From assembly GCF_036172515.1 (NCBI RefSeq), contig NZ_JAXKVW010000013.1, forward strand, positions 1 to 64,000: a stretch of 64,000 nucleotides of DNA, written 5' to 3'. How positions within the stretch are numbered: the first letter of the stretch is position 1; each line of letters starts with the position of its first letter. This document shows positions 1 to 64,000 of the stretch, piece by piece. The translations under genes were made by a program, and so were the position numbers. The stretch is from Flexistipes sp. (lineage in GTDB: Bacteria; Chrysiogenota; Deferribacteres; Deferribacterales; Flexistipitaceae). Under the pieces are notes generated by a model that saw nothing but the letters and a program-made list of their open reading frames with translations, was not told the DNA's origin and ran no database searches.

Positions 1-105
1 CGGAGGGGCTACACCCGTACCCATTCCGAACACGGAAGTTAAGACCTCCAGCGCCGAAGATACTCGGGTTAACCAAGCCCCGGAAAAATAGGTCGCCGCC
101 AGTGC
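1..105 (+). rRNA. rrf: 5S ribosomal RNA, 3' part (5' end outside window)
   Basis: The first ~100 bases match the conserved 5S body: the ACCCGTACCCATTCCGAACA block, then GGAAGTTAAG, and a 3' end of the GGTCGCCGCCAG type. The first ~12-15 bases of the gene lie before the window, so an rRNA operon on the + strand presumably precedes it. The exact 3' end (about 103-105) is uncertain. A T-rich stretch follows (TCTTTTCTTTACTTT). Confidence 0.93.
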
Positions 106-138
106 TCTTTTCTTTACTTTAATGTCTAAGGTAAATTC

Positions 139-567
139 ATGAAATCATCTGATGCAGCTCAACTGTTTCGTAGTGGATTTAATTGTTCTCAATCCGTTGT
201 TTCTGTATTTGCAGAAGAGTACGGAATTGATAAGCATGTGTTGCGCCTTCTTTCGTCCGGTTATGGCGGCGGGATGGGCGGTATGCAGAATGTGTGTGGT
301 GCGGCAAGCGGTGCTTTTATGATTTTGGGGTTGAAATACGGATATGGTGAAGAATCGGAAAGTTATAAAAAACCTCAATTATATAAAATCATCCAGGATT
401 TCAGTAGAGAATTTTCCGCGCAAAACGGCCATCTTAGATGTTATGACCTTTTAGGGTGTGATCTTAACACGGAAGATGGAAAAGAGTTTTTTAAGAAGAA
501 TGAATTGAGAGAAAGGGTTTGCGTAGAATGTGTAAAAAACTCTGTGGAGTTACTTGAGAAATTTTAG
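139..567 (+). CDS. C_GCAxxG_C_C family redox protein
   Basis: 142-residue protein of the C_GCAxxG_C_C family, small Cys-rich proteins thought to carry a redox-active or metal centre; the molecular role is unknown. Visible signatures are FNCSQSV near residue 15, the VCGAASGA core near residue 53 preceded by a Gly-rich stretch (GYGGGMGGM), and C-terminal cysteines (LRCYDLLGC, VCVECV). AAGGT precedes the ATG. It starts only ~34 bases after the 5S gene, so it may be read by transcription leaving the rRNA operon. A distant paralogue lies at 42420-42863 beside the arsenic cluster. Confidence 0.85.
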   Translation: MKSSDAAQLFRSGFNCSQSVVSVFAEEYGIDKHVLRLLSSGYGGGMGGMQNVCGAASGAFMILGLKYGYGEESESYKKPQLYKIIQDFSREFSAQNGHLRCYDLLGCDLNTEDGKEFFKKNELRERVCVECVKNSVELLEKF

Positions 568-594
568 TTCAGTCTGATAAGTCTTGATATTAAT

Positions 595-1719
595 TCAATC
601 CACTTTTTCTATAGTGTAATCTATAGTACCCAGTCCAATCTTTTCCGCTTCCATTACCTGAAGTCTTCCGTCTTTTTGGTGCAGGAGACTGAATATGTCC
701 CAACCGTCCTTCTTTTTTATACCTTCAGCCCTTGAACCGGGAAGGGGCTCCACTTCGCTTAATATATCCAGTGTTGCTGTATCTATTGCAACGGGATCAT
801 CTGATATGAGAATACCCTGGTCCTGCGCCACCGGATTTTCAGCAATGGGCATACAATCGCATTCTGGCTGCATTTCCGTTAAAAAATTTATATAGATAAT
901 ACGCTTGGGTTCAAAAGTGGATGTTACTGCATTTGCTCCTTCAGCAACTGCTTTCATAAATTTTTCGTGGGTTACAGGTACATGAATGGCATCTTCCGGG
1001 CAAACACGCGCGCATCTTCCACACCGCCAGCATTTATCTTTGTCCACTGTATATATGTTGTCCGGGAATGTAATGCATTCTGCAGGACATACCTTCATAC
1101 AATCATAGCATAGGATGCATTTTTCTTGGTCCCACTCCATGATATCACCCATAAGAAAGTGCATCTTTCCACGGCCTTCGTGCCAGTCTCCGTGGTGGGA
1201 TTCGTTGGAAACCCCTCCCATCGAAATATTTTTTATAGCTCCTCCAAGTACTGCCTGGATGTGACCTTTTACGTGTGTCAGAACAACCATTGATTTAGCT
1301 TCATAAAGTGCCGATGCGATATAGACATCGCCAATCGGCTCTCCTGCCCTTGATTTCAGGGAGTCTTTACCATACATCCCATCTGCTATGACCACCGGTG
1401 CGTCCAGCGTCAAATGATTATAACCAGCTTCTTTTGCAACCTCCAAGTAATCATACGCAGGTATCCTGACCGAATCGGTAACAAAAGGTTTTGCAGGTAT
1501 ACTTTTAACTGCCCGGACAACCTGCCTTACAAATTGAGGCCTGATTGTTCGAAAAGCGCCTTTTCCTCCCAAATGTATTTTGAGAGGCACTGTTTCATCT
1601 TTGCCGATATATTTATCAATTTCAAAGTTTTTTAAAAACTGTTCAAACTTTCCCTGAAGCCCGTTCTCGTAAGTAAATGATTTCGAGTGCGGACTAATAT
1701 GGTAAACTGTTGAGCTCAT
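595..1719 (-). CDS. DUF362 domain 4Fe-4S protein
   Basis: 374-residue DUF362 protein with a bacterial dicluster ferredoxin insert. The two cluster motifs lie near residues 200-245: CILCYDCMKVCP followed by CWRCGRCARVCP, i.e. CxxCxxCxxxCP twice. No signal peptide, so cytoplasmic. The start has an excellent AGGAGGT a few bases upstream of ATG at 1719. DUF362 proteins are linked to electron transfer but no reaction is established. It converges on the preceding gene with only 27 bases between stops and no clear terminator. Confidence 0.88.
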   Translation of the reverse strand: MSSTVYHISPHSKSFTYENGLQGKFEQFLKNFEIDKYIGKDETVPLKIHLGGKGAFRTIRPQFVRQVVRAVKSIPAKPFVTDSVRIPAYDYLEVAKEAGYNHLTLDAPVVIADGMYGKDSLKSRAGEPIGDVYIASALYEAKSMVVLTHVKGHIQAVLGGAIKNISMGGVSNESHHGDWHEGRGKMHFLMGDIMEWDQEKCILCYDCMKVCPAECITFPDNIYTVDKDKCWRCGRCARVCPEDAIHVPVTHEKFMKAVAEGANAVTSTFEPKRIIYINFLTEMQPECDCMPIAENPVAQDQGILISDDPVAIDTATLDILSEVEPLPGSRAEGIKKKDGWDIFSLLHQKDGRLQVMEAEKIGLGTIDYTIEKVD

Positions 1720-2036
1720 CTGTACCTCCTATACAGTGGATATTGTAATATAGTAGTAAAGCTTCTGCAAGTGTGGAATGTTTCAAGATTCCTGTGAAAA
1801 TAGGTAAAACATGTTATGATAAATATTTTTGTCACACTTCCTTTTTTTAAGAGCTATGTCGATAGGGAAGCGGAGGGAGTGAAATAGGGAGAAATGCATA
1901 GGTTAAGGAAATTGATGAAGTTTTGGGCGCTATTGGAACCTCAAATACTTCAAATACCTTTAACTACCTTTTCTACACTCATCACGTGTTACGACTTTCA
2001 AATGCATCAATTTTGTGTTACCAACAAATATTTCAC
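1720..2036. repeat. Intergenic stretch with dispersed low-complexity repeat
   Basis: No gene is seen. It contains one copy of the recurring motif TTTTTTAAGAGCTATG (about 1842-1858), then a purine-rich GGGAGTGAAATAGGGAG run, then an ACTCATCACGTGTTACGAC segment (~1977). The same three blocks recur in the same order at 8757-9145 and in part at 13669, 15760 and 54320. Confidence 0.6.
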
Positions 2037-2066
2037 TTGATTTTTTTAAAATGTTTAGCATATTAT
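2037..2066 (+). promoter_or_regulatory. Sigma-70-type promoter for the FmdB gene
   Basis: TTGATT (2037-2042) and TATTAT (2061-2066) are separated by 18 bases, and the coding start follows 35 bases after the -10. Read by eye only. Confidence 0.4.
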
Positions 2067-2100
2067 TCATTTGAAAAATTATAGTATTTGGGAGGTAGAT

Positions 2101-2385
2101 ATGCCTATATATGAATACCAGTGTGAAAAATGTTCTGATGTGTTTGAGTTGTTTGAAGGAATTAACTCAAAAAGTAAAATAAGAAAATGCTCCAAGTGTG
2201 GCGGAGATGCCAAAAGGATAATATCTATGTCCAATTTCCAGCTTAAAGGATCAGGCTGGTATGTCACAGACTACAAAGGAAAAAATACCTGTGCAAACAG
2301 TGCATCCGGGAAGAGCAAACCTGAAAACAAAAACACTGCCGATGCGTGTAGTACATGTGCTGCCGGAGCAGGTAAAACTCAATAA
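2101..2385 (+). CDS. FmdB-family zinc ribbon protein
   Basis: 94-residue protein opening with the FmdB/CxxC_CxxC_SSSS signature: PIYEYQCEKC (CxxC), then RKCSKCGGDAKRI (second CxxC), forming one zinc ribbon in the first ~45 residues. The Ala/Cys-rich tail has another CSTC. The family is widespread and called putative regulatory protein; the function is unproven. The start at 2101 is chosen because GGGAGG lies at 2090-2095 and MPIYEYQC is the family N-terminus; an upstream TTG at 2071 has no such support. Confidence 0.88.
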   Translation: MPIYEYQCEKCSDVFELFEGINSKSKIRKCSKCGGDAKRIISMSNFQLKGSGWYVTDYKGKNTCANSASGKSKPENKNTADACSTCAAGAGKTQ

Positions 2386-2388
2386 AAC

Positions 2389-2416
2389 GGGCAGCTCCAT
2401 CTGCCCTTTCTTATCT
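2389..2416 (+). terminator. Rho-independent terminator after the FmdB gene
   Basis: GGGCAG (2389-2394) pairs with CTGCCC (2401-2406) around a 6-base loop and is followed by TTTCTTATCTT. It begins 3 bases after the stop codon. Confidence 0.7.
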
Positions 2417-2568
2417 TATAATTAATAAAAACTTTTTAATAAATCAGGAAACTTGGCAGAAGATGTTGTGATAATCTTCGGACTTTAACACATCAAAAAA
2501 ATTACCCCAATAGCAAATACACTACTAAACGAATTGCCAAAATTAGCTGTTTGGAACAGGTACTGTCT

Positions 2569-3495
2569 TTAAAAGGAATATCCTGCGCTCATTCCAGTAA
2601 AAGCAAGCCTTTTTTCGTAAAAATCTATGTTTGAAAACGATCCTCCAACTCCTATATAAGCTGAAGCGAAAACATTTTTAAGATTCAGAATGTTATTTTT
2701 TCTTAAAACAAGAATGATATTTTCATTCACATCTTTCCTTGTTTTATCGAAAAGAGGGTGTTCTTTGGCATATTTTGCATAACTGAGAGAATATATTATC
2801 CTTGCTGATAGTCCTTTTGGTGACAGATAAGCCCATGATGCACTAATTCCGGGCTCATCATATGAGTTGGCGTCACCTTCATATTCACCTTTTTTGTAAA
2901 ATATCCCTAAGTTGAGAAACATTTTGTTGCTCATACGGATATTTTTTGATATTTCCTGACTGATTATGTATCCGTCTCTTTGAAGTCTGCTGTAATTACT
3001 GCCAATAACATCATCGCGGATGTTTTCAGAAAGAAGTTTGAGTTTGTATGAGAAACGTGTATTTAAAATGTTGTTGAGGTTTAAGCCAAAACCATAACTA
3101 TCTTTATAGGTACTCGAACGTTCCTTGTTTAAAAGAAATGGGTCTTCCCATACCTCTTCAGGCAGCCGGTAAGACAAGTAAACAGAAAATTCAGTGTTTA
3201 ACAGACCGGGCTTTTTTAAACCAATCAGAAATCCTCCGCCCGATGAGCTTAGAGAAGGCGAACCGATGTAAAAGCCGGTACCGTTTTTATTCTGGGAGTA
3301 GTTAAAACGTACTACAGGTATGAATTTGCCGAAAGCGTCATCAGGTTCGGAATAGTTGTGAATTATTTCGTTTTTACTGTCAACGGCCAGATTGCTTTTT
3401 TGATACAGATATGCTGATCCTAACTCTATATAATTATTTTGCGCGGAACAGATAGAGGCTGAAATCAGTAATATAATTATTAATAATCTAATCAT
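2569..3495 (-). CDS. Secreted or outer-membrane protein, unrecognised family
   Basis: 308 residues with a clear signal peptide: MIRLL, hydrophobic ILLISASIC, cleavage near SAQ. The mature part is rich in alternating polar/aromatic strands and ends in GMSAGYSF; a C-terminal aromatic residue is typical of outer-membrane beta-barrels. I therefore infer a small porin-like barrel but do not recognise the family. Its start overlaps the stop of the sirtuin gene upstream by 8 bases, implying co-transcription and translational coupling. Confidence 0.7.
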   Translation of the reverse strand: MIRLLIIILLISASICSAQNNYIELGSAYLYQKSNLAVDSKNEIIHNYSEPDDAFGKFIPVVRFNYSQNKNGTGFYIGSPSLSSSGGGFLIGLKKPGLLNTEFSVYLSYRLPEEVWEDPFLLNKERSSTYKDSYGFGLNLNNILNTRFSYKLKLLSENIRDDVIGSNYSRLQRDGYIISQEISKNIRMSNKMFLNLGIFYKKGEYEGDANSYDEPGISASWAYLSPKGLSARIIYSLSYAKYAKEHPLFDKTRKDVNENIILVLRKNNILNLKNVFASAYIGVGGSFSNIDFYEKRLAFTGMSAGYSF

Positions 3496-4318
3496 TTAAA
3501 ACCTCGTCAATGTCGGAGAGGGTTTTTAAGGAGCCCTCTCCGATTCCTATATTCGGTCTTTTAACTTCAGGTTCTCTGGGATTTATTCTTATTATTTCAG
3601 CATTCAAATTCCTGTGTATACGCTCACTGGTGTGTCTTATTGAAGGGATAGCTGTACCTGCACCTATTTCTATTACAGCTATTTTTGATTTTTTTTGACT
3701 GTCCAAAAAATCATCAAAACGGTTTGACTGCTCGTGACTTCTGTACGGCAGCCATGAAAAATCCCCGAACATTAAAATATTGGGTCTGGCCACTGTGTGA
3801 CAGTTAATACATTTGGGAACATTTCTTGCCCTCATACTTTCTGTATCAACGTCAATCTTTTCTTTGTTTTCCCAAATGCTTGATGTACAGGCATTGAGAC
3901 ATTGTAGGTAATGTATGGAACCGTGAATCTCATATACTTTATCTTCAGGAAAACCCGCTTTTTGAAAGTGCCCGTCAACATTGGAAGTCACAACGAAATA
4001 ATCCATACCGAACTGTTTTATCCAGTCCAGCATTAAATAAAATCCTTTATGAGGTGTTATATTTCTGTACATCTGCAGTCGGTGTCCGTAAAAACCCCAT
4101 CCAAAAGAGGGATCTCTTTCAAAATGAGCAGGATTAGCGGCTTCGATAAAACTGAGTCCAAGGCGCTCATAAGGAGGGTAGGCTTTCCAGAATCCCCGGT
4201 TGCCCCTAAAATCAGGCAGACCGGAATCAACACCTATTCCGGCACCGGCAGTTATAACCAATGATTCTGAATTTTTGATTATATCAGCAGCTGCTTTAAT
4301 TTTATCCTTATAATCCAT
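3488..4318 (-). CDS. SIR2-family NAD-dependent protein deacylase
   Basis: 276-residue sirtuin. The NAD-binding GAGIGVDSGLPDFRG motif is at residues ~26-40, the TSNVDGHF (TQNxDxLH-type) motif near 110, EIHGSIHYLQC with the catalytic His next, and a four-Cys zinc site (CLNAC ... CINC) with an extended linker. The expected product is a cytoplasmic deacetylase/deacylase; the HGSI motif is canonical. Start at 4318 because AGGGGTG sits 5 bases upstream of that ATG; the longer TTG form at 4339 has no ribosome site. It overlaps the outer-membrane-type gene downstream. Confidence 0.88.
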   Translation of the reverse strand: MDYKDKIKAAADIIKNSESLVITAGAGIGVDSGLPDFRGNRGFWKAYPPYERLGLSFIEAANPAHFERDPSFGWGFYGHRLQMYRNITPHKGFYLMLDWIKQFGMDYFVVTSNVDGHFQKAGFPEDKVYEIHGSIHYLQCLNACTSSIWENKEKIDVDTESMRARNVPKCINCHTVARPNILMFGDFSWLPYRSHEQSNRFDDFLDSQKKSKIAVIEIGAGTAIPSIRHTSERIHRNLNAEIIRINPREPEVKRPNIGIGEGSLKTLSDIDEVLND

Positions 4319-4404
4319 GAAAACACCCCTTTTTATCAAAATTACTTTTATTTTTAGCTCTGTTCAAGTTTTTTTGTTTATTTTAAGGAGAGAAAAATAA
4401 AATG

Positions 4405-4432
4405 TTGAAAAGTTAATATAGTATGGTATAGT
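4405..4432 (+). promoter_or_regulatory. Sigma-70-type promoter for the ComEA-like gene
   Basis: TTGAAA (4405-4410) and TATAGT (4427-4432) with a 16-base spacer, about 75 bases before the coding start. Both boxes differ from consensus by one base. Read by eye. Confidence 0.5.
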
Positions 4433-4506
4433 TTTATAACTTTATTATTAGGGGTGCCGAGTATTTGTTTATCCCATTTTCCCATATTTTTTACAAGGAG
4501 GCTAGT

Positions 4507-4767
4507 ATGAAAAAAATAATTTTTGCTATTTTAATGTTGCTTATGGTATTTACTCTTGCTTTTGCAAAGGTAAATCTCAATACTGCATCCAAAAAGGAGC
4601 TTTCCTCGCTGGAGTATATTGGGGATGCAAAGGCACAAGCCATAATAGATTACAGAGAAAAAAATCCTTTTGAGAATATAAAAGAGTTTATTAAAGTTGA
4701 CGGTGTAGGTGAGAGAGTTTTCGAAATGAATAAGGATAATCTTTGCACCGGCAACGGCGACTGTTAA
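4507..4767 (+). CDS. ComEA-like exported helix-hairpin-helix protein
   Basis: 86 residues: signal peptide (MKKIIFAILMLL ... LAFA, cleavage before KVNL) followed by one ComEA-type (HhH)2 DNA-binding module, KVNLNTASKKELSSLEYIGD ... VDGVGERVF. In ComEA, periplasmic HhH domains bind incoming DNA during transformation. This is the short form without a membrane-anchored N-domain, so a DNA-uptake role is plausible but not shown; dprA is also in the window. The start at 4507 has AAGGAGG 6 bases upstream; the longer form lacks one and would bury the signal peptide. Confidence 0.87.
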   Translation: MKKIIFAILMLLMVFTLAFAKVNLNTASKKELSSLEYIGDAKAQAIIDYREKNPFENIKEFIKVDGVGERVFEMNKDNLCTGNGDC

Positions 4768-4802
4768 GTTTGTAAAATTATACCGGCATCCCTGATTAAT
4801 GT

Positions 4803-4832
4803 CAGTCCGGTTTTAAAACCGGACTGTTTTCT
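4803..4832. terminator. Bidirectional terminator
   Basis: A perfect 24-base palindrome with arms CAGTCCGGTTTT (4803-4814) and AAAACCGGACTG (4815-4826), followed on the + strand by TTTTCTTTT. It lies between the convergent ComEA-like and SDR genes and can serve both strands. Confidence 0.85.
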
Positions 4833-4833
4833 T

Positions 4834-5589
4834 TTAGCTCTGGTTTACCTGCAGCGGACCCCAGGCCTGGCATGTTGCCATTACTTCCAAAGTATTTATA
4901 TTGACCCTCTCAGGTGTGTTTACCACCCAATATATTATTTCAGCGATATCTTCCGGCTGCAGTAAGTCGGCATTTTCATAAACTTTTTCAGCTTTTTTCT
5001 TATCACCTTTAAATCTCACCAGGGAAAATTCTGTTTCAGCCATTCCAGGCTCGATATTTGTCACCTTGACTTTTGTCCCCAGTAAATCAGCCCTAAGATT
5101 TCTTGAAAACTGCTGGACAAAAGACTTGGTTGCGCCGTAAACATTGCCACCCGGATACGGCCAGTTCCCCGCTGTGGAACCTATATTAACAATATGACCG
5201 CTGTTTTTCTTTACCATTGTTTTAAGAACACTTTTTGTGCAATACAAAAGTCCTTTAATATTTGTATCCACCATAACATCCCAGTCATCCAAATTTGCCT
5301 CATATGCCGGATCCAAGCCAAGGGCGAGACCGGCGTTATTGACAAGAACATCGATATCCCTGAATCCCTGCGGTAAATCTGTTATAAACTTTTCCACACT
5401 GCTACTGTTTCTCACATCAAGTTCTGAAGTGTAGACACTGGAAATATTGCCGAGTTTTTTCTCCAGGTTTTCAAGCCTTTCCTTCCTCCTGCCCGTCAAG
5501 ATTACGTTCCATTTGTTGTGGAAAAAAATTTCAGCACATGCTAATCCAAATCCGGAAGTCGCTCCTGTGATTAAAATTGTTTTTGACAT
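4834..5589 (-). CDS. Short-chain dehydrogenase/reductase (YdfG-like)
   Basis: 251-residue classical SDR. TGATSGFG nucleotide motif at residues ~8-15, NNAGLA near 88, catalytic Ser-Tyr-Lys as NIGSTAG ... YGATKSF. The later NIEPGMAETEF and C-terminal AEIIYWVVNTPERVNINTLEVM resemble the YdfG/serine-malonic-semialdehyde (3-hydroxy acid) dehydrogenase group, so an NADP-dependent hydroxy-acid dehydrogenase is likely; the substrate is unknown. The start at 5589 has AGGAGA 5 bases upstream; a TTG 21 bases earlier is not supported. Confidence 0.85.
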   Translation of the reverse strand: MSKTILITGATSGFGLACAEIFFHNKWNVILTGRRKERLENLEKKLGNISSVYTSELDVRNSSSVEKFITDLPQGFRDIDVLVNNAGLALGLDPAYEANLDDWDVMVDTNIKGLLYCTKSVLKTMVKKNSGHIVNIGSTAGNWPYPGGNVYGATKSFVQQFSRNLRADLLGTKVKVTNIEPGMAETEFSLVRFKGDKKKAEKVYENADLLQPEDIAEIIYWVVNTPERVNINTLEVMATCQAWGPLQVNQS

Positions 5590-5713
5590 AACAATCTCCT
5601 TTTTGGTCAATTTTATCCCATATGTTATTTTTTGTCTATATCTGTGAATTTTTCATGATCTCACATCTACAAGACATTGCTTATAAAGAAAAATGGCCAG
5701 CAAGACAGGTGCC

Positions 5714-5770
5714 CCCGCTTTTTAAACAAGCTATGGCAATAGCGGGATTTTCACTCATATCCAAGATAGG
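5714..5770. repeat. Dispersed intergenic repeat copy with hairpin
   Basis: CCCGCT (5714-5719) pairs with AGCGGG (5741-5746) around a loop holding the recurring AAGCTATGGCAAT motif, followed by ATTTTCACTCATATC. The copy at 17753-17815 shares the same downstream block (GGGATTTTCACTCATAT, GAAACT), so this is a dispersed element rather than only a terminator. Confidence 0.55.
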
Positions 5771-5817
5771 GGTTGAAACTTTTCTGCTGTACGAGTAAAA
5801 TATAATTGGAGGTAATA

Positions 5818-6510
5818 ATGGAATTTTATGAAATGTTAAATAATTATTATGATGAAATATTTCCTTTCAGCAAGTCCACTTATGGTTTTATAAAAGAACT
5901 GGTACCTGAAAATGCACATTTGCTTGAGATAGGGTCTGCAACAGGCAAATATGTGAAAACTTTTCAAAAGGACGGATTCAAAGCTACTGGGCTTGAGTAC
6001 AGTAAAATATTTATGGATAACCCCTACGAAATGGTAATCGGTGACATGCATAAACTTCCCTTTAAAAAAGAGTCTTTTGAAACCGTATTTTGTATTGGTA
6101 ACACACTTGCTCATTCTATTGACAGAAATGAGGTCCATAAAGTACTTTACAGCGCTTTTTCTTTACTAAAACCCAAAGGCAGCTTGGTGGTTCAGACAGT
6201 AAATTATGACAGAATTTGCGCTAACGGTATCAAAGAATTGGATCCAATTGAAACACCTAATGTTAAGTTCGAGCGATATTATGAATATACCGACGACGAA
6301 CGGGTTGTATTCAAAGGTGTTTTGACGGACAAGAAAAATAATAAAAAACAGTCTTCCGAAGTGAATTTGGTACCTGTTTTTTATGAAGATTTTATAAGAG
6401 CCTCAAGCAGAACGGGCTCATCCTTTGTTTGTTTTAACGGAGATTTTGATTACGGTAAATTTTTTAAAAACGAAAGTTTTATGACTGTGGCTACCTTTAC
6501 GAAACCCTGA
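5818..6510 (+). CDS. Class I SAM-dependent methyltransferase
   Basis: 230 residues with a Rossmann methyltransferase fold: motif I LLEIGSATGKY (residues ~34-44), motif II acidic GLEYS, motif IV FETVFCIGNTLAH, then LLKPKGSLVVQTV. This is the methyltransf_11/25 type; the substrate is not evident. GGAGG at 5808-5812 decides the start at 5818. Its 3' end overlaps the convergent rsmB-like gene by 14 bases, with no terminator between them. Confidence 0.85.
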   Translation: MEFYEMLNNYYDEIFPFSKSTYGFIKELVPENAHLLEIGSATGKYVKTFQKDGFKATGLEYSKIFMDNPYEMVIGDMHKLPFKKESFETVFCIGNTLAHSIDRNEVHKVLYSAFSLLKPKGSLVVQTVNYDRICANGIKELDPIETPNVKFERYYEYTDDERVVFKGVLTDKKNNKKQSSEVNLVPVFYEDFIRASSRTGSSFVCFNGDFDYGKFFKNESFMTVATFTKP

Positions 6511-7617
6511 AAACAGCCCCAAAGAGGGCATCCATGCCATAACAGGCGGGGGATGTCCTGAAGAAGTCTAGGAGGCTGAGTTTGTCCGAGATGTCTTTGT
6601 CGAGTATATCAACGGCTTTTACTAATTCAAGCCGGTGATTATTGTCAAGGAAGTTGCTTACTTGTTTCTCATTTTCCTGTTCAAGGAAACTGCAGGTTAC
6701 ATATGCTATTAATCCGCCTGGTTTGACGTAAGATAACGCTTTGTTGAATATACTTTTTTGTAAGTCTGTATATTTTTCAAGCTTGTTGTTATCAAGCCTC
6801 ATGGGCAGATCAGCATCCCGCCGCATCGAACCAATACCTGAGCAGGGGGCATCCACCAGAACTTTATCAAAAAATCTATACTGCCCCTCTTTTAATTTTT
6901 TAAATTTAGCACCGGTTTTCTTAGACCTGTTTATGGCTTTTTGTATGCGGTTTTCATTTATATCGTGTATGTAAATATCCGCAGTGTTAAATGTTAAGGA
7001 AGAAATTCCCAAAGCCTTTCCTCCTGTTCCTGCACAGAAATCGAGAATTTTTTCGCCCGGTTTTATATCCAAAAGCAAAGGGATGAGCTGACTGGCTTCA
7101 TCCTGTATCTCAAAGTAACCTTTTTTAAACTCATTCAGCTGCCTGACATTTATATGCTGGTTGAAAGTAATGCCGAAAGGACTGACTTTGGTTGGAGAAG
7201 CATTGTATTTACCTGAGAATTTATCCAGCATCAAATCTTTTGTAGCCTTTAATGTGTTTATCCTGATACTCATCGGTGCCCGGTAGAAAAATGGACGTAT
7301 ATCATCCACATTTTTCAAAACGGTTTCAGCAAAATTAAGGCTGAAACCTGATATTTCCGATAGAGCAGAAGGGGAGTTTATATTTTTACTTTCAAGAACA
7401 TTATAAGCCTTTTCATAACTGAAATTTTCTGTGTCTTTCTTTAAAAGCCCGTAAAACCTGATACCACAGTAAAAATAATCCGTTATTTCGCGTCTGAGTG
7501 AAGAGCCGAAGTTATTATCTCTTAAAAATTTTTCCAGAAGGCTTCTTGCCAGTTCTCCAGACTCTGCGCATCTGATGATAAGTTCGTTTATTTTTTTTTT
7601 ACATCGTTATGAATCAT
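6497..7617 (-). CDS. RsmB-like rRNA (cytosine-5) methyltransferase, frame broken at an A10 tract
   Basis: From 7604 down to 6497 one open frame encodes a NusB-like helical N-part and an RsmB/NOP2 catalytic domain: FCAGTGGKA (SAM motif I), VDAPCSGIGSMRRDADL (motif IV Cys) and TCSFLEQEN (motif VI catalytic Cys), all intact. That frame has no ATG before the catalytic domain. The best start, ATG at 7617 with GAGG just upstream, reads nine codons into ten A's (complement of T7591-7600) and hits UAA. A -1 shift at the A-run, or one extra A in the transcript, restores a ~373-residue protein close to family size. It could be a sequencing error, a phase-variable gene or programmed slippage; an internal TTG start at 7318 would give only 273 residues. 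Confidence 0.75.
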
Positions 7618-7641
7618 GAGACCTCATTATGAACTCCTGTA

Positions 7642-7670
7642 TTGACTTTCATACAAGTAGAAAATATATT
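7642..7670 (+). promoter_or_regulatory. Sigma-70-type promoter for mnmA
   Basis: TTGACT (7642-7647) and TATATT (7665-7670) with a 17-base spacer, 35 bases before the TTG start of mnmA. Good match to consensus spacing. Confidence 0.6.
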
Positions 7671-7705
7671 CAAAACGCTTTAGAAGTCAATCACGGGGGT
7701 AAAAT

Positions 7706-8740
7706 TTGCCTGGGAAAGTTTTAGTGGCTATGAGCGGAGGAGTTGACAGTACCGTAACCGCTTACCTTTTAAAGAAGCAGGGGGCTGATGTTATCGGCTT
7801 AACCCTGAAAATGTTTGAAGGGCAGGAAAAGCATCTGGATGATGCAGGTAAAATGGCTGCAAAGCTAAATATACCATGGTATTTTGAGGATTATACAGAT
7901 TTTTTCCGTGATGAGGTTATATCATATTTTATAAATACATACAGAAAAGGTAAAACGCCCAATCCCTGCTGCTATTGCAATGAGTATGCAAAATTCAGAT
8001 ATCTTTTTGAACAGATGCAAAAGCATAATGCCGATAAGATAGCCACAGGGCACTATGCCCGTAAAACTTTTAAGAACGGACATTGGTTTATTGCAAAAGC
8101 CGCAAACCTAAAAAAGGATCAATCGTATTATTTGAGTCTGCTGGACGAATTTTATATAGGTTTAACTGAGTTTCCTTTAGGAGAATTCCCAAGCAAATAT
8201 CAGGTAAGAAAAATTGCTGAGGAGCTTGGTCTTGAAGTTTCCGGTAAGAAAGACAGCCAGGATGTCTGTTTTCTTGAGGGTGGGGATTACAGAGAATATC
8301 TGAGTGAAAAGATACCATCTGATAAAATCAAAAAGGGAAATTTTATTTACAAAGGTGAGATACTCAAAGAACACGAAGGGGTAGAATTCTATACTGTAGG
8401 TCAGAGGAAAGGTCTGAAAACAGGATTTCACAAGCCTTTATATGTTGTTGAAATTGACCCTGTTTCCAACAATATCTACCTTGGCTCCAAAGAGGAAACA
8501 TACTTTAAAGGTGTAAAGTTAGAGGAATGTAATTTTATTACAGAAAGAAAGTTTTTCAAATCTGAAATCAAATTAAGATACAGGATGAAAAGCGCAGCTT
8601 GTACAGTGGAGATTCTCCCTAATAATGAAGCGGCTGTACTTTTTGATGAAAAACAGTCAGCTCCCACACCGGGACAGGTGGCAGTAATTTATGATGGAGA
8701 TTTGGTTGCCGGAGGCGGAATAATAAGAAAGGCTTTTTGA
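7706..8740 (+). CDS. mnmA: tRNA-specific 2-thiouridylase MnmA
   Basis: 344 residues; thiolates U34 of tRNA-Lys/Glu/Gln using ATP and a persulfide relay. The N-terminal PP-loop KVLVAMSGGVDSTV is present, with TPNPCCYCNEYAKF carrying the first catalytic Cys, GHYAR, and SQDVCFLEGGDY with the second Cys. TVGQRKGL follows, then the C-terminal beta-barrel with PTPGQVAVIYDGD. The start codon is TTG at 7706, supported by GGGGG at 7695-7699 and the family N-terminus. Divergent from the rsmB-like gene. Confidence 0.95.
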   Translation: MPGKVLVAMSGGVDSTVTAYLLKKQGADVIGLTLKMFEGQEKHLDDAGKMAAKLNIPWYFEDYTDFFRDEVISYFINTYRKGKTPNPCCYCNEYAKFRYLFEQMQKHNADKIATGHYARKTFKNGHWFIAKAANLKKDQSYYLSLLDEFYIGLTEFPLGEFPSKYQVRKIAEELGLEVSGKKDSQDVCFLEGGDYREYLSEKIPSDKIKKGNFIYKGEILKEHEGVEFYTVGQRKGLKTGFHKPLYVVEIDPVSNNIYLGSKEETYFKGVKLEECNFITERKFFKSEIKLRYRMKSAACTVEILPNNEAAVLFDEKQSAPTPGQVAVIYDGDLVAGGGIIRKAF

Positions 8741-9190
8741 CCTACACCACTCTTCCGTTTTTTTAATAGCTATGGCAATTTATTTGAGAAAATAGTGAAA
8801 CAGGGAGTGAGTTAGTGAGATAGTGAGAAAGTGAGGTAGCGAGATAGAAAAGTAGTAATTTGTTGAGTGGGATATTGGTATTAAGTGCTAAGTGCTAAGA
8901 GCAAAGGTTGAGGTTTAAGGTAAAGGTTGATGAAGTTGAATAGCTTGATATGATTGAGCGGAGAATCAGTGCAGTAAGTTTGGGTACCTTCGTAAAATTT
9001 AGCTATTTCAACGGACAAACTTTTTCCCAGTGAATAACTACGAATAACGAAGAATAACAATAAATAACTGTTCACTTTTACTAACATTAAACATTGAACA
9101 TTGCACTATCTCACACTCATCACGGATTACGCATAACGCATTATGGCATTTCCTGTTGAAATTTTATACTAAATATATAAATTATCTCAG
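8741..9190. repeat. Intergenic region built of dispersed low-complexity repeats
   Basis: No gene is seen in ~480 bases. In order: TTTTTTAATAGCTATGGCAAT (8758-8778), a purine-rich run of GTGAG/ATAGTGAG units (~8799-8860), a TAAGTGCTAAGTGCTAAG tandem (~8881-8899), and CACTCATCACGGATTACGCA (~9114). The same modules, in similar order, occur at 1842-1995, 13669-13790 and 15760-15910. Confidence 0.6.
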
Positions 9191-9220
9191 CGAAAAAATT
9201 AATATTACGGAGGCGTAAAA

Positions 9221-11101
9221 ATGGCGGAAACTGTTCAGTTTCAGGCAGAAGTTAAGGAACTTTTAAACCTTGTAATCAATTCTTTATATACGCATAAAGA
9301 GATATTTTTAAGGGAATTGATCTCCAATGCATCGGATGCCATCGATAAGGCAAAATATCTTTCAATAACCGATAAGTCCAACAATTTAGCCGGCACTGAA
9401 TGGAAAATAAAAATTAAATCGGATAAAGATGAAGGTACTATTACCATCTCAGACAACGGAATCGGCTTGAGCAGGGATGAAGCTGTGAAATCGCTGGGTA
9501 CAATAGCGCATTCGGGTACAAAGGAATTTATCAATGCTGTTAAATCTGGTCAGATAAAAGAACAACCGGAATTGATCGGACAATTCGGAGTAGGTTTTTA
9601 TTCGGCCTTTATGGTTGCTGACAATATAACTGTGATTTCCAAAAAAGTCGGCGAGGAAAAAGGAGTAAAATGGGAGTCGGCTGCCGATGGTACATTTACT
9701 GTGGATGATGCCGATAAGGAAAGTTTCGGCACAGATGTTACAGTTACTCTTAAAGAAGATGAAATGGAGTTTCTGGATGAATGGCGTATAAAGGAGATTG
9801 TAAAAAAATATTCCGACTATATCGAGTATCCGATAACTATGGATGTTGAAAAAGAGGATAAAGACGGTAATAAGTCCATTGAAGAGGAAACGCTGAATTC
9901 GATGAAGGCCTTGTGGCTGAAGGATAAGTCGGAAATAACGGAAAACGAGTACAATGAGTTTTACAAACATATTTCCCACGATTTTACCGATCCGCTGGAA
10001 ACCATACATTTCAAAGCGGAAGGGACTCAGGAATTTTCAGCACTTCTTTACATTCCATCTCATGCGCCTTTCGATATCTTTTACAAAGATTTCAAGTTCG
10101 GACCGGCATTGTATGTAAAAAAGGTTCAGATTATGGATCATTGTGAGGAGCTGATGCCTCCTTATCTCAGATTTATCAAAGGTGTCGTTGATTCCTCTGA
10201 TTTGCCCCTCAATGTTTCACGGGAGATTCTGCAAAATAACAGAAAAGTGGAAGTGATAAAAAAGAATATCACAAAGAAGGTTCTGGAAACATTAAAGAAA
10301 ATTAAAGAGAATGATAGCGAAAAATATGATAAGTTTATTAGTGAATTCGGCAAAATTCTCAAAGAGGGGATACACTACGATTTTAGCAGAAAAGAAGAGA
10401 TAGCGGGTTTGTTGACGTTTCATACAACCAAAACAGCTGCAAATGAAAAGATAGATTTCGATAAATATTTGGAGAATATGAAAGAGGAGCAGAAAGAGAT
10501 TTATTATATTTGCGGCGACAGTGTGGATGAGGTAAAAAATTCGCCATATTTGGAGCGTTTTAAGGACAAAGATGTTGAGGTCATATTTTTTACCGATGAA
10601 ATTGATGACATGATTATGAGCACCCTTGGTGAGTATAAGGGGAAAACTCTGAAATCCGTTTTAAAAGGTGATATCAGCCTGGATGAGGAAGAAAAAAAGG
10701 AAACTGAAAACAGAGAGAAAGAGCTGAAAGGCTTTCTTGATTCGATAAAAGATTATCTGAAGGGCAAAGTTAAAGATGTGAAAATTTCCAACAGATTGAA
10801 AGATTCACCTGCGTGTCTTGTGGTTGATGAAGATGCGATGGATCCTGCGATGAAAAAACTTCTGGAATCCATGGGTCAGGAAGTACCTTCTCAGGAAAAG
10901 ACACTGGAGATAAATGCGGAACATCCTGTTGTAAAGCAGCTGAAGGAAATATATGAAACCGATCCGAATAGCGGTACTGTAAGCGATTATATGGATTTAT
11001 TGTATAACCTGAGTCTCGTTGTGGAGGGAGAAAAGCCGGAAAATCCTTCTGATTTTGTCAAAAAACTATCAAATATGATGTCAAAAAGTCTGAAATCCTG
11101 A
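9221..11101 (+). CDS. htpG: Molecular chaperone HtpG (Hsp90)
   Basis: 626 residues, the normal bacterial Hsp90 length. N-terminal GHKL ATPase motifs: ELISNASDAIDKAKYLS, DNGIGLS, IGQFGVGFYSAFMVAD. The middle domain has GVVDSSDLPLNVSREILQ with the catalytic Arg loop, and the C-terminal dimerisation segment ends at KSLKS. Cytoplasmic ATP-driven chaperone. GGAGG upstream fixes the ATG. It stands alone, followed by a strong bidirectional terminator; no CIRCE-type element was seen upstream. Confidence 0.97.
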   Translation: MAETVQFQAEVKELLNLVINSLYTHKEIFLRELISNASDAIDKAKYLSITDKSNNLAGTEWKIKIKSDKDEGTITISDNGIGLSRDEAVKSLGTIAHSGTKEFINAVKSGQIKEQPELIGQFGVGFYSAFMVADNITVISKKVGEEKGVKWESAADGTFTVDDADKESFGTDVTVTLKEDEMEFLDEWRIKEIVKKYSDYIEYPITMDVEKEDKDGNKSIEEETLNSMKALWLKDKSEITENEYNEFYKHISHDFTDPLETIHFKAEGTQEFSALLYIPSHAPFDIFYKDFKFGPALYVKKVQIMDHCEELMPPYLRFIKGVVDSSDLPLNVSREILQNNRKVEVIKKNITKKVLETLKKIKENDSEKYDKFISEFGKILKEGIHYDFSRKEEIAGLLTFHTTKTAANEKIDFDKYLENMKEEQKEIYYICGDSVDEVKNSPYLERFKDKDVEVIFFTDEIDDMIMSTLGEYKGKTLKSVLKGDISLDEEEKKETENREKELKGFLDSIKDYLKGKVKDVKISNRLKDSPACLVVDEDAMDPAMKKLLESMGQEVPSQEKTLEINAEHPVVKQLKEIYETDPNSGTVSDYMDLLYNLSLVVEGEKPENPSDFVKKLSNMMSKSLKS

Positions 11102-11111
11102 AAAACAGATT

Positions 11112-11149
11112 AAAATCAAGCTCGTGCATAATGTACGAGCTTGATTTTA
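11112..11149. terminator. Bidirectional terminator
   Basis: AAAATCAAGCTCGT (11112-11125) pairs perfectly with ACGAGCTTGATTTT (11135-11148). The stem has flanking A and T runs, so it can act for htpG (+) and for the LonB gene (-), whose stop codon it touches. Confidence 0.88.
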
Positions 11150-13561
11150 TTTCTTACCTGGTTCTTGTTTCGTTCTTTTGGTCTTACCTGCCTCGTTATA
11201 TTCTCTGATCTTTTTTTCTATATAGTATCCGAGACTGCCGCGTTTGAAATTGCCTTTGGTGTTGCGCTCTCCCAGGGGATAGCCCGTGAGGAGCTTTAGA
11301 GCTTCACTGACATTCTCCACTGCATATATACTGAAATTACCCTCTTTCACCGCTTTAAGAACCTCGTCGTTAAGCAGTAGGTGGTCTATGTTGGATTTTG
11401 GTATTATTACACCCTGTTTTCCTGTCAGCCCTTTCTCTTTACAAACCTTAAAGAACCCTTCTATTTTTTCGTTTACTCCGCCGATTGCCTGGACTTCTCC
11501 TTTTTGGTTTACTGAGCCGGTTAGTGCAATGTTCTGCTTTATCGGTTTCTCTGATATGGCAGAGAGTATGGCACACAATTCAGCAAGAGAAGCACTGTCG
11601 CCATCCACTCCTCCGTATGACTGTTCAAATACAATACTTGCCGTCAGACCGAGCTTTATTTTTTTCCCGAAATTATCCCCGAGAAAACCGGAAAGTATCA
11701 GTACCCCCTTTGAGTGTATGGGGCCTCCGAATTTTACTTCCCTTTCAATATCTATTACCTTGCCCTCTCCAATTCTTACCGTAGCCGTAATTTTAGCAGG
11801 GCTGCCGAATGCAAGCTGACCCAGCTGCATAACGGTAAGAGCGTTTAGCTGACCTGTTTTTTCACCTTCTGTGCTTATCAGTTTAATTTCTCTTTTAATG
11901 GATTCGTATAACCTTTCCTTTATTCTTCCGCCTCTGAACTCCTGCTCTTCAAGTGCCTTTTTTATATCCTGTGCTTCTATAACATTTCGTCCTTCTATAT
12001 CAGCGAAATGATCAGCTTCTTTGAGTAAATCGGAGATACTCTGCATATGTATGCTGAGCTTTTTCGTATCCCCGCTTTTTCTTGAACTTGCATCGATTAC
12101 TTTGGCAACGGCGTATCTGTTTAGAGGTTTTAGTTCGCAGTTTGAAACTATCGAAGCTATGAGTTTCGAATAAAGCTCCATGTTTTCATCAGTTCTTATG
12201 ATTTCTTCTTCAAAGTCTGCTACAACTTTAAACAGTTCAAGAAAATCGGGGTCATACTGACTCAAGAGGTAATAAAAAATCCTTTCACCGATTAAAACAA
12301 CTTTCAGTTTAAGCGGAATTTCTTCCGGTTCTAGTGTAACTGTGCTGGTCAGGCTTAATAACTCCTGTATACTTTCAGTTTTTATCGATTCAGAGCGAAT
12401 AACTCTTTTGAGTCCTTCCCATGCATAAGGCTGCATCAGTAGCTTTCTGACATCCAGTATTAGGTAGCCACCGTTAGCGGAATGAAGGGAGCCCGGTTTT
12501 ATCAGTGTAAAGTCAGTCATCAGTGTCCCCATTTGGGACGTGTGCTCAATCCGTCCTACAAGGTTCTGATATGTGGGATTTTGTTCATAAATGATAGGCA
12601 GTTCTGCGCTATTTTCATGGCACACAAGAACGTTTACGGAATAACGTTTGAAGCTCGGCTTAAAATATGCAGAAAATGGGTTTTGCTTATCTTCCTGCTG
12701 GTTGTAGTCTTTATAAATAAAATCCTGGAAATTTTCCACAATATCCTCTTCAACTTCATCAAGGTATTTTTGTATTTTCGAATTATTGGAGTAATAGCTT
12801 TTCAGCTGCTTTAAAAGAGGATCTATTACATTTCTGGCGGTATCTTTGTTGAGAGCGTTTATCTGCTCATCCATCTCTTTTCTCATCTGTCCTGTTTTTC
12901 GCATAAGTGCCTGAAGTTCTTCCTGGAGATATACAATCTTTTTGGAAAAATCCTCTTTTGTTGCATCATCAAGCTGCTGGAATTCTTCCTGGCTCATATT
13001 CTTCCCGTTTTTATTCATCGGAACGAACACAATACCCTGGGGTGTTTGAACCATAGCAATATTTTTTGAGCGGGCCTGTGATTCTAACTGGCGGTACAAT
13101 TCTTCATTCTTTTTATTGAACTGTTCAGTGATAGCCCGGCGCTGGTTCATGTATTCGTTGCTTTCAAAAGCTTCGTTTAATGTTCTTTTGCAGGCATTTA
13201 CAAGATCATCCATATGTTTCTTGAAGTTGTATGCTCTTCCAGGGTCAAGTTTTATCGCATACGGTTTGTGGGAATTTTTAAAATTATTTACATAACACCA
13301 GTCGTAAGGCTTACCGTCCTTTCTCGTGATGGATTCCAGGTATTCTTTTGTTAAAACGTGTCTGCCGGTTCCTGCACGACCCATTACAAAAATATTATAT
13401 CCTCTGTGCTTAATTCCTGTTCCGGTTTCAAGAGAGCGCTTAGCACGCTCCTGCCCTATGAAATCTTTTATTGTAGCCAAGTCCTCTGTTGTCTTAAAAT
13501 TAAAGGATTCCGGGTCACATCTGTTGTACAGTGATTCATATGTTAAACGTTTGACCGGCAT
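11147..13561 (-). CDS. LonB-type ATP-dependent protease (AAA+ / Lon Ser-Lys domain)
   Basis: 804 residues of the COG1067 LonB/YcbZ-like group. N-terminal AAA+ part: IGQERAKRSL and a degenerate P-loop GRAGTGRH near residue 57. A long charged helical insertion follows (~105-290), then an LMQPYAW / TDENMELY AAA segment. The C-terminal Lon protease domain has the catalytic Ser in GGVDGDSASLAELCAILSA and the Lys region in LTGSVNQKGEVQAIGGVNEKIEGF. The P-loop Lys is Arg here, as is common in this group. Start at 13561: AGGAGGG lies 4 bases upstream. Likely cytoplasmic quality-control protease alongside HtpG and HslUV. Confidence 0.92.
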   Translation of the reverse strand: MPVKRLTYESLYNRCDPESFNFKTTEDLATIKDFIGQERAKRSLETGTGIKHRGYNIFVMGRAGTGRHVLTKEYLESITRKDGKPYDWCYVNNFKNSHKPYAIKLDPGRAYNFKKHMDDLVNACKRTLNEAFESNEYMNQRRAITEQFNKKNEELYRQLESQARSKNIAMVQTPQGIVFVPMNKNGKNMSQEEFQQLDDATKEDFSKKIVYLQEELQALMRKTGQMRKEMDEQINALNKDTARNVIDPLLKQLKSYYSNNSKIQKYLDEVEEDIVENFQDFIYKDYNQQEDKQNPFSAYFKPSFKRYSVNVLVCHENSAELPIIYEQNPTYQNLVGRIEHTSQMGTLMTDFTLIKPGSLHSANGGYLILDVRKLLMQPYAWEGLKRVIRSESIKTESIQELLSLTSTVTLEPEEIPLKLKVVLIGERIFYYLLSQYDPDFLELFKVVADFEEEIIRTDENMELYSKLIASIVSNCELKPLNRYAVAKVIDASSRKSGDTKKLSIHMQSISDLLKEADHFADIEGRNVIEAQDIKKALEEQEFRGGRIKERLYESIKREIKLISTEGEKTGQLNALTVMQLGQLAFGSPAKITATVRIGEGKVIDIEREVKFGGPIHSKGVLILSGFLGDNFGKKIKLGLTASIVFEQSYGGVDGDSASLAELCAILSAISEKPIKQNIALTGSVNQKGEVQAIGGVNEKIEGFFKVCKEKGLTGKQGVIIPKSNIDHLLLNDEVLKAVKEGNFSIYAVENVSEALKLLTGYPLGERNTKGNFKRGSLGYYIEKKIREYNEAGKTKRTKQEPGKK

Positions 13562-13817
13562 ATTCCCTCCTTGTTTCAAATATATAATAGATATTAACAC
13601 AGCTTTTTCTTTCTGTAAAATGCATCGACAGGGTTTCCCTCCTTAATAATGAGTAATTTTCCATCATCCTTTTTTAAGAGCTATGGCAATTTGTTGACGA
13701 GGGAGTGAAGTAGTGAGATGGAGAGGTAGTGAACTCGTGAAGTGGAGAAGTAGGGAAAAAGGCAAAGGTATAGGTATAGGTTGAGACGGTTAAGAGGTTG
13801 CCAAAATTAGTAATCTC
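13562..13817. repeat. Intergenic dispersed repeat
   Basis: Non-coding stretch of ~250 bases. TTTTTTAAGAGCTATGGCAAT at 13670-13690 is followed by purine-rich GAGGGAGTGAAGTAGTGAGA and GGTAGTGAACTCGTGAAGTGG units (~13699-13755) and an AAAGGTATAGGTATAGG tandem. Same module order as at 8757. Confidence 0.55.
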
Positions 13818-13845
13818 TTGAAAAATACAGTATTAGTGATATATT
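13818..13845 (+). promoter_or_regulatory. Sigma-70-type promoter for hslVU
   Basis: TTGAAA (13818-13823) and TATATT (13840-13845) with a 16-base spacer, ~32 bases before the hslV start. Read by eye. Confidence 0.5.
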
Positions 13846-13876
13846 AAATCCCCTATTTCAAAAAATGGAGATGAAA

Positions 13877-14404
13877 ATGTTTGACGGAACAACAGTTTTA
13901 GCCGTTTATAAAGACGGTAATATCGCCATAGGTGCTGACGGACAGGTTACGTTCGGACATACGGTATTAAAACACAATGCTGTAAAAATCAGAAAACTCT
14001 TTAACAAAAAGGTTCTATGTGGTTTTGCAGGATCAACTGCTGATGCCTTTACTCTTATGGAACGTTTTGAAACGAAACTTGAAGAGTACAGCGGTCAGCT
14101 CCTCAGAGCCGCAGTCGAGCTTGCGAAAAACTGGCGGACGGATAAATACCTGAGAAACCTGGAAGCGATGATGATTGTTGCTGATAAAGACAATCTTTTT
14201 TTAATTACGGGTAACGGCGATGTTGTGGATCCGGCAAAGAACCTGGCTGCAATAGGTTCCGGAGGAGCTTATGCTCAGGCGGCTGCAACCGCTTTAATTG
14301 AAAATACCGATTACGATGCAGGCACAATTGTCAGGAAATCTCTTGAGATAGCTGCTGACATATGTATCTATACGAATCACAATATCAGTATTGAAAGTTT
14401 GTAA
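13877..14404 (+). CDS. hslV: ATP-dependent protease peptidase subunit HslV
   Basis: 175 residues; threonine-protease subunit of the HslUV (ClpQY) complex. The catalytic Thr pair is in [13 protein letters not shown], so residues before TT should be removed. Conserved: [56 protein letters not shown] and [13 protein letters not shown]. Three in-frame ATGs (13865, 13871, 13877) are close together; 13877 is preferred because GGAG at 13867-13870 gives the best spacing. hslU follows 13 bases after the stop. Confidence 0.95.
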
Positions 14405-14417
14405 ACTGGAGGTAGAT

Positions 14418-15740
14418 GTGGAAAATATTACACCGAGGGAAATTGTTGACATTTTGAATAAATATATTGTGGGGCAGGCCAATGCCAAAAAGGCCGTTTC
14501 CATTGCCCTGAGGAACAGGTGGAGACGTCTTCAGCTGTCAAAAAATCTGCAGGATGAAATTGCCCCCAAAAATATTATTATGATAGGCCCCACAGGGGTA
14601 GGTAAGACTGAAATTGCAAGACGTTTGGCAAAACTTACCAAGTCGCCATTTATTAAAGTAGAGGCCAGTAAATTTACCGAAGTGGGTTATGTGGGAAGAG
14701 ATGTAGAGTCTATGATCAGAGATCTTGTGGAGATTGCTATCAGTATGGTTAAGGCTGAGAAAAGGGAATATGTGCTTGATAAAGCAGAAATTAATACCGA
14801 AGACAGGCTGCTGGATTTATTGCTGCCCAAACCGAAAGGCTATGCAGACACTGAAGACGACTCTGAAACTCGTGAAAAGTTTCGTAAGCTGCTGAGGGAC
14901 GGAAAACTTGATGAGAGAAGTGTGGAAATTGAAGTGGATGAAGCAGGCCCACAAGTGGAGGTTCTGACCAACACCGGAATGGAAGATTTGGGGATGAATC
15001 TGCAGGATATGTTTAAAAATATGTTTCCTTCAAAGAAAAAAAGAAGAAAGGTTAAGATAAAAGAAGCAAGGAATATAATCCTGCAGCAGGAAGTTAATCG
15101 TCTTATCGATATGGATGAGGTGAAAAGTGATGCCTTAAAACGGGTGGAGCAGTCCGGCATTATATTTCTCGATGAGATTGACAAAGTTTCCTCCGGAGCT
15201 TCAGGGTATAAAGGAGGCGATGTTTCCCGCGAAGGCGTCCAGAGGGATCTTTTGCCGATAATAGAAGGTTCCACAGTAATGACGAAATATGGTATGGTGA
15301 AAACGGATCACATACTTTTTATAGCTGCCGGTGCTTTCCATATTTCAAAACCTTCGGATCTGGTGCCCGAATTGCAGGGGAGATTTCCTATTCGAGTTGA
15401 GCTGGATTCACTGTCAAAATCTGATTTTGTAAAAATACTCAAAGAGCCTGAAAATGCTCTTACAAAACAGTACCAAGCCCTGATGGGGGCAGATAATGTG
15501 GAAGTGGTATTTTGTGATGACGGTATAGAAAGGCTTGCGGAAATCGCCACGGAGGTTAACAAGACAAATGAAAATATAGGGGCGAGAAGACTTCATACGA
15601 TACTGGAAAGACTGCTTGAAGATATTTCTTTTGAAGCCCCGGATGTTAAAGACAGCAAAATTGAGATCAATGCTGAGTACGTTGACTCCAAGCTGGAAGA
15701 TGTTGTCCGTGACCAGGATCTTAGTAAATATATCTTATAA
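14418..15740 (+). CDS. hslU: ATP-dependent protease ATPase subunit HslU
   Basis: 440 residues; AAA+ unfoldase partner of Hsl[26 protein letters not shown] at the N-terminus, Walker [16 protein letters not shown] near residue 57, [15 protein letters not shown] pore-loop region, intermediate I-domain (~110-230), Walker [10 protein letters not shown], and [12 protein letters not shown]. Start taken as GTG at 14418: GGAGG lies at 14408-14412 and [10 protein letters not shown] matches the family N-terminus; a TTG at 14391 would overlap hslV. The C-terminus DLSKYIL is the tail that docks into HslV. Confidence 0.95.
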
Positions 15741-15944
15741 ATTCAAAAAGAGAGAAGCTTTATGTTAGTGAAACGGGGAGGTTGTGAGTTAGGGAAATAG
15801 AGAGGTAGTAAGTTGGAGAAATTGTGAAATAGGAATTTGTTTGTTCTTTCTTAGCACTTAACACTTAGTCCTTAGCACTGCTCATCACTCATCACTGATT
15901 ACGCATCACGGGCTTTTTGTGTGTTTGCTGGATTATTCAATGGT
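15741..15944. repeat. Intergenic dispersed repeat
   Basis: Non-coding. Purine-rich GGTTGTGAGTTAGGGAAATA and GAGGTAGTAAGTTGGAG units (~15780-15820), then CTTAGCACTTAACACTTAGT (inverse of the TAAGTGCTAAG units elsewhere), then CATCACTCATCACTGATTAC (~15884). No terminator was recognised after hslU. Confidence 0.55.
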
Positions 15945-17366
15945 TTACAGTTTTTCTATAGCGTTCAGGATTTTTTCTTTAATTTTTTCGCTTGTTTCCT
16001 TCTCACATATTTTTTCCAGAAACCTTCTGTAACCGGAAGGTTTCTCCTCAGTCAGTATCTCGACAGCTTTCAGCCGGACTTCAGGGCTTTCGTCATTTAA
16101 CAGCACTTCTTTAGCAGCGGGAACAGCTCTGTTTTTGTTAAGCTTGGAGAGTGACACCAAAGCTTCTCTGCGGATATCCGCATCTTCATTTCCAAGAAGA
16201 TCAAAGAGAAAATCGGAACAGTCCACACCAATATTACCCACAGCCTGAATTATTGCTATTTTGACATTTTCCGATGCATTTTCGTAAGCATTAACGAGAA
16301 AATTGGTGCATGATTCATTGTCACAGAGGCCGCCTACAGCTTTGGTTGCATAATAAGCAAACCATCCGTTTTCTTTTTGTATTATTGACAGGATTTCACC
16401 AATTTTATCCTTGGCTTTGATTCTGATAAGAGCATGGGCTGCTTCTTCTCTGACCTTTAAAGACGCATCCCTTAACAGTCCTAATAGAATGTCAGCTGTT
16501 TCCGGATAGCTGTATAAGGAGATGGCTTTAACAATGGTTGTTTTGATGAATTCGTTGGTTCCGTTTGTCAGCATGTCTTTGAGATATATATAGCTGTTAT
16601 CATCATTGATAAGACTTAATGCCCTAATGGTGATTCGCTTTAGCCGGTCATCCGGGTCTGTCAGGTATTCTTTAAGGCGCGCAGCATCATTTTCATCACT
16701 TAGCAAAGCTATAGTCGCTGCAGCAGCCTCTGCCACATCTATAAAAGGGCTCTTCAGAAATGAGTATATTTTATCCTTCGATGCCTCATCATGCAGCCAG
16801 CCGAGAGCCAAAATTGCAGCTTTGTTTACATTGCCGACATCATCGTCGAGATTTTCTCGTATTGTTGTTAGCAGACTTCTGTCAAAAGCTTTCCCTACGG
16901 TTAATATGGCATACTCTTTGAGGATTGGATCAGTGTTATACAAAAGCTCTGTCATCTTTTGCTTAAGGCTGTCATTGTAATTTTCAGCTATGTAATCAGA
17001 GGCTGCGTCACAGTTTTCGGGATCCAGAAAAAAATCAGTTAGTTCATCAACTGAGTAGGAAGAAAAATCTTTTTCGATATCGATAAAATTTATTAAATTA
17101 CTTATTTCCATTAGCTGCATTACAGCTTCATGAACGTTTGTCAGTATGAGGCTGGCATTTTTTCTGCTGAGTTCTTTTTTTAGATCAATGATTTTTGAGA
17201 CAACATTACTCTGTATGTACGAGCAGTTTCTTAAATCAAGCTTTACAAGGGTTGTTTCTTCGAAAATCTCCAACTCATTCTTCATTTTTTCAATATCATT
17301 TACTGAAAGGGTTTCAGACATCATAATTTTTACAATACCGTTTTCTCTGATAACTCTGTATGACAT
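15945..17366 (-). CDS. STAS domain fused to HEAT-repeat array
   Basis: 473 residues. Residues ~1-100 form a STAS-like (anti-anti-sigma type) domain with LVKLDLRNCSYIQSNVVSKIIDL where the phospho-Ser loop normally lies. The rest (~115-473) is a run of about ten to twelve HEAT/PBS-lyase-like helical repeats, e.g. AAILALGWLHDEASKDKIYSFL, KVREEAAHALIRI, DIRREALVSLSKL, EVRLKAVEIL. Such arrays are protein-protein scaffolds. No membrane segment. GGAG precedes the ATG. It sits 3 bases after a single-domain STAS gene, so the two are surely one operon, suggesting a partner-switching signalling module; the target is not visible. Confidence 0.82.
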   Translation of the reverse strand: MSYRVIRENGIVKIMMSETLSVNDIEKMKNELEIFEETTLVKLDLRNCSYIQSNVVSKIIDLKKELSRKNASLILTNVHEAVMQLMEISNLINFIDIEKDFSSYSVDELTDFFLDPENCDAASDYIAENYNDSLKQKMTELLYNTDPILKEYAILTVGKAFDRSLLTTIRENLDDDVGNVNKAAILALGWLHDEASKDKIYSFLKSPFIDVAEAAAATIALLSDENDAARLKEYLTDPDDRLKRITIRALSLINDDNSYIYLKDMLTNGTNEFIKTTIVKAISLYSYPETADILLGLLRDASLKVREEAAHALIRIKAKDKIGEILSIIQKENGWFAYYATKAVGGLCDNESCTNFLVNAYENASENVKIAIIQAVGNIGVDCSDFLFDLLGNEDADIRREALVSLSKLNKNRAVPAAKEVLLNDESPEVRLKAVEILTEEKPSGYRRFLEKICEKETSEKIKEKILNAIEKL

Positions 17367-17369
17367 TTT

Positions 17370-17666
17370 TTACTCCGAAGACTTGCTGGTGTTATACATT
17401 TTAAAAAGATTGCTGAGGTTTGTAAAAGTCATTATTTCCATTATTTCAGGTTTTATTTCGCACAGCCAAAGTTCCCTTTTTCGCTTTTTACTGTACTCCA
17501 GCAATCCAATAAGGGTGTTCAGGCCTTCCTTGTCAAGGTAAATGACATTTTTGAAAGAAATAAAGGTGACTTTGTTTTTCTCTATTGAATACATTATTTT
17601 TTCTTTCAATTCTGATGAACTGTCTTTATTCAGCTTTTCGTCCGGATAAACTGTATTATGATTCAT
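17370..17666 (-). CDS. STAS-domain protein (anti-anti-sigma-like)
   Basis: 98-residue single STAS domain: VTFISFKNVIYLDKEGLNTLIGLLEYSKKRKRELWLCEI. In SpoIIAA-like proteins the phosphorylated Ser sits where DKEG is here, so it is not certain that this one is phospho-regulated; an Asp/Lys/Glu at the switch position could fix one state. AGGAG lies upstream of the ATG. First gene of a two-gene operon with the STAS-HEAT protein. No anti-sigma kinase or sigma gene is adjacent. Confidence 0.8.
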   Translation of the reverse strand: MNHNTVYPDEKLNKDSSSELKEKIMYSIEKNKVTFISFKNVIYLDKEGLNTLIGLLEYSKKRKRELWLCEIKPEIMEIMTFTNLSNLFKMYNTSKSSE

Positions 17667-17837
17667 TTTTGATACTCCTTCAAGGCTAACGAAGAAAGAT
17701 TTATATCAGAAAAAAGCTTTTTGTACAAATTTAATTTTATTTGGCACCCTCCCTTTTTTTAGAAAGATATATCAATATTGGGATTTTCACTCATATTCGA
17801 GATCGAAACTCGTAACTACTGCCAGTAACCGCCTAAT

Positions 17838-17866
17838 AGCACCAGCCGTAAGGCTGGTAAATATGT
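17838..17866. repeat. Hairpin repeat copy 1
   Basis: AGC, then ACCAGCC (17841-17847), loop GTAA, GGCTGGT (17852-17858), then AAATATGT. Shares the whole layout with 18007-18036 and 34102-34131. Confidence 0.65.
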
Positions 17867-18006
17867 TGTATACACAAATTTATCGGTCTTTGACCGATGC
17901 CAGTGGAACACATCCCCCTCCTCTCATAATTGTTTTTATTTGCAAATATTTATCCACTTTACATTCCAACACAGGGTGTGACCGCTAACCGGCAGTACGT
18001 TTCTCT

Positions 18007-18036
18007 AGCACCAGCCTTTCAGGCTGGTAAATATGT
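18007..18036. repeat. Hairpin repeat copy 2
   Basis: AGC, ACCAGCC (18010-18016), loop TTTCA, GGCTGGT (18022-18028), then AAATATGT. Perfect 7-bp stem; the loop differs from copy 1. Confidence 0.65.
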
Positions 18037-18348
18037 GGAACACATTCGACATCGGCTGCTTCATTTGTGCAAATTACATTGAAATCAGTGTCATGTTAGC
18101 TAAGTATATGTAAAACAATACTTTTATATAATTTTTGGTGTGATGCCAGCTATATAACGTATTGCCAAATATTATAAATACAAAATTGTGGGAGGACGCT
18201 AATAATTTTAATCAAGTGAATTTCTTTTTTGCAATAAGTTGAAGTTTTGGTGAGAGAAGGCTTAGAGGCTTTGTGTGTAATTTTTTGTTGATTAAGATTT
18301 TTGAATTTTTAAATTGATAATTATGAGTCTTAAAATGTGGAGGTAAAT

Positions 18349-18936
18349 ATGGCTGCAAAGAAAATTTTGATGTTGGTTGGTGATTTTGTCGAGGATTATG
18401 AAGCTATGTCACCATTTCAGATTCTGATTACAGCAGGTCACGAAGTGGATACCGTATGTCCGGGAAAGAAAGAGGGTGATGTTGTAAAAACGGCAATTCA
18501 CGATTTTGAAGGAGATCAGACGTATACGGAAAAGAGAGGTCATAATTTTATGATTACCTCAGATTTTGAGAATATAAAAGCGGATAATTATGACGCTTTG
18601 GTTGTCCCCGGCGGCAGAGCTCCGGAGTATCTGCGGCTAAACGAGGATGTGCTGAAACTTGTAAGAGAGTTTAACTCGGCGGATAAACCTATCGCGTCCA
18701 TCTGCCACGGTCAGCAGATATTATCAGCTGCGGGTATTCTTGAAGGTAAAAGCTGTACAGCTTATCCTGCCGTAAAACCGGAAGTTGAAAAAAGCGGCGG
18801 AAAATGGGTGGCTGCCAATGAGACTTTCTCCAACGCGGTAGTGGATGGAAAACTTGTCACAGCTCCTGCATGGCCTGCACATCCTGAATGGATGAGAAAA
18901 TTTCTGGAGGTTTTGGGTACAACTATTGATACCTGA
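18349..18936 (+). CDS. DJ-1/PfpI family protein
   Basis: 195 residues, PfpI type: [23 protein letters not shown] at the start, the Glu of the catalytic elbow in DFVEDYE, nucleophile Cys in [14 protein letters not shown] near residue 122, and [12 protein letters not shown]. Family members act as peptidases, glyoxalase-like enzymes or redox chaperones; the exact activity cannot be read from sequence. GGAGG at 18339-18343 fixes the ATG at 18349. Monocistronic, followed by a terminator. Confidence 0.9.
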
Positions 18937-18956
18937 TTATCTGTTTACGTAAACTT

Positions 18957-19001
18957 AAAAGCAGATGGAGGGGTGAGCACCTCTTCTGCCTGCTTTTCAA
19001 G
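18957..19001 (+). terminator. Rho-independent terminator after the DJ-1/PfpI gene
   Basis: AAAAGCAGA (18957-18965) pairs with TCTGC/CTGCTTTT (18985-18997), with an inner stem AGGGGT/ACCTCT containing one G-U pair. It ends in TTTT. Confidence 0.7.
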
Positions 19002-19091
19002 CAATACCCGGAATGTTTTTGTTTGTCAGTTGCAAATACCGTTGAATTATCTCCCTAATATTGTTATATATAATTAAAAAAGGAGGGATTG

Positions 19092-19334
19092 ATGATAAAA
19101 CTGGAACTTTTTTATAACAGCGAAGTGGATAATGAGACGGAAAATCTGGCTCAAAAGTTAAAGGAAAAATTTGCAGATAAAGTTGATATTTTGCTTAGAG
19201 ATACAACAAAAGACCAAATTCCCGAAAGTTACGGAATAATCAATCCGCCCGCGGCGGTGCTTGACGGCAGACAGAAGATAAAAATTGAAGGCCACGAAGA
19301 ATTTGAAAAGCTTATTATGAAGGCTATTTTTTAA
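19092..19334 (+). CDS. Small thioredoxin-fold-like protein without active-site cysteines
   Basis: 80 residues. Begins MIKLELFYNSEVDNETENLAQKL and contains INPPAAVLDGRQKIKIEGHEEF, a layout like the small thioredoxin/glutaredoxin-fold proteins (cis-Pro followed by 'V-DG'), but the CxxC that should follow FY is absent and there are no cysteines at all. A redox role is therefore unlikely; binding or structural use is possible. ATG at 19092 chosen over TTG at 19089; AGGAGGG at 19081-19087 serves either. Confidence 0.65.
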   Translation: MIKLELFYNSEVDNETENLAQKLKEKFADKVDILLRDTTKDQIPESYGIINPPAAVLDGRQKIKIEGHEEFEKLIMKAIF

Positions 19335-19354
19335 CAGTCTGACAAACAGGACTA

Positions 19355-20092
19355 TCAGAAAAAAATCAGTTTTATTGCAAAAATTAAAACACAGATTACG
19401 ACAAACCATCTGATAAAATTGTTTCCTTTTAATACTGTTACCTTTGTACCGGCTAACGCACCTATAACGTTGCCGATGCTTAAAATCAGTCCTAAATAGA
19501 GATTAACTTTGCCCTGGATAAAAAATATGGCAAGGGCAAAGATGGTAAAAATCAATATAACGAATGTCTTTACGGCATTACCTGATACAAGATCGTAACC
19601 GGTAACGATTATTGCGGCTAAAATAAGAAATCCGACACCCGCCTGTATAAATCCCCCGTAAATACCTACAAAGAAAAAAGCGATTATGCTGAATACCCAT
19701 TTGCCTCGGGATAGCGAAATATCCTTTTGTTTCAATTTTCCCACAGGATTAAATAGGGTGATGAGTGTAATGGCCACCATAAAAAAAACCAGATAGTTTT
19801 TGAATGCTTCATCACTTATAATTGTGGCCAGATAGCTGCCTATTATGCTTCCAGCTATTGCCGGGATTGAAACAATAAGTGCGAATTTTGCTGGAAAAAC
19901 GCCGTACTGCTTAAACTTGACAGCCCCTATAAGGCTCTGCAAAAAGATGCCCAGTCTGTTGGTCCCGTTGGCAACAGTGGGAGGAAGTCCCATAAATATC
20001 AGTATGGGAATAGTGAGAAATGAGCCGCCTCCGGCCAATATATTTACAAAACCGGAAATTATTCCTATTAAAAATAGCACTATTTCAAGCAT
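19355..20092 (-). CDS. TauE/SafE-family membrane transporter
   Basis: 245 residues with about 7-8 hydrophobic segments. N-terminal IGIISGFVNILAGGGSFLTIPIL and PPTVANGTNRLGI are the typical TauE/SafE repeat motif, echoed by GIYGGFIQAGVGFLIL. The family exports sulfite/organosulfonates or related anions; the substrate is unknown here. The start is placed at the ATG at 20092; a TTG 15 bases earlier is possible and no strong ribosome site is visible for either. Convergent with the preceding small gene. Confidence 0.87.
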   Translation of the reverse strand: MLEIVLFLIGIISGFVNILAGGGSFLTIPILIFMGLPPTVANGTNRLGIFLQSLIGAVKFKQYGVFPAKFALIVSIPAIAGSIIGSYLATIISDEAFKNYLVFFMVAITLITLFNPVGKLKQKDISLSRGKWVFSIIAFFFVGIYGGFIQAGVGFLILAAIIVTGYDLVSGNAVKTFVILIFTIFALAIFFIQGKVNLYLGLILSIGNVIGALAGTKVTVLKGNNFIRWFVVICVLIFAIKLIFF

Positions 20093-20201
20093 ATGAGATA
20101 GTATCAAAAATAATTATTTTTTTCATTAAAAAGATTCATAAACCACTTTAAATTTGTGTTTTTATCATTATTTTAATTTCAGGTTATTTGTGAGGTGCGT
20201 T

Positions 20202-21281
20202 GTGAAAATGATATTTATACCACTTTCTGAATTTATACAGGCAAAATTTTCGTTAGTTTCGGAAGAAGGAGGCAATTGTTACGAAAAAGCGACTTTTGCC
20301 GGCGGGTGCTTTTGGTGCATGGAGGCGCTTTTCAAACAGGTTGATGGAGTAAAAAATGTTATCTCCGGTTATACCGGAGGAAAGACTGAAAATCCAACAT
20401 ATGAAGAGGTCTGTACTGGAAAAACCGGTCATTTTGAAGCTGTGCAGATTGTCTATAACCCTTCGGAAATTTCCTATGAAAAACTTCTCGAAATTTTCTG
20501 GAAAAATATAGACCCCACAGATCCTGCAGGCCAGTTTGCTGATAAGGGCAGTCAGTATAAAACTGCAGTTTTTTACCATAGTGAGAATCAAAAAGAAGCA
20601 GCTATAAAATACAGAGAAATTCTGGATGAAAGCGAAAAGTTCAGCAACCCTGTTGTTACAGAGATTCTCCCTGCATCAGTATTTTGCAAAGCAGAGGAAT
20701 ACCACCAGGATTATTTCAGAAAAAAAGTTAATCAATATAAATTTTACAGGGCGGCCTCAGGCAGGGATGAATTTTTAAACAGACTATGGCGTGGTAAAGA
20801 AAACATCTTTGACGAAAGACATAAAAATTACAGTAAACCTACAGATAGTGAACTTAGAAAGAAATTGACCAGAACTCAGTATGCTGTTACCCAGAAGAAT
20901 GCTACAGAAAAGCCTTTTGAAAATGAGTACTGGAACAATAAAGAAGAGGGTATTTATGTTGATGTTGTGTCAGGTGAGCCGCTTTTCAGCTCCACAGATA
21001 AGTTTAATTCGGGAACAGGCTGGCCGAGTTTTACACGACCTATTTCCGGTGAATTTATTGTGACAAAGGAAGATAAAAGCTTTCTGATGAAAAGAACAGA
21101 GGTTAGAAGCAGATATGCAGATTCACACCTGGGTCATCTGTTCCAAGACGGGCCGGAGCCAACGGGTCTGAGGTATTGTATCAATTCCGCATCATTAAAA
21201 TTTGTACCGAAATCACGGATGCAGGAAGAAGGGTACGATAAATACTTGTATCTTTTTGAAAATAATAGAAAATCAATTTAA
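20202..21281 (+). CDS. msrAB: Peptide methionine sulfoxide reductase MsrA-MsrB fusion
   Basis: 359 residues. MsrA domain ~20-185: [14 protein letters not shown] with the catalytic Cys, [29 protein letters not shown]. MsrB domain ~215-350: [36 protein letters not shown], and [11 protein letters not shown] with the catalytic Cys. The MsrB zinc CxxC pair is lacking, as in one class of MsrB. Reduces S- and R-methionine sulfoxide in proteins. No convincing signal peptide, so cytoplasmic. The start is GTG at 20202 (GAGGTG upstream) or ATG at 20208. Followed at 14 bases by a flavin-binding gene. Confidence 0.92.
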
Positions 21282-21295
21282 ATGCGAGGTGGCTT

Positions 21296-21685
21296 ATGAA
21301 ACTGGAACAATATTTTGAAAATGGTAAAGGAATGGGAGTTCTGGCTACTGCAGACAGATCAGGACAAGTTAACACAGCTTTGTATGCAAGACCTCATATA
21401 GAAAATGGCAATGCTGTCTTTGTTATGAGGGAAAGGAAAACATACGCGAATATCAATGAGAATGCCAGTGCGAACTATTTGTATGTTTCAGATGATGATA
21501 AGTTTGACGGAATCAGGATGTACATGACATTTTTGGAAGATAGTGCAGATCCTGCCGATGTGGATAAATACAGGCGGAGAAATTCGCCAGTGGAAAAAAC
21601 TCTTAATGAAGAGAGACTTCATCTTGTGACATTTAAGATTGATAAAATATTATCACTTATCGGAGATCGTGAAATTGAATTTTGA
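21296..21685 (+). CDS. Pyridoxamine-5'-phosphate-oxidase-fold flavoprotein
   Basis: 129 residues of the FMN-binding split-barrel family: GKGMGVLATADRSGQVNTALYARPHIENGNAVFVM, then KTYANINENASANYLYV. These proteins bind FMN, haem or F420; the reaction is unknown. GAGGTGG upstream supports ATG at 21296. Likely co-transcribed with msrAB, which would fit an oxidative-damage context, but that is inference. Confidence 0.82.
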   Translation: MKLEQYFENGKGMGVLATADRSGQVNTALYARPHIENGNAVFVMRERKTYANINENASANYLYVSDDDKFDGIRMYMTFLEDSADPADVDKYRRRNSPVEKTLNEERLHLVTFKIDKILSLIGDREIEF

Positions 21686-22164
21686 TATTTAATCCTTTAA
21701 AACAGATATATAGAAGATTATTGGATAATGTCTTCTCTATATTTTTGAAAAGCTGGGCATTATCGGCGAAAAGTCAGGTTGCGAAATGGGGAGATGGTAA
21801 AGTGGAAGATAAGGTGCTTAACATTATTCTCCCCGTATTATGAATGTGTATACAGAAAGTTAATGATAATTCGGTATTTCATGTACTGAATTATTGTTCA
21901 TTGAGTATGCTTAGAATTTAGTCAACATGAATGCAGCATTTTGTCATAAATGTTTTTTGTAGTTTTGCAGCTGTTTTTCAACAACTTAGTAACAAAAAAT
22001 TGTTGATTTTCCTGTTGGTTTTTGTAAATTACTACAATAGAAAGTGTTTTTCCTAACATATTGATGTGACGTGTACTTTTTTGACTTAGGTTGTAACTTG
22101 CCTTTAGGCAAGGGTTTCATAAGGATGTTTTTTAAACAAATTTTCAACATGTAAGGGAGGTAAA
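21686..22164. other. Intergenic region, ~480 bases, no gene
   Basis: An imperfect hairpin ATATAGAAGA ... TCTTCTCTATAT ending in TTTTTG (~21708-21752) probably terminates the preceding operon. A GGGGAGATGG purine run (~21788) resembles the dispersed repeats. CTTGCC-TTTA-GGCAAG (22097-22112) is a small perfect hairpin ahead of the next gene. Nothing else is recognised. Confidence 0.5.
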
Positions 22165-22731
22165 ATGAGTTTTAAATTATCCGAAAAAGCCCGTAAGTTT
22201 TTAGTAAGAACGGCTCGGGAGGCAATCACCTCTGAATTTAATAAAAATAAGTTAATAATTAATAAACAGGATATTCCCGGGGAACTTGATTTTAACAGCG
22301 GTTGTTTTGTTACCCTTCACAAGAACGGAAAACTCCGGGGGTGCATCGGCAATTTCAGAGAAGACAAAAATATTGTGGAAAATGTGGCGGAAATGGCTGT
22401 TCAGTCAGCTTTTAAAGATATGCGTTTCCCCCCTCTCGCTGAAAATGAGCTTTCCCATGTTGAAATCGAAATCTCCGTTTTAAGCCCTATGGTTCCTGTA
22501 AGCCGTTTTGATGAAATAAAAATCGGGCGGGATGGACTGTATATTTCAAAAGGGATTTTCAGCGGTGTTTTGCTGCCACAGGTTGCATCAGAATACGGAT
22601 GGAATGTAGAAGAATTTTTGAAAAATACCTGCCGAAAAGCCGGGCTTCCTGTTGATGCCTATAAAGCTGCAGATACAAAGGTTTACAGATTCGAGGCACT
22701 TGTTTTCTCCGAACAGGATTTGAAGGAATGA
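22165..22731 (+). CDS. AMMECR1-domain protein (AmmeMemoRadiSam protein A type)
   Basis: 188 residues covering the AMMECR1 domain: CFVTLHKNGKLRGCIGNF with the signature LRGCIG, AVQSAFKDMRFPPL, HVEIEISVLSPM, GVLLPQVASEYGW, and ALVFSEQ at the end. The bacterial version is usually part of a three-component 'AmmeMemoRadiSam' set with a MEMO protein and a radical-SAM enzyme; neither partner is adjacent here. Function unknown. GGGAGG upstream supports the ATG. Confidence 0.9.
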   Translation: MSFKLSEKARKFLVRTAREAITSEFNKNKLIINKQDIPGELDFNSGCFVTLHKNGKLRGCIGNFREDKNIVENVAEMAVQSAFKDMRFPPLAENELSHVEIEISVLSPMVPVSRFDEIKIGRDGLYISKGIFSGVLLPQVASEYGWNVEEFLKNTCRKAGLPVDAYKAADTKVYRFEALVFSEQDLKE

Positions 22732-22752
22732 TGTTTATTCTGCGGTGATATT

Positions 22753-23169
22753 CTAAGATGAGAATTTTCTGAAATAGGCCAGTTCTTTTTCCAGGTTCTC
22801 TTCCAGAAGACAGCCGGATATATATGCAGGGGAAATATCTTCGATAAATGGGAAAAGCCTTCCGGTAACAGCCCAGTAGTGCAAGCCTGATGGTGAATAT
22901 TTGACGTTTAGTTTGTTTGGGGAAATCACTTTCTTCTCAGCGTCTGAACTTGTTAACAGATTATCAAAGTCTACAAAAATATATTTGAATGTGTTTTTCT
23001 GACTGCCGATAATATTTATCGTTAGTTTTAACGGAGCAAAATAATTTTCAGGTATGCCGGAATGGGTGTGTACAAAATAATCCGATTCGGCAAAAGTTTT
23101 TAAAAGCAGTCTGGATGTTTTGTCAAAAATTTTTCTGTGTATCCCGAACATTTTAATACAGTAGTTCAT
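22753..23169 (-). CDS. Degenerate IorB/2-oxoacid oxidoreductase gamma-like protein
   Basis: 138 residues. Weak resemblance to the gamma (IorB) subunit by position after an IorA-like gene and by the LLLKTFAESDYFVHTHSG...IPENYFAPLKLTI pattern, but the normal GxGGQG nucleotide motif is missing and the protein is shorter than IorB (~190). The ATG at 23169 overlaps the stop of the upstream gene in an ATGA arrangement, proving coupling. Could equally be an unrelated partner subunit. Assignment is tentative. Confidence 0.5.
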   Translation of the reverse strand: MNYCIKMFGIHRKIFDKTSRLLLKTFAESDYFVHTHSGIPENYFAPLKLTINIIGSQKNTFKYIFVDFDNLLTSSDAEKKVISPNKLNVKYSPSGLHYWAVTGRLFPFIEDISPAYISGCLLEENLEKELAYFRKFSS

Positions 23170-24464
23170 TTTACAGCTCCGTAAGGACACACGTTTTTGC
23201 ACAATCCGCATCCTGTGCAGAGATCATTATTTATCAAAATTATGTCATCGCTTCTGAAAAGTGCCGGGCAGAAAGATTGTTCAATGCATTCTGGGGGCTC
23301 ATTTTTTTTAAGGCACTTGCATTTTTTAGGGTTGATGGTCATTTTGCCGTATTTTCTGATATTATTACAGCTGTAAGGTAATGTAACACCAGTTTTTTGG
23401 AGTTTATGGAGTTTTATTTCGGGATAAAATTCCACAGCTGTATCAGTATCTTTAAGCAGAATTATTTCAATATTGCTTTTAATGTTAAATAAAGGATATT
23501 TGAAATTACTGATATTTCCTATAAAGAGCATCTTGCTTTTGATGTTACGGGCCAATCCAATTGTAAAATCAGCCTTTCTTATTTCCACGCTCAGATACCT
23601 GTTCAGTGAAGGGCATTGAATGTCAGTAAGGACAAGATAGTCTTCAGTTTTGAGCCGTGAAAATATATAAGCAAAAGGGCAGCCGGGGCAAAGTATCGGT
23701 GCAAGTTCTTCCTCATATTTCTCCGGTAATGTCCGGTAGTTTAAAGTCAAAGGGTAAAAATGGAGGCAGAGTTTTTTGAAAAATCTTTCCTCGTTTTCGG
23801 AAATAAAAATTTCTGAGCATTTTTCGAGGGATTCCAGCTGTGGGGATTTTATATGAGGCACTATATAGTCAAAAAAAGTTCCCTGAACATCGTTTAATGA
23901 AATTATATCACCGGAAGAAAATTTGTTGTCAAAAGAAGCTGACAGGAGTGCTTCAGCAATATTCAGATTTTCCAGAAAATTGTCAGTAGAAATTTTTCTG
24001 CTCAGACCTTTTTTGTCTATGGCAGGGGCCATTCGTTCACTATCAAATTCGAAGTCATCGATTTCGCAATAGTTAAAAAGAACGGATTCACTTATTACGA
24101 GGATAACAGGGAGCCCGGATTCTTCTGAAACCCTGATTGCGGTAGTAAGCTTATTTTTAAGAGAAATAATATCTTTACAGAAAATTACCGGAACACAAAG
24201 GTTTTCAGGCAGACTGGTGGTTATGAGGATGCATTCGCTTTTAATAAAATTATGTAAATTAAAATAGACCGGTGAGTGAAAAAAACCAATACTTTTGTTG
24301 CCTGATGTGGCAGCACCCAAAAGATAGTCAATACCTTCAGAAGCTGAAAGCCTTAAGTCATACTCCGGGAAAAATATGGGGAAATTAATTTCAGCAAAAC
24401 CTGTACTGAAACCGGCCTGTTCGATAAACTCTGTTATTATTTCAGAACTGTTTTTTGGCAGCAT
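23166..24464 (-). CDS. Divergent IorA-like protein with C-terminal ferredoxin motif
   Basis: 432 residues, resembling indolepyruvate:ferredoxin oxidoreductase alpha but shortened (IorA is ~600). Recognisable: SASEGIDYLLGAA in the pyrimidine-type domain, CPGCPFAYIFSRLK (IorA has CAGCPHR), VLTDIQCPSLN (IorA GDIGCYTL) and a C-terminal CTGCGLCKNVCPYGA 4Fe-4S motif. The ThDP/Mg motif is degraded: where IorA has GDS-FFHSG this has FIGNISNFKYPL. A second Cys group (CKCLKK...CIEQSFCPALF) matches the cluster region. Probably a changed or inactive relative. Divergent from argD. Confidence 0.65.
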   Translation of the reverse strand: MLPKNSSEIITEFIEQAGFSTGFAEINFPIFFPEYDLRLSASEGIDYLLGAATSGNKSIGFFHSPVYFNLHNFIKSECILITTSLPENLCVPVIFCKDIISLKNKLTTAIRVSEESGLPVILVISESVLFNYCEIDDFEFDSERMAPAIDKKGLSRKISTDNFLENLNIAEALLSASFDNKFSSGDIISLNDVQGTFFDYIVPHIKSPQLESLEKCSEIFISENEERFFKKLCLHFYPLTLNYRTLPEKYEEELAPILCPGCPFAYIFSRLKTEDYLVLTDIQCPSLNRYLSVEIRKADFTIGLARNIKSKMLFIGNISNFKYPLFNIKSNIEIILLKDTDTAVEFYPEIKLHKLQKTGVTLPYSCNNIRKYGKMTINPKKCKCLKKNEPPECIEQSFCPALFRSDDIILINNDLCTGCGLCKNVCPYGAVK

Positions 24465-24559
24465 GATGATTTATATATAGAATAACACAAATTAACACAA
24501 TATAAAAAATTGATTTTTAAAACAAAATATGTACAATAAAAGTTTAAACGGAGGTAAAT

Positions 24560-25726
24560 ATGGGCGGAATTATGAATACTTATAACAGAATGCCTGTAAG
24601 TTTTAACAGCGGTTCCGGATGTTATCTTTATGACGAAAAGGGTGAAAAATACATAGATTTTACTTCCGGTATTGCCGTAGTTAATCTGGGGCATGCCAAT
24701 AAAGATATTTCAAAAGTTGTCTGTGATCAATCCTCAAGATTAATACATACTTCCAATCTGTTTGAAAACAAATTGCAGCAAAAAGTAGCGGAAAAGCTGT
24801 CCGAGCTTTCTTTCGGTGGGGATGTGTTTTTCTGTAATTCCGGTGCGGAAGCCAATGAGGCCGCTATAAAACTTGCCCGTATTTACGGAAACAAAAAATA
24901 TGAAGGAATAAGATATAAGATTATTACGATGGAAGACTCCTTCCACGGCCGTTCTTATGCAACACTTTCCGCAACAGGACAGGATAAAGTCAAAGATGGT
25001 TTCAGACCTGTGGCTGATTTTTTTAAACATGTCCCTTTCGGGGATTTTGAGGCGATACGTACCCAGGCAGACAATGGTGATGTTGTTGCTGTGATGCTTG
25101 AGGTTATTCAGGGTGAAGGTGGTGTGAAAGTAGCCGGAAAGGGATTTTTGAAGCAGCTCAGGGATTATTGCGACAAGGAAGATATTCTGCTGATTTTTGA
25201 TGAAGTTCAGACCGGCATGGGGAGGACAGGAAAGATGTTTGCATATGAGCATTGTGATATAAAACCTGATATTATGACCCTCGCAAAGGCCTTGGCAAAC
25301 GGTGTGCCTATTGGTGCAACGGTCGCTTCTGAAAAGGTTTCTACTTATTTTAAGCCAGGTACCCATGCAACCACATTCGGTGGCAATTATCTCGCCTGTG
25401 CCGCTGCAAACAAAGTTCTGGATATTATGACGGAAGAGGGTTTTCTTGAGAAGGTCAGGCAAAACGGGGCTTATCTCCAAAAAGAACTTGAAAATCTGTT
25501 TGGAAAAAAGGCGGAAATAAGAGGAGAGGGGCTTATGGTTGGAGCGTCCCTGAAAGGTATGGAGGCGGCAGAGTTTATTAAAGCTGCGGCGGAAAATAAA
25601 CTTTTGCTTGTCCCGGCAGGAGATAATACCGTCAGGTTTTATCCTCCCCTTAATACCGCAAAGGATGATCTGGATTACGGCCTTGGTTTGGCTGAGAAGA
25701 CATTGAAAGATCTGTCGGAGGATTAG
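24560..25726 (+). CDS. argD: Acetylornithine aminotransferase
   Basis: 388 residues; class III PLP aminotransferase acting in arginine (and probably lysine) biosynthesis. YDEKGEKYIDFTSGIAVVNLGHA, CNSGAEANEAAIKLAR, SFHGRSYATLSATGQ, LIFDEVQTGMGRTGK, and the PLP lysine in MTLAKALANGVPIGA are all present, then THATTFGGNYLACAAA. GGAGG at 24550-24554 fixes the ATG. The stop (TAG) abuts the argF ATG. Divergent from the IorA-like gene across 95 bases. Confidence 0.94.
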   Translation: MGGIMNTYNRMPVSFNSGSGCYLYDEKGEKYIDFTSGIAVVNLGHANKDISKVVCDQSSRLIHTSNLFENKLQQKVAEKLSELSFGGDVFFCNSGAEANEAAIKLARIYGNKKYEGIRYKIITMEDSFHGRSYATLSATGQDKVKDGFRPVADFFKHVPFGDFEAIRTQADNGDVVAVMLEVIQGEGGVKVAGKGFLKQLRDYCDKEDILLIFDEVQTGMGRTGKMFAYEHCDIKPDIMTLAKALANGVPIGATVASEKVSTYFKPGTHATTFGGNYLACAAANKVLDIMTEEGFLEKVRQNGAYLQKELENLFGKKAEIRGEGLMVGASLKGMEAAEFIKAAAENKLLLVPAGDNTVRFYPPLNTAKDDLDYGLGLAEKTLKDLSED

Positions 25727-26641
25727 ATGAAAGATTTTTTGACGTTAAAAGATTTTAGTTCTGAAGAATTATTTGATTTTATAAAGCTGGCAGATGAGAT
25801 GAAAAACGGTGTTTATACAAAAAAGCCTTTGGCTGACAAGAAAATCGCTCTTATTTTTGAGAAATCTTCCACACGTACGAGGGTTTCTTTTGAAGTGGGT
25901 GTTTATGAATTAGGGGGTTACCCGTTATTTTTGAGCAAAGACGATATCCAGCTGGGGCGCGGGGAATCAATAAAAGATACAGCCCGGACACTGAGCAGAT
26001 ATGTGGACGGCATAATGATAAGAACTTTTGCGCATGCCAAGCTTGAAGAATTGGCAGAAAATGCATCTATCCCTGTTATAAACGGACTAACCGATGACTT
26101 GCATCCATGTCAGGTGATGGCAGATGTTCTTACGATATACGAAAAACTTGGGAAACTTAAAGGGGTAAAGGTTGCTTTTGTCGGCGACGGTAATAATATG
26201 GCTCATTCATGGGTTATCGGAGCGGCAAAGTTTGGTATGGATATTGTTGTAGCTTCTCCGAGAGGCTATGAATGTGACGAAAAATATATTAATGATGCGG
26301 TAAAAATTGCAGAGGGAAGCGGCTCCAATATTTCCCAGACCAATGATCCTTTTACTGCGGTGAAAGGTGCGGATGTTATATATACGGATGTATGGGCAAG
26401 TATGGGGCAGGAGAGTGAAGCAGGCAGCAGAAAGGAAAAATTTGCTGATTTCCAGGTAAATGGAAAACTTATGCAAAGTACGGGAAAGAACACTATTTTT
26501 ATGCACTGCCTTCCGGCACATTTGGGAGAGGAAGTGACTGAGGATGTGTTCGAATCCGGTGCATCCGTTGTTTTTGATGAGGCGGAAAACAGACTGCATG
26601 CACAGAAAGCTATTATGGCAAAACTTATCGGGGAATCTTAA
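25727..26641 (+). CDS. argF: Ornithine carbamoyltransferase
   Basis: 304 residues; forms citrulline from ornithine and carbamoyl phosphate. Carbamoyl-phosphate motif EKSSTRTRVSFEVG (~45-58), GRGESIKDTARTLSRY, the ornithine loop FMHCLPAHLGEEV, and LTDDLHPCQVMAD are all intact; the C-terminus is RLHAQKAIMAKLI. GGAGG within the end of argD is the ribosome site. argD-argF form a two-gene operon; the 3' end overlaps the convergent gmhB by 4 bases. Confidence 0.96.
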   Translation: MKDFLTLKDFSSEELFDFIKLADEMKNGVYTKKPLADKKIALIFEKSSTRTRVSFEVGVYELGGYPLFLSKDDIQLGRGESIKDTARTLSRYVDGIMIRTFAHAKLEELAENASIPVINGLTDDLHPCQVMADVLTIYEKLGKLKGVKVAFVGDGNNMAHSWVIGAAKFGMDIVVASPRGYECDEKYINDAVKIAEGSGSNISQTNDPFTAVKGADVIYTDVWASMGQESEAGSRKEKFADFQVNGKLMQSTGKNTIFMHCLPAHLGEEVTEDVFESGASVVFDEAENRLHAQKAIMAKLIGES

Positions 26642-27231
26642 AAGGCATTCAGGTTAAGGTCTCTGATTATCCATAAAACTGCTGAAAGGAAATTATTTTC
26701 AATCTTCGAAGGCTTCGGGCTATTTTTGTCTTTGGACATTAATTCACCTTTGCCGTAACCGGTTTTTACCATAACCGTTCTGCATCCGAAATTGTTACCC
26801 ATTTTAATGTCGCTGAATTTATCTCCTATGACGTACATCTTTTTTCTATCCACTTCTGGTGAGAATTCTTCCAAAGCTTTTTCCAACATTTTTGTTTTCG
26901 GTTTTCGGCAATCGCATTCAACGGCATATTCAGCCAGTTTTGAAGAAGGATGGTGAGGACAGTAATACAGTCCGTCAATAAAAGCCCCGTTCTTTTTCAG
27001 CATAGAGAACATCTTATTATGTACATCCTTTAAAAAACTTTCAGTAAAATAACCCCGTCCGATGCCCGCCTGATTTGTTATAACAACGGAGAGTATATTG
27101 AAATGGTTTAACAGGCGTATGGCCTGATATACAAAAGGATACAGCTGAAAGTTGTCTATATGATTTATATATCCGGCTTCTTTGTTCAGTGTTCCGTCAC
27201 GATCGATAAATACTATCGGTCTTTTTGCCAT
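26638..27231 (-). CDS. gmhB: D-glycero-manno-heptose 1,7-bisphosphate 7-phosphatase (HAD)
   Basis: 197 residues, HAD-IIIA phosphatase. Motif I FIDRDGTLNKEAGY, motif II VVITNQAGIGRGYF, zinc-binding CPHHP...CDCRKP, motif III KPKTKMLE, motif IV VIGDKFSDIKMG. Dephosphorylates heptose-1,7-bisphosphate on the ADP-heptose route to LPS core. ATG at 27231 preferred over GTG at 27234; GGAG lies upstream inside the preceding acyltransferase gene, which it overlaps. Last gene of the envelope operon. Confidence 0.88.
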   Translation of the reverse strand: MAKRPIVFIDRDGTLNKEAGYINHIDNFQLYPFVYQAIRLLNHFNILSVVITNQAGIGRGYFTESFLKDVHNKMFSMLKKNGAFIDGLYYCPHHPSSKLAEYAVECDCRKPKTKMLEKALEEFSPEVDRKKMYVIGDKFSDIKMGNNFGCRTVMVKTGYGKGELMSKDKNSPKPSKIENNFLSAVLWIIRDLNLNAF

Positions 27232-28084
27232 CACTCTGCTCCAGTCTTTTAAATCTTTTATGCAGCATCAACCACTGATCCGGATATTTCTTTATGATAT
27301 CTTCATATATTGTATTTATCTCTTTTGCAAACATTCTTACACGACTTTTAAGCTTTAATTTTGAGTCCGGGTAAACGGGAGGGTAACTGATCAGTTTTAT
27401 TCTTCCTGACTCACGTATGCAGAAGCAGATTAGAGCTGGAATATTCTTCCGGATACAAATTGCAGGTATACCGGCATTAAAAGTGGTTCTCAAACCGAAA
27501 AAATCAACATAAATCGAATCTTTCTTCGTTGCGCTGTGATCCAGAAGTACCCCTATGGGGACGTTGTTTTCAAGGTACTCGTAAATATTGCCCGTGATAT
27601 TCCTATGGTGCAGATATTCAACTTTGCCGGAACTTCTCAAGTCAGCCACCAGTGAGTCGACATACGGGTTTTTTATCCGTCTGCCGATTACGGCAATTCT
27701 CGTTTTGAACACCTTCGAGATGATAGGCGGAGCCAGTTCCCAACTTCCTATGTGTGCACTTACAAGCACAAATTTTTTATTTTTTCTGATGAATTCCCGA
27801 ATATCCTTCTCATTATCTATTTCAACATTGTTCACAATAAACTGTTCGTTAATTTTTGGTGCAAAAAATATTTCCATAAAGGATGCGAAGTTATTTTTAA
27901 ACACGCTTTTCTGTAATTTTTTATTTGATTTGCCCGTTGTAATCTCAAGATTCTTTGCCACCACACTGCGTCTGCTTCTGAGGATATAATATAAGAGCAG
28001 ACCGATGATTCTGCCGTATTTGTTGAGTGTCTGCCAGTCTTTATTTTTCAAAAAATTACTGAGCAATCTTACTGCTGTTTTCAT
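27197..28084 (-). CDS. Lipid A biosynthesis acyltransferase (LpxL/HtrB-like)
   Basis: 295 residues; inner-membrane-associated acyltransferase adding a secondary acyl chain to Kdo-lipid A. The HxxxxE-type motif is HIGSWELAPP near residue 111; also AVIGRRIKNPYVD, GVLLDHSATKKDSIYVDFFG with the DQ/DH-type motif, and DQWLMLHKRFK at the C-terminus (usually W-x-H-R-F). N-terminal GLLLYYILRSRRSVVAKNLEI is typical. Overlaps waaA upstream by 29 bases and gmhB downstream by 35 bases. Confidence 0.87.
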   Translation of the reverse strand: MKTAVRLLSNFLKNKDWQTLNKYGRIIGLLLYYILRSRRSVVAKNLEITTGKSNKKLQKSVFKNNFASFMEIFFAPKINEQFIVNNVEIDNEKDIREFIRKNKKFVLVSAHIGSWELAPPIISKVFKTRIAVIGRRIKNPYVDSLVADLRSSGKVEYLHHRNITGNIYEYLENNVPIGVLLDHSATKKDSIYVDFFGLRTTFNAGIPAICIRKNIPALICFCIRESGRIKLISYPPVYPDSKLKLKSRVRMFAKEINTIYEDIIKKYPDQWLMLHKRFKRLEQSDGKKTDSIYRS

Positions 28085-29303
28085 CCGGTATCTCTTTTAA
28101 AATCATTTTCATTTTATTTTTATTTGATTCATGTAATTTCTTAAAAAATGAATCAAAGCTGTCCGTTTTATCGTAATTATTTGTTATGTATTCGACCAAA
28201 TCTTTTTCATTCTCAATGATTTTTATAACATCATATTCCCGGGCGATATCCATTATTTCCTGAAAATTTTGCATGTAAGGACCGGTTGATATATATTTTA
28301 GAAACTGAAGAGCTTCAAAAATATTATGCCCCCCTATATCGGTCAGGGACCCTCCTATAAAGATTTTATCTGTTATATAGTAAAGTTCTTCAAGCAAACC
28401 GAGCTTATCCACAACGATAACATCCGGAAAATATTCAGCTGTATCGAGGTCTGTTAGTTTGCCGCACCGGTAGCCGTATTCTTTAGCTTTGGCGCAAATA
28501 GAGTCAGCTCTGTTTATATGCCTGGGTGCTACAACGAGGTGATCCAGATTATTACACCGGCTGAATGCTTTAAATATAATATCCTCTTCACCAACGTGTG
28601 TGCTTGCCGCCAGAAAAATGCTCTTTTTTTGGAGAGCCTCAGAGGGTTGAGACAACTTTATTTCAACGGGCTGCATGAATTTTATATTGCCTGAATTTAT
28701 AATATTATCCTTTTTTCCTGTAATTATTGAAAATTTTTCTAAATCGGCAGTGCTTTTTACAAAGATAGTCTGAAAACGTCTTAAGAGCGGCCTGAAAATA
28801 AAAGAAAACCTTTTGTATGTTTTAAAACTTTTATCGGAAATCCTGCCGTTGACCATACACAGTTTACATCTTGTATGCACGGAGTTTATGAGATTAGGCC
28901 AAAGTTCTGTATCCACAATAAAAAAAATTTTCGTGTTAAGTACATCGATTAAATATTTAATGGCAATGCTGTTTTCTACAGGCAGTAAAAACGCTTCATC
29001 AGGGCGCAGATACTTTTCTGCCACTGATTTACCGGTGGCAGTCATTGTAGAGCAAACAACAGAATAATCAGGGTATGCGTTTCTGATTTCATCCACAAGG
29101 GATTTAATACTCTTTACTTCTCCCACACTTGCACAGTGAAACCAAACGGATTTTTTATGTTCACTTTTCAGACGGATAAATCCGAAACGTTCGAAATACG
29201 AATCCTGTTCACCTTTTTTATACGCAAAAATATACCCCACAGGCAGCGCAAAAGGAATAGACAGGTAAATAAAAATATTATAAAAAATCTTTAGAATAAA
29301 CAC
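28056..29303 (-). CDS. waaA: 3-deoxy-D-manno-octulosonic acid (Kdo) transferase
   Basis: 415 residues; transfers Kdo from CMP-Kdo to lipid IVA. N-terminal hydrophobic anchor, then VWFHCASVGEVKSIKSLV (family signature), VCSTMTATGKSVAEKY, VDTELWPNLI, VNGRISDKSF, FLAASTHVGEEDIIF, VVAPRHINRAD, and FIGGSLTDIGGHNIFEAL. The start is GTG at 29303, inside the end of the upstream DUF374 gene (26-base overlap). GT30 glycosyltransferase; slightly shorter at the C-terminus than E. coli WaaA. Confidence 0.93.
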   Translation of the reverse strand: MFILKIFYNIFIYLSIPFALPVGYIFAYKKGEQDSYFERFGFIRLKSEHKKSVWFHCASVGEVKSIKSLVDEIRNAYPDYSVVCSTMTATGKSVAEKYLRPDEAFLLPVENSIAIKYLIDVLNTKIFFIVDTELWPNLINSVHTRCKLCMVNGRISDKSFKTYKRFSFIFRPLLRRFQTIFVKSTADLEKFSIITGKKDNIINSGNIKFMQPVEIKLSQPSEALQKKSIFLAASTHVGEEDIIFKAFSRCNNLDHLVVAPRHINRADSICAKAKEYGYRCGKLTDLDTAEYFPDVIVVDKLGLLEELYYITDKIFIGGSLTDIGGHNIFEALQFLKYISTGPYMQNFQEIMDIAREYDVIKIIENEKDLVEYITNNYDKTDSFDSFFKKLHESNKNKMKMILKEIPDENSSKIAQ

Positions 29304-29910
29304 GCGTCAGCTCCAGCATTTCTTTTCTTAAAGTCTTTATCTCGCTGTTTATTGTTTCTCTGTCCATGGATTCAGCCACTTGAACATTTTTACCGAAATA
29401 TATGTTGATTTTGGAAAACGGAGCGGGAAGGATGAAATTATCCCAGCTGCTAAACCTTTTGTACCATTTCACACTGCATACAACAGGGATGATTTCACCA
29501 CGGGTTTTTTTTGCCAGATACATCACGCCGGGTTTTACTGAAAATTTCGGTCCCTTTGGTCCATCCACCGTAACAGCTGCATTAAATCCTTTTTCCATTA
29601 AATTGGCAGCGTTCATAAGAGCTTCACTTCCGCCTCTGGAGGAGGAACCCCTTACCGTTTTGTAACCAAGTTTTTTGAGAAAAAAATCAGCAATATCACC
29701 ATCCTTGCTCTTTGATACAATGCCTACAGTTTGCGTATTTTTGTAGAATAAAACTGAAGGAAGAAGCTGACCGTGCCAAAAGGCAAAAACTTTTTTTTTA
29801 TTATTATTAAATTCATCGGAAAGGTATACAGCATTGAATCTCAATGTCCATGAATAGATTCTGATGATATAAAAAAGTAGAGTAAACCCGATTTTACTGC
29901 CTAAGGACAT
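29278..29910 (-). CDS. DUF374 lysophospholipid acyltransferase family protein
   Basis: 210 residues. VFAFWHGQLLPSV corresponds to the acyltransferase HxxxxD-type region; SKSKDGDIADFFLKKLGYKTVRGSSSRGG and VDGPKGPKFSVKPGVMYLAK are DUF374 hallmarks. The family is found with waaA and lipid A genes and is thought to act in envelope lipid or Kdo-lipid A assembly. One N-terminal hydrophobic segment. Starts 2 bases after the stop of the aminotransferase gene. Confidence 0.85.
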   Translation of the reverse strand: MSLGSKIGFTLLFYIIRIYSWTLRFNAVYLSDEFNNNKKKVFAFWHGQLLPSVLFYKNTQTVGIVSKSKDGDIADFFLKKLGYKTVRGSSSRGGSEALMNAANLMEKGFNAAVTVDGPKGPKFSVKPGVMYLAKKTRGEIIPVVCSVKWYKRFSSWDNFILPAPFSKINIYFGKNVQVAESMDRETINSEIKTLRKEMLELTRVYSKDFL

Positions 29911-29912
29911 TA

Positions 29913-31010
29913 TTATTTTCCGGCTGCTAACTTTACTATTTCACTGATAACTGTGATTTCTTCATCTTCCAGATAAGGATTTACCGGCAGAGAAAGTACT
30001 TCTTCTGTAAGTTTTTCCGATACAGGGAAATCTCCCTCTTTATGATTAAGAGAAGCAAAGCTTTTTTGAAGATGCAGAGGAACCGGGTAATAGATGGCTG
30101 AGGCTATTTCGTGCTTTTGAAGTTCTGACATGATTTGATTTCTTTTTTCACTTCTGATAGTAAACTGGTGGTATACATGTTTTGATTTGTTCTCAACCTT
30201 CTGATATGAAACATTGTTTTGTATAATATCTTTGTATTTTTCTGCTCCAAGTATTCTGTCTTCATTAGCTTTGTCTATATATTTGATTTTAACATTCAAA
30301 ATAGCCGCCTGAATGTCATCCAGTCTCGAATTGAAGCCTATTCTGTCATGGTAATATTTTTCGTAAGAACCGTGATTTCTCAAAGCCATTATATCGTTAT
30401 AAATATTTTCATCGCTTGTTGAAATCAGGCCGCCGTCCCCGTAACATCCCAGATTTTTGCTGGGGAAAAAACTGAAACAACCGATGTCTCCGAGAGTTCC
30501 CGTTTGTTTATTGTTATAAGTTGCTCCGAAAGATTGTGCGCAGTCTTCTATAACAGCCAGATTGTATTTGTCTGCAATCTGTTTAATTTCATCCATTCTG
30601 CAAGGGTTACCGAAAAGGTGCACCGGAATAATTGCTTTTGTTTTTTCTGTGATGCTTTTTTCTATGAGTTCCGGATTTATGTTCATTGTTTCAGGCTCGA
30701 TATCCACAAAAACAGGTTTTGCTCCGCAGTATACAATGGCTTCGGCTGTCGCAATAAAGGTAAAAGGCGTTGTGATTACCTCGTCATTCTCCTTTATTCC
30801 GGAAGCCTTTAATGCAAGATGAAGTGCATCAGTACCGCTTGCAACGCCGGCAGTATATTTGCAGCCGAGATAATCAGCTGCATTTCTTTCAAACTCTTTG
30901 ACATTAGGTCCCAAAATAAACTTTGTTCCCCCTATACTTTTATCAACGGCTTTGCTTATTTCATCTCCTATATCTGCAAGTTCTCTTTTCAAATCCAGCA
31001 TTGGTATCAT
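29913..31010 (-). CDS. DegT/DnrJ/EryC1 sugar aminotransferase
   Basis: 365 residues, PLP-dependent nucleotide-sugar aminotransferase. GVASGTDALHLALKASGI, EVITTPFTFIATAEAIVYCGAKPVFVDI, AVIEDCAQSFGA, and the PLP lysine in CFSFFPSKNLGCYGDGG; then FNSRLDDIQAAIL. Forms 3- or 4-amino sugars for surface glycans; the exact sugar cannot be read. GGAGGC 4 bases upstream of the ATG. Its place at the head of the waaA-lpxL-gmhB operon suggests LPS or O-antigen modification. Confidence 0.9.
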   Translation of the reverse strand: MIPMLDLKRELADIGDEISKAVDKSIGGTKFILGPNVKEFERNAADYLGCKYTAGVASGTDALHLALKASGIKENDEVITTPFTFIATAEAIVYCGAKPVFVDIEPETMNINPELIEKSITEKTKAIIPVHLFGNPCRMDEIKQIADKYNLAVIEDCAQSFGATYNNKQTGTLGDIGCFSFFPSKNLGCYGDGGLISTSDENIYNDIMALRNHGSYEKYYHDRIGFNSRLDDIQAAILNVKIKYIDKANEDRILGAEKYKDIIQNNVSYQKVENKSKHVYHQFTIRSEKRNQIMSELQKHEIASAIYYPVPLHLQKSFASLNHKEGDFPVSEKLTEEVLSLPVNPYLEDEEITVISEIVKLAAGK

Positions 31011-31199
31011 ATTTGCCTCCTGAGTTTAAACAAACAAAAATTATAATCAATGATATAATAAAAAGCAATAAGTCTTTGAAAAAATAACATTGTTAAGAGA
31101 TTTAAACAATTCTTTCATTATTTATTTTAAGTTCACTTATTGCATTTTATCGGAGTACATATATTTTTAATTAAATGTTCATGGAGTTAGGAGGCGGTA

Positions 31200-32492
31200 A
31201 TGGTGCCGGGAATTGCAAAACTTGAAAGTATAGGGAAAAAATATACTTCTGTACTGGCTGGTTTTATCGGGAATGTAATGGAGTGGTATGATTTTGCTCT
31301 TTATGGATATATGGCCAGTATCATTTCTCAGCAGTTTTTTCCCAGCAGTCATAATACAGCTTCCCTGCTTGCTACTTATGGGGTTTTTGCTGCCGGTTTT
31401 ATTATGAGGCCTTTGGGGTCAGCTTTATTTGGCTGGTTTGGCGACACCTTCGGGCGAAGTAAAACGATGCTTATTTCTGTTTCCATGATGTCGCTGCCGA
31501 CTTTTCTTTTGGGGTGTCTGCCCACCTTTGATACAGTAGGAATTCTGGCACCTATTTTACTTGTTTTGATAAGGCTGGTTCAAGGACTTTCAGTAGGCGG
31601 AGAATTTTCAAGCTCTGTGACATATCTGGTCGAAACAGCCCCAACAGGTAAAAGAGGGTTTACAGGCAGTTGGGCTAATACCGGCAGTATATTTGGAATG
31701 CTTTTGGGATCCGGTATTGCAGCATTACTTACTACAACTTTATCTTCTGAAGTAATTACCTCATGGGGTTGGAGAATACCTTTTCTTTTCGGTGGCGTTT
31801 TGGGAACTATCGCAATAATCCTACGGAAAGATTTGCCCAAGTCGAAGCATTTTGAAAAACATCACAAGCAAAGGTCGGAAACATCTCCATTGTTGGCTGC
31901 TTTTACGACAAACAGAAAAGAAATGATACAGGCTATTCTTTTTGCTTCCGCCTATGGTGTTTTGTTTTATATTCCGTTAGTATATTTACCCACTTGGTTA
32001 CATGAAGAGCTTAATTTTCAATTGGACAGTGCAATGAGGATAAATACAGCAGCTACAGCATTTTTGATGATTCTTATTCCGTTCGCAGGCAAATTAAGTG
32101 ACCATCTCATAAGAAGAACACATTTTATTTCTTTGGCAATGTTGATTTCTGCTGTCATTTCCTGGCCGGCATATTATTTCCTTCCTTCTGCAGGCTTTGC
32201 CGGTGTTGTATTGTTACAATTCATCTTTATAGTGATTGTGGCCGTACCTCTTGGCTCTGCCCCGGCAATGTTTGTAGAACTTTTTCCCAGTTGTGACAGA
32301 CTTTCCGGGTACTCGGTCGCATACAATCTGGGGCTTGGTGTAGTTGGTGGATCTGCCCCTATGATTTCCACATGGCTGATAGAGGTTACCTCGCTTTCGA
32401 CGGCTCCAGCGATATTTCTTGCTTTTGTTTCTTTGGTTGCCTTTGCGGTATCTTTATGGATTAAAGACGGCAGCAGGGAACCGCTTAAGTAA
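31200..32492 (+). CDS. MFS transporter, metabolite:H+ symporter (ProP/KgtP-like)
   Basis: 430 residues with 12 predicted membrane segments. GNVMEWYDFALYGYMASII is the start signature of the MHS family; GWFGDTFGRSK is the loop 2-3 motif and LVQGLSVGGEFSSSVTYLVE the conserved TM5 region. Substrates in the family include proline/betaine, dicarboxylates and 2-oxoglutarate; not resolvable here. AGGAGG at 31189-31194 fixes the ATG. Followed 66 bases later by the Fe-S protein gene, perhaps in one transcript. Confidence 0.9.
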   Translation: MVPGIAKLESIGKKYTSVLAGFIGNVMEWYDFALYGYMASIISQQFFPSSHNTASLLATYGVFAAGFIMRPLGSALFGWFGDTFGRSKTMLISVSMMSLPTFLLGCLPTFDTVGILAPILLVLIRLVQGLSVGGEFSSSVTYLVETAPTGKRGFTGSWANTGSIFGMLLGSGIAALLTTTLSSEVITSWGWRIPFLFGGVLGTIAIILRKDLPKSKHFEKHHKQRSETSPLLAAFTTNRKEMIQAILFASAYGVLFYIPLVYLPTWLHEELNFQLDSAMRINTAATAFLMILIPFAGKLSDHLIRRTHFISLAMLISAVISWPAYYFLPSAGFAGVVLLQFIFIVIVAVPLGSAPAMFVELFPSCDRLSGYSVAYNLGLGVVGGSAPMISTWLIEVTSLSTAPAIFLAFVSLVAFAVSLWIKDGSREPLK

Positions 32493-32558
32493 ATTAGCAT
32501 TTTTGATAACTTTTTTATGTGTTATAATTTTTCTGATTAGTTTTAAAAAGGATTGCTA

Positions 32559-33842
32559 ATGGCTCATCTTACCGCACGGCAGGGTTTTGCCGAGCTTACA
32601 AACAGGCTGAACAGATTCCCGCAGGGAGCCCCTCCTTCAGAATATTTATATAAAATTCTATCTGTACTCATGAGTGAAAAGGAAGCTTCACTTATTGCGC
32701 TGCTTCCCATTAAGCCGTTTACCTCAAAAAAGGCAGCCGGCATATGGAAAATATCTGAAGTGAAAGCGGTCAGAATACTGGAGAGTCTTGCTGACAGAGT
32801 ACTCTTGCTTGATATGACAATAAAAGGGGAAAAACATTATGTGCTGCCACCGCCTATGGCAGGTTTCTTTGAATTTTCAATGATGCGGACAAGGGGCGAT
32901 ATCGATCAGAAGCTATTAAGCGAGCTTTTTTATCAGTATATAACAGTTGAAGAGGATTTTATAAAGGCTCTTTTTGTAAATGGTGAGACCCAGCTGGGCA
33001 GAACCTTTGTTAATGAAGACACCATCCCAAGGGACAGTGATCTCTTTGTTTATGATTACGAAAAAGCCAGTAAAGTTATTGAAACAGCAGAACATATGGG
33101 TGTTAGTATGTGTTACTGCCGCCATAAAATGCAGCATTTGGGAAAAAACTGTGATGCACCAATGGACATCTGCATGACCTTCGGAACGGTCGCTGATTCA
33201 CTGATCAGACATGGTTTTGCAAGGCGGGTGGATGCAAATGAAGGATTGGAGCTTCTTGCAGAGGCATATGAAAATAATCTGGTACAATTTGGTGAAAATG
33301 TTCAGCATGAAGTTTCGTTTATTTGTAACTGTTGCGGATGTTGTTGTGAGGCGATGATAGCTGCAAGAAAATTCGGTCTGATGAATCCGGTTCATACCTC
33401 TAATTTCATGCCTGAAATCGTACATAATGATTGTACGGGCTGTGGCAAATGTGTTGAGGTCTGCCCTGTGGAGGCAATGAGCCTTGTTTCTGCCAATAAC
33501 CCGGTTAAGCCACGATACAAAAAGGCTGATATTGATGAAGACAGGTGCCTGGGATGCGGAGTCTGTGTACGCGTATGTCCTGCACAGTGCATTAATATGG
33601 AGCCTCGTAAAAAAAGGGTTATTACTCCGGTTAATTCGGTTCACAAAGCAGTTATGATGTCAATTGAAAGAGGCGGGCTTGAACATCTGATTTTTGATAA
33701 CAGAGCCCTTTTTTCACACAGAGCAATGGCGGCTATAATGGGGTCAGTATTGAAATTACCGCCGGTAAAGAAAGTTCTCGCTGCAGAGCAGATAAAATCC
33801 CGCTATCTCGGGCGTCTTATTGAGAAAAAATCCGGTCTATAG
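32559..33842 (+). CDS. Winged-helix-like and multi-cluster 4Fe-4S protein
   Basis: 427 residues. The first ~110 look like a winged-helix domain (TSKKAAGIWKISEVKAVRILESLADRVLL). A Cys group CYCRHKMQHLGKNCDAPMDIC lies around 183-205, then CNCCGCCCEAMI near 253, then two ferredoxin motifs CTGCGKCVEVCP (~292) and CLGCGVCVRVCP (~331). The C-terminal ~75 residues lack cysteines. Cytoplasmic. This composition is known in anaerobes as a '4Fe-4S binding protein' without assigned role; electron transfer with a sensing domain is inference. ATG at 32559 chosen over TTG at 32553 (AGGA upstream). Confidence 0.8.
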   Translation: MAHLTARQGFAELTNRLNRFPQGAPPSEYLYKILSVLMSEKEASLIALLPIKPFTSKKAAGIWKISEVKAVRILESLADRVLLLDMTIKGEKHYVLPPPMAGFFEFSMMRTRGDIDQKLLSELFYQYITVEEDFIKALFVNGETQLGRTFVNEDTIPRDSDLFVYDYEKASKVIETAEHMGVSMCYCRHKMQHLGKNCDAPMDICMTFGTVADSLIRHGFARRVDANEGLELLAEAYENNLVQFGENVQHEVSFICNCCGCCCEAMIAARKFGLMNPVHTSNFMPEIVHNDCTGCGKCVEVCPVEAMSLVSANNPVKPRYKKADIDEDRCLGCGVCVRVCPAQCINMEPRKKRVITPVNSVHKAVMMSIERGGLEHLIFDNRALFSHRAMAAIMGSVLKLPPVKKVLAAEQIKSRYLGRLIEKKSGL

Positions 33843-33934
33843 TTTGTATTCAAACTGTCGTTTCCTGTCGAAAATGCTGTTTAAACATTACTGCCATAAC
33901 ATAGCTCAAATGACCCCTCTCCTAACCTTCTGAT

Positions 33935-34016
33935 AAAATTACCATATAGTGTCAGCACCGAAGAAGGCACAGAGAGGGATCAACCAAATAATGGTAATTT
34001 TGGGAGGCACTGACAC
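33935..34016. repeat. Small element with terminal inverted repeats, MITE-like remnant
   Basis: GTGTCAGCACC (33949-33959) is an inverted repeat of GGCACTGACAC (34006-34016), two mismatches, enclosing ~46 bases. A second inverted pair is interleaved: AAAATTACCAT (33935-33945, outside) and ATGGTAATTTT (33991-34001, inside). The interleaving means the two pairs cannot both form as nested stems. Confidence 0.5.
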
Positions 34017-34063
34017 ATTCAAGGCACAGTTGCATATTTATTCGTTATGTCGTTTCATATGGT

Positions 34064-34217
34064 AGAGATTTCTCACTTCGTCCGAAAGAATGCCTGCGGC
34101 TAGCATCAGTCTTTTAGACTGGTAAATATGTTTACATTCTATTTATCCGCACGAGGCGGATGTTAGACAGGACTTTATGTCATTCCGAGTGGAGCGAAGC
34201 GGAATCGAGGAATCTCT
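34064..34217. repeat. MITE-like element with imperfect terminal inverted repeats
   Basis: Left end AGAGATTTCTCACTTCG (34064-34080) running to GAATG (34092) is an imperfect inverse of the right end CATTCCGAG ... GAGGAATCTCT (34181-34217). The 'GTCATTCCGAG...GAGGAATCTC' sequence is a type of non-coding repeat known from many bacterial genomes. Hairpin repeat copy 3 lies inside. Confidence 0.5.
34102..34131. repeat. Hairpin repeat copy 3
   Basis: AGC, ATCAGTC (34105-34111), loop TTTTA, GACTGGT (34117-34123), AAATATGT. Compared with copies at 17838 and 18007 the stem shows a C-to-T with matching G-to-A change, keeping pairing. Confidence 0.6.
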
Positions 34218-34257
34218 ATCTATATATTAACAATTTCTGCATATCTGCTAACTTATT

Positions 34258-35016
34258 TTAGCTCGCAGTCCACCCGCAGTCGGCGGTTATTGATGTTCCT
34301 GTGATTGTAGAAGCGGCATCCTTACAAAGAAATGAAGCTATCTCTGCAACTTCGGAAGGCTCTATCAATTTTTTAACAAATGCTTTTTTCAGCATTATTT
34401 TTTCGATCACCTCATCTTCAGATATATTGTGTGTTTTTGCCTGGTCACTTATCTGATTTTCCACCAGGGGAGTTCTGACATATGCCGGACAAATGGAATT
34501 AACCGTTATGCCGTAAGGAGCTCCTTCGAGCGCAGTAGTTTTAGTAAGCCCCATAAGGCCGTGTTTTGCAGATATATATGCCGATTTAAATTCTGACGCC
34601 CTTAGTCCGTGAACTGAGTTTACATTTATCACTCTGCCCCACTTGTTTTCTTTTAAATAAGGCCATGCGTATTTGGTAAGAAGAAAGGGAGCAGTCAGCA
34701 TAAGATTTATTATAAAATTCCATTTTTCCTCCGGGAATTCATCAATTGGTGCTACATGCTGAATACCGGCATTATTAACCAGAATGTCTATCCGGCCATA
34801 TTTATTGTAAGCTTCATCAATCAGAGTTTTACAATCCTCTTGTTTTGTTAAGTCACTTTTAATAAAGTATGCGTTTATTTTTTCCGCTTCCTTAATGCCG
34901 TCTCTATCATTAATGTCCGCCATAACAACGTTGGCTCCATCTTCAGCAAATTTTTTTGATATAGCCAAACCGATACCGCTTGCAGCACCGGTTATTATCG
35001 CTGTTCTGTTTTTCAT
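34258..35016 (-). CDS. bdhA: 3-hydroxybutyrate dehydrogenase (SDR)
   Basis: 252-residue classical SDR. TGAASGIGLAISKKFAEDGANVVMADI (NAD motif with Asp for NAD preference), NNAGIQHVAPIDEFPEEKW, NVNSVHGLRASEFKSAYISAKHGLMGLTK with Ser-Tyr-Lys, NSICPAYVRTPLVE, and C-terminal TGTSITADCGWTA match D-3-hydroxybutyrate dehydrogenases closely. Oxidises 3-hydroxybutyrate to acetoacetate. Last gene of the dct-ato operon; starts 2 bases after the SCOT stop, which supports the assignment. Confidence 0.92.
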   Translation of the reverse strand: MKNRTAIITGAASGIGLAISKKFAEDGANVVMADINDRDGIKEAEKINAYFIKSDLTKQEDCKTLIDEAYNKYGRIDILVNNAGIQHVAPIDEFPEEKWNFIINLMLTAPFLLTKYAWPYLKENKWGRVINVNSVHGLRASEFKSAYISAKHGLMGLTKTTALEGAPYGITVNSICPAYVRTPLVENQISDQAKTHNISEDEVIEKIMLKKAFVKKLIEPSEVAEIASFLCKDAASTITGTSITADCGWTAS

Positions 35017-35018
35017 GG

Positions 35019-36386
35019 TTATCCTCCTATCAAATTATCAGCTACCTGAAAATCACAGCCTGTGGAGTTTTTAATGTCCTCAAGGTCTGAATACGGTGAT
35101 ATTTCGATTAATGTCAAACCTTCATTTTTATCTATCTTAAAGACACCTTTATCAGTAACAAGCATATTGGCAACATTTTTGCCCGTTAAAGGAAGGCTGC
35201 ACTCATTCAGTATTTTTGGGCTGCCGTCTTTGGCGACATGCTCCATCATTATAACCAGCTTTTTAACACCGCTGACCAGATCCATTCCACCACCGGGACC
35301 TTTAACCATCTTTCCCGGTATCATCCAGTTGGCAAGATCACCGTATTTGCTCACCTGCATACCTCCAAGAACCGAAAGATCAATATGTCCACCTCTGACC
35401 ATTGCAAACGATTCAGATGAATCAAAAAAAGAGGCTCCTTTTTTAAAAGTGACAGTTTGTTTTCCTGCATTAATCAGATCAGGGTCAACTTCATCTCTTT
35501 TTGGAAACGGTCCGATACCCATAAGCCCGTTTTCCGAATGCAGTGTAATTTCAATATCTTCAGGAATATAATTGGCCACAAGTGTCGGCATACCGATCCC
35601 AAGATTAACGTATGCCCCGTCTTTTAGTTCTTTGACAATTCTTTTTGCCATCCATTCTCTTTTCTCATTAAAGCCTTTTGCCGTTACTCCGGAATCCGAA
35701 GTGGTTATTTGCTCGATAGGTTTCTCGTAATTTCTACCTTTAATAAGCCTGTCCACGTATACACCAGGCAGATGTATGCAATGCGGGTCAAGCTCTCCGA
35801 CTTCAACAATTTCCTCAACTTCCACCACTGTCATTTTGCCTGCTTTTGCTGCCGGTTCATTGTAGTTGTTTGCAGTATATCGAAAGATGACATTTCCGGC
35901 TTTATCGGCTTTCCACCCTTTGATAATAGAAAGATCCGGAACAATGCTTTCCTCCAGAACATAATCCACACCGTTAAAGTTTTTTATCTCTTTGCCCTCT
36001 GTCAGTTTTGTCATATACCCTGTTCTTGTATAAAATCCCGGGATTCCTGCCCCTCCCGCTCTTAATTTCTCGGAAAGTGTCCCCTGTGGGACAAGCTCAA
36101 GTTCCAGCTCACCATTTAAGTATTGCTGTTCGAAAATTTTGTTTTCACCTACATAGGAAGCCACCATTTTTTTGATTTGTCTTGTTTGAAGCAGCAGACC
36201 GAGCCCGAAATCGTCCACACCTGCATTATTACTGACAACGGTTAAATCTTTTACATTACTCTCTTTTAATGCGTTAATCAAATTTTCCGGTATTCCGCAA
36301 AGTCCAAAACCTCCGGCGGCAACCAACATTCCGTCTTTAATGACATCAGATAATGCTTCTTCAGCATTCTTATACAATTTGTTCAT
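35019..36386 (-). CDS. Succinyl-CoA:3-oxoacid CoA-transferase, fused A+B subunits
   Basis: 455 residues, both SCOT halves in one chain as in eukaryotic SCOT. Subunit A ~1-230: GGFGLCGIPENLINAL, GLGLLLQTRQIKKMVASYVGEN. Subunit B ~245-455: VNLGIGMPTLVANYI, then catalytic Glu in LHSENGLMGIGPFP, GGHIDLSVLGGMQVS, IPGKMVKGPGGGMDLVSG. Activates acetoacetate with succinyl-CoA. Bacterial versions are more often two genes (scoA, scoB). Sits between thiolase and bdhA. Confidence 0.93.
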   Translation of the reverse strand: MNKLYKNAEEALSDVIKDGMLVAAGGFGLCGIPENLINALKESNVKDLTVVSNNAGVDDFGLGLLLQTRQIKKMVASYVGENKIFEQQYLNGELELELVPQGTLSEKLRAGGAGIPGFYTRTGYMTKLTEGKEIKNFNGVDYVLEESIVPDLSIIKGWKADKAGNVIFRYTANNYNEPAAKAGKMTVVEVEEIVEVGELDPHCIHLPGVYVDRLIKGRNYEKPIEQITTSDSGVTAKGFNEKREWMAKRIVKELKDGAYVNLGIGMPTLVANYIPEDIEITLHSENGLMGIGPFPKRDEVDPDLINAGKQTVTFKKGASFFDSSESFAMVRGGHIDLSVLGGMQVSKYGDLANWMIPGKMVKGPGGGMDLVSGVKKLVIMMEHVAKDGSPKILNECSLPLTGKNVANMLVTDKGVFKIDKNEGLTLIEISPYSDLEDIKNSTGCDFQVADNLIGG

Positions 36387-36406
36387 TGAAAAACCCTCCT
36401 TAATTG

Positions 36407-37582
36407 TTAAATTTTTTCAATTAAAACAGCAACAGATTCGCCGCCACCGATACACAGTGATGCAATACCGTATCTCTTATCTCTTGCTATCAACTCTCTC
36501 AAAAGTGTTGCAGTCAGTCTGCCTCCACTTGCTCCAACAGGGTGGCCCAGAGAAACAGCTCCACCGTTTACATTGACTTTATCAAAATCCAGACTCAGAC
36601 TTTTTATCGCCATAAGAGGAACGGCGGAAAAAGCTTCATTAATTTCATACAGATCGATATCTTCTTTTTTGAAGCCGGATTTTTTAAGAATCTTTTCTAT
36701 TGCTCCAATCGGTGCCTCTCCAAAATCATCGGGATGTATGCTGTTTGTGGAATAAGCGATGATTTTTGCCTTAGGGCGCAATCCGTATTTTTCACCGGCT
36801 TTTTTACTTCCTGCAAGGAGTACAGCTGCCCCGTCATTTATTGTGGAAGCATTGCCCGCCGTGATAGAACCGTCCTTTTTGAAGACGGGCTTCAGGCTTG
36901 TGATTTTTTCGATTTTACCCCTTCCGGGTTCTTCATCGGTGTCTACTACAATGTCGCCTTTTTTTGATTTTTTGGTTACCGGTACAATCTCATTTTTAAA
37001 GGTTCCTTTTTGAATTGCATTCTGTGAAAGTGTATATGACCTTATTGCATATTCATCCTGCTCTTCACGGCTTATATTATTCTTCTTGATACTCTCTTCG
37101 GTAATTTCACCCATATGATTTCCGGAATATGGATCTTCCAGAGCATCAACAATCATTGTATCTATAATTTTTCCATTACCCATTTTGTAACCGTAACGCG
37201 CCTTTTCCAAAGCATATGGTGCCATAGACATACTTTCCATCCCACCTGCAAGTACGAGGTCGGAATCGCCAAGCATTATCGATTGGGCGGCAAGCATTAC
37301 GGATTTTAAGCCGCTTCCGCATACCTTGTTTATCGTCATGGCATGCGCTTTATCGCTTAAGCCTGCATTGCGCATAGCCTGTCTTGCCGGTGCCTGCCTG
37401 GCAGCTCCCTGTATGACCTGCCCCAGAATAACTTCATCAACTGTATCATTTGGCAAATCGTATTTTTTTATAATTTCCTTGATAACAGTCGTTGCCAAAT
37501 CGGTAGCCGGAACATCTGAAAGAGAACCCCCAAAAGAGCCGAACGGTGTCCTCAGTGCTTCAAATAAATATACCTCTTCCAT
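36407..37582 (-). CDS. Acetyl-CoA acetyltransferase (thiolase)
   Basis: 391 residues, biosynthetic-type thiolase fold. Nucleophile Cys in INKVCGSGLKSVMLAAQS (~88), substrate loop GGMESMSMAPYAL, EINEAFSAVPLMAIK, NVNGGAVSLGHPVGASGGR with the His, and CIGGGESVAVLIE with the second Cys. In this operon it most likely cleaves acetoacetyl-CoA to two acetyl-CoA. 15 bases follow dctM's stop. AtoB/PhaA-like; direction is inferred from context. Confidence 0.93.
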   Translation of the reverse strand: MEEVYLFEALRTPFGSFGGSLSDVPATDLATTVIKEIIKKYDLPNDTVDEVILGQVIQGAARQAPARQAMRNAGLSDKAHAMTINKVCGSGLKSVMLAAQSIMLGDSDLVLAGGMESMSMAPYALEKARYGYKMGNGKIIDTMIVDALEDPYSGNHMGEITEESIKKNNISREEQDEYAIRSYTLSQNAIQKGTFKNEIVPVTKKSKKGDIVVDTDEEPGRGKIEKITSLKPVFKKDGSITAGNASTINDGAAVLLAGSKKAGEKYGLRPKAKIIAYSTNSIHPDDFGEAPIGAIEKILKKSGFKKEDIDLYEINEAFSAVPLMAIKSLSLDFDKVNVNGGAVSLGHPVGASGGRLTATLLRELIARDKRYGIASLCIGGGESVAVLIEKI

Positions 37583-37597
37583 ATTAAATTCTCCTTG

Positions 37598-38920
37598 TTA
37601 GTTCATTATAAAATTAGGTAACCATGTAACCAGTTCGGGGAAAATAATAATCAATATCAACCCTATTACCTGAAGAATTACAAAAGGGATAATACCCCTG
37701 TAAATATGACCTAATTGCATTCCAGGGGGCGCCACCCCTTTAAGATAAAACAAAGCGTATCCAAAGGGTGGCGTAAGGAAAGACATCTGTAAGTTTACAC
37801 AGACAATTAAAGCAAACCAAAGAGGGTCAAAACCAAGTTTCCCTACGGCTATCGGAGTAAAAATCGGAACACATAACAGTAAAATGCCAAGCCAGTCGAC
37901 AAACATGCCGAGCAAAAACATTATTATCATCATTACTGCCAGAATTACCCATCTGTTGTCACTGACTGCAAACAACAATTTCTCAAACATATCTCCGCCG
38001 CCAAGTCCCATAAAAATAGCGGTATAAAAATTAGCTCCCACAAAAATAAGCATTACCATGCATGTTATTTTTAAAGTGGAATAAGAAGACTCTTTGAAAA
38101 ACTTCCAGTTTGCTCTTTTGTTTACAACAGCAAGAAGCAACGCTCCGAGTGAACCTAAGCCTGCGGCTTCAGTTGGGGTTGCGACACCTGCTGCTATACT
38201 GCCCAGTACAGCAAAAATGAGAAATAAAGGTGGCAGCATAGATTTTAGTGTCATCCCTATCTTTTGAGCTGTGGTATGGGTTCTTTTTTTCATAGGGATA
38301 GGAGGCCCGTAATCCGGCCTTATATAGCAAAGTACGAAAGTGTATATAAGATAAAGCATTGAAAGTAGTAAACCGGGGATAAATGCAGCCAAAAATAATT
38401 TACCCACTGACATTCCAATAAGCCCGCCGTAAACAACAAGCATTATGGAAGGTGGAATTAATATCCCCAGTGTACCGCCGGCAGTTATAACTCCGGCCGT
38501 CAGCTCTTTCTGATATCCTTTGGAAAGCATTGTCGGTGCTGCAAGGAGGCCCATTGCCACAACAGATGCCCCAATTATACCTGTTGTGGCAGCAAAAACC
38601 GTACTTACTACGATTGTTGCAAGAGCCAAGCCGCCCCTGACAGGTCCCAGGACGATATACATCGATTCGTATAAGTCTTCTGCAACCCCTGACTTGTCAA
38701 GAAATTGTGCCATTAAAATGAATAACGGTATTGCTACTAATACGTAATTTGTCATCAGACCATATGTTTTACTGGTTAAAATAAAAAAAGCTCCGGGACC
38801 GTATCCTATAACCCCAAAAATTATTCCAAGTCCTCCAAGTGTAAACCCAAGTGGATGCCCTAAGAATACTGCCAGGAGGAGGACAACAAACATTGCTATT
38901 GCTAATAAATCAGGACTCAT
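37598..38920 (-). CDS. dctM: TRAP transporter large permease (DctM)
   Basis: 440 residues, 12 or so membrane segments, DctM family: FLGHPLGFTLGGLG, GASVVAMGLLAAPTML, AGVITAGGTLGILIPPSIMLVVYG, GVATPTEAAGLGSLGAL, MFVDWLGILLLCVPIFTPI, FLTPPFGYALFYLKGVAPP. Forms the Na+-coupled membrane unit with DctQ. Start at 38920 because GGGAGA is 5 bases upstream; it overlaps the dctQ end by 11 bases. A longer form to 38998 would run far into dctQ. Confidence 0.93.
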   Translation of the reverse strand: MSPDLLAIAMFVVLLLAVFLGHPLGFTLGGLGIIFGVIGYGPGAFFILTSKTYGLMTNYVLVAIPLFILMAQFLDKSGVAEDLYESMYIVLGPVRGGLALATIVVSTVFAATTGIIGASVVAMGLLAAPTMLSKGYQKELTAGVITAGGTLGILIPPSIMLVVYGGLIGMSVGKLFLAAFIPGLLLSMLYLIYTFVLCYIRPDYGPPIPMKKRTHTTAQKIGMTLKSMLPPLFLIFAVLGSIAAGVATPTEAAGLGSLGALLLAVVNKRANWKFFKESSYSTLKITCMVMLIFVGANFYTAIFMGLGGGDMFEKLLFAVSDNRWVILAVMMIIMFLLGMFVDWLGILLLCVPIFTPIAVGKLGFDPLWFALIVCVNLQMSFLTPPFGYALFYLKGVAPPGMQLGHIYRGIIPFVILQVIGLILIIIFPELVTWLPNFIMN

Positions 38921-39419
38921 ACATTTCTCCCGTTTTAACTTTGTATATGGCTTTGAGAAATTCCGAAATTCCCTGAAGAAATAGTAAGAAGAAACCAATC
39001 AGTAATGTAGTTTTGTAAGGATACACAGGCGGAGCCCATGTGGATTGACTGTGTTCCATAATCTGCCACGATTGAATTGTAAATTGATATGAAGCTTTTA
39101 ATCCAAAATATATAAAAGGAAAAAAGAATACCAAATAGCCGATAATATCCAGAATACCTTGCTTCCTTGGGGTTGCACGGGAATAAAATATGTCTATATT
39201 AACATGACTCTTTGATTTCAAAGCATAAGCATACCCTATCATGAATAAAAAACCGTATAACATATAGCTTAACTCAAAACCCCAGACAGTGGGGTTCCCA
39301 AAAATTTTCCTGCTGACTACTTCGTATAAAACAATTACAAGTAAGATATAAACAATAAAACTTAAAGCTTTTCCTATTGCAGTATTGAGAGTGTCGATCC
39401 ATCTAATTGCAGTATTCAT
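38910..39419 (-). CDS. dctQ: TRAP transporter small permease (DctQ)
   Basis: 169 residues with four hydrophobic segments: LSFIVYILLVIVLYEVVSRKIFGNPTVWGFELSYMLYGFLFMIG is the DctQ signature (E-x-SYML). YPYKTTLLIGFFLLFLQG gives TM4. Start at 39419 where AGGTGA precedes the ATG. Partner of DctM; separated from dctP by a stem-loop. Confidence 0.9.
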   Translation of the reverse strand: MNTAIRWIDTLNTAIGKALSFIVYILLVIVLYEVVSRKIFGNPTVWGFELSYMLYGFLFMIGYAYALKSKSHVNIDIFYSRATPRKQGILDIIGYLVFFFPFIYFGLKASYQFTIQSWQIMEHSQSTWAPPVYPYKTTLLIGFFLLFLQGISEFLKAIYKVKTGEMYES

Positions 39420-39436
39420 ACTGATCACCTTTTAAT

Positions 39437-39466
39437 TAAGCCGAAGAGAATAATCTCTCCGGCTTA
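39437..39466. other. Intercistronic stem-loop between dctP and dctQ
   Basis: TAAGCCG (39437-39443) pairs with CGGCTTA (39460-39466) and AGAGA with TCTCT, one mismatch, 4-base loop. There is no T-run on the minus strand afterwards, so it is more likely an mRNA-stabilising or partial-termination element that keeps the binding-protein message more abundant than the permeases. Confidence 0.6.
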
Positions 39467-39484
39467 GTGGGTAAAATTTGATTA

Positions 39485-40561
39485 TTATTCCAAATGCTTT
39501 CCTTTGACATAATCTTCATAAGGATATGCCGAAACGCCGCTTTTTACTTCTTTCCAGTTTGAATATAGCTGTATTAAATCTTCCTGGGATGTTAGTACTT
39601 TATCCAACAAAGCGTTTTTCTTTCTTAAGCCTTCAAGGTAATTCTTTGTTGTTTCTCTGAGTTTGTTAAGCGACTCATCATCAAGCTTGTTAAACGATAC
39701 ACCTTCTTCTTTATAATTTTTTATTGCGACTGCGTTTCCGTACTCCCTTTCCGCCATTGACCACAATTGTGTTTCCCGGGATGCTATTTCCAGGACATAC
39801 TTCAGATGATCAGGGAGCTCATTATAAGCTTTCTCATTAATCATAAACATGTTCTGGCATGAAGTCTGATGCCATCCGGGTACCAACACATTTTTAGCTA
39901 TCTCCTGGAATCCAAGCGGATAAGTTGTACTTGGAGTGCTGAATTCTGCTCCATCCAATACACCACGCTCAAAAGCAAGATAAATTTCTCCACCTGGCAG
40001 CGGGGATACATTTACACCCATTTTTTCAAATATTTCTGCAGCCCAGCCGACAGTTCGAATCTTCATTTTGCCCATTTCATCCACAGAATTAACCGCCTTC
40101 TTTGTAAAAAAACCGATTTCCTGTCCGGGATTGCCTCCCATTAAAGGTACAAGACCGAATTTCCCGTAAACCTCTTTGGCTAAATCCATCCCTTCATGTT
40201 GAAGCCAAATAGTATATTCAAGACTGTTCATACCAAAAGGCACAGATGCAAAAGGAACGAATGCTTGATCTTTGCCTTTCCAGTAGCCTGGCCAGTCGTG
40301 TCCCATCTGGGCTACGCCGTTTCTTACTGCATCAAATACCTGAAATGCAGGGACAATAGCGCCAGCCGGATAAACCTTAATTTTAAGCTGACCTTCGGAT
40401 AATTTGTCCACAGTCTTAGCAAAATGCTGTGCTGTTTCATAAAAAGGGATACTGGTACTCCATGTTGTAACAAGTCTCCAGTTGTAAGTCTCTGCAGCAA
40501 AAGTAGTAGTTGCTGCTGATAGCATAAAAACTATCGAAATGATTAATGCCAATTTCTTCAT
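39485..40561 (-). CDS. dctP: TRAP transporter substrate-binding protein (DctP)
   Basis: 358 residues. Signal peptide MKKLALIISIVFMLSAATTTFA, then the DctP fold: WRLVTTWSTSIPFYETAQHFAKTV, QVFDAVRNGVAQMGHDWPGYW, MKIRTVGWAAEIFEKMGVNVSPLPGGEIYLAFERGVLDGAEF, VPGWHQTSCQNMFMI. The GGEIYLAFERGVLDGAE block resembles 2-oxo/hydroxy-acid binding TRAP proteins (TakP-like). Periplasmic receptor. ATG at 40561 has AGGAGG 6 bases upstream. First gene of the sigma-54-controlled operon. Confidence 0.92.
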   Translation of the reverse strand: MKKLALIISIVFMLSAATTTFAAETYNWRLVTTWSTSIPFYETAQHFAKTVDKLSEGQLKIKVYPAGAIVPAFQVFDAVRNGVAQMGHDWPGYWKGKDQAFVPFASVPFGMNSLEYTIWLQHEGMDLAKEVYGKFGLVPLMGGNPGQEIGFFTKKAVNSVDEMGKMKIRTVGWAAEIFEKMGVNVSPLPGGEIYLAFERGVLDGAEFSTPSTTYPLGFQEIAKNVLVPGWHQTSCQNMFMINEKAYNELPDHLKYVLEIASRETQLWSMAEREYGNAVAIKNYKEEGVSFNKLDDESLNKLRETTKNYLEGLRKKNALLDKVLTSQEDLIQLYSNWKEVKSGVSAYPYEDYVKGKHLE

Positions 40562-40596
40562 ATGCATCCTCCTATGACGTTCTATACTTATACTGT

Positions 40597-40615
40597 AAGC
40601 AAAAAGCGTTCCAAA
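40597..40615 (-). promoter_or_regulatory. Sigma-54 promoter of the dctPQM-thiolase-SCOT-bdhA operon
   Basis: On the minus strand it reads TTGGAACGCTTTTTGCTTAC: GG (complement of 40611-40612) and GC (complement of 40599-40600) are exactly 10 bases apart, the -24/-12 geometry of sigma-54, with the TTGCT -12 box intact. It lies ~37 bases before the dctP start. Confidence 0.75.
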
Positions 40616-40654
40616 ATAAAAAGCCTTAATTTAGTGTGTTTGCGGGTAAATATA

Positions 40655-40754
40655 GATTCATATTTGAATCAAAAATGGCCATGGTATTTAAGTTATTCAT
40701 ATCGTTGAATATAATAATGATTCATTCATGAATCGTTCGATAACAATATGAATC
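40655..40754. promoter_or_regulatory. Upstream activator sites for the sigma-54 regulator
   Basis: GATTCA-N4-TGAATC occurs at 40655-40670 and again at 40719-40734; a third, degenerate copy GATAAC-N4-TGAATC lies at 40739-40754, and ATTCA...TGAAT at ~40695-40710. They sit 45-145 bases upstream of the sigma-54 promoter, as expected for binding by the adjacent enhancer-binding protein. Confidence 0.7.
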
Positions 40755-40782
40755 ATAAGTGCTTATGTTATATAAAATTGTT

Positions 40783-42105
40783 TTAATTTAGAGAATGTTT
40801 TTTGAGAAGTCTTACTACCTTAGGTTGGCTGATGCCAAGAGATTTAGCAATTTTTCGTGTGGTTAAATGTTCTTTTTTAGCCTGCACAAGTATTTCATAT
40901 TCAAATTTATCAAGCATATTTTGCAGCGACTTTTTAGGCACTATCTTTCTTTTTTGTTGAATACGGTAAAAATCTTCTGTTGTCAGTTCCTGGTTAGGAG
41001 ATAAAAGAATTAATCTTTCTATTACATTTTCCAATTCCCTTACATTCCCGGGCCAATTAAACGATTGAAAAGCTTCGAGTAACTCTTCTGAAAAATATTT
41101 ATAAGCATGATAATGCTGATTAAATTTGTTGAGAAAATATTTTGCCAGCACAGGAATATCGTCAGTTCTTTCCCTTAATGCAGGAACATTTATGGGAATC
41201 ACATTCAGTCTGTAATACAGATCTTCTCTGAATTTTCCACTTTTCACCAATTCCCATAAATTTTTATTTGTTGCGGCAATTATTCTGGTATCTGTTTTTA
41301 TAGATTTTCTGCCCCCAATCTTAAAAAATTCCTTATCCTGTAAAAACAACAACAATTTCGATTGAGCAGAAAGGGGCAGTTCGGATATTTCATCGAGAAA
41401 CACCGTTCCTTTGTCTGCCGACTCGAAAATTCCAAGCTTACCTTTTTTGTCTGCGCCAGTGAAGGCTCCAGGCTCATATCCGAAAAGTTCTGACTCTATC
41501 AAACCTTCTGGAATAGCCCCGCAGTTTATTTTTAAAAATTTATTATTTTTTCTTTTGCTTGTTCTATGCACCATTTCGGCCACAACGCTTTTGCCCACCC
41601 CTGTTTCTCCGGTGAGCAATATTGTGGTACTTGTATTAGAAAGCTTGAGAACGGTATCTATTACTTCTGTCATTTTTTCGCTTGTGGCAATGAACCCTTC
41701 TTCTTTCAAATAAGAGTCTCTGGCAGTATCTTTGTCCAGCACATCGTTGTATTTAATCACTGTTAAATCCCATATGGTATTAATGATTAATTCTATTTCG
41801 TTTTTATCATTAAGAATGGGTTTGCCTTTCACTAAAAGGTTTTTACCGGTCTTCGTCTTATAGGTTATTGTCGCAGGTTTTTTTCGCTCAAGAACAAGTA
41901 AGCTTGCTGCACCGGAAAAATATTTGTAATGATGAACCAGGTCGTAAAGTGTTTTTCCGGCAAGCTCTTCGTTGGTAAATCCGGACATCATTTCAAAGGT
42001 TTTATTGACAAGAAGTGTTCTGCCTTCACCGTCAACTACGTATATGCCATTATAAACGTTGTCAAAGATTGTTCTGAAAAGGCTTTCATTAAATCTGAGT
42101 TCCAT
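40783..42105 (-). CDS. PAS-domain sigma-54-dependent transcriptional activator
   Basis: 440 residues. N-terminal PAS sensor (~8-115: FDNVYNGIYVVDGEGRTLLVNKTFEMMSG), central AAA+ domain (~145-375) with Walker A GETGVGKS, the sigma-54 contact loop GAFTGADKKG, Walker B GTVFLDEI and an intact R-finger region, and a C-terminal Fis-type helix-turn-helix (TTRKIAKSLGISQPKVVRLLKK). No receiver domain, so it senses a ligand directly. Directly upstream and on the same strand as the dct operon; the palindromes between them are its likely targets. Confidence 0.92.
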   Translation of the reverse strand: MELRFNESLFRTIFDNVYNGIYVVDGEGRTLLVNKTFEMMSGFTNEELAGKTLYDLVHHYKYFSGAASLLVLERKKPATITYKTKTGKNLLVKGKPILNDKNEIELIINTIWDLTVIKYNDVLDKDTARDSYLKEEGFIATSEKMTEVIDTVLKLSNTSTTILLTGETGVGKSVVAEMVHRTSKRKNNKFLKINCGAIPEGLIESELFGYEPGAFTGADKKGKLGIFESADKGTVFLDEISELPLSAQSKLLLFLQDKEFFKIGGRKSIKTDTRIIAATNKNLWELVKSGKFREDLYYRLNVIPINVPALRERTDDIPVLAKYFLNKFNQHYHAYKYFSEELLEAFQSFNWPGNVRELENVIERLILLSPNQELTTEDFYRIQQKRKIVPKKSLQNMLDKFEYEILVQAKKEHLTTRKIAKSLGISQPKVVRLLKKHSLN

Positions 42106-42132
42106 ATTAATACCTTTGCTTTTTTATATTAA

Positions 42133-42276
42133 TTCAAGTTTCGCACTTACGTCGGTCATTGCGAAACCCTGTGGATACAGGGTTGTGGCAATCTCAAAAT
42201 AATAAAAAAAGAGAGATTGCTTCGTCGTTAGCACTCCTCGCAAAGACTTACAATAGGTGCAAGTGCGAAACTTGAA
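42133..42276. repeat. MITE-like element with perfect 16-bp terminal inverted repeats
   Basis: TTCAAGTTTCGCACTT (42133-42148) and its exact inverse AAGTGCGAAACTTGAA (42261-42276) bound 144 bases with no gene. Inside, GCAATCTC (42188-42195) pairs with GAGATTGC (42213-42220), and a GTCATTGCGA / CTCGCAAAGAC pair forms a second layer, a kind of non-coding repeat common in many genomes. It lies between the activator and the C_GCAxxG_C_C gene. Confidence 0.7.
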
Positions 42277-42419
42277 TATTAATATTATGCTAACTAAAAT
42301 ATTTTTACAATAACAGTCCTTTAAATAATTTGACAGCGCTGTTTTTGTATATACTTTTAAATCCTTGGGAAATATTTCTGATTATTATAAGTAAGAGTTG
42401 TACAAAATAGCTGTTTCAG

Positions 42420-42863
42420 CTAAATCCACTCATGTTTTTGTGAAAGTTCCACGACTTTCAATGCACAAAAAGCGGTGATATATGGACAGTGTTTGAATTT
42501 TCCGAATCCCAGCTTGCCAGCTGCATTTTTGGTTATAACTCTGCAGCAGGCTGACCCGTATTTCTTTTTAAATTCCTTCATAAAATTATTGCTTAAATCG
42601 AAAGCATTTTTATAGTTCTGTTTATTGTTTGTTCTCCCTTCAAAGGTGCTTATTACAAAGGTAACTGCCGAAGCAGCACCGCAAATACAGCCGTTAGATC
42701 CGATGCCTTCGGCAAAAGCTGTCATTCCTCTGTGTATTTCATCAGAGAATCTGTGGCCTGTAAATTTTTCGAAAGCCCTGACGATAATTTCAGAACAGAA
42801 ATACCCTCTTCTGAATTCATCCACTGCATATGAAGTGATTTCTTCCTTTAAATTTTTGTCCAA
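42420..42863 (-). CDS. C_GCAxxG_C_C family redox protein, second copy
   Basis: 147 residues. GYFCSEIIVRAFEKF (first Cys), GIGSNGCICGAASAVTFV (GCxCGAA core near residue 60), YGSACCRVITK, and C-terminal FKHCPYITAFCALKVVEL. Homologous to the protein at 139-567 but clearly diverged. The family likely carries a redox or metal site; role unknown. Divergent from the arsenic-cluster transferase at 42903 with only 39 bases between starts, so the two may share a control region. Confidence 0.83.
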   Translation of the reverse strand: MDKNLKEEITSYAVDEFRRGYFCSEIIVRAFEKFTGHRFSDEIHRGMTAFAEGIGSNGCICGAASAVTFVISTFEGRTNNKQNYKNAFDLSNNFMKEFKKKYGSACCRVITKNAAGKLGFGKFKHCPYITAFCALKVVELSQKHEWI

Positions 42864-42902
42864 CTTTAAGCCTCTTGTATATGCTTTTTTTTATCTGAAA
42901 AT

Positions 42903-43616
42903 ATGATATCTATTAGAGTTATGAAAAATAAAAAAGTTTCAATAATAATTCCCGTTTTCAAAGAATACAATATTGACCATTTTGTTGCCGTACTCCAGCG
43001 GAAAGTAAAGAATTTTAATGTGGAAATAGTTGTTGTGGACGGTGATAGCTCAGGTTCTACAATCTCCAGGCTTGAAAAGTACGATCTGAAAACAATTACA
43101 AGCGAAAAGGGCAGAGGTACTCAGCTTAAAAAAGGTGCTGAGCACTCAACAGGTGATCTTCTGCTCTTTCTTCATGCAGATACCGAACTTCCTGATAATT
43201 TTTATTCAGCTGTTACAGACACTTGTGACAAAATTTCTTCCTGCGGAGCCTTCAGCTTAAAAATTGATTCCGGCAAACATCTTTACAGAATAATAGAATT
43301 TTTTACGAATTTAAGGGCGAAATATTTGCAGATGCCTTTTGGGGATCAGGCAATCTTTGTGAAACGCGAGGCTTATTTTGAATCAGGAGGTTTTTTAGAG
43401 ATACCTGTTTTTGAAGATGTGGATCTTGTCAGGAAGTTAAAAAAAAGTGGAGCAAAGATTCATATTTTAAAAGAAACGGTGACAACATCTTCAAGAAGAT
43501 GGGAATCTGAAGGAATTTTAAAAGCAACGATGCGTAATTGGTATTTACAAATACTTTATTTTGTATTTAATATAAATCCACATTATCTTAAAAAGTTTTA
43601 CAGGAGTCAAAAATGA
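42903..43616 (+). CDS. GT2-fold transferase, rSAM/selenodomain-associated type 2
   Basis: 237 residues. KVSIIIPVFKE, then VEIVVVDGDSSGST (nucleotide-sugar motif), KGRGTQLKKGAEHSTGDLLLFLHADTELP with the DxD-like HADT, FGDQAIFVKREAYFESGGF, EDVDLVRKLKKSG and TTSSRRWESEGI. This pattern is diagnostic of the TIGR04283 group that co-occurs with selenodomain/ArsS radical-SAM proteins. Presumed glycosyl transfer to an arsenic compound or lipid. The start may be ATG 42903 or 42921; neither has a strong ribosome site. The stop overlaps the next ATG (ATGA). Confidence 0.88.
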   Translation: MISIRVMKNKKVSIIIPVFKEYNIDHFVAVLQRKVKNFNVEIVVVDGDSSGSTISRLEKYDLKTITSEKGRGTQLKKGAEHSTGDLLLFLHADTELPDNFYSAVTDTCDKISSCGAFSLKIDSGKHLYRIIEFFTNLRAKYLQMPFGDQAIFVKREAYFESGGFLEIPVFEDVDLVRKLKKSGAKIHILKETVTTSSRRWESEGILKATMRNWYLQILYFVFNINPHYLKKFYRSQK

Positions 43617-45595
43617 ATGAAGTGCAGAATACAATCAACAAAATCTCGCTAAAAAGGAAACAACTGTCAATCATACAAATAAATATGGGTAATCTTTGCA
43701 ATCACGCATGCAGCCACTGCCATATTGAGGCCTCTCCGGAGGGAGAGAATATAATGGATTATGATACTTCTGTTAAAGTTATTGAAAAACTTAAAAAAAT
43801 GAACATTGAAAATATAGAAATTACAGGCGGAACACCGGAAATGAACCCCAACTTCAGGATGTTTCTGGAAGAATTGGGAAATTTGAAAAAGTTAACTGTA
43901 AGATCTAGTCTGACAATACTGAACAGCAGTAAATACAGTCATTTTAAAGAACTTTATAAAAAATATAATGTTAAGATTATAGCTTCGCTGCCCAGCATTC
44001 TTGAGGATATAACAGACACCCAGAGGGGGAAGAATTATTATAAAACATCAATAAATGTTCTGAAAGATTTGAATGAAATTGGTTACGGAACAACACTGCC
44101 GTTGGATATTGTTTATAACCCTGCCGGTGATTATCTCCCGCCGGAACAGGTAAAACTCCAGAATGAATTCAGAAATTTCCTCGGTGAAAATTTCGGTGTG
44201 TCGTTCAATAAGCTATCGGCAATTGTTAATGTTCCCATTAAACGTTTTCGGGATTATCTTGTAAAGAACAACCGGTATGAAAATTATATCGATCTGCTTT
44301 TCAGTAATCATAACAAAGCCACATGGCAAAACGTAATGTGCCGGAGTTTGCTGACTGTCGGTCATGACGGCAGAATTTACGATTGTGACTTTAATTATGC
44401 ACTAAGGATACCTGTAAAGGGATTTGAGGACGTTTATTTCTGGGATATTGACCCGGATAATTTCGAATCTGAAATTATTGTAGGAGAGCACTGCCTTGCC
44501 TGTACTGTTAACAGGGGGAGCAGCTGCCACGGTGAATTGAAAAGTTTTGACACGGAAGAGGTGGTTAAAGGCTATTACGGCAGTACTCTGAGCTCCTCAA
44601 ACGATCTTAAAACTACTGCATGTTGCGATCTCGACGATATTCCCGAATATGTGAAAGATATTTCTCCGTTGATTGCCGATGAAATCCAGATGAAATTCTA
44701 CGGTTGCGGATCTCCAATTCCTCTGCATCTGGAAGGGTGCAGTGTGGTTGATTTGGGCTGCGGCACAGGAAGAGATTCTTATATAATATCCAAACTTGCA
44801 GGAGAACATGGAAGAGTGCTCGGTATAGACATGACGAATGAGCAGATAGATGTGGCCCGAAAATATGTCAATACCCAGATGAAAGCTTTCGGATATGAAA
44901 ACAAAAATGTAAAATTTGTGCATGATTATATAGAAAATGCATTGGAATATGTTTATTCCGGTTCTGCCGATGTGGTTATATCCAACTGTGTGATAAACCT
45001 GACTGAGGATAAGGGGAGGGTTTTGGATGATATTTATCGTATGCTGAAAAACGGCGGTGAGTTTTACTTTTCAGATGTTTATGCCGACAGGAGACTGCCG
45101 GATGATATCAGAAAAAATGATCTTCTTTATGCGGAATGTCTTGGCGGAGCTCTTTATATAAATGATTTTATGAGGCTTGCGCGCAAGGCGGGGTTTAATG
45201 ATCCAAGGGTTATGAATTTCCGTGAGATTGAGATTACAAATAAAAAGGTTAAAGACCTTGTGGGAAATGCAAGATTTTATTCCGTTACATACAGACTGTT
45301 TAAAATTGATGGACTGGAGGATGCCTGTGAAGATTACGGGCATGTGGCAATATACAAAGGCGAGCTGAAATATTCGGAAAACAAATTTATTCTGGATGAA
45401 GAACATGTTTTTGAAAAAAATAAGCCCGAGAGGGTTTGCGGCAACACAGCTCTTATGCTCAGCAAATCCAGATTTAGAAATTATTTTACAATTATAGGTG
45501 ATTTTGATGAGCATTTCGGAGCGTTTGAGGATTGCGGAGGAAAAATACAGGGTAAAGAGAATGTTGATAATACAGATAAAGGATGCTGCTGTTGA
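43613..45595 (+). CDS. ArsS (radical SAM) - ArsM (arsenite methyltransferase) fusion protein
   Basis: 660 residues, two complete enzymes in one chain. ArsS part ~1-318: radical-SAM cysteines C29, C33, C36 in CNHACSHCHIEASP, TGGTPEMNPNF, and the C-terminal DUF3641 block GRIYDCDFNYAL ... GEHCLACTVNRGSSCHGEL. ArsM part ~320-660: YYGSTLSSSNDLKTTACC, SAM motif VVDLGCGTGRD (~378), ISNCVINL, then the C-terminal ArsM extension with VCGNTALMLSKSRFRNYF, HFGAFEDCGG and a terminal KGCCC. ArsS is known to make a dimethylarsinoyl-deoxyadenosine from dimethylarsinate and SAM; ArsM supplies methylarsenicals. AGGAG upstream; start overlaps the previous stop. Confidence 0.9.
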   Translation: MNEVQNTINKISLKRKQLSIIQINMGNLCNHACSHCHIEASPEGENIMDYDTSVKVIEKLKKMNIENIEITGGTPEMNPNFRMFLEELGNLKKLTVRSSLTILNSSKYSHFKELYKKYNVKIIASLPSILEDITDTQRGKNYYKTSINVLKDLNEIGYGTTLPLDIVYNPAGDYLPPEQVKLQNEFRNFLGENFGVSFNKLSAIVNVPIKRFRDYLVKNNRYENYIDLLFSNHNKATWQNVMCRSLLTVGHDGRIYDCDFNYALRIPVKGFEDVYFWDIDPDNFESEIIVGEHCLACTVNRGSSCHGELKSFDTEEVVKGYYGSTLSSSNDLKTTACCDLDDIPEYVKDISPLIADEIQMKFYGCGSPIPLHLEGCSVVDLGCGTGRDSYIISKLAGEHGRVLGIDMTNEQIDVARKYVNTQMKAFGYENKNVKFVHDYIENALEYVYSGSADVVISNCVINLTEDKGRVLDDIYRMLKNGGEFYFSDVYADRRLPDDIRKNDLLYAECLGGALYINDFMRLARKAGFNDPRVMNFREIEITNKKVKDLVGNARFYSVTYRLFKIDGLEDACEDYGHVAIYKGELKYSENKFILDEEHVFEKNKPERVCGNTALMLSKSRFRNYFTIIGDFDEHFGAFEDCGGKIQGKENVDNTDKGCCC

Positions 45596-46233
45596 AATGT
45601 GCAAAGATTGTATTTGTGAAATATCCTGAGGCCGGAAATGTTAAAACGAGATTGGCTTCTGATTCATCAGACAACTTTGCGGTGGAAATTTATAGATTTT
45701 TACTAAACAGGTTGTTTTCTGAATTGAAAAATATTGAGGATGTTTACTGGTTTGTTTCCGGAAAAGAGAATGTGGAAAAATTTGCAAAAATTTCCGGATA
45801 TAAGAACATAAAAACTCAGACGGGAGAAAGTCTGGGGGAAAGAATGTATAATGCTTTTGAAAAGATATTTTCAGAAAAGACTTTTGACTGTGCTTTGCTT
45901 ATGGGCAGTGATATTCCGGGAATTTCCGAAAACCTGATAAAATACGGTGAGGAATCACTCAGAAATTATCATTACTGTCTGGGTGGATCGAATGACGGCG
46001 GTTATTATCTGATAGGTATGCAGAAAGGCTTTTTGAAGAAGGATATCTTTGAGGGTATAAAATGGAGTGGCCCTGATGTTTATTCTGATACACTGCAAAA
46101 GATAAATGAATCCGGAAGTGTTCAGTTATTGGAAACATTGAACGATGTGGATACATTGGAAGATCTTAAAAATGAAATGAAATATGATAAACAACTATCT
46201 TCTTTTGTGGAGCAAATGTATGAAAACTTATGA
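45583..46233 (+). CDS. DUF2064 transferase, rSAM/selenodomain-associated type 1
   Basis: 216 residues of the TIGR04282/DUF2064 group, a nucleotidyltransferase-like GT-A fold: KIVFVKYPEAGNVKTRLAS at the start, GESLGERMYNAFEKIF, LLMGSDIPGIS with the metal DxP, GGSNDGGYYLIGMQKG and LNDVDTLEDL. Regular partner of ArsS and of the type 2 transferase. Start at 45583 overlaps the ArsS-ArsM stop by 13 bases (TTG at 45592 is an alternative). The reaction is unproven; a sugar- or nucleotidyl-transfer to an organoarsenical is the usual inference. Confidence 0.87.
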   Translation: MLLLKCAKIVFVKYPEAGNVKTRLASDSSDNFAVEIYRFLLNRLFSELKNIEDVYWFVSGKENVEKFAKISGYKNIKTQTGESLGERMYNAFEKIFSEKTFDCALLMGSDIPGISENLIKYGEESLRNYHYCLGGSNDGGYYLIGMQKGFLKKDIFEGIKWSGPDVYSDTLQKINESGSVQLLETLNDVDTLEDLKNEMKYDKQLSSFVEQMYENL

Positions 46234-47626
46234 CTTGATTGTGCTGGGCGGAGGCTCGGCGGGACTCGTTGGGGCCAAACTTGCGAAAGGGCTGGGGAAA
46301 AGTGTACTCCTTGTGGAAAAACGTTACCTTGGAGGTGACTGCACATGGTACGGATGTGTACCCAGCAAAACACTTCTGAAATCTGCTTCTGTTGCAAAAC
46401 ATATACAGGACGCAGATGATTACGGAATAAAAGGTTATTTTGATAATGCTGATTCGGTGTTTGGGCATGTGCGGAAATTAAGAGCCGATGTTTATTCAGG
46501 GGAGACACCGGAAGTTTTCCAAAATGAAGGGATTGACGTAGTAACAGGAGAGCCTTTTTTCAAGAATGAAAATTCCATAAGGCTTAATGACAATAGTTAT
46601 ACCGCTAAAAAATTTTTGATTGCTACAGGCTCTTCCGCATTTGTTCCTCCGATAGCCGGGATAGAAGATGTGAAATATCTTACAAATGAGAGTGTCTTCG
46701 AGATTGAAAAACCTCCTGAATCCATTACTATTCTGGGCGGCGGTCCCATAGGGATAGAGATGGCTTTTGCTTTCAGACGTTTAGGAGTCAGTGTTAATGT
46801 GGTGGAGATGAGTGACAGAATACTTTTCAACGATGACAGCGAATTGACCGGAATTCTTCAAAAAACGATGGAAAACGAAGGGATAAATTTCTATCTGGAG
46901 ACAGAAGTTAAAGAGCTAAAAAAAGAAAAAAATGGTATACAGTGCATTGTGGAGAAAAAAGGTGAAAATTTTGGTATTTGCTCGGAAAGTTTGTTGGTGG
47001 CAACGGGGAGAAAACCAAATATTTTTGATATGAATCTGGAAAAATGCGGAGTCAGCTTCGATAAGAAAGGGGTTCATGTTAATAACCAGCTTCAGACGGA
47101 TAACAAGAATATTTATGCCGCCGGGGATGTTGTGGCTCCCTATAAATTTACTCACCTGGCCGAAAACCATGCTATTATTGCTGTTCAGAATATGTTTCTG
47201 CCTGTGAAAAAGAGTATTAATTACAAAACACTGGGCTGGTGTACATATACCGAACCTGAACTGGCTAAAACGGGATTGTCAGCTGTCCAAGCAAAACAGA
47301 AATACGGAGAAAATTTTCTGACATTCAGATTTCCCTTTGATAGTCTGGACAGGGCTGTAACAGATGGTACAAATACCGGGATGGCCAAAATTTTTACGGA
47401 TAAGTCATACAAAATTCTTGGTGCGACGATTCTTTCAGAGCGTGCCGGGGAGATAATAGCGGCGGTTCAGATTGCGATGGATAACAATGTACCGCTTTAC
47501 AGGCTGGACAGAATAATTTTTACTTATCCCACCTATGCGCAGTGTTTGAAATATCTTGCAAGAGCCGCATATATTCACAAAATAAACAATAATTTCTTTG
47601 TTAAGTTAATTAAGAAGTTTAAGTGA
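46220..47626 (+). CDS. MerA-like FAD/NAD(P) disulfide oxidoreductase
   Basis: 468 residues. FAD motif YDLIVLGGGSAGLVGAKLA, redox pair in GGDCTWYGCVPSKTL (CxxxxC), NAD motif ITILGGGPIGIEMAFAFRRLG, IYAAGDVVAPYKFTHLAENHA, and dimerisation domain with FTYPTYAQCLKYLARAAY (HPT/YPT site). It resembles the mercuric-reductase-like flavoproteins that pair with TVP38 proteins, but lacks the MerA N-terminal HMA domain and the C-terminal Cys pair, so mercury is unlikely to be the substrate. ATG at 46220 has TGGAG upstream and overlaps the previous gene by 14 bases. Confidence 0.87.
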   Translation: MKTYDLIVLGGGSAGLVGAKLAKGLGKSVLLVEKRYLGGDCTWYGCVPSKTLLKSASVAKHIQDADDYGIKGYFDNADSVFGHVRKLRADVYSGETPEVFQNEGIDVVTGEPFFKNENSIRLNDNSYTAKKFLIATGSSAFVPPIAGIEDVKYLTNESVFEIEKPPESITILGGGPIGIEMAFAFRRLGVSVNVVEMSDRILFNDDSELTGILQKTMENEGINFYLETEVKELKKEKNGIQCIVEKKGENFGICSESLLVATGRKPNIFDMNLEKCGVSFDKKGVHVNNQLQTDNKNIYAAGDVVAPYKFTHLAENHAIIAVQNMFLPVKKSINYKTLGWCTYTEPELAKTGLSAVQAKQKYGENFLTFRFPFDSLDRAVTDGTNTGMAKIFTDKSYKILGATILSERAGEIIAAVQIAMDNNVPLYRLDRIIFTYPTYAQCLKYLARAAYIHKINNNFFVKLIKKFK

Positions 47627-47762
47627 AAAGAGGTTATTAGAGGTTCTTGGAAGTAGTATGGGTATTATGGGTAGTAGGGGTCAATGTTGAATTCCCACTC
47701 AACTACTCAACCAATAAACAAATACACAAATATACCAATATGCCAATATAAGTAAGGAAAAA

Positions 47763-48461
47763 ATGATGAAAATTTTGATGAATAAAAAAACAGTTATAAT
47801 AATATTGTTTATTGCGGCGATAATCATACTGAGAAACTCTCCTCTGGCGGATTATCTGACTTTCGAAAATATCATTAAAAACAAAAACAGACTGTTACTA
47901 ATGGTAGAAAACAATTATTTTGCTTCTTCAATATCCTTTATCCTTATTTATTTTTTTGCCATAACATTTTCATTACCGGGTGCAGCTATTCTATCATTAG
48001 GCGGCGGGATGCTGTTTAATGTATTTCCGGGTGTATTTTATGTAAACATAGGGGCAACAGCAGGTGCGCTCATGGCTTTTATTGTTGCGAGATATCTGCT
48101 GGGTGGCAAAATTCAGGAAAAATATGCAGAAAGTTTAAAGAGATTCAACGTAGAACTTAAAACCAACGGACATTATTATCTGTTGACGCTCAGGTTAATA
48201 CCCGTTTTCCCTTTTTTTCTGATCAATTTTCTGGCAGGACTTACAAACATAAGAATCTGGACTTTTTTCTGGACTACGTCTTTGGGAATCTTACCCGGTT
48301 CTTTGGTCTATACATACGCTGGGCGCAATCTGGGCAGTATTGACAGTCCGGGGGAGATATTCAGTACGAAAGTAATTCTGGCTTTTACAGTGCTGGGATT
48401 ATTTGCAATTGTACCACCAGTCTTGAAGAAATTATTTGCAAAACAAAAACCGGAACTTTAA
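47763..48461 (+). CDS. TVP38/TMEM64 family membrane protein
   Basis: 232 residues with about five to six hydrophobic segments and the VTT/SNARE-associated signature: FSLPGAAILSLGGGMLFNVFPGVFYVNIGATAGALMAFIVARYLLG, then LLTLRLIPVFPFFLINFLAGLTNI and FFWTTSLGILPGSLVYTYAGRNLG. Such proteins often neighbour, or are fused to, MerA-like flavoproteins. Possible role in moving or scrambling a lipid-linked product; inference only. AGGA precedes ATG at 47763. The 136-base gap before it carries low-complexity repeat and no terminator. Confidence 0.87.
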   Translation: MMKILMNKKTVIIILFIAAIIILRNSPLADYLTFENIIKNKNRLLLMVENNYFASSISFILIYFFAITFSLPGAAILSLGGGMLFNVFPGVFYVNIGATAGALMAFIVARYLLGGKIQEKYAESLKRFNVELKTNGHYYLLTLRLIPVFPFFLINFLAGLTNIRIWTFFWTTSLGILPGSLVYTYAGRNLGSIDSPGEIFSTKVILAFTVLGLFAIVPPVLKKLFAKQKPEL

Positions 48462-48738
48462 TTGTATTGGCTATTGGTGTATTGGTTCAGCGGGCATCCA
48501 ATAAATACTTTTCTACCTTACTACTTCACCATTTCACCAAAAAATAATACGCCAGTTCCAAAAAGCAAGTATATCCTACTAAATTTTATTACTCTTTTGA
48601 CTACAATGTGGTATTAAAGGTGTAAACTTAGTGCTTAAAACTTAGTACTTAATACTGATAAGTTTGTTACTTTTTTGACTGCAACTTGGTACCATAGCAT
48701 TTTACGTCACGCTCTCCTTAATTAAAAATTTTAATGTA
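48462..48738. repeat. Intergenic low-complexity repeats
   Basis: No gene. GTATTGGCTATTGGTGTATTGG tandem-like start is followed by CTTACTACTTCACCATTTCACC (complement of the GTGAAATGGTGAAGTAGT units elsewhere) and CTTAGTGCTTAAAACTTAGT (~48629-48655), the same modules seen at 8.8, 15.8 and 54.3 kb. Confidence 0.5.
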
Positions 48739-49500
48739 TTATTTTTCGCCTAAAAAAGTTGCGCTGAATACTCCAAAATTTTCATCCTTGTTTAATTCCA
48801 GGCGTTCAATTTCCGGGATTTTTGAATTAAGCTTTTTTAACTCAACTATTTCCCCATCACTGAATCCTGCACTTTTTATTATATCCAGATATTCATTTTT
48901 ACTTATTGCACCGGCAACACATCCCACATACATTTCAACAGAACTTCTTATTTCAACGGGCATTTCCCCTTCGATGACGATATCGGAAATACAGAATTTC
49001 CCGCCCGGCTTTAAAATACGGTAGATTTCCTGGAACGCCTTGTTTTTGTCCGGAACAAGGTTGATGACACAATTGCTCATGACAATATCGGCTGTATTTT
49101 TATCCACAGGGATATTTTCTATATCACCCAAACGGAATTCAACGTTTTTGTAGCCTAATTTCTTTTTGTTTTCTTCGGCTTTTTTCAGCATCTCTTCCGT
49201 CATGTCTATTCCTATACAATACCCCTTTTCTCCAGTAAATCTGCGGGCAATAAAAAGATCGTTTCCTGCACCTGAACCGAGGTCTACAATTAAATCGCCT
49301 TGTTGTATATTTATGAAACGTGTGGGGATACCGCATCCTAAACCAAAATCGGCATCTTCCGTGTATCCGGGTTGGGTTGCATAGTCTTCTCCGGATACCA
49401 TTGGTTCACAGCCGCATCCGCCGGAAGAACAGCAGGAATCCGACTGGCGGGTTATTTCGCCGTATTTGTTTTTAATAAGTTCTTTTAGCTTGTCTGACAT
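48739..49500 (-). CDS. arsM: Arsenite methyltransferase
   Basis: 253 residues. N-terminal Cys-rich SDSCCSSGGCGCEP typical of ArsM, LGCGIPTRFINI, SAM motif IVDLGSGAGNDLFIARR, GIDMTEEML, IVMSNCVINLVPDK with a third conserved Cys, EMYVGCVAGAISKNEYLDIIKSAGF. Methylates As(III) with SAM to mono- and dimethyl forms. Compact form lacking the C-terminal extension present in the ArsM half of the fusion at 43613. Downstream of arsR with a 16-base overlap, so ArsR-regulated. Confidence 0.94.
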   Translation of the reverse strand: MSDKLKELIKNKYGEITRQSDSCCSSGGCGCEPMVSGEDYATQPGYTEDADFGLGCGIPTRFINIQQGDLIVDLGSGAGNDLFIARRFTGEKGYCIGIDMTEEMLKKAEENKKKLGYKNVEFRLGDIENIPVDKNTADIVMSNCVINLVPDKNKAFQEIYRILKPGGKFCISDIVIEGEMPVEIRSSVEMYVGCVAGAISKNEYLDIIKSAGFSDGEIVELKKLNSKIPEIERLELNKDENFGVFSATFLGEK

Positions 49501-49835
49501 TTAATACCTCCATTTTTACATGTATTGTTAAGAGTTATATTCTTCAGGAAAGCGTTTATTTCATTCTCAAACAGTTTAAACGCTTTTTCGTCAATGCAGT
49601 AACATACCCTTTGGCCTTCAATATTTCCTTTTATCAGACCGGCGTTTTTTAGTGTGCGAAGATGCTGAGATACTGTAGCCTGGGACAAAGGTAACACATC
49701 GACAATCCGGCCGCACATACATTCTCCGGATTCCGCAAGAAATTTAATGATCTGAATTCTCGCCGGATGACCAAGAGCTTTGGCAATGGCGGCCAGTTGT
49801 ATTTCATCTCCGCTGAATTTATCTTTTTTTATCAT
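49485..49835 (-). CDS. arsR: ArsR/SmtB-family arsenic-responsive repressor
   Basis: 116 residues with a winged helix-turn-helix: IAKALGHPARIQIIKFLAES, GECMCGRIVDVLPLSQATVSQHLRTLKNAGLI. The ECMCG pair at the start of the recognition region is the As(III)-type ligand site, and a further Cys lies in RVCYCIDE and at the tail (NTCKNGGIKC). It should bind the palindrome at 49852-49875 and release it with As(III). Operon arsR-arsM; divergent from cfa. Confidence 0.92.
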   Translation of the reverse strand: MIKKDKFSGDEIQLAAIAKALGHPARIQIIKFLAESGECMCGRIVDVLPLSQATVSQHLRTLKNAGLIKGNIEGQRVCYCIDEKAFKLFENEINAFLKNITLNNTCKNGGIKCQTS

Positions 49836-49851
49836 ACTATTACCTTCACTT

Positions 49852-49875
49852 ATTTATCGTAAAAATACGATAAAT
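49852..49875. promoter_or_regulatory. ArsR operator palindrome
   Basis: Perfect 10-bp arms ATTTATCGTA (49852-49861) and TACGATAAAT (49866-49875) with spacer AAAA, 17 bases upstream of the arsR start. On the minus strand a TTGCTT at -35 spacing places the -10 within the palindrome, the usual repression arrangement. Confidence 0.7.
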
Positions 49876-49983
49876 GATTTGACTTAAAAAAGCAAGAGAA
49901 AATATGTGTTCTTTGGCAGGGCAAATACTGTTATTTTTACAAAGTGTTTTAAGAGCATGTGTTTAGCGGAAAACAAACTTCTG

Positions 49984-50013
49984 TTGACAATAATTTTATA
50001 ACATTGATAAAAT
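49984..50013 (+). promoter_or_regulatory. Sigma-70-type promoter for cfa
   Basis: TTGACA (49984-49989) and TAAAAT (50008-50013), 18-base spacer, 20 bases before the ATG. The -35 is a perfect consensus. Confidence 0.5.
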
Positions 50014-50033
50014 AAGGAAGTTGCAGGTGGAAT

Positions 50034-51149
50034 ATGAAAAACGCTGAAGAATTTGTGTCCTCAATTCTTGAAAAAGCTGATATTACTATCAATGGAGACA
50101 AACCTTGGGACATTACTGTTCATAACGAGCAGCTTTTCAAGGATGTCTTGCTTCGCAAGAATCTCGCTCTTGGCGAAGGTTACATGCTTAAATGGTGGGA
50201 TTGTGAAGCTCCGGATGAATTTATTAACAAAATATTAACCCATAACCTGCATACAGAAATAAAGGAAAATTTCAGAGATTTTCTATATATTTTGCCCTCA
50301 TTGGTTTTTAACAGACAGTCCTCTTCAAGAGCACGCATAATTGCTGAAAGACATTATGATCTTGGGAACAAACTTTTTGAATCTTTCCTGGATCCTTATA
50401 TGCAGTATAGCTGCGGATATTTTTACAACAAGGAAGATCTGGAGACTGCGCAAAAAAACAAAATGGATCTTACCTGTAAGAAGCTGCAATTAAATGAAAA
50501 AGATACTCTTCTGGATATCGGGTGCGGATGGGGCGGATTTGCCAAATACGCTGCTGAGAACTATGGATGCAAAGTTGTCGGTGTAAATATTTCCGAAAGG
50601 CAGATTGAGTATGGAAGAGAGCTTTGCAGGGATTTGCCCGTGGAAATAGTAAATTCCGATTACAGAGAGATTAAAGGAAAATTTGACAAAGTTGTATCTA
50701 TAGGCATGTTTGAACATGTAGGGCCAAAAAATCACAAAGAGTTTATGGATACTGTAAAAAGATGCATGAAGCCTGATGGTATATTTTTACTGCACACAAT
50801 TGGATCCAACACGTCATCGGTGAACTGTGATCCGTGGGTGAATAAATATATTTTTCCCAACGGCAGCCTGCCCAGTATAGCACAGATTGCAAGGGCTGCT
50901 GAAAATCGCTTCGTTATTGAAGATGTGCACAATTTCGGCCCTCATTATGACAGAACCCTTATGCATTGGCATAATAATTTTCTTAATTCGTGGCGAAAGC
51001 TTGAAAACGACTATGACGAAACATTCAAGCGCATGTGGGAGTATTATCTTCTTTCATCTGCAGGCGGCTTCAGGGCAAGACATCTTCAGTTATGGCAGAT
51101 TGTGTTTACCCATGAGAGGAAAGAACAGCCCTTTTGCAGATTTGTATAA
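50034..51149 (+). CDS. cfa: Cyclopropane-fatty-acyl-phospholipid synthase
   Basis: 371 residues. LGEGYMLKWWDCEAPDEFI, ERHYDLGNKLFESFLDPYMQYSCGYF (bicarbonate/substrate region), SAM motif LLDIGCGWGGFAKYAAENYG, VGVNISERQIEYGREL, SIGMFEHVGPKNHKEFM with the catalytic Glu, and FRARHLQLWQIVFT. Methylates unsaturated phospholipid chains at the membrane surface. Slightly shorter at the N-terminus than E. coli Cfa. AGGTGG upstream. Divergent from arsR across a shared 198-base region. Confidence 0.94.
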   Translation: MKNAEEFVSSILEKADITINGDKPWDITVHNEQLFKDVLLRKNLALGEGYMLKWWDCEAPDEFINKILTHNLHTEIKENFRDFLYILPSLVFNRQSSSRARIIAERHYDLGNKLFESFLDPYMQYSCGYFYNKEDLETAQKNKMDLTCKKLQLNEKDTLLDIGCGWGGFAKYAAENYGCKVVGVNISERQIEYGRELCRDLPVEIVNSDYREIKGKFDKVVSIGMFEHVGPKNHKEFMDTVKRCMKPDGIFLLHTIGSNTSSVNCDPWVNKYIFPNGSLPSIAQIARAAENRFVIEDVHNFGPHYDRTLMHWHNNFLNSWRKLENDYDETFKRMWEYYLLSSAGGFRARHLQLWQIVFTHERKEQPFCRFV

Positions 51150-51297
51150 TTTAGCTGTTCAGGGCACTAAACCTTTTATTTCTTATTTTCCGTGAGATAA
51201 CATTCATTAAATTCCCTTCTTTAATTGAAACAGGCAGTTTACATGTGTTAAAATATAATTTATATATATGTGCAGTTAAAAAATCAGGAGGTTTTAT

Positions 51298-52605
51298 ATG
51301 AACCCGTTAGCTCAAGAACTTAATGAAATGATCGCAGAAGAAAACCCCACTATAGTTGAAATGTTTTCAGATTTGGGAAAAAATATTTTCTTTCCAAAGG
51401 GCATTTTGACCCAATCGGCTGAAGCGAAAGAAAAGGCTACAAAATATAATGCTACAATCGGGATTGCTACGGAAAATAACGGCCCTATGTATCTGGACTG
51501 TATGTATGAACCTTTAAAGGATTTTAAACCTGCAGATATTTTTCCCTATGCCCCTGCAACAGGCAAGCCGGAGCTCAGGAAAGAGTGGAAAAAGAAGATG
51601 TTTAAGGAAAACCCCAGAATGGAGGGCGTATACACAAGTAACCCCGTTGTTACCAATGCACTCACCCACGGACTAAGCATTGTTGCTGATCTGTTTGTTG
51701 ATAAAGGGGATTCAGTTGTGCTGCCTGACAAATTCTGGGGAAATTACAGGTTGACCTATACCGTTCGCAGAGGGGCGGAAATAAGCACTTATAGCACATT
51801 TACTCCTGAAGGATCCTTTAATGTTGATGCCATGCTTAAAAAGGTGGAAGAATGCGGTAAGATTAACGGTAAAGCTGTTGTGCTCCTGAATTTTCCCAAT
51901 AATCCGGCAGGCTATATGCCTACAGTAAAGGAAGGTGAGCAGATTGCTGACGGATTGGTTAAGATTGCGGAAAGCGGTGTTAAAATAGTTGCAGTGACTG
52001 ATGATGCATATTTCGGTCTTTTTTATGAAGATACCTTAAAAGAGTCTCTTTTCGGATATCTTGCGGGAAGAAGCCAAAATCTCCTGCCTATCAAACTGGA
52101 TGGTGCCACAAAAGAAGAGTATGTCTGGGGGTTCAGAGTAGGTTTTATAACTTTCGGCAGCACTTCCGGGGAAGATATGCCGAAGACTTTTACAGCTCTT
52201 GAAAAGAAGGTCGGGGGCATAATACGTGCGACAATCTCCAATTGTCCTCATCCTTCGCAGACATTTGTTTTACGGGCATTATCCCATCCTGATTTTTATA
52301 AGGACAAGCAGAAAAAGTATGATGTAATGCAGAAAAGAGCATTGAAAGTAAAGGAGGTTCTGGACAGCGGTAAATATGACGATGAATTTGTATATTATCC
52401 TTTTAATTCCGGATATTTTATGTGTCTGGAATTAAAAAATGTAGACGCTGAAAAACTTCGTATCCATTTGTTGGATAAATACGGCGTGGGAACAATATCA
52501 GTCAACAAAACTGATCTGAGAATTGCTTTTTCGTGCCTTGAGGTTGATGAAATTGAAGAACTCTTTGAGTTTATATACAAAGGCTGTAAAGATCTTAATA
52601 AGTAA
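51298..52605 (+). CDS. Fold-type I PLP aminotransferase
   Basis: 435 residues. FPYAPATGKPELRKEWKKKM, NALTHGLSIVADLFVDKGDSVVLPDKFWGNY, VLLNFPNNPAGYMPT with the conserved NxPxNP-like Asn, VAVTDDAYFGLFYE, and SHPDFYKDKQKKYDVM. The usual PLP lysine S-K-x-x-x is hard to place; KLDGATKEEYVWGFRVGFI is the expected region. Class I/II amino-acid aminotransferase of unknown specificity. GGAGG upstream of the ATG. Monocistronic with a terminator after it. Confidence 0.82.
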   Translation: MNPLAQELNEMIAEENPTIVEMFSDLGKNIFFPKGILTQSAEAKEKATKYNATIGIATENNGPMYLDCMYEPLKDFKPADIFPYAPATGKPELRKEWKKKMFKENPRMEGVYTSNPVVTNALTHGLSIVADLFVDKGDSVVLPDKFWGNYRLTYTVRRGAEISTYSTFTPEGSFNVDAMLKKVEECGKINGKAVVLLNFPNNPAGYMPTVKEGEQIADGLVKIAESGVKIVAVTDDAYFGLFYEDTLKESLFGYLAGRSQNLLPIKLDGATKEEYVWGFRVGFITFGSTSGEDMPKTFTALEKKVGGIIRATISNCPHPSQTFVLRALSHPDFYKDKQKKYDVMQKRALKVKEVLDSGKYDDEFVYYPFNSGYFMCLELKNVDAEKLRIHLLDKYGVGTISVNKTDLRIAFSCLEVDEIEELFEFIYKGCKDLNK

Positions 52606-52621
52606 ATTTGAAAAATTATTA

Positions 52622-52653
52622 AAACCGTCTGCGTCAAGCGGGCGGTTTCTTTT
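52622..52653 (+). terminator. Rho-independent terminator
   Basis: AAACCGTCTGC (52622-52632 region) pairs with GCGGGCGGTTT (52638-52648) with two G-U pairs, 5-base loop, followed by CTTTTT. It separates the aminotransferase from yedF. Confidence 0.75.
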
Positions 52654-52697
52654 TGGCGTTAATCATAAAACTGTATTAAGAAATACCAGGGGTTATC

Positions 52698-53282
52698 ATG
52701 AATGTTGATGCCAGAGGCAAAGAATGTCCAAAACCGGTGATAATGACTAAGAAAGCTCTGGATTCTCTTGAAGAAGGGATTGTTACAATACTGCTGGATT
52801 CTGAGATATCCAGGGATAATGTTTTAAAATTTGCACAGAGCCAGGGATTTTCGGCTGATGTAAGTGAAAAAAACGGTGAATTTACGATTGAAATTGCAAA
52901 AGGATTTACATGTTCCATTCCTGCAGCAAATCAGTCCGGAAAGACTGATAGTACAAAAGTTGTTTTATATGTAGGCAGCGAGTCTATCGGAAGCGGCGAC
53001 TGCGATCTTGGCAAGAAACTGATGGATAATTTTATTAAAAATATAGAAAATATGGATTATCTGCCTAAAACAATTATTTTCGTTAACAGCGGTGTTTTTT
53101 TAACCACCACAAATGACGAAACAATAAAAGCGTTGCAACAGCTAAAGGGGGTAAACATTTTAAGCTGCGGTACATGCCTGGAATATTTTAACCTGGAGGA
53201 TGATTTGCAGGTCGGAGAAGTTACCGATGCTTATACGGTAATGAAGAAGCTGTTCGATGCGGATAAGGTGATAAGGTTGTAA
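52698..53282 (+). CDS. yedF: Selenium metabolism protein YedF
   Basis: 194 residues. N-terminal TusA/SirA-like domain MNVDARGKECPKPVIMTKKAL with the CPxP Cys10; C-terminal DsrE-like domain (~75-194) with VVLYVGSESIGSGDCDLGKKLM and CGTCLEYF. This two-domain form regularly neighbours selD and is thought to bind or deliver a selenium/sulfur species. One base separates its stop from the selD ATG, so they are translated together. Confidence 0.9.
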   Translation: MNVDARGKECPKPVIMTKKALDSLEEGIVTILLDSEISRDNVLKFAQSQGFSADVSEKNGEFTIEIAKGFTCSIPAANQSGKTDSTKVVLYVGSESIGSGDCDLGKKLMDNFIKNIENMDYLPKTIIFVNSGVFLTTTNDETIKALQQLKGVNILSCGTCLEYFNLEDDLQVGEVTDAYTVMKKLFDADKVIRL

Positions 53283-53283
53283 G

Positions 53284-54312
53284 ATGATTAAATTGACACA
53301 TCTGGCAAAAGCTGCAGGCTGAGCGGCTAAAATAGGTCCGGAGGACCTGCAGAAGACACTCGAAGGCTTGAAGGTTTATAAAGACGATAACCTGCTGGTT
53401 GGATTTGAAACCAGCGATGATGCCGGTGTGTATAAAATTGCTGAAAACAAATACCTGGTGCAAAGTATTGATGTTATTACACCTGTGGTTGATGAGCCCT
53501 ATAACTTCGGCAGAATAGCGGCGGTTAACTCGTTGAGTGATCTTTATGCAATGGGGGGGAAACCTCTGACGGCTATGACGCTGTTAATGTACAACTGTGA
53601 TATTGCCGGCAGCATAATGCATGAGATTATGCAGGGAGCCTGCGATGAGCTTGGGAAAATCGGCTGTGTACTTGTCGGCGGGCATACTCTTGAAGACAAC
53701 GAGGTGAAATTCGGCCTTTCTGTTACAGGTATGATTGATGACGGGAAGATATTGAAAAATAACACTCTTAAACCCGGGGATGCGCTGGTATACACGAAGC
53801 CTTTGGGAATCGGTATTATAACAACAGCAATTAAAGGGGAAATGGCTGAGGAAGATGAAATATCAGATGTAACCGAGCTTATGCTTTTATCAAACCAAAA
53901 AGCATCTGAGATTATCAAAAATTATCCGGTGTCTGCATGCACCGATATAACGGGTTACGGTCTGGCCGGACATGCTTTGGAAATGTCTAAATTTTCGGGT
54001 TGCAGCATAAATTTCTTTACTGAAAAAATCCCTGTAATTGAGGGTGCTCTGAATTACGCCGAAATGGGAATAATCCCTGCAGGTGCCTATCATAACAGAC
54101 AGTTTGTTGCCCACCATTATTCTTTCAGTGAAAATCATAGAAATAAAGAAATGCTTATGTTTGATCCTCAGACTTCGGGTGGTCTGCTTATCGGGGTAAA
54201 TAGGAAGTACGCGGATGAGCTGGTTAATGAATTAAAAAGAAGCGGTTATAAAGACAGCTGTATAATCGGTGAAGCTGCGGATCTGTCTGATCATTATATT
54301 GTATTTGAATAG
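53284..54312 (+). CDS. selD: Selenide, water dikinase SelD, selenocysteine-containing
   Basis: 342 residues with UGA at codon 13 (53320-53322) read as selenocysteine: the N-terminus is MIKLTHLAKAAG-Sec-AAKIG, matching the family GU/C-x-x-K-I catalytic motif in which Sec or Cys acts with the following Lys. Then TSDDAGVYKI, NSLSDLYAMGGKPLTAMTLLM, VLVGGHTLEDNEVKFGLSVTG, ACTDITGYGLAGHALEM, MFDPQTSGGLLIGV. Makes selenophosphate from selenide and ATP for SelA. Ordinary gene finding would start after codon 13 and lose the active site. The reading frame is continuous apart from the one UGA; a SECIS-like hairpin follows. Confidence 0.95.
53320..53348 (+). promoter_or_regulatory. UGA-Sec codon and bacterial SECIS-like hairpin
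   Basis: UGA at 53320-53322 is followed 11 bases later by AGGTCC (53334-53339), loop GGA, GGACCT (53343-53348), a perfect 6-bp stem. Position and G in the small apical loop fit a bacterial SECIS read by SelB. Confidence 0.8.
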
Positions 54313-54551
54313 GATGTTGGTATTAAGTGCTAAGTGCTAAGTGTTAAGTGTTAAGTGTTAAGTGTTAAGTTCTGAGTGCTGAGTTTTTAGTACTTTCACC
54401 AATTTTGATTATTTCACCCTGTACAAATTTTTTTATATTTAACAGGTCAAGCAGGGCAGGCCTTACACAAGGAATAATCATTAATAACAATAAATAACTA
54501 TTTCACTTTCACTAACCTTGAACCAGTCATCCATGACGCATCACGGTACCT
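54313..54551. repeat. Tandem heptamer array and low-complexity intergenic
   Basis: From ~54318 about nine 7-base units of TAAGTGC/TAAGTGT run in tandem, then TCTGAGTGCTGAG. The rest has CAAGGAATAATCATTAATAAC and ends with CATGACGCATCACGG, the module seen at 9.1 and 15.9 kb. No gene. Confidence 0.65.
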
Positions 54552-55448
54552 TTATTTTGATTTCGGATGTGTTTTGTCGTAAATCTTTAACAGCTCAGAG
54601 AGATTCAGATGGGTATATTTTTGGGTTGTTGAGAGGCTGCTGTGACCGAGCAGTTCCTGAATTGTTCTTAAATCTGCTCCGCCTTCAAGCATATGGGTTG
54701 CAAAAGAGTGCCTGAAATCATGCGGACTGAAATTTGATGGTAGTCCTGATATTTTCAGATATTTATCCACAATTCTTCTTACACTTCTGTCAGTTAAAGC
54801 CATTCCAAATTTGTTTATAAAAAGGCGCGGGGTTTTTACTGTTCTGTTTTTAGGAATTTTATCTTTGTTTTTGCTGTAATCCTTTATCATTTTTAGATGA
54901 ATATCGGCCAACGGTATTATGCGTTCTTTTTTTCCTTTTCCCATCACTCTCAGTCTTTTACCGCTGAAATCGATATCGGATATCTCTATGCCCACAAGTT
55001 CGGAGATTCTTACCCCGGTTGCATATAAAAGCTCCAGAATCAGAGCATCCCTTAAACCGGCGGCGGATTCTTTATCAGGTGCCTCCAGAAGATTGAAAAG
55101 GTCGTCGATATTAAAAATGTTAAAGGATTTCTGCTCCTTTTTTGGGAATTTTAGCGGTTTGGCTGTGTTATCTTCAATGATTTTTCTCATAGTGAGGAAC
55201 TTGTAAAATGATTTTATTGTTGATATTTTTCTCTCCACAGTGGCTTTTGCCAGTTTCCTTTCATAACAACCGGCGATGAAACCTCTGAGCAGAAAAAAGT
55301 CGATTTCATTTATTCGGATATTTTCATCCTGCAGATAATCTATAAAATCGTTCAGATCTTTTGAATAGGATTTAATGGTATGTTTACTGCAGTTTTTCTC
55401 ATTTTGGAGAAAGTATAAAAACTTATCTACTGCTCTGCCGATTCTCAT
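54552..55448 (-). CDS. xerC: Tyrosine recombinase XerC/XerD
   Basis: 298 residues. SAM-like N-domain (~5-90), catalytic domain ~115-290 with R in YATGVRISELVG, K in MGKGKKERIIPL, HxxR in SPHDFRHSFATH, H in LLGHSSLSTTQKYTHL with the Tyr nucleophile. All six catalytic residues are present. Resolves chromosome dimers. It is in the conserved topA-trmFO-xerC order, overlapping trmFO by 26 bases, so it is the housekeeping recombinase and not a mobile-element integrase. hslVU, often next to xerC, is ~39 kb away. Confidence 0.93.
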   Translation of the reverse strand: MRIGRAVDKFLYFLQNEKNCSKHTIKSYSKDLNDFIDYLQDENIRINEIDFFLLRGFIAGCYERKLAKATVERKISTIKSFYKFLTMRKIIEDNTAKPLKFPKKEQKSFNIFNIDDLFNLLEAPDKESAAGLRDALILELLYATGVRISELVGIEISDIDFSGKRLRVMGKGKKERIIPLADIHLKMIKDYSKNKDKIPKNRTVKTPRLFINKFGMALTDRSVRRIVDKYLKISGLPSNFSPHDFRHSFATHMLEGGADLRTIQELLGHSSLSTTQKYTHLNLSELLKIYDKTHPKSK

Positions 55449-56757
55449 AGTTATCCACCCAGTATCTTTGAAGATCCTTCAGTGACCTCTCGCTCAGCTT
55501 CTCTTTTTTTAATTTCTTCTTTTTGATTTTTTCTTCAAGCCGGGGAAGCAGACCGAAATGAAAGTTCGAAGGGGCGTATTTGTTTTTATACTCCTGAACA
55601 TAACGCTGCAGGGCTGAAAGTGCAGTGGTTTCAGGAAAGTTTAGCTGTTTGTCCAAAAGCAGCCTGAATATCAGATCGTATGCAGCGGTTAAGCCGCTTG
55701 CTATCGATTCAATGTAACCTTCCACACCTGTTATCTGTCCTGCGAAATAGATGTATCGTTCTCTCATCCTGTAATTATTTGCAAGATAAAGGGGTGAGTT
55801 AATATATGTATTCCTGTGGATGGAGCCGTATCTGAGAAATTCAGCATTTCTTAAAGCAGGTATTATTCTGAAAACACGTTTCTGCTCGGGAATTTTCATC
55901 TTTGTCTGACATCCTACAAGATTATATGCTGTACCTTCTTTATTTTCCTTTCTAAGCTGAAGAACAGCATAGTATTTATCGCCGGTATCCGGGTGGTCGA
56001 GACCTACAGGCTTTAACGGGCCGAAAGTGAGTGTTTTTTCGCCCCTTTCAGCCATTTCTTCAAGAGGCATACAGGCTTCAAATACGGAAGCTTCCTCAAA
56101 ATCTTTTAACGGCACTTTCTCCGCATCCAAAAGCTCGTTATAAAAAAGTTCAAAAGTTTCTTTGTCTAAGGGGCAGTTTAAATAGTCTGCCTCACCCTTG
56201 TCATAACGGCTTTTAAAGAAGCAGTGGTTATAATCGATTGAATCGGCACTTATAACAGGGGCAATTGCATCGTAAAAAAATAATTCCTCTGATACCAGTT
56301 TTTTCATTAGAGTCTGGGCAAATGAGTCGGAAGTCAGCGGGCCTGTGGCGATTATTAAAGGCCTGTCTGCAGGAATATCTTTTATTTCTTCATTTATTAT
56401 CTCAATGTTTTCATGCTGCTTTATAATTTCTGTGAGTTGTCTGGCAAGTGCCTGTCTGTCAACGGCAAGAGAATTTCCGGCGGGAACTCTTGTTTCTTGA
56501 GCAGTTTTAATAATAATACTGCCCAGTTTATCAAGCTCTGCTTTCAAAAGGCCGCTGCCGGTGGAAAGTGATTCTGATTTGAGAGAGTTTGAGCAAACAA
56601 GCTCTCCCAGGAAACCAGTGGAGTGGGCGGGAGTCATTTTATCGGGGCGCATTTCATAAAGCTTTACATTAAACCCGTGTTCAGCCAGCTGATACGCGGC
56701 TTCCGTGCCGGCCAGGCCGCCGCCGATAATGGTTATTGTCTTGACATTGTTTCTCAT
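55423..56757 (-). CDS. trmFO: Methylenetetrahydrofolate-tRNA-(uracil-54-C5)-methyltransferase TrmFO
   Basis: 444 residues. FAD-binding ITIIGGGLAGTEAAYQLAEHG, ELVCSNSLKSES with the catalytic Cys, VPAGNSLAVDRQAL, GPLKPVGLDHPDTG, and IYFAGQITGVEGYIESIASG. Uses folate and FADH2 to form T54 in tRNA. TAATG overlap with the topA stop. Usual length. Confidence 0.96.
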   Translation of the reverse strand: MRNNVKTITIIGGGLAGTEAAYQLAEHGFNVKLYEMRPDKMTPAHSTGFLGELVCSNSLKSESLSTGSGLLKAELDKLGSIIIKTAQETRVPAGNSLAVDRQALARQLTEIIKQHENIEIINEEIKDIPADRPLIIATGPLTSDSFAQTLMKKLVSEELFFYDAIAPVISADSIDYNHCFFKSRYDKGEADYLNCPLDKETFELFYNELLDAEKVPLKDFEEASVFEACMPLEEMAERGEKTLTFGPLKPVGLDHPDTGDKYYAVLQLRKENKEGTAYNLVGCQTKMKIPEQKRVFRIIPALRNAEFLRYGSIHRNTYINSPLYLANNYRMRERYIYFAGQITGVEGYIESIASGLTAAYDLIFRLLLDKQLNFPETTALSALQRYVQEYKNKYAPSNFHFGLLPRLEEKIKKKKLKKEKLSERSLKDLQRYWVDNYENRQSSR

Positions 56758-59183
56758 TATTCGGTGTTTGACTTGGCTTTTTTCTGTTTTACAGTAACCA
56801 GTCCGTCTTCATTTGTAACGGCAGCTTTGGTGTTCTTGCAGTCGGGGTAGTTGGGGCATGCGAAAAAAGAACCTCTTCTGCTTCGTTTTAAAACCATTTC
56901 CGCATCACACTTTTCGCATTTAACCGTATCGATTTTAAGTATCTGAGGTTTTAAATTACCATCTTCATCCACTTTGATATTTGCAGTATAGTTGCAATCA
57001 GGGTATGAACTACAGGCTGCAAATATACCGTTTTTGCCGCTTTTTACAACCAGTTCGGATTCACATTTGGGACATTTGTCCTCTAATTTCTCGCCGGGCT
57101 CTATTACTTTCAGAGTCCCATCATTTAAACGAAGGAAACTTTTTATATTTTTGCAATCAGGATAAGCCGAACATGCCAGTATTTCGCCGTATCTGCTTTG
57201 CTTGATGACAAGTTCGCTTCCGCATTTTTCACACTTCAATCCTGTGGATTTGCCGTTTTTTTCATCGGTCAGTTTGATTTTACCGTTTTCATCCCTTTCA
57301 AAATTACATGAAAATCTGCAGTCAGGATAGCCGGAACAGGCAATAAATGAGCCGTTTTTACCGTATTTTATAATTAACTTTTTGTCGCATTTCGGACACT
57401 TTTCGTCGATTGTGAGATCTGCATCAAATTTATCTTCGGCCTTATCGAGTTCTTTTCTGAAATCTTTATAAAATTCATTCAGCAGTTCCACCCATTCCTT
57501 GCTTCCGGATTCCACCTGATCCAGTTCTTTTTCCATTTCCGCCGTAAATTCCGCATTGAAAAGATTTGTGAAATTTGAAATCAACAGCTTGTTGACAATT
57601 CTTCCCAATTCAGTGGGTCTGAATTTCTTTTCCTCAAGGAGAACATAGTTTCTTTCGATAATCGTGGAAATTATCGATGCATATGTACTGGGGCGGCCTA
57701 TACCTTTTTGTTCTAAAGTTTTTACAAGCCGTGCTTCGGAATATCTCGGAGGAGGGGACGTGAAGTGCTGTTTTTCCTCATAGTTTTTTACTTCCAGTTT
57801 TTCATCCTTTGTAACATCATATATAATAGAATCTTCGTTATTCTCACCGTTTTCTTTGGATTCAACATACAGCTTCATAAAACCTGGGAATTTAAGTATT
57901 TTCCCTTTTGTGATAAATTCGTAATCGCCAACGGTAATGGTAATGGTGCTCTGATCAAATAGCGCCGGCGCCATCTGGCTTGCCACAAAACGATCCCATA
58001 TAAGCTTATAAAGCTTGTACTGATCATTGGTGAGAAAATTCTTAATATTATCAGGTGATTTGTCAACATTCGTCGGGCGGATTGCCTCATGAGCGTCCTG
58101 TGTACCCGCTTTCTTTTTTTGTGATTTTGCAGAGCGCCCCTTGCCGAGAAATTTTTCACCGAAGTGTTTTGTGATAAAAGTTTTAGCCTGCTTTACAGAT
58201 TCCGAAGATACCCTTGTGGAATCTGTTCTCATATAAGTGATCAGGCCCACAGGCCCTTCATTGCCCAGAGAAATACCTTCATAAAGCTGCTGGGCAAGCA
58301 TCATGGTTTTCTTAGCTGTAAATCCCAGTTTTCTGTTGGCATCCTGTTGTAATGTGGATGTTATGAAAGGAGCAGCGGGGGACTGTCTGAGTTCCTTTTT
58401 TGCGACATCAGTCACTTTCGCTTCTTTGTTTTCTAAGTCACTGAGAATTTCCCTTACTTTTTTTTCATCAGGTATTTCGATTTTCTTTCCGTTTTTCTTT
58501 TCCAGCCGTGCTTTTACAGCTTCCCCTTTTGACTCCGGTGCGCCTGCGGATTTTTCAAAATATCCGTCCAATGTCCAGTATTCCTTTGGTACAAACTTTT
58601 CAATCTCCTCTTCACGCTCGCATATCAGTCTCAAGGCAACGGACTGGACTCTTCCCGCAGACAGACCGTATTTTAAAGGTTTCCATAGAAGAGGGCTGAC
58701 CTTGTAGCCGACAAGCCTGTCAAGAATTCTTCTGGACTGCTGGGCATTCACCCTGTTCATATTAATTCTGCCGGGCTCTTTTATGCCTTCGTTTACTCCC
58801 TGTTTTGTAATTTCGTTAAACTGGACACGGTATGTATTATCCGCTTTTGTTTTCAATGCGGTAGCAATATGCCAGGCTATAGCTTCACCTTCTCTGTCCG
58901 GGTCAGTTGCAAGATAGATTTTATCCGCCTCTTTGGCTGCAGATTTCAGTGCATCTATTATTTTTTTCTTGCCTTTTATTGTTTTGTATTTTGGTGTGAA
59001 GTTATCTTCGATCTCAACTCCCAACTCATTTTTGGGCAGATCCCTTACATGTCCGACACTTGCCATTACCGTGAAATCCCTGCCAAGATACCGCTCAATT
59101 GTTCTAGCTTTGGCGGGAGATTCAACAATAACAAGATTTTTTCCCTTTTTTTGTGGGGATTGATTTGATTTTACATTTGACAT
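56757..59183 (-). CDS. topA: DNA topoisomerase I with four C-terminal zinc ribbons
   Basis: 808 residues. TOPRIM NLVIVESPAKARTIERYLG with the catalytic Glu, DPDREGEAIAWHI, nucleophile Tyr in GPVGLITYMRTDSTRVS (~315), and the core to ~600. The tail has four CxxC...C-x4-C type ribbons, e.g. CPKCDKKLIIKYGKNGSFIAC, spaced ~45 residues apart, and ends in a Lys-rich segment. Relaxes negative supercoils. Start at 59183 has GGGGTG upstream. Confidence 0.96.
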   Translation of the reverse strand: MSNVKSNQSPQKKGKNLVIVESPAKARTIERYLGRDFTVMASVGHVRDLPKNELGVEIEDNFTPKYKTIKGKKKIIDALKSAAKEADKIYLATDPDREGEAIAWHIATALKTKADNTYRVQFNEITKQGVNEGIKEPGRINMNRVNAQQSRRILDRLVGYKVSPLLWKPLKYGLSAGRVQSVALRLICEREEEIEKFVPKEYWTLDGYFEKSAGAPESKGEAVKARLEKKNGKKIEIPDEKKVREILSDLENKEAKVTDVAKKELRQSPAAPFITSTLQQDANRKLGFTAKKTMMLAQQLYEGISLGNEGPVGLITYMRTDSTRVSSESVKQAKTFITKHFGEKFLGKGRSAKSQKKKAGTQDAHEAIRPTNVDKSPDNIKNFLTNDQYKLYKLIWDRFVASQMAPALFDQSTITITVGDYEFITKGKILKFPGFMKLYVESKENGENNEDSIIYDVTKDEKLEVKNYEEKQHFTSPPPRYSEARLVKTLEQKGIGRPSTYASIISTIIERNYVLLEEKKFRPTELGRIVNKLLISNFTNLFNAEFTAEMEKELDQVESGSKEWVELLNEFYKDFRKELDKAEDKFDADLTIDEKCPKCDKKLIIKYGKNGSFIACSGYPDCRFSCNFERDENGKIKLTDEKNGKSTGLKCEKCGSELVIKQSRYGEILACSAYPDCKNIKSFLRLNDGTLKVIEPGEKLEDKCPKCESELVVKSGKNGIFAACSSYPDCNYTANIKVDEDGNLKPQILKIDTVKCEKCDAEMVLKRSRRGSFFACPNYPDCKNTKAAVTNEDGLVTVKQKKAKSNTE

Positions 59184-59234
59184 AGAAGCTGCACCCCGTC
59201 CTCTAAAATAATGTGAATCAGGCTGGATTTCCTG

Positions 59235-59660
59235 TTACTGTATATAATAATCTTCTTCGTCTCTTTCGTAGTCGTTCTTAAATATGTAGGATTTTTTTTC
59301 AAGCAGAGTGTAAAGAGCTATCTGTTTTATCTGCTCCACGTCGATTTTCTGATCTGAGGATTCCAGTGATTTGTCGATGATTTCATCAAGTGTAATAAAA
59401 TCCAGAATTCCCGCCATATTGAGTTTCTGAAGATACTGGAGAGCTTTTTCCGTAATTTTGTTTTTCTCAGGTACAGTGAAAATACGCATAGCTTTCGGGG
59501 AGTCGTAAACACCGAAATTCAATATGGAAAGAGTCTGTCTTATTTCATAATCATCAAAACCTGTATTCTGAAGATAGTCGGTAATATCCTTTTCACTCAC
59601 TATTTCGTCTGTATCTATGTAATCTATTATAAGATTTAAGGCTATAACAATTTTATCCAT
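59235..59660 (-). CDS. Smg/DUF494 family protein
   Basis: 141 residues. IVIALNLIIDYIDTDEIVSEKDITDYLQNTGFDDYEIRQTLSILNFG is the DUF494 (Smg) signature; the second half is helical. The function is unknown; the gene is commonly next to dprA, as here (1 base apart). Acidic, cytoplasmic. 51 bases lie between it and topA, so topA may have its own start of transcription or be read from here. Confidence 0.87.
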   Translation of the reverse strand: MDKIVIALNLIIDYIDTDEIVSEKDITDYLQNTGFDDYEIRQTLSILNFGVYDSPKAMRIFTVPEKNKITEKALQYLQKLNMAGILDFITLDEIIDKSLESSDQKIDVEQIKQIALYTLLEKKSYIFKNDYERDEEDYYIQ

Positions 59661-60773
59661 TTAAATCCTCCTGACTGAGTATTTGCCGTCCATATCGTAC
59701 TGAACCATACCTTTTAATTCCATCCCTGATAAAGTAGTGATTACCGTGGGAGCATTTTTACCGGAATGCATGCAGATTTCGTCTATTGAAAGCGGTTCAG
59801 TTTTTAAAATATTATAAATTTCCTTTTCTTCGCCCGAGTCAAAATTAATATTATAGTCATCATCTTTATTGTCAACCATTTTTGGAAAATTTAGGAATCT
59901 TGTAAACTCCTCCACAACATCCATATAATTTTCCGTTAATTTTGCTCCGTTTTTCAGGAGTTTGTTTGTGGCGCTGTTGTGATTTTTCGGCCATGCCGGT
60001 ACGGCAAATACCTCTCTGTTATTTTCAACAGCATAGCGTGCAGTAATAAGTGAGCCGCTTTTTTCCGAAGCTTCCACTACAATTACTCCCAGTGACAAAC
60101 CGCTTATGATTCTGTTTCTTTTTGGGAAATTGATTGCCAGAGGCTCCTCTTCAAGAGGAAACTCGGAGATTATGCAGCCGTTTTTCAGAATATCTTTCAT
60201 ATACTTTTTGTTGTAGCCGGGATAAACCTTTAACAGACCGTTGCCAAAAACGGCTGTTGTGTGCCCTTTGCTAATTGCACCGAGATGGGCATTGATATCT
60301 ATACCGGCAGCAAAACCGCTTACGACATTAAATCCGATTTCCGCAAGTTCAACTGATAGTTCAAATGCGAATTCTTTAGCGCTTTTACTGCATTTCCTTG
60401 CCCCTACAACTGCAATGGACGGATTCTCCAGTACACTGATATCTCCGTATGTATACAGATAAGCAGGAGGAGAATTTATTTCCTTTAACAAAGCCGGATA
60501 AAGATCATCTTCCCGGAGAATCATTCTTATTTTATATTTTCTGATTTTTTCCAGTTCATTTTTGAGAAATGTTTTCTCTACAGAGTAGTTCTTAATTGAG
60601 CCGATTTGACTGCTGCTGAAACCGGCATTGCTTAATGTTTCTGAGTCCATATTGAAAACACCATCAAGGCTGCCCGTTTTCCTGACAAGAGAATTTATTG
60701 AATTATCTGAGATACCTTTGATACTTTTTAAAGCGAGGTACTGCTCTATCAAATCAAAATTCTGCAGTTTCAT
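59661..60773 (-). CDS. dprA: DNA-processing protein DprA (Smf)
   Basis: 370 residues. N-terminal SAM-like segment, then Rossmann fold: VGARKCSKSAKEFAFELSVELAEIGFNVVSGFAAGIDINAHLGAI, GNGLLKVYPGYNKKYM, FPLEEEPLAINFPKRNRIISGLSLGVIVVEA, SGSLITARYAVENNREVFAVP. C-terminal winged helix (~300-370). Loads RecA on incoming single-stranded DNA. Start overlaps the selB end by 20 bases. Confidence 0.93.
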   Translation of the reverse strand: MKLQNFDLIEQYLALKSIKGISDNSINSLVRKTGSLDGVFNMDSETLSNAGFSSSQIGSIKNYSVEKTFLKNELEKIRKYKIRMILREDDLYPALLKEINSPPAYLYTYGDISVLENPSIAVVGARKCSKSAKEFAFELSVELAEIGFNVVSGFAAGIDINAHLGAISKGHTTAVFGNGLLKVYPGYNKKYMKDILKNGCIISEFPLEEEPLAINFPKRNRIISGLSLGVIVVEASEKSGSLITARYAVENNREVFAVPAWPKNHNSATNKLLKNGAKLTENYMDVVEEFTRFLNFPKMVDNKDDDYNINFDSGEEKEIYNILKTEPLSIDEICMHSGKNAPTVITTLSGMELKGMVQYDMDGKYSVRRI

Positions 60774-62619
60774 CCCCCTTTAAATACCGTTTGTTATCTT
60801 TATTAGTAAATAAACCCGTTTTGTCAAGCTGTTCGATTAAAGGGATAAGGATTTTCCGCGGTGCCTCAATGATTGTTTTTGCTTTCTTCAGATCGATGTA
60901 CTGCTCTTTCTTTGCGGTTTTTACAGCAAGCTGAATAAAATCATCAAAAATATCCGTTCTGATGAAATTTTTTTCATCCAGCTTTTTGACTTTTCCTTTG
61001 TTAGCCAGTATGGTGAGTGCATTTGCCGCCGCTTTTTCGGGAATATTTAAGAAGCTTGATAAATTTGCGGCATTGCTGAGGGATACGTCCTGAGACATTT
61101 TTTCATAGATTTCATCAGCAAGTTTTTCGTGTTCCGACTTTCTCTTTTTAAAAATTTTTTCGTTTTCGTATGTATAACCGTTTTTTTCAGCCAGGCGTAT
61201 GAGATTTTCCCTGAATATCTTCCAGATATTTTCACTGTTTTTAAAATATTTGTGATAGCCGCTCAGCGATACTGTTTTGCCGGAATATATCTCCTCTTTT
61301 GCCATATCTGTTATTTTTGAAAAGTATTTTCCGGGTGTCACTGTTCTGCCGGCTGAAATAAAATATTTTTTTATAAGATGTTTTATCTCGTCGCTTTTTT
61401 TATCCGTAAACTGTATCAGAGTCGGGATATCGAATGTCCCTTCAATGTTGGTTTCCAGTACTTTGAAAGCTTCTTCAGTTTTCCCGTTTTCCATACAGCT
61501 GAGGAAAGTGACCAGGTTATTTTTAGCCAGACCGAAATTGGTTATGGACAAAACCCTTCCGCCTGCAACGGTAATCTGAGGGCTTAGACTCCGTAGAAAG
61601 AATGCTTCACCGAATAGAGGAGTATAAGGTTTATCAGGGACAATTTTACATAGTGCACTTTCGCCGGCATTTAATGATTTTTTTCCCAGCAGTATAATTT
61701 TGGCTTCTCCCGCATAGGTGCCTATAAGAAATCTGTATGATTTATTATGTTTTATAACATCTCTTTTTGATATACTGCTGAATGTCTTTAGCCTCGCATA
61801 AAAAGATGCCGCAGGTGAAAACACTTTCGGAGCCGCCGCTATATCTCCCCGGTGAACGTTGCCCTTATCCACTCCTGTAACGTTTAATGCCGCTCTGTCT
61901 CCTGCAGAAGCTGAAAGGGAATTTTTTGAATGTACCTGTATGTTTTTCACTTTTGTTTGAATCCCGGCAGGGAGTATTTCTATATCATCACCCGTTTTTA
62001 TCCGACCGGTTATGCAGCTGCCCGTTACAACAGTACCGGCGCCTTTTACAGAAAAGCTTCTGTCTATTCTCATAAGAAAATCATGGGATGTATATTTGCT
62101 GCTTATCAACCCGGAGCACTCATACAGTGTTTTTTTCAGATTATCGATGGAGTGCTGATCGTATATACTTACTGTTAGAAACCTTTTATAAGGGTAGGTA
62201 AATCGGTTAAAAAACTCCCTTGCTTCAGACAACCGTCTGTTTAGCAGGGCTTCACTCACTTTATCGGCTTTTGTCAGCACGACTATCAGTGTTTCAATAT
62301 TTAAGACAGAAAGGATATCAGCATGTTCAATGGTTTGAGGTTTTATACCTTCAGTTGCATCCACGGCAAATAAAATAATATCTATGCCGGTGGCGCCTGC
62401 TATCATGTTTCTGATGAGTTTTTCATGACCGGGAACGTCCACAAAAGAGATTGTTGTTTTATCAATTTCAAGAGCTGCAAATCCGAGATCCAGCGTAATG
62501 CCTCTTTCCTGTTCTTCTTTGAACCTGTCCGGATGAACTCCCGTTAACCGTTCAACCAGGGCTGATTTGCCGTGGTCTATATGTCCCGCTGTTCCTACAA
62601 TGACATTTTGACGGCCCAA
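60754..62619 (-). CDS. selB: Selenocysteine-specific elongation factor SelB
   Basis: 621 residues. G1 GTAGHIDHGKSALVERLTG, G2 GITLDLGF, G3 DVPGHEKLIRNMIAGA, G4 VLTKADK; domains 2-3 to ~340 with SVKGAGTVVTGSCITG; C-terminal winged helices (~380-621) that bind the SECIS. Delivers Sec-tRNA to UGA. The start is TTG at 62619 with GGAGG 6 bases upstream; it lies within selA's 3' end (25-base overlap). Confidence 0.95.
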   Translation of the reverse strand: MGRQNVIVGTAGHIDHGKSALVERLTGVHPDRFKEEQERGITLDLGFAALEIDKTTISFVDVPGHEKLIRNMIAGATGIDIILFAVDATEGIKPQTIEHADILSVLNIETLIVVLTKADKVSEALLNRRLSEAREFFNRFTYPYKRFLTVSIYDQHSIDNLKKTLYECSGLISSKYTSHDFLMRIDRSFSVKGAGTVVTGSCITGRIKTGDDIEILPAGIQTKVKNIQVHSKNSLSASAGDRAALNVTGVDKGNVHRGDIAAAPKVFSPAASFYARLKTFSSISKRDVIKHNKSYRFLIGTYAGEAKIILLGKKSLNAGESALCKIVPDKPYTPLFGEAFFLRSLSPQITVAGGRVLSITNFGLAKNNLVTFLSCMENGKTEEAFKVLETNIEGTFDIPTLIQFTDKKSDEIKHLIKKYFISAGRTVTPGKYFSKITDMAKEEIYSGKTVSLSGYHKYFKNSENIWKIFRENLIRLAEKNGYTYENEKIFKKRKSEHEKLADEIYEKMSQDVSLSNAANLSSFLNIPEKAAANALTILANKGKVKKLDEKNFIRTDIFDDFIQLAVKTAKKEQYIDLKKAKTIIEAPRKILIPLIEQLDKTGLFTNKDNKRYLKGDETAEF

Positions 62620-63971
62620 TCTATTCCTCCGGCTATATCCTCATATTCCTCTTTAGAAATTGTACGCAGATCTAATATGATCTTCTTATCGGCCGTTCGG
62701 CAGATAACGGGCGGGGAGAATTCCCTCAGATGTTTTTCAATTTCAGCTTCGCTTATGCTGCCTGTATTCAGCTGTACGGCATAGGAGTTTATTTCCTGCA
62801 TCGGACAGCTGCCACCGCCGGTGAATGAAGTGACCTGGACTACTTCCAGTCTCAAATCAGGGTTCAGATTGTTAATAATCCGTGCCAGATCATCGCCCCT
62901 TGATTTTAAAGAATCCAGACTTTCATTAAACATTTTTAGTGTTCTGATTTTTTCGTAATCCTCATTTATATATTCCTTTAAAGTATTTTGAAGGAGTGAA
63001 AGTGTAATTTTATCCACCCGCAGCATACGCATCAGCTGATTTCCTTTTAATTTGTCAATCAGATGTTTTTTGCCTGCGATGATACCTGCCTGAACGCCGC
63101 CTAAGAGCTTATCACCGCTGAAACTTACCAAATCGAAACCTTTATCGATAACATCTTTCACCGGAGGCTCATCGCAGAATTTGAGACCGAAATCGGATAT
63201 CAAACCGCTTCCCAAATCATAATAACTTATCAGATCATTTTTATCAGCCAGTTGACAGATTTGTTCACACGGGGGTTCTTCTGTAAATCCTTTTATTACA
63301 TAATTACTTTTGTGTACTTTCATAATAACCGATGTTTCGGGACTGACCGCATTTTCGTAATCGGTAATTTTTGTTTTGTTTGTAGTGCCTACTTCCTGCA
63401 GTTTTGCTCCGCTCTTTCTCATCACTTCGGGTATTCTGAAGCTGCCGCCTATTTCTACAAGCTCTCCCCTGGAGACGATGCATTCACGGTTTTCGGCAAA
63501 TGTATTCAGTATGAGGAAAACAGCAGCTGCATTATTGTTCAGTATAAGAGCATCTTCTGCCCCGGTAAGATATTTTAAATATTCAGAGAGGTGGTGATAT
63601 CTGTCCCCCCTGCTTCCTGCATCAATATCATACTCAAGATTGGAGTATCCGCATACAGTCTCCATGCTTTTTTTAAATAAATCGCCGGATAGAGGAGAGC
63701 GACCGAGATTTGTATGTATTACAATGCCTGTGGCATTTATCACATTTTTTATAGAGCCCTGCATAAAGTTTTCACAGGATGACATTATATTATTTATCAC
63801 CTTGTCCTTGTGGATAATATCGATTTTTCCCTCTGAAATTTTTTCCCGGAGATTTGAAAGGACTTTGTCAGCACAGTATTTAACGACACTTCTGTTATAG
63901 TTATGGCTGCTGAGCTGTTCCATGATTTCGTGCATCTGGGGAATTTGACTGTAAAGTTCCTGTTTAGACAA
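62595..63971 (-). CDS. selA: L-seryl-tRNA(Sec) selenium transferase SelA
   Basis: 458 residues. GIVIHTNLGRSPLSGDLFKKSMETVCGYSNLEYDIDAGSRGDRYHHL, NNNAAAVFLILNTFA, SYYDLGSGLISDFG, and the PLP lysine in LVSFSGDKLLGGVQAGII. Converts Ser-tRNA(Sec) to Sec-tRNA(Sec) with selenophosphate. Start taken as TTG at 63971 (AGGAGG 6 bases upstream, family-like N-terminus). First gene of the selA-selB-dprA-smg-topA-trmFO-xerC run. selC was not found in the window. Confidence 0.95.
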   Translation of the reverse strand: MSKQELYSQIPQMHEIMEQLSSHNYNRSVVKYCADKVLSNLREKISEGKIDIIHKDKVINNIMSSCENFMQGSIKNVINATGIVIHTNLGRSPLSGDLFKKSMETVCGYSNLEYDIDAGSRGDRYHHLSEYLKYLTGAEDALILNNNAAAVFLILNTFAENRECIVSRGELVEIGGSFRIPEVMRKSGAKLQEVGTTNKTKITDYENAVSPETSVIMKVHKSNYVIKGFTEEPPCEQICQLADKNDLISYYDLGSGLISDFGLKFCDEPPVKDVIDKGFDLVSFSGDKLLGGVQAGIIAGKKHLIDKLKGNQLMRMLRVDKITLSLLQNTLKEYINEDYEKIRTLKMFNESLDSLKSRGDDLARIINNLNPDLRLEVVQVTSFTGGGSCPMQEINSYAVQLNTGSISEAEIEKHLREFSPPVICRTADKKIILDLRTISKEEYEDIAGGIDWAVKMSL

Positions 63972-64000
63972 AAGATTCCTCCTGTGATGTCTCAATATAA

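Follow-up and report, generated by a model that had tools for sequence, protein, structure and literature searches.

A ten-adenine tract beside the start codon breaks an apparently accessory RNA methyltransferase-like gene in Flexistipes sp.

Results

Structure of the interrupted gene

The window, i.e., the 64-kb stretch of the Flexistipes genome under study (G000; 2.47 Mb, 31 contigs), harbors on its minus strand an RNA methyltransferase-like gene that is split by a run of ten adenines (A10) directly downstream of its start. The data presented below suggest that this is probably a recent, ordinary frameshift in an accessory methyltransferase gene, which occurred in this lineage only and is perhaps partly compensated by slippage.

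The minus strand from 7617 to 7588 reads ATG ATT CAT AAC GAT GTA AAA AAA AAA TAA; this matches the earlier note on this DNA, according to which the start at 7617 runs nine codons into ten A's and then meets UAA. The long frame (AAA ATA AAC GAA...) is one base off the frame of ATG 7617, as that note had also reported, and is open for about 365–369 codons from 7606 to 6500 (369 when counted from 7606 to the stop at 6499-6497). Its statement that no ATG precedes the catalytic part was inexact, since ATG 7273 (and TTG 7318) lie upstream of the catalytic, Rossmann domain; starting at either codon would entail the loss of about 90–106 N-terminal residues that are present in all homologues. The short upstream ORF lies in the long frame but is closed by TAA, and its counterpart in G001, the closest relative, ends with TAG. 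Sigma-70-like sites numbered 3, versus 0.6 in shuffles. The features of the region are listed in Table 1.

Table 1. Features of the interrupted gene and its surroundings (window coordinates).
Feature	Position	Strand	Basis or remark
Start ATG 7617 and nine-codon frame MIHNDVKKK, TAA 7590-7588	7588..7617	minus	Same ATG, open frame, in G001
A10 tract (T10 on the plus strand), site of the frame break	7591..7600	minus	Sequence
Long RsmB/RsmF-family RNA cytosine-C5 methyltransferase-like frame, stop-to-stop	6497..7606	minus	ORF, Pfam, alignment
Catalytic domain of the methyltransferase-like frame	about 7078-6509	minus	PF01189
First canonical in-frame internal starts, TTG 7318 and ATG 7273, 3' of the shift	7271..7318	minus	No Shine-Dalgarno (SD) by eye
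Short upstream ORF ATG AGG TCT CAT GAT TCA TAA, 6 codons, good SD spacing	7607..7627	minus	Read from sequence
AGGAG, Shine-Dalgarno-like	7634..7638	minus	Insertion site of the IS in G001
Sigma-70-like promoter match TTGACT-16-TATATT, 5' of the gene	7663..7690	minus	Consensus match only
mnmA, divergent neighbour, intact	7706..8740	plus	Same neighbour arrangement in G002

Identity of the methyltransferase

The window protein matches PF01189 with 118.5 bits (gathering score 27) over residues 172–361, and its best solved relatives are 2yxl, 1ixk, and 1sqf. Both catalytic cysteines are intact, in agreement with the earlier note: C250 (PC, motif IV) and C300 (TC, motif VI) align with those of 2yxl/1ixk, and the PCSG and TCS motifs harboring them are invariant in an alignment of 11 proteins. 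PF01189 with these two motifs is also what RsmB (Fmu/Sun) and RsmF, the 16S rRNA m5C methyltransferases, possess, and at the sequence level the window gene belongs to the RsmB/RsmF (NOL1/NOP2/Sun) m5C methyltransferase superfamily. Unlike RsmB, the window protein scores far below the NCBIfam RsmB equivalog cut-offs (173.8 vs. 319 and 145.5 vs. 269 bits), as does the intact G001 copy (176 bits against the RsmB models), and PF01029 (NusB) has no match in the window protein or in the copies of G001 and G002. The RsmB cut-off alone is not decisive, because the RsmB candidate on contig C2 (L073; 393 aa, intact, with a NusB domain and PF01189) also falls below it (226 vs. 319). This bona fide RsmB is accompanied on the same contig by an intact RsmF-like protein of 458 aa. 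The possibility that the window gene is the RsmB of this genome was rejected on the basis of its scores, of the missing NusB domain and of the likely RsmB on contig C2; its sequence indicates instead a third, accessory RsmB/RsmF-family paralogue. Thus, the label "rsmB-like" is acceptable at the superfamily level (PF01189, cysteines) and wrong for RsmB proper, which is another gene.

Comparison with relatives

G001 is represented by a finished, Illumina-polished genome of 2,526,590 bases. Its copy of the gene (L003; 95% identical) is a single open frame, ATG ATT CAT AGC GAT GTA AGA AAA AAG ATA AAC GAA. Following GT, G001 carries AAGAAAAAAGA, an interrupted purine stretch of 11 bases, where the window has A10; the window tract is therefore one base shorter and consists entirely of A where G001 carries G's, and the shortest path between the two would comprise one substitution and one deletion. 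The relatives thus agree with the earlier proposal that a tract one base longer would join the two frames, the 11-base stretch of G001 being open. The copy in the third Flexistipes genome, G002 (54–55% identity), is open as well, with a GTG start that precedes the same Ile by nine residues, and adjoins the same mnmA, methyltransferase, and SDR genes as in the window. Eight more homologues in the order (40–45% identity) are all open frames, and A10 was found at this site in none of the 10 homologous loci compared, including those of the same genus. Clear homologues are missing from several families of the order, and a scan of the genome contigs with the window protein retrieved distant loci only. 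Elsewhere, a second family copy (G009:C9:210753-211750) occurs as two adjacent pieces (residues 4–68 and 72–331), possibly another frameshift.

The G001 copy, whose frame is open, bears a different lesion: an insertion sequence (IS) of about 1619 bp has entered at AGGAG, 16 bases before the start codon, with a duplication of 5 bp, and separates the promoter-like match from the gene; transcription out of the IS into the gene is possible. This IS had nine full-length 100% matches in the 240 kb of G001 examined (2090001-2330000), the gene-leader insertion included. The IS (at 2235949-2237572 and in eight further copies) is young, with a 439-aa transposase-like ORF and copies 100% identical, and the window lacks it. 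That two close relatives carry different lesions at the 5' end suggests that the gene is dispensable and that little depends on it; the IS in the G001 leader, together with the absence of clear homologues from several families, suggests that its loss is tolerated.

Of the window genes that were compared with G001, only the methyltransferase-like gene has a broken frame in the window; several others, intact there, have broken orthologues in G001 (among them SDR, TauE, Msr, and a radical-SAM protein). The TauE/SafE family gene (19355-20107, minus strand), intact with A/T8 in the window, is split at A/T10 in G001 (2221984-2221993), so that the other genome shows a lesion of this kind too. Two-frame matches to the G001 orthologues were obtained for the SDR gene (4834-5610, minus), the MsrA/B fusion (20154-21281, plus), a gene of unknown product (21296-21685, plus), and the radical-SAM/DUF3641 methyltransferase (43613-45595, plus), all intact in the window; some of these may be indels. 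The same holds for DprA (59661-60773, minus), whose two-frame G001 orthologue may reflect an IS insertion. Furthermore, a metal-ABC substrate-binding-like gene of G001 (G001:C1:1077729-1077738; L034, L076) is seemingly split at T10, and a sugar/MFS transporter gene of the window (31200-32492, plus) lacks a close match in the otherwise collinear G001 region.

Age of the break

The G000 and G001 copies, compared over 364 codons, show a dN of 0.024 and a dS of 0.128 (dN/dS 0.18), inside the range of most window genes (0.02–0.23). Of the 17 amino-acid differences, 3 were polarised to the window branch, 4 to that of G001, and 10 to neither. The gene has therefore been under purifying selection until recently, and the neighbour-like dN/dS and the lack of excess change on the window branch suggest that either the break is recent or the protein is still made. 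An old pseudogene, against which the earlier note had argued from the intact cysteines, was rejected on the same values.

Frequency of A10 tracts

In the whole genome (both strands) there are 453 A8, 46 A9, and 3 A10 runs and none longer, each extra base making A runs roughly tenfold fewer; this drop agrees with the avoidance of runs of at least about nine reported for many bacteria (PMC1088944). A10 is thus rare, but no rarer than the tail of the run-length distribution leads one to expect. Within the window, whose 64 kb contain one A10 versus about 6.6 in dinucleotide-keeping shuffles, the tract at 7600-7591 exceeds every other A/T homopolymer in length. Of the three genomic A10 runs, one is that of the window gene, one belongs to a terminator-like sequence after a long frame, and one sits in a short fragment that by reading resembles a transposase.

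Discussion

Alternative explanations

A miscount of the A run in sequencing or assembly, the real gene being open and ordinary, is rather unlikely, although a wrong tract length would yield the same sequence and counts against our preferred explanation to that extent. The break sits at the window's longest A/T homopolymer, where miscounts happen, and the remainder of the gene is under normal constraint; against a miscount, the coding A9 runs sampled among the 46 of the genome are mostly in open frames, and one compared gene is broken in the window versus several in the finished, Illumina-polished G001, so that the window assembly has no general excess of indels. General homopolymer miscalling was discarded on these two grounds. 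A translation start downstream of the tract (ATA by the tract, TTG 7318, or ATG 7273), with a protein functional without its N-terminus, is very improbable: the stretch preceding the shared Ile varies in length and shows little conservation, and the entire PF01189 domain lies 3' of the tract, but neither an SD nor a canonical start occurs near the tract, and use of the TTG or ATG would delete the N-terminal residues kept by all homologues.

We also consider it improbable that A10 is a functional regulatory slippery site setting the level of the enzyme, whether by recoding (transcriptional slippage included) or by phase variation, i.e., an on/off switch close to the start codon that works by replication slippage. 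The position of the site near the start, the intact downstream gene, the low dN/dS, and the documented slippage on A9–A11 (PMC1088944, PMC4256274, PMC3017870) are in its favor. Moreover, a slippery heptamer A_AAA_AAA is present in the zero frame (GTA AAA AAA AAA TAA), and a -1 ribosomal shift there, before the UAA, would join both frames. However, the tract is missing from all the relatives and stimulators are lacking: folding of the 81 nt downstream is indistinguishable from that of shuffles (z 0.19), and inspection 8–15 nt 5' of the tract revealed no SD-like motif. In E. coli, -1 heptamers without stimulators reach at most about 10 times the background of 0.055% (PMC4066793). Programmed ribosomal frameshifting was therefore rejected; a -1 shift had been one of the options named in the earlier note. 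The absence of A10 from any relative, of downstream structure, and of an SD-like motif would thus make the frame break a lineage-specific one-base contraction, with no conserved recoding signal.

A recent frameshift with possible leakage

According to the preferred explanation, that of a recent lineage-specific frameshift, and if the DNA has been read correctly, as we infer, an ancestral interrupted purine stretch like that of G001 would have been turned into A10 next to the start codon by one or more G-to-A changes and the loss of one base, in an order that is likewise presumed. Translated as DNA-templated, the allele would give a nine-residue peptide; in a minority of transcripts, RNA-polymerase slippage would probably add an extra A and yield the full-length enzyme, so that a knock-down appears more likely than a clean null. 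Such slippage on A10 is a plausible source of partial rescue, though not as a conserved mechanism, and seems a better candidate for leakage than a ribosomal -1 shift; the longer an A/T run in E. coli or Buchnera, the more often a single base is inserted, with an exponential increase (PMC5574713). Many long open genes of both G000 and G001 are crossed in frame by A9 runs, so there is no indication of strong slippage in this organism, and in the genus it must be tolerated or modest.

Poly-A/T frameshifted genes possibly or demonstrably rescued by transcriptional slippage are known from Blochmannia and Buchnera, according to PMC3017870 and work cited there; in those cases, as in the window, one indel within a run of at least 9 A's splits an otherwise intact, normally evolving gene, and an extra A would restore the frame. 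Unlike those bacteria, Flexistipes is free-living, the genus has about 38% GC, the genome has only three A10 runs, and the frameshift is not conserved. Similarly, in the A11 of Citrobacter rodentium tssM1 a poly-A leads into a stop and one additional A gives the full-length protein, by about 20–25% +1 transcriptional slippage (PMC4256274); both products of tssM1 are needed and the slippage was measured, whereas the short product predicted for the window gene has nine residues.

It is extremely improbable that a new contingency or slippage switch has arisen in A10 to set how much of this accessory RNA m5C methyltransferase is made; if this were true, RNA modification would vary within a clonal Flexistipes population. 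Annotation should flag the gene as frameshifted and avoid the name rsmB. As a recent frameshift, the case is a clean example of how a poly-A run breaks a gene that a free-living bacterium can apparently do without; the A10 break and the IS in the G001 leader together suggest ongoing loss of this third m5C methyltransferase from the genus.

Follow-up and report, generated by a model that had tools for sequence, protein, structure and literature searches.

A single gene of Flexistipes sp. joins the radical SAM enzyme ArsS to the methyltransferase ArsM, and its product is probably (about three chances in four, by analogy with characterised relatives) a bifunctional enzyme of an arsenosugar-type pathway, which would carry arsenite through dimethylarsenite to a deoxyadenosyl arsenical. 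The C-terminal ArsM half would methylate arsenite with SAM to dimethylarsenite, and the N-terminal ArsS half would use its [4Fe-4S] cluster to cleave SAM reductively and place the 5'-deoxyadenosyl group onto arsenic. The fusion would hold the reactive, toxic trivalent dimethylarsenical beside the acceptor enzyme, and the co-transcribed transferases, thiol flavoprotein and membrane protein would act downstream or in support. Both chemical steps and their order are modelled on relatives: ArsS and ArsM of Synechocystis are reported to act together at the start of arsenosugar synthesis (PMC8552651), and ArsS is described in a review as adenosylating arsenic (PMC12159101). Channelling in cis is plausible. 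We infer the role of each neighbouring gene and the final product, which may be glycosylated, as gene context and the NCBIfam names suggest, and might, more speculatively, carry a lipid link.

The window, that is, the whole stretch of 64,000 nucleotides analysed here, contains the fusion gene as a single open frame on the plus strand (43613-45595), which encodes 660 amino acids and has no internal stop. The ArsS half (residues 13-309; 43649-44539) is matched at equivalog level and over its full length by the ArsS model TIGR04167 (341 bits against a cut-off of 300; model positions 2-303 of 303). Its radical SAM core carries the CxxxCxxC motif (C29/C33/C36) and is followed by DUF3641 (residues 175-307 according to Pfam; 44135-44533), with a five-cysteine tail (C243, C258, C294, C297 and C305, invariant in A1) whose sequence is GEHCLACTVNRGSSCHGE. 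An AlphaFold2 model of the fusion from single-sequence input reached a pLDDT of 34 and was discarded. In the selenoprotein form of ArsS, GxxU is the Sec site (PMC13188914); the Flexistipes sp. gene has no in-frame TGA at this position and reads a Cys codon in GSSC. The "selenodomain" label of the earlier note is the older family name, attached here to an ArsS with Cys, not Sec, at GxxU. Flexistipes sp. nevertheless appears to decode Sec, though its ArsS uses Cys. The SelD gene of the window (53284-54312) has a TGA at 53320 that is read through (AAGUAAK) and probably encodes a selenoprotein, the listed ORF start at 53368 missing the true start; a YedF gene (52698-53282) and selB with selA (60754-63995) are also present.

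The ArsM half (residues 313-660; 44549-45592) is of the AS3MT/CmArsM type. The Chlamydomonas-type PDB ArsM 5evj aligned with fusion residues 316-645 at 340 bits (E 2.8e-100; 5evj positions 25-357), CmArsM (4fr0/4kw7) at 300 bits and 8xt7 at 249 bits, so that the similarity is full-length and includes the C-terminal domain. C337, C365, C459 and C509 align with C44, C72, C174 and C224, the arsenic-handling cysteines of CmArsM, and all four are kept. Together with TIGR04167 and DUF3641, these matches confirm that a complete ArsS is joined to a full-length ArsM on one 660-residue chain, and the KGCCC tail that had been claimed for ArsM was also found. The NCBIfam ArsM models miss this half, since it scored 165 bits on NF008823 (cut-off 263) and 98 bits on the cyanobacterial model NF038099 (cut-off 400), and it is therefore filed in neither. 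A second ArsM of 253 amino acids (48739-49500, minus strand) is a canonical bacterial one (NF008823, 301 bits, cut-off 263); it differs in type from the fusion ArsM, reaching only 116 bits with 5evj. It is accompanied by the ArsR/SmtB regulator of the arsRM unit (49485-49835, minus strand; NF033788, 77.5 bits, cut-off 55).

ArsS was detected in 58 of 385 sampled genomes, and five of these 58 carry a fusion, a rarity which indicates that joining ArsS to ArsM is not required. A survey for the same fusion and gene order, proposed earlier as a check, found it, neighbours included, in G192 (53% identity) and G125 (48%; the contig ends inside the gene), which belong to two small candidate phyla with three and five sampled genomes. 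The reverse order, ArsM-ArsS, occurs in two genomes (G188 and G389); phylum-centred searches around G192, G125, G188 and G079 covered 3-5 genomes each. The tree of ArsM halves unites Flexistipes sp. and G192 in a clade (100/99) and places G125 with fusions to rSAM_X, a further radical SAM family treated below (98/96). A single origin of the three ArsS-ArsM fusions was rejected by the ArsM halves (AU p=0.007), as was the grouping of the six N-terminal fusions of AS3MT-type ArsM into a single clade (AU p=0.010), both values being somewhat optimistic as the tested groups were named after the first tree had been seen. The tree of ArsS halves agrees, placing G125 with other ArsS proteins, apart from Flexistipes sp. 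and G192. Judging from these trees, the fusion of ArsM with a radical SAM enzyme arose more than once. A genome-collection scan with the fusion protein as single query returned one relative, of ArsM only, and no fusion relatives were found in viral contigs. The long ArsM frames of G601, considered as another fusion, proved to be read-through of an upstream open frame without a domain. No description of an ArsS-ArsM fusion was found in the open-access literature, and within the literature searched both the fusion and the exchange of its radical SAM partner are new, the cluster itself being known.

Since ArsM has repeatedly been joined to radical SAM enzymes, and in both orders, we suggest a coupling of the two steps in the synthesis of arsenic-containing sugars, presumably on account of the reactive intermediate. 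The most serious alternative, to which we give a substantial minority share of our confidence, is that the halves work independently, no intermediate passing between them, and that the fusion serves only to fix their ratio and co-expression. Consistent with this, most ArsS-bearing genomes keep the genes apart, in some cases non-adjacent (an ArsM of any type lies near 17 of 50 ArsS loci), and the linker between the halves has about 7 residues without an extra docking domain. However, fusions in both orders, with different radical SAM partners and on more than one occasion, go beyond an accident of co-expression and argue for the coupled, bifunctional enzyme.

The neighbours of the fusion are those of an arsenosugar-type cluster, with both transferases adjoining ArsS and above their cut-offs. 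A family 2 glycosyltransferase of TIGR04283 (arsenosugar biosynthesis; 42903-43616, plus strand, 237 aa; 227 bits, cut-off 182) overlaps the start of the fusion by 4 nt, and the fusion overlaps by 13 nt a DUF2064/CofC-like transferase of TIGR04282 (45583-46233, plus strand, 216 aa; 166 bits, cut-off 134). The latter in turn overlaps a MerA-like FAD disulfide oxidoreductase (46220-47626, plus strand), whose ORF opens at 46184 with a likely start at 46220 and whose redox pair is CTWYGC (CxxxxC). The TVP38/VTT-domain membrane protein (47763-48461, plus strand, 232 aa; PF09335, 94.8 bits) follows 137 nt beyond the flavoprotein and ends a plus-strand row of mostly overlapping genes. The overlapping or adjacent arrangement of the two transferases and TVP38 had been predicted correctly, and the flavoprotein was present as described but is not MerA proper, given its TIGR02053 score of 344 bits, below the cut-off of 454, and its C-terminus KLIKKFK, without the Cys pair expected of MerA. 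The earlier note had drawn the cluster from 42420 to 49835; the fusion operon stands, but a divergent C_GCAxxG_C_C redox protein gene (42420-42863, minus strand; NCBIfam/Pfam models), of uncertain membership in the system, and the convergent pair of arsR and the second arsM lie outside it. The cluster is of a known kind, as NCBIfam already names most of its members ("arsenosugar biosynthesis glycosyltransferases"). Family models, neighbours conserved in many phyla and repeated independent fusions bear out a dedicated arsenosugar-type cluster built on the fusion; the claim as a whole, with the product beyond, holds in part.

Conservation of the neighbourhood was assessed at 50 ArsS loci outside the Flexistipes sp. 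genus, from a broad bacterial sample, with 19 control stretches from comparable genomes. TVP38 occurred near ArsS in 26/50 loci, the flavoprotein in 25/50, TIGR04283 in 22/50 and TIGR04282 in 20/50, against 0/19 controls for each, the profile thresholds having been set above the control scores. The gene cluster around ArsS is not due to chance. A canonical ArsM, unlinked, was present in one control stretch. A DUF547 protein was found in 14/59 cluster loci and in none of the controls (for example L060:7204-7920 and L179:5854-6648), and it recurs in arsenosugar-type clusters of both the ArsS and the rSAM_X kind. TIGR04282 and TIGR04283 are fused to each other, in either order, in several loci (L060:12158-13432, L063:5312-6703 and the L091, L144 and L146 regions), and in several loci a fusion also joins TVP38 to the flavoprotein. 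An enzyme of the MTA-phosphorylase type (MTAP-type) is encoded in four cluster loci, and the phosphorylase genes adjoin both ArsS and rSAM_X, which hints at the hypothesis that both enzymes make an adenosyl arsenical that is later cleaved at the purine.

The same phosphorylase could simply cleave the adenosyl arsenical in some clusters, and the names of TIGR04282 and TIGR04283 rest on gene context, with no tested enzyme found. These observations would fit a product made simply for detoxification or export, either a deoxyadenosyl arsenical or a cleaved arsenoribose, with transferases that are not dedicated to the pathway. We consider this rather unlikely, because both transferases accompany ArsS and rSAM_X in many phyla, even fused together, and were absent from all 19 controls.

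The known ArsS pathway runs through dimethylated arsenic. An improbable variant would have the radical half act first, on arsenite or methylarsenite, and ArsM afterwards, as ArsL and then ArsM do for arsinothricin, where a radical SAM step that comes first provides the precedent (PMC8552651). However, the radical SAM half is a TIGR04167 ArsS and not of the ArsL-type family, and the ArsS pathway is reported, as cited in the same paper, to begin with ArsM and ArsS together, which favours methylation before adenosylation.

In the close relative G015, of the same genus and taken as Flexistipes sinusarabici, a one-base deletion in an A run splits the ArsS half (L078:10478-10837 and 8856-10373). Between Flexistipes sp. 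and F. sinusarabici, dN/dS was 0.088 for the ArsS half and 0.204 for the ArsM half; within the G015 ArsS codons it was 0.111 before the break and 0.073 after it, with no other stop. The fusion is under purifying selection, which is strong in the ArsS codons both before and after the break. Because dN/dS is low on both sides and no other stop occurs, the break is either a recent pseudogene or a sequencing (homopolymer) error; in the former case, the intact fusion may be missing from one or more close relatives. That two separate genes only seem fused, through an error of assembly or frame, is very improbable despite this broken sister frame and the merely apparent long frame of G601, as the G015 break lies within the ArsS half, away from the domain junction, complete frames with both domains are also present in G192 and G125, no stop separates the domains, and a GTG at the junction (44560) that resembles a start codon is directly abutted by the nearest purine-rich stretch, too close for a usual ribosome-binding site.

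ArsM is also fused to, or overlaps, a radical SAM family other than ArsS in the same gene setting. In three genomes of Deferribacterales from another family than Flexistipes sp. (G012-G014), which lack ArsS, ArsM is fused to rSAM_X in the same cluster, with TVP38, flavoprotein and fused transferases, and unfused rSAM_X directly adjoins ArsM in five more (G332, G266, G379, G521 and G528). Loci with rSAM_X beside or fused to AS3MT-type ArsM are L060-L062, L065, L070, L089 and L122-L124. Among the nine rSAM_X loci, AS3MT-type ArsM was present in eight, and flavoprotein, TVP38 and TIGR04282 each in six. rSAM_X has no DUF3641, and its scores stay below the cut-off of every NCBIfam radical SAM model. 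The cysteines of its tail, MC-x-C...C-x2-C-x6-C, are arranged as in ArsS; the strict pattern was present in 42/52 ArsS, 6/9 rSAM_X, 0/10 MoaA and 0/7 SPASM-fusion proteins, and the ArsS proteins that miss it mostly retain the cysteines, with Phe or His replacing one Tyr. The profile match of rSAM_X to ArsS lies mainly over the radical SAM core, where MoaA matches too, less strongly; it is only the cysteine tail that would group rSAM_X with ArsS. More distant rSAM_X-like proteins are mostly not near ArsM, so the wider family is mixed.

A third partner is found in radical SAM/SPASM-ArsM fusions of about 840 residues (G079, G118, G200, G226, G246, G338, G377 and G220). At their loci (L071-L076, L127 and L195) a weak PqqD-like start, below the Pfam cut-off, precedes radical SAM/SPASM and AS3MT-type ArsM; L074 and L076 have lost several SPASM cysteines. 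DUF3641 was present in 7/7 ArsS genomes and absent from 16/16 genomes with rSAM_X or SPASM fusions, an absence of ArsS in the predicted direction that is weak alone, given the base rate of 58/385 and the incompleteness of some genomes. With evenly divided confidence, we propose that AS3MT-type ArsM may be a hub joined to interchangeable radical SAM enzymes, namely ArsS (at least twice, in both orders), rSAM_X and radical SAM/SPASM, that rSAM_X may be an unnamed functional replacement of ArsS, given the shared layout of the five-cysteine tail and the gene neighbours, and that some partners may attach a different group, yielding organoarsenicals not yet known.

Arsenosugar-type chemistry is known mainly from algae and cyanobacteria, and our results suggest that it is also encoded in anaerobic and candidate-phylum bacteria. 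The survey widens the set of likely C-As bond-forming enzymes by at least two more families of radical SAM proteins, which take the position of ArsS next to the same ArsM, and a single chain with both activities would make the passage of the unstable, toxic trivalent dimethylarsenical from ArsM to ArsS directly assayable.

Among known systems, ArsS and ArsM of Synechocystis sp. PCC 6803 share the ArsS family (TIGR04167/DUF3641) and a partner ArsM with the fusion, and in a cyanobacterial plasmid copy (Pseudanabaena) MerA-like and TVP38 proteins adjoin ArsS as in Flexistipes sp. However, the cyanobacterial ArsS and ArsM are separate proteins, and the Flexistipes sp. ArsM belongs to the AS3MT/CmArsM type. 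The ArsM half aligns over almost its whole length with CrArsM/CmArsM/AS3MT-type enzymes (5evj, 4fr0 and 8xt7), key cysteines included, but these lack a radical SAM domain, and in the fusion ArsS replaces their extreme N-terminus. The Acinetobacter portensis plasmid pJNE5-X3_NDM-1 (L179) carries, in one run, ArsS, the two transferases, TVP38/flavoprotein and a methyltransferase of the AS3MT type that is 51% identical to the Flexistipes sp. ArsM half. ArsS and ArsM are separate there, and genes for DUF547, a phosphate transporter and MTA phosphorylase are added; this complete, unfused cluster lies near transposition genes on a mobilizable resistance plasmid. The ArsL-ArsM pair of arsinothricin likewise applies a radical SAM enzyme and ArsM in sequence to one arsenic atom, but ArsL belongs to a different radical SAM family, transfers an aminocarboxypropyl group, acts first and is a separate protein.
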